This document shows, piece after piece, positions 1-5,980 of a stretch of DNA of 5,980 nucleotides; position 1 is the first letter of the stretch; each line of letters opens with the position of its first letter. Below the pieces are notes generated by a model. That model saw only the letters and a list, made by a program, of their open reading frames with translations, was not told the DNA's origin and ran no database searches. This stretch comes from Planctomycetaceae bacterium (lineage in GTDB: Bacteria; Planctomycetota; Planctomycetia; Planctomycetales; Planctomycetaceae). A program made the position numbers and the translations under genes. The stretch covers positions 1 through 5,980 of the forward strand of contig JAJDEK010000270.1 of the NCBI GenBank assembly GCA_029259875.1. Direction: 5' to 3'.

Positions 1-3000
1 AATTTACTTGCTGTGAGTTTGTGTCTGGTAACCAAACCGGAGGGCAACCGTGTTCTTCAAATAGTCGGGCTAGATGCAGATGGCAAGTGAAGAACAGAAA
101 TTGCTGTCCTTTGTTTGCAACGGTAGTTAATGTTTCAATCGCTGCAATCGTCCGGTTCTGGTCAAAATTCACAAGTACATCATCCAGAATCATAGGCAGC
201 TCCACACCGTTATTACGAAAACGTTCTACCATTGCCAGTCGGATCGCTAAAAATAATTGCTCACGTGTGCCACTACTGAGTTCACTGACTGTAAATGTCT
301 GCCCATGCTGATCGTCAATTTTTGGAAACTGTTCCCCCAATGGAGTCCAAATGTTTTTGTATTTCCCATTCGTTAATTGACTCAAGTATTCAGAAGCAAT
401 CGCGAGGGTCTCTGGTTGGCAGGTGCGTTCGTATTCTGAACGTAATTGACCCAGACCTATTGAGGAAGTTTCTGCTGAAAGCCATTTCTCACTCGCCTGT
501 TTGATTTGTTCACGAATTTGCTCTCGCTCAAAACGTAAATGGGCTGAGCTGCGATCGGTTTTGGCATTCTGATAATCCTGTTTCAAGCGGCCCATATTTT
601 CCGCGGTCGTAACCAGATCGCTTTCAATGTCTTCCAGTTCCAAATTCAGCATTTCCAAATGCTCGGTATTTTCGTCTGGGTTGAAATTCAATAGATCTTC
701 TTCGACGATCGCTATTTCTTTTTCGGATCGACTGATATTTTCTAATTCGACCTGTGCGTCTTCTAATACATTTTCAAGCTGAATTCGTTCTTCTAGTGAT
801 GATGCCCGTTGGATGAACTCTTCTCGGTTTGCCACTCCTCCACGAATCAATAGTCCCGAACATTTGTAATTTAATTCTTCAATTTTCAACTCCAGGACAT
901 CTGACTCTTGGCGCAGTCTCTGCTCTTCTTTGCGCAAGCGATTACGTTCTTTCTGATGTTCGGAGAATGTTTCTATCTCGTGTTCCCATTCGGCAACCAC
1001 TTCGAATGGTTTAGCATAATCATGATGCGTGCGTCCCATACGCTGGCCCAGATCACGTACTCGACTGAAAAATGAGTTAACAATTTCGCCTAACGGTTTG
1101 ATACGAATTTTTTCCTGCTGGAATTTGTCAGCGTATAGGTTTGCGTTGGAAACATGCTGCCACATTTGAAATGCTTCATTGATTTTCAGTGTCTCCGTCA
1201 ACCCTAGTTGTTTGAGGCATCCACACCACTCATGCCGCTTACTACTAAACTGACGCTGAATTTCTTGAGATCGGTTTCTTAGTTTCACCAAAAACTGACG
1301 GGTTTTCTGCACCTGATCTTGCGCTACTTTTAACTGTTCCAGTTCACTGATTTTCAGAGCCAATTCATGCAGAAGATCAGTGCGCAGGATATTTTCGTCG
1401 TTGAAATTCAACTCAGGGATGTTTTCCCGATAGCGGTCAGTCGTCAGTGAATGTCCTTCAGTAACTAGCTTTAAAGAGAAGTATTCGTCTTCTAGCAGGC
1501 GTTCGATCTCTTGTCGCGTCTCTCTTAAATGAACGTCTAATGCCCAACTCTTATCCTGTAAGTCTTCGACTTGATCATCGATATCAACTTCAAAATGTTT
1601 TTTGATCGCCCATGTCGTCCCACCTAAGAACAATCCTGTTAAACAGTAAATCAAGCCGATGAAAACGACATCTGTGACTCCGCGCCAAGAGCCGGCCATG
1701 AGTAATAGTATCCCGGCTAGTGCAAAACCAAATAGTGTCTTTTTGGCCCAACTGGGAATCCGGGAATGAGTTTGCAGCCGCGCCAACTGTTCCTTGACGG
1801 CTTCCTGTCGAATTAAACATTCTGACTCTCGAACCCGTAATTGGCTGAGGCGTTCCAAATGTTTCATTCGGTCGCGGGCTCTTTGTAATTCTTCATCGAT
1901 GGAATGTCCATTTAACAAGCGATTAGATTGTTCCTGAAGTTGAGCTAGTGTTTGTTGGTATTTACGGGAAACTCTTTTATATCGTTGGTGCGCGTTTTTA
2001 CGTTTTCCTAAAGCGAGCCGATACTCGCGAGCTGCATTGATGAGGCGTTGGTTGTTGTCGGGCGTTGTTTTAATATGACTGATATCATCGAGAGTCTGAT
2101 TCGGGGCTAGATATTTTTGTAACGTGAGTTCTGCATCACGTGCCTGGAGTTCTCCTGCTTTGTACTGACGTTCCAGATCGGCTATCCAACTTTTCTGGTC
2201 AACCAGGCTTTGTATATTTGGGGCAAAGTTCAGTAGATCATTGTCTAATTCATACTGTTCTGCTTCAGTTCGTACTCGTTTAAGATCTGCTTTAAGCTCT
2301 AGCAGTTTTTCTTTAATTTGTTTTAGTTCCCGGTCATAGTCATTAAGTAAAGCGACGCCACCTTCTGGAAAATCATGGACAACCGGAAGTTGCCTCAATT
2401 TCTGATGTAGAGCTTGTACTTCCTGCCAAGGCTTCCAGACACGGTCGAGAAAGCGATGTCCTCGGATTTGATATTGTAGACCTTCTCTGCGTTTTTTGAG
2501 GCTGTCTGATTCCGCTCTTAGCTTCTGCAAATCATCGGGTAAATTGAAGAATCGCTGTGTTTGCTGTTCTAAGTCCGCAAGTTTTGCATTCACATCATCG
2601 AGTTTTTGATAAAGATCGACCAGCTTTCCAGTCTTTAAGTCGGAACTCAAGAGCTGCTGTTGTGATTGAGTTAGTTGACTGGAAGCATCGAGTATCGCTT
2701 GACCTTCTGGCCCCAAAGAGAGCCCATAAATATGTTGGGCAACTTGATCACCGTGTAGCGTTCCCAGTTCCTGCAATTCATTTAAGCCTATCGCAAATAC
2801 GTTTTCAAAAACGTTTTCGTTAACCCCCGCATGCAGAGATGTGAGCAGGTCTTGAGTCGAAATTCCCCGCGTTTCTCCTTGAAATGAAAAGTGACCTCTG
2901 ACTTTGGAATTAGTCTGTCGACGGATTTCGTAGAGTTGACCTTTATGTTTAATATCCAGCAAGGCTGACCAGGGAGTCGAATCTGAAGCACGGGAATGCT

Positions 3001-3172
3001 CACGAATTTCCTCTGCCTGGAAACCGTAAAGGATACCGCGAATCATTCGCATTAAAGTCGATTTGCCTGTTTCATTGGGTCCATAAAAGACATTGACTCC
3101 CGCGTTGAGGGGCGCAAGGTTCAGATCGTTCCAATTCCCAAATTCGTCGACATGGATTCTGTTTATTTTCAT
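1..3172 (-). CDS. YhaN-type SbcC/Rad50-like AAA ATPase with central membrane hairpin (3' end beyond window)
   Basis: The frame is open from an ATG at 3172 to the window edge, giving 1057 codons with no stop; only the extreme C-terminus is missing. The product is a large Rad50/SbcC-like ATPase of the YhaN type, expected to couple ATP binding to movement of long coiled coils together with a nuclease-like partner. Visible parts in order: an N-terminal FGNW segment; Walker A GPNETGKST (residues 31-39); long Gln/Glu/Lys/Arg-rich coiled coil (about 200-470); two hydrophobic helices split by a short polar turn (about 478-523); a second coiled-coil arm (about 530-920); signature LSSGTREQLFLAIRLA (about 965-980); Walker B LPMILDD (992-998); and an H-loop histidine, H1031, in FFTCHLH. 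No CxxC zinc hook is seen; the membrane hairpin sits where the hook would be, as is known for YhaN proteins. The start is supported by GAGGAA 8 nt upstream and by the ATGA overlap with the preceding gene. Family assignment is secure; biological role is not. Confidence 0.93.
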   Translation of the reverse strand, partial: MKINRIHVDEFGNWNDLNLAPLNAGVNVFYGPNETGKSTLMRMIRGILYGFQAEEIREHSRASDSTPWSALLDIKHKGQLYEIRRQTNSKVRGHFSFQGETRGISTQDLLTSLHAGVNENVFENVFAIGLNELQELGTLHGDQVAQHIYGLSLGPEGQAILDASSQLTQSQQQLLSSDLKTGKLVDLYQKLDDVNAKLADLEQQTQRFFNLPDDLQKLRAESDSLKKRREGLQYQIRGHRFLDRVWKPWQEVQALHQKLRQLPVVHDFPEGGVALLNDYDRELKQIKEKLLELKADLKRVRTEAEQYELDNDLLNFAPNIQSLVDQKSWIADLERQYKAGELQARDAELTLQKYLAPNQTLDDISHIKTTPDNNQRLINAAREYRLALGKRKNAHQRYKRVSRKYQQTLAQLQEQSNRLLNGHSIDEELQRARDRMKHLERLSQLRVRESECLIRQEAVKEQLARLQTHSRIPSWAKKTLFGFALAGILLLMAGSWRGVTDVVFIGLIYCLTGLFLGGTTWAIKKHFEVDIDDQVEDLQDKSWALDVHLRETRQEIERLLEDEYFSLKLVTEGHSLTTDRYRENIPELNFNDENILRTDLLHELALKISELEQLKVAQDQVQKTRQFLVKLRNRSQEIQRQFSSKRHEWCGCLKQLGLTETLKINEAFQMWQHVSNANLYADKFQQEKIRIKPLGEIVNSFFSRVRDLGQRMGRTHHDYAKPFEVVAEWEHEIETFSEHQKERNRLRKEEQRLRQESDVLELKIEELNYKCSGLLIRGGVANREEFIQRASSLEERIQLENVLEDAQVELENISRSEKEIAIVEEDLLNFNPDENTEHLEMLNLELEDIESDLVTTAENMGRLKQDYQNAKTDRSSAHLRFEREQIREQIKQASEKWLSAETSSIGLGQLRSEYERTCQPETLAIASEYLSQLTNGKYKNIWTPLGEQFPKIDDQHGQTFTVSELSSGTREQLFLAIRLAMVERFRNNGVELPMILDDVLVNFDQNRTIAAIETLTTVANKGQQFLFFTCHLHLARLFEEHGCPPVWLPDTNSQQVN

Positions 3173-3186
3173 GAGTGAGCTTCCTC
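3169..3186 (-). promoter_or_regulatory. ATGA stop/start overlap with internal ribosome binding site
   Basis: The TGA stop of the nuclease-like gene (3171-3169) overlaps the ATG start of the ATPase gene (3172-3170) in the four-base string ATGA. A GAGGAA motif at 3186-3181, inside the end of the upstream gene, is spaced 8 nt from the ATG. This arrangement is typical of translational coupling between subunits of one complex, and it fixes the ATPase start. Confidence 0.8.
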
Positions 3187-4479
3187 ATCCGAAGAGAGAT
3201 TGAGCCAATCGTGTCCATTTCGGATGGCTGTATTAAAGATGCGTTGCTCATTCATATTGTGAATCATTGAATTCATGCGGTGAGACCAAATTTGGTCAAG
3301 ATGAGCAGCGTGTGTGAGCAATTGCTTGAGTGGTGCATCTGTTTCCGTTTGGAATGCTGCAAGCTGATCCTGATAGCGTACAACTAAAGATGCCGGCTTG
3401 CCGATGAATGCGGAAGCGCCGCTTTGCAGTTCAAAAGATTGTTCGATATGAACTGGCAGCTGGTCTATCATTTCGTTCGCGATTTCCAAACCTAAGTCGC
3501 TTTGGTTCTTGAATGTGCTCAGAGACTGAAATAGCTCACCCAATCCTTCCAATTGCCAACGCACCATCCATACTTTTTCGAAAACACCATTTTTATGGGA
3601 AAAGAGAGCTTCTCTCATTAGATGCTTGAGTTGTTTTCGAGAGAGTTCCGGATCCAGCTTGAGTTCGATCATTAACCAGCGTACGGTGGCGATTTTCAAC
3701 AGGTGGAGTTCCAGTTGCTCCTCTGGTTTGATCGTTACTAAAGTGACACCATTATTTTCGCATTCGTCGAAATTAAGTCCCTGAGCTACTCCAGGATGAT
3801 GGGCAACCCCTGGTTCCATTTCGAACGTGTATCGCTGAGTTCCTTTACACAACGCAAGATAATCGACACTCTCTTCTTCAATTTGATCGGATAAGATTTG
3901 CGATGATGATCGCTCTAACTCTGAACTCTGCTCAGTAAGCTCTCTCATTTCGTTGGCAGGAATAATACCAATAGAAATTGCACGTTGATCGTGTTTATTG
4001 AACAACTGATTTCGCTGGTTCAATTTTAACGATTGTTGCGTTTTGTAATGAGAGGGTTCCAGAACTTGTAACGTCGCTATGGTTTCCTCAGCGCGCATGA
4101 TGTCGAGTATGTCATGATCTTGTGGTGAGAGAAATGTGACGTTGCCCGGCCAACTGAATTGAGCGTGCCAGACGCTCAAAGGATCATGCAGACCTGGAAG
4201 GATAAAGACCTGAATATTTTCAGATGCCAATTGTTGTAAACCATCTACGAGTGCAATTTTCGCGCGGATGCTATGATCTTCTTCAAACAGGGTATTTCCC
4301 GTCAGTAACAGAAAGTCAATTTCATGTTCAAGAGAAGCCTTGACCACCTGCTCGAAAGTTGTCAGCGTACAATCTTCGAGAATGATTTGTGCTTCATCGG
4401 CAACCTCCCCTATTCCTTGAGGTTGATGGTCAAGATGCAGGTTACTAGCGTGAATGAACCGGGTCGGTACGAATGACAT
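3169..4479 (-). CDS. SbcD/Mre11/YhaO-like metallophosphatase homologue, catalytic residues lost
   Basis: The product is 436 aa and resembles the SbcD/Mre11/YhaO exonuclease subunit that partners SbcC/Rad50/YhaN ATPases. The fold signature is clear: FIHASNLHLD (8-17), DFLLLTGNTLF (55-65), VFILPGLHDP (91-100), VDYLALCKGT (205-214) and HHPGVAQGLNFDE (227-239), followed by a helical C-terminal region. Working family members read DLH, GD, GNHD and GHxH at these places. Here they read N13-L-H15, G61-N62, G96-L97-H98-D99 and C211-K-G-T214. The usual histidine after the I-x-I-G strand (about 173-175) is also absent (IGIIPANE). The two Mn ions would therefore probably not bind, and nuclease activity is unlikely. 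The frame is intact over the full family length, which argues against simple decay. The ATG at 4479 is preferred over a TTG 24 bases upstream because AAGGAG lies 6 nt before it. The stop overlaps the ATPase start (ATGA), so the two are probably made together as a complex. Confidence 0.88.
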   Translation of the reverse strand: MSFVPTRFIHASNLHLDHQPQGIGEVADEAQIILEDCTLTTFEQVVKASLEHEIDFLLLTGNTLFEEDHSIRAKIALVDGLQQLASENIQVFILPGLHDPLSVWHAQFSWPGNVTFLSPQDHDILDIMRAEETIATLQVLEPSHYKTQQSLKLNQRNQLFNKHDQRAISIGIIPANEMRELTEQSSELERSSSQILSDQIEEESVDYLALCKGTQRYTFEMEPGVAHHPGVAQGLNFDECENNGVTLVTIKPEEQLELHLLKIATVRWLMIELKLDPELSRKQLKHLMREALFSHKNGVFEKVWMVRWQLEGLGELFQSLSTFKNQSDLGLEIANEMIDQLPVHIEQSFELQSGASAFIGKPASLVVRYQDQLAAFQTETDAPLKQLLTHAAHLDQIWSHRMNSMIHNMNEQRIFNTAIRNGHDWLNLSSDEEAHS

Positions 4480-4493
4480 GGCAGACTCCTTTC
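4477..4493 (-). promoter_or_regulatory. Ribosome binding site that fixes the nuclease-like gene start
   Basis: On the minus strand GGAAAGGAG (ending at 4486) precedes the ATG at 4479-4477 by 6 nt, a strong Shine-Dalgarno match. An in-frame TTG at 4503 would add eight residues (MCGGKESA), but it would place this site inside the coding region and lacks a comparable site of its own. The ATG is therefore taken as the start. Confidence 0.75.
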
Positions 4494-4536
4494 CGCCGCA
4501 CAACCTGCTAAATTGATGATCTACATGACTACATTC

Positions 4537-4557
4537 GATGCAGGATGCAGGATGCAG
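4537..4557. repeat. Three perfect tandem copies of a 7-bp unit (GATGCAG)
   Basis: GATGCAG occurs three times head to tail, with one further G beginning a fourth unit. It lies 58 bp upstream of the ATG of the nuclease-like gene, in the 241-bp spacer between that gene and the response regulator. It may be a regulator binding array or a slippage-prone microsatellite; copy number could vary between strains. The spacer shows no strong sigma-70 type promoter on the minus strand by eye, so the repeat is the only distinctive element near where a promoter for the two-gene unit should be. Confidence 0.8.
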
Positions 4558-4709
4558 GTGTGCTTTTAAGAAATATTTTTTGGACTGGAAGTGTACTTCA
4601 CTAGGCAGTTTATGGAAAGTCGAGTCTACGGGAAAAGTAAGGAGACGATATCCGAAATACAGATCAGCCCAGGGTGATGCGAGATGGCAGAAAAGTGATT
4701 ACTGATCGA

Positions 4710-4727
4710 AAATTAGTAAACTAATTT
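4710..4727 (-). terminator. Weak AT-only hairpin over the response regulator stop codon
   Basis: AAATTAG and CTAATTT form a perfect 7-bp inverted repeat around a 4-base loop. The TAG stop of the response regulator lies inside the stem. On the minus strand the stem is followed only by a very short T stretch. The low GC content makes it a poor intrinsic terminator; it could be a 3' end stabiliser or chance. Confidence 0.25.
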
Positions 4728-5140
4728 CCCAACCAGGAGGGAATATCCGGATCTTGGTAAGTGTCTAGCAAAGCGTGAGATACCGTCGAAACTAACTCCT
4801 GCCGTTTGACTGGTTTAGACAGAACATCGTAAGCATTCACGGCGCTGGCATCCTGTCGTAGTTCATCGGTTGCATCAGCCGTAATCAGAATACAGGGCAG
4901 AATTGCATTGATTTCCTTCATAATGCGCACGGCTTCTAATCCTGTTAAAACGTCCATGTGCATATCCAGCAAAACAATGTCTACCTGGACCTGCTCTACA
5001 AGTTCGATAGCCTCTTCACCTGATTCCGCTTCAAACAGTTTGAAATAAGGGTTCAGGAGCTCTTTCAGGACATCACGGAATCCAGGATCATCATCGGCGA
5101 TCAGTAATTGATAAGGAGTCTGAGATTTGGCAATGACCAT
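4721..5140 (-). CDS. Single-domain CheY-like response regulator
   Basis: The product is 139 aa and is almost entirely a receiver (REC) domain. Key residues are all present: the acidic cluster D16-D17-D18 after LLIA, phospho-acceptor D59 in VLLDMHMD, T87 in ILITAD, the aromatic switch residue Y104, and K109 in VLSKPV. There is no DNA-binding or enzymatic output domain; after the last helix only a short tail ending IPSWLGN remains. It should work as a cytoplasmic phosphorylation-dependent partner protein or phosphate shuttle. No histidine kinase is in the window, so its input is unknown. The start ATG at 5140 has only a weak GAG-containing site about 7 nt upstream. It is separated from the downstream pair by 241 bp and from the upstream synthase by 554 bp, so it is probably transcribed alone. 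The DMHM...LTGLE and INAILPCILITAD wording resembles, from memory, receivers abundant in planctomycetes. Confidence 0.92.
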   Translation of the reverse strand: MVIAKSQTPYQLLIADDDPGFRDVLKELLNPYFKLFEAESGEEAIELVEQVQVDIVLLDMHMDVLTGLEAVRIMKEINAILPCILITADATDELRQDASAVNAYDVLSKPVKRQELVSTVSHALLDTYQDPDIPSWLGN

Positions 5141-5242
5141 GATTTATCTCATCAAATAAACTGGAAGGCTACTACACCAGTTGAAGCTTGTACTAAGCCT
5201 ACCCTAAAAACCAATCCGTGCAAATATCGATTGAACATCTCT

Positions 5243-5271
5243 ACGATACGCAAATCAGATACCATTGTCAG
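5243..5271 (-). promoter_or_regulatory. Candidate sigma-70 type promoter for the response regulator
   Basis: On the minus strand CTGACA (5271-5266) and TATCGT (5248-5243) are separated by 17 bases. They match the TTGACA and TATAAT consensus at five and four of six positions. It would give a leader of roughly 95 nt before the ATG at 5140. The surroundings are AT-rich, so chance matches are likely. Confidence 0.3.
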
Positions 5272-5399
5272 TCTTAAATATTTGAGTAGCTGTAAGTCTT
5301 ATATTTTAAATACGTTAAATCAAGAAATCACTCCGAAACGATCCCTTTACCAAAGTGACACTATCCTTATTTTTAATTCAAAAAAGCTCAATCGCTGTC

Positions 5400-5444
5400 A
5401 AAAAGGCAGTACTAGTAAGTCGAATTGCAATTACGACTTACTAG
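5400..5444 (-). terminator. Perfect 11-bp inverted repeat with downstream T-run, possible terminator
   Basis: CTAGTAAGTCG (5412-5422) pairs perfectly with CGACTTACTAG (5434-5444) across an 11-base loop containing the palindrome ATTGCAAT. Outer AGTA and TACT segments could extend the stem with a bulge. Reading on the minus strand, the stem is followed after seven bases by TTTTT (5404-5400), so it could end transcription coming from the synthase side. The stem is AT-rich and the T-run is displaced, so an operator or element-end role is also possible. Confidence 0.4.
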
Positions 5445-5539
5445 CCAGGTACTAATTGAATATCAGAGGACTGTACTGCGATAACTAATGCCGCTCCCGC
5501 GCCACGGCTCATACCTGACAAGCCAAGTCGTAACTGAAC

Positions 5540-5694
5540 CTATTTAGATTGTCTACGAATATAATGCATGGCTGCTTTGACATCATCAATCTCGCGTTCG
5601 GAAGTCAAAAGAGAAATCAGCATCCAGCAAAGAGCACGGGATAGGCAGCGCCCATAATGCAATTCTGAACAATCAGCTCTAAAAGAACGAAGGA
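5540..5694 (-). pseudogene. Possible decayed C-terminus of an alpha-oxoamine synthase-like PLP enzyme
   Basis: Directly after the synthase stop, the minus strand reads MLISLLTSEREIDDVKAAM followed by HYIRRQSK and a TAG. In the adjoining frame just before this it reads CIMGAAYPVLFAGC followed by a stop. Joined across a frame change, this resembles the end of BioF/Kbl-type enzymes, where a YP-x-VP segment is followed by an LRISL strand, a short His/Thr/Glu turn and a final EIDxxxxAM helix. There is no start codon or ribosome site of its own, and the reading frame runs out of phase into the synthase gene, so an intact protein is not supported. Alpha-oxoamine synthases and KAS enzymes both use acyl thioesters and can be neighbours, which makes a deleted neighbour plausible. 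Chance resemblance in a short stretch remains a real alternative. Confidence 0.25.
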
Positions 5695-5980
5695 TTATCC
5701 ATGAAACTCTGAGAAAATTAGCGAAATATTCTGTCCCCCAAAGCCAAAGCTGTTTGAAAGCGCCGTTGTTACATTCTTTTGACGTGCTTCGTTGGGAATG
5801 TAATCCAGATCGCAATTTGGATCGGGTGTTTCATAATTAATGGTAGGGGGAACCACGTTATCCCGAATCGCCATCAGGCAGGTGATAGCTTCCACACTTC
5901 CGGCAGCAGCAATTAAATGTCCCATCATACTTTTGATGCTGGAGACAGGAACTTGATAAGCCGTTTCGCCTAATGCTCCC
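5695..5980 (-). CDS. fabF: Beta-ketoacyl-ACP synthase II (FabF type), C-terminal end only
   Basis: The last 95 codons are present, with the start beyond the right edge. The product condenses malonyl-ACP with acyl-ACP in fatty acid or related acyl chain elongation in the cytoplasm. The visible part is the C-terminal half of the thiolase fold: [12 protein letters not shown] with the conserved active-site lysine and histidine (equivalent to K335 and H340 of the E. coli enzyme), AAAGSVEAI, the strongly conserved [19 protein letters not shown] stretch, and the glycine-rich NSFGFGGQN loop near the end. The catalytic cysteine and the first histidine lie outside the window. [12 protein letters not shown] replaces the more usual KSMTGHLxGAAG, so this may be a specialised paralogue rather than the housekeeping enzyme. 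No gene follows closely; an apparently decayed stretch lies downstream. Confidence 0.93.

Follow-up and report, generated by a model that had tools for sequence, protein, structure and literature searches.

The gene pair of the window

The window (the whole stretch of DNA that was analyzed, 5,980 nucleotides, which is an entire contig) carries two overlapping genes on its reverse strand. The gene that we call pseudo-Mre11 (3169 to 4479) encodes an SbcD/YhaO-like protein of 436 residues with an ATG start and a TGA stop, as judged from the open reading frame, predicted fold, and profile match, and our ORF check returned the same coordinates, frame, start, and stop as an earlier note on this DNA. 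The ribosome site claimed there is present as the Shine-Dalgarno-like GGAAAGGAG ahead of the ATG (4486 to 4494, reverse strand). The stop codon overlaps the start of the second gene in an ATGA (3169 to 3172, reverse strand). That gene (2 to 3172, reverse strand) is an open frame for a Rad50/YhaN-like ATPase (AAA_27), of which 1057 residues are present and the C-terminus is missing because the contig, and hence the window, ends there. The PF13514 score was 58.3 bits (cut-off 22; E 1e-15), and the translation shows an AAA_27 head with Walker A (GPNETGKS, 3059 to 3082), ABC signature (LSSGTREQ, 257 to 280), and Walker B (PMILDD, 179 to 196) motifs. Of the coupling to an intact ATPase that the earlier note described, the ATGA overlap and the motifs stood, but the end of the ATPase is cut. 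A membrane segment, probably a hairpin, is predicted mid-protein (1625 to 1732, reverse strand) from the translation and a hydropathy scan, in which the second helix alone passes the threshold.

The pseudo-Mre11 protein was aligned with intact YhaO proteins of the same genus and family, and the codons were read for the replaced motifs. Asn13 (AAC, 4441 to 4443) replaces the first Asp ligand of DxH, Asn62 (AAT, 4294 to 4296) replaces the Asp of GD, GNHD has become GLHD (Leu97-His98, CTG CAT, 4186 to 4191), and CKGT (residues 211-214; TGT AAA GGA ACT, 3838 to 3849) replaces GHxH, all as the earlier note had reported. By alignment, Pro174 (3958 to 3960) occupies the column of the LHT histidine and His15 (4435 to 4437) of DxH is retained, so that the first motif and GNHD each keep their own histidine. 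The eight site columns thus read N13, H15, N62, L97, H98, P174, K212, and T214, where intact proteins have D, H, D, N, H, H, H, and H, respectively. The active-enzyme set comprises seven metal ligands and a catalytic His distributed over DxH, GD, GNHD, a single H, and GHxH; the window copy has two of the eight, one metal ligand and the catalytic His. In the available passages of PMC4996933, the seven metal ligands of the fold are described as conserved between DP1 and Mre11, and His85 of Mre11 as essential for nuclease activity; those of PMC3175470 name His173, His206, and His208 in Pyrococcus furiosus Mre11. His15 is found in the window copy and its two nearest relatives, and Arg stands at this position in the 13 remaining Gimesia loci that were read, so this histidine may have been regained.

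Membership in the family was clear from profile comparison: the pseudo-Mre11 family profile (A2) matched that of intact YhaO (A4) with an hhalign probability of 100 and E 4.8e-52. An AlphaFold2 model, built from a shallow alignment (38 rows, including one intact protein), predicts the Mre11 nuclease-plus-capping fold with a pLDDT of 79 and some disordered stretches. C-terminal Rad50-binding helices are weakly supported: helices are predicted at residues 365-426, where few alignments reach and the rmsd to 3av0, 3tho, and 6s85 is 7.7-8.7, and VIA flags the residues after 359 as barely tested. The best Mre11 model gave the window gene 16 bits, below its equivalog cut-off of 500. We also considered filing the pair with anti-phage systems such as Lamassu (LmuB) or others with Rad50-like ATPases and found no support in the PADLOC defense models; pseudo-Mre11 had no match and the ATPase a partial one only, the best being LmuB over residues 1-122 (E 1.6e-7).

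Site residues and partner ATPases in related genomes

Absence of the site residues extends across a whole clade, as does the pairing with an ATPase gene. Such a gene comes after the Mre11-like one in 136 of 150 loci of the pseudo form and in 37 of 39 of the intact form. Fourteen pseudo loci fall outside the paired count. In two of them (L117 and L183) an ATPase frame does overlap, beyond the gap limit that had been set; in nine, the sequence stops close to the gene. The other three are orphan pseudo-Mre11 genes in planctomycete MAGs (L281, 443-2023, three of eight site residues; L298, 5393-6901, two of eight; L284, 973-2460, two of eight), with no ATPase match in about 5 kb downstream (L281 and L298 were read ORF by ORF). 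In another MAG (L214) the adjoining ATPase is spread over several frames, perhaps because the assembly is wrong or the gene broken.

The loss of the site appears from the aligned residues to be graded. A half-dismantled group is made up of related proteins from other families within the class; its named records include Rhodopirellula, Stieleria, Pirellula, Blastopirellula, Aeoliella, and others, and the two that were looked up belong to Pirellulales. In 65 of 96 distinct rows of this Pirellulales type (four duplicates removed), D-H-D and the second GHxH His are retained, a figure that falls to 15 of 30 when the 66 rows from a scan with a pattern favoring the first Asp are excluded. The same 96 rows retain the first GHxH His in none, the GNHD Asn in three, and the GNHD His in one. 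One metal is presumably bound by D-H-D and the second GHxH His, the other by residues that include the missing Asn and His. The Planctomycetaceae type, which includes the window, appears to have lost this half-site too: none of 80 rows has all four residues, and the GNHD His is retained in 16 of the 80. The site was intact in all 15 copies read from other Planctomycetota classes and in all 10 from Paenibacillus and similar genera; we read the pattern as loss because the intact form is the widespread one.

A tree built without the eight site columns, with 12 of 122 rows dropped as near-duplicates or partial, split 14 intact rows from 96 pseudo rows (SH-aLRT 99). The pseudo side divides into a half-type clade of 27 rows (support 100), of which 15 retain D-H-D...H, and a Planctomycetaceae-type clade of 69 rows (99). 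One half-type row (L218) comes from a Planctomycetaceae genome. The tree is a quick one with some long branches, and neither root nor direction of change is drawn from it. Close relatives with intact motifs, which would have meant recent decay, did not turn up in it: no intact sequence is nested among the 96 pseudo-side rows.

The partner ATPases form a lineage of their own. In a FastTree phylogeny that sampled about one in three pseudo pairs from L220 on, the partners of pseudo copies lie on one side of a branch with support 98. A mid-protein membrane segment, often two neighboring ones, is predicted in 129 of 130 partners of pseudo copies. Intact copies have a partner with the segment in 15 of 29 cases, so it is likely older than the site loss. 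Intact-pair ATPases with the segment were seen in Paenibacillus and several other Planctomycetota classes, and others from Planctomycetota (L128, L130, L140, L141) often do without it. No CxxC zinc hook was found in the window ATPase or in residues 300-800 of 133 partners, a set that includes three intact loci counted as pseudo and in which the signature pattern was missed in nine and the Walker B pattern in six. Four Gimesia relatives of the window ATPase extend about 190-360 residues further, and DUF4332-like extra C-terminal sequence is visible in all four; the window copy is cut before it. The DUF4332 match was obtained for the ATPases of L124 (9652-13398) and L126 (6270-10484), the latter also scoring with HHH_5, and was absent from eight ATPases scanned from other genera or intact pairs.

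Genome surveys, neighborhood, and selection

In two surveys for which only some first-look candidates were scored per genome, so that absences stand as lower bounds, an order-level search of 150 genomes (all of which fell in Planctomycetaceae) gave 119 with a match stronger than E 1e-78 by hand count, five with none at 1e-5, and 18 with intact copies only or unresolved, and an intact YhaO-type gene was assigned by score (best E < 1e-90) in 67 of 170 family genomes, leaving out seven further matches of 1e-45 to 1e-41. No intact copy that was read came up to the 1e-78 level; the closest was L217 at 7.5e-73. Reading of eight genomes whose matches were weaker showed these to be pseudo too. The pseudo form is present in 16 of 17 Gimesia genomes, the remaining one being 76% complete, and the intact gene in one (G032); in 15 of the 17 the pseudo form is the only family member that the searches found. 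A search of the window's genome, which is 74% complete, revealed no second Mre11-like protein with the intact-YhaO profile to E 10 and no second copy with the pseudo-Mre11 gene itself. One genome (G088; L130, L131, and L218) holds three Mre11-Rad50-like pairs, one intact, one fully dismantled, and one that is highly divergent and has an ATPase without the membrane segment.

The SbcD model TIGR00619 exceeded its cut-off in one of 23 genomes, which was not a Gimesia and where the pseudo-Mre11 gene was not the match, compared with 8 of 14 controls. A TIGR00619 match on C307 was rejected as SbcD: this metallophosphatase begins with a hydrophobic stretch, and its GNHD and GHTH motifs are intact. 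Weak matches in other Gimesia genomes away from the pair did not match the Mre11 profile. A search for SbcC with TIGR00618 at 1e-10 gave no match in 16 Gimesia genomes. The model lacks precision: among 14 known control genomes something matched in 11, and the cut-off was exceeded in only one.

A single-domain response regulator lies upstream of the pair (window 4721-5140); a comparison of loci showed one at this location in all six from Gimesia and in none from the other genera included. It was rejected as a conserved third gene or effector, and no family recurred beside the pair across genera (phmmer E 1e-8, ORFs of at least 90 residues).

The pseudo-Mre11 gene is under purifying selection in Gimesia. 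The eight pairs of loci with dS below 0.25 gave dN/dS values of 0.06 to 0.40, the higher exceptions being L002-L003 (0.40) and L006-L007 (0.27), and the next eight gave 0.11-0.18; together these cover 16 of 120 Gimesia pairs. In all six pairs split by region, the segments with the former nuclease motifs (residues 1-118 and 204-262) had a lower dN than the capping and C-terminal parts. Low dN/dS with the lowest dN in these regions is unlike what a leftover gene should show. Both Asn13 and Asn62 occur in all 16 Gimesia loci read, the window included, which argues against chance; a Gimesia-like metagenome protein (P0006) has His13 instead of Asn13. Five Gimesia loci (NRNESTKT) retain none of the eight site residues.

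A putative non-cutting Mre11-Rad50-like complex

The observation of the earlier note is thus confirmed. Its interpretation is also supported: the gene is best read as coding for a dismantled Mre11/SbcD-like member of a Rad50-like complex, with the non-cutting part resting on sequence. Beyond that note, the loss is graded and shared with other genera, the partner ATPases group in a lineage apart, DUF4332 is present in the two Gimesia ATPases scanned, and intact YhaO-type paralogues exist in some of the same genomes. Our main reading, to which we assign a probability of roughly 0.6, is that this Mre11/SbcD-family protein, lacking six of eight two-metal site residues, likely plays a structural, non-cutting part in a Rad50-like complex predicted to be membrane-embedded. 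An Mre11 relative without most metal-binding residues that is maintained by selection beside a Rad50-like gene likely forms a non-cutting DNA clamp pair. We infer the loss of nuclease activity, formation of the complex, clamp function, and the metal to which each kept residue belongs; the fold and the membrane segment of the pair are predictions.

In such a complex, the two ATPase heads would dimerize on ATP, a pseudo-Mre11 dimer would bind them, and the assembly would close around DNA. The coiled coils carry the predicted membrane segment in their middle and have no CxxC zinc hook, so that ATP turnover would serve to hold DNA at the membrane or pass it on, with no cut being made, and in Gimesia the C-terminal DUF4332 (helix-hairpin-helix-like) region of the ATPase could add DNA grip. 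Pseudo-Mre11 would then shape an ATP-gated, membrane-anchored clamp as a non-nucleolytic structural subunit, provided that it binds and that the segment inserts as presumed. The broader proposition, that Planctomycetaceae and Pirellulales dropped the nuclease for good in steps, keeping the fold under selection for a purely mechanical membrane-anchored DNA clamp, we advance tentatively and at somewhat less than even odds. The ligands of one metal and the catalytic His would have gone first, those of the other metal afterwards.

Cutting might instead be supplied by another nuclease, encoded elsewhere, that docks on pseudo-Mre11 as an adaptor. The pseudo gene is kept in Gimesia with no SbcC match (0 of 16) and mostly without intact YhaO (1 of 17), so that any end processing would come from elsewhere, but no candidate family recurs beside the pair across genera, and we consider this unlikely. 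The same lack of a recurring neighbor, repair or other, together with the near-universal membrane segment of the partners (129 of 130), would suit a pair that does not act on DNA, in which a membrane-anchored SMC-like ATPase and a pseudo-phosphoesterase serve the envelope or cell division. Against that role, which seems to us quite improbable, stand the match of fold and gene order to Mre11-Rad50 relatives, the DUF4332 region of the two Gimesia ATPases scanned, and the HHH_5 score of one of them.

Residual or altered catalysis would have a pocket of Asn13, His15, Asn62, His98, and Lys212, with one metal or none, hydrolyze a phosphoester. His15 and His98 remain in the window copy, and D-H-D...H in 15 of 27 half-type tree rows; the fold, however, uses seven ligands and a catalytic His, according to the available passages of PMC4996933, of which the window copy has one ligand and the His, and five Gimesia loci have none of the eight residues. 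We consider this reading very unlikely. Recent decay or sequencing error has a negligible probability. The Asn13 and Asn62 codons are each one base from Asp, as the earlier note pointed out while dismissing error; their presence in 16 of 16 Gimesia loci, the tree, and the purifying selection contradict both a recent pseudogene and a misread sequence.

We take YhaO-YhaN to be the names, also used in public records, of the pair of Mre11-like nuclease and AAA_27 ATPase. Its subunits are homologous to those of the planctomycete pseudo pair and the gene order is the same. The Paenibacillus-type pairs (L289-L297) also share ATPases with a predicted membrane segment; their YhaO keeps eight of eight site residues (10 of 10 records), whereas the pseudo lineage keeps zero to five and its ATPases branch separately from intact YhaN-type ATPases. 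With SbcCD and Mre11-Rad50 the pseudo pair has in common the predicted nuclease-plus-capping fold and the two-subunit operon; unlike them, it lacks the metal site and the CxxC (residues 300-800, 133 partners), pseudo-Mre11 falls below the Mre11 and SbcD cut-offs, and the SbcC model is unmatched in the 16 Gimesia genomes. The eukaryotic polymerase B-subunit is by analogy the nearest precedent for a structural role: its Mre11-like domain has lost residues and is described as a scaffold in the available parts of PMC4996933 and PMC10721889. The B-subunits of replicative polymerases differ in carrying an OB domain and in having a polymerase, not a Rad50-like ATPase, as partner. In the Mimivirus R555 Mre11/Rad50 fusion the Mre11-like domain has replaced site residues, two of which are named in the available part of PMC3175470, and the subunits are fused, unlike pseudo-Mre11. 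No description of an Mre11-Rad50-like pair with such a dismantled site was found among the titles and abstract openings listed by searches of open-licence literature.

Some public records label pseudo-Mre11 proteins as exonuclease SbcCD subunit D or metallophosphoesterase, activities that their sequence does not support, and such annotations should be read with caution. The roles of Mre11-Rad50 besides cutting (tethering, sensing, and clamping) have mostly been studied with point mutants. Here a natural lineage appears to have shed the cutting site in graded steps and has kept the fold, the partner, and the pairing, and some of the genomes concerned also hold an intact paralogue as a built-in control. 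If the mechanical-clamp reading is true, these genes would constitute a natural separation-of-function series for a nuclease-independent role of Mre11-Rad50.
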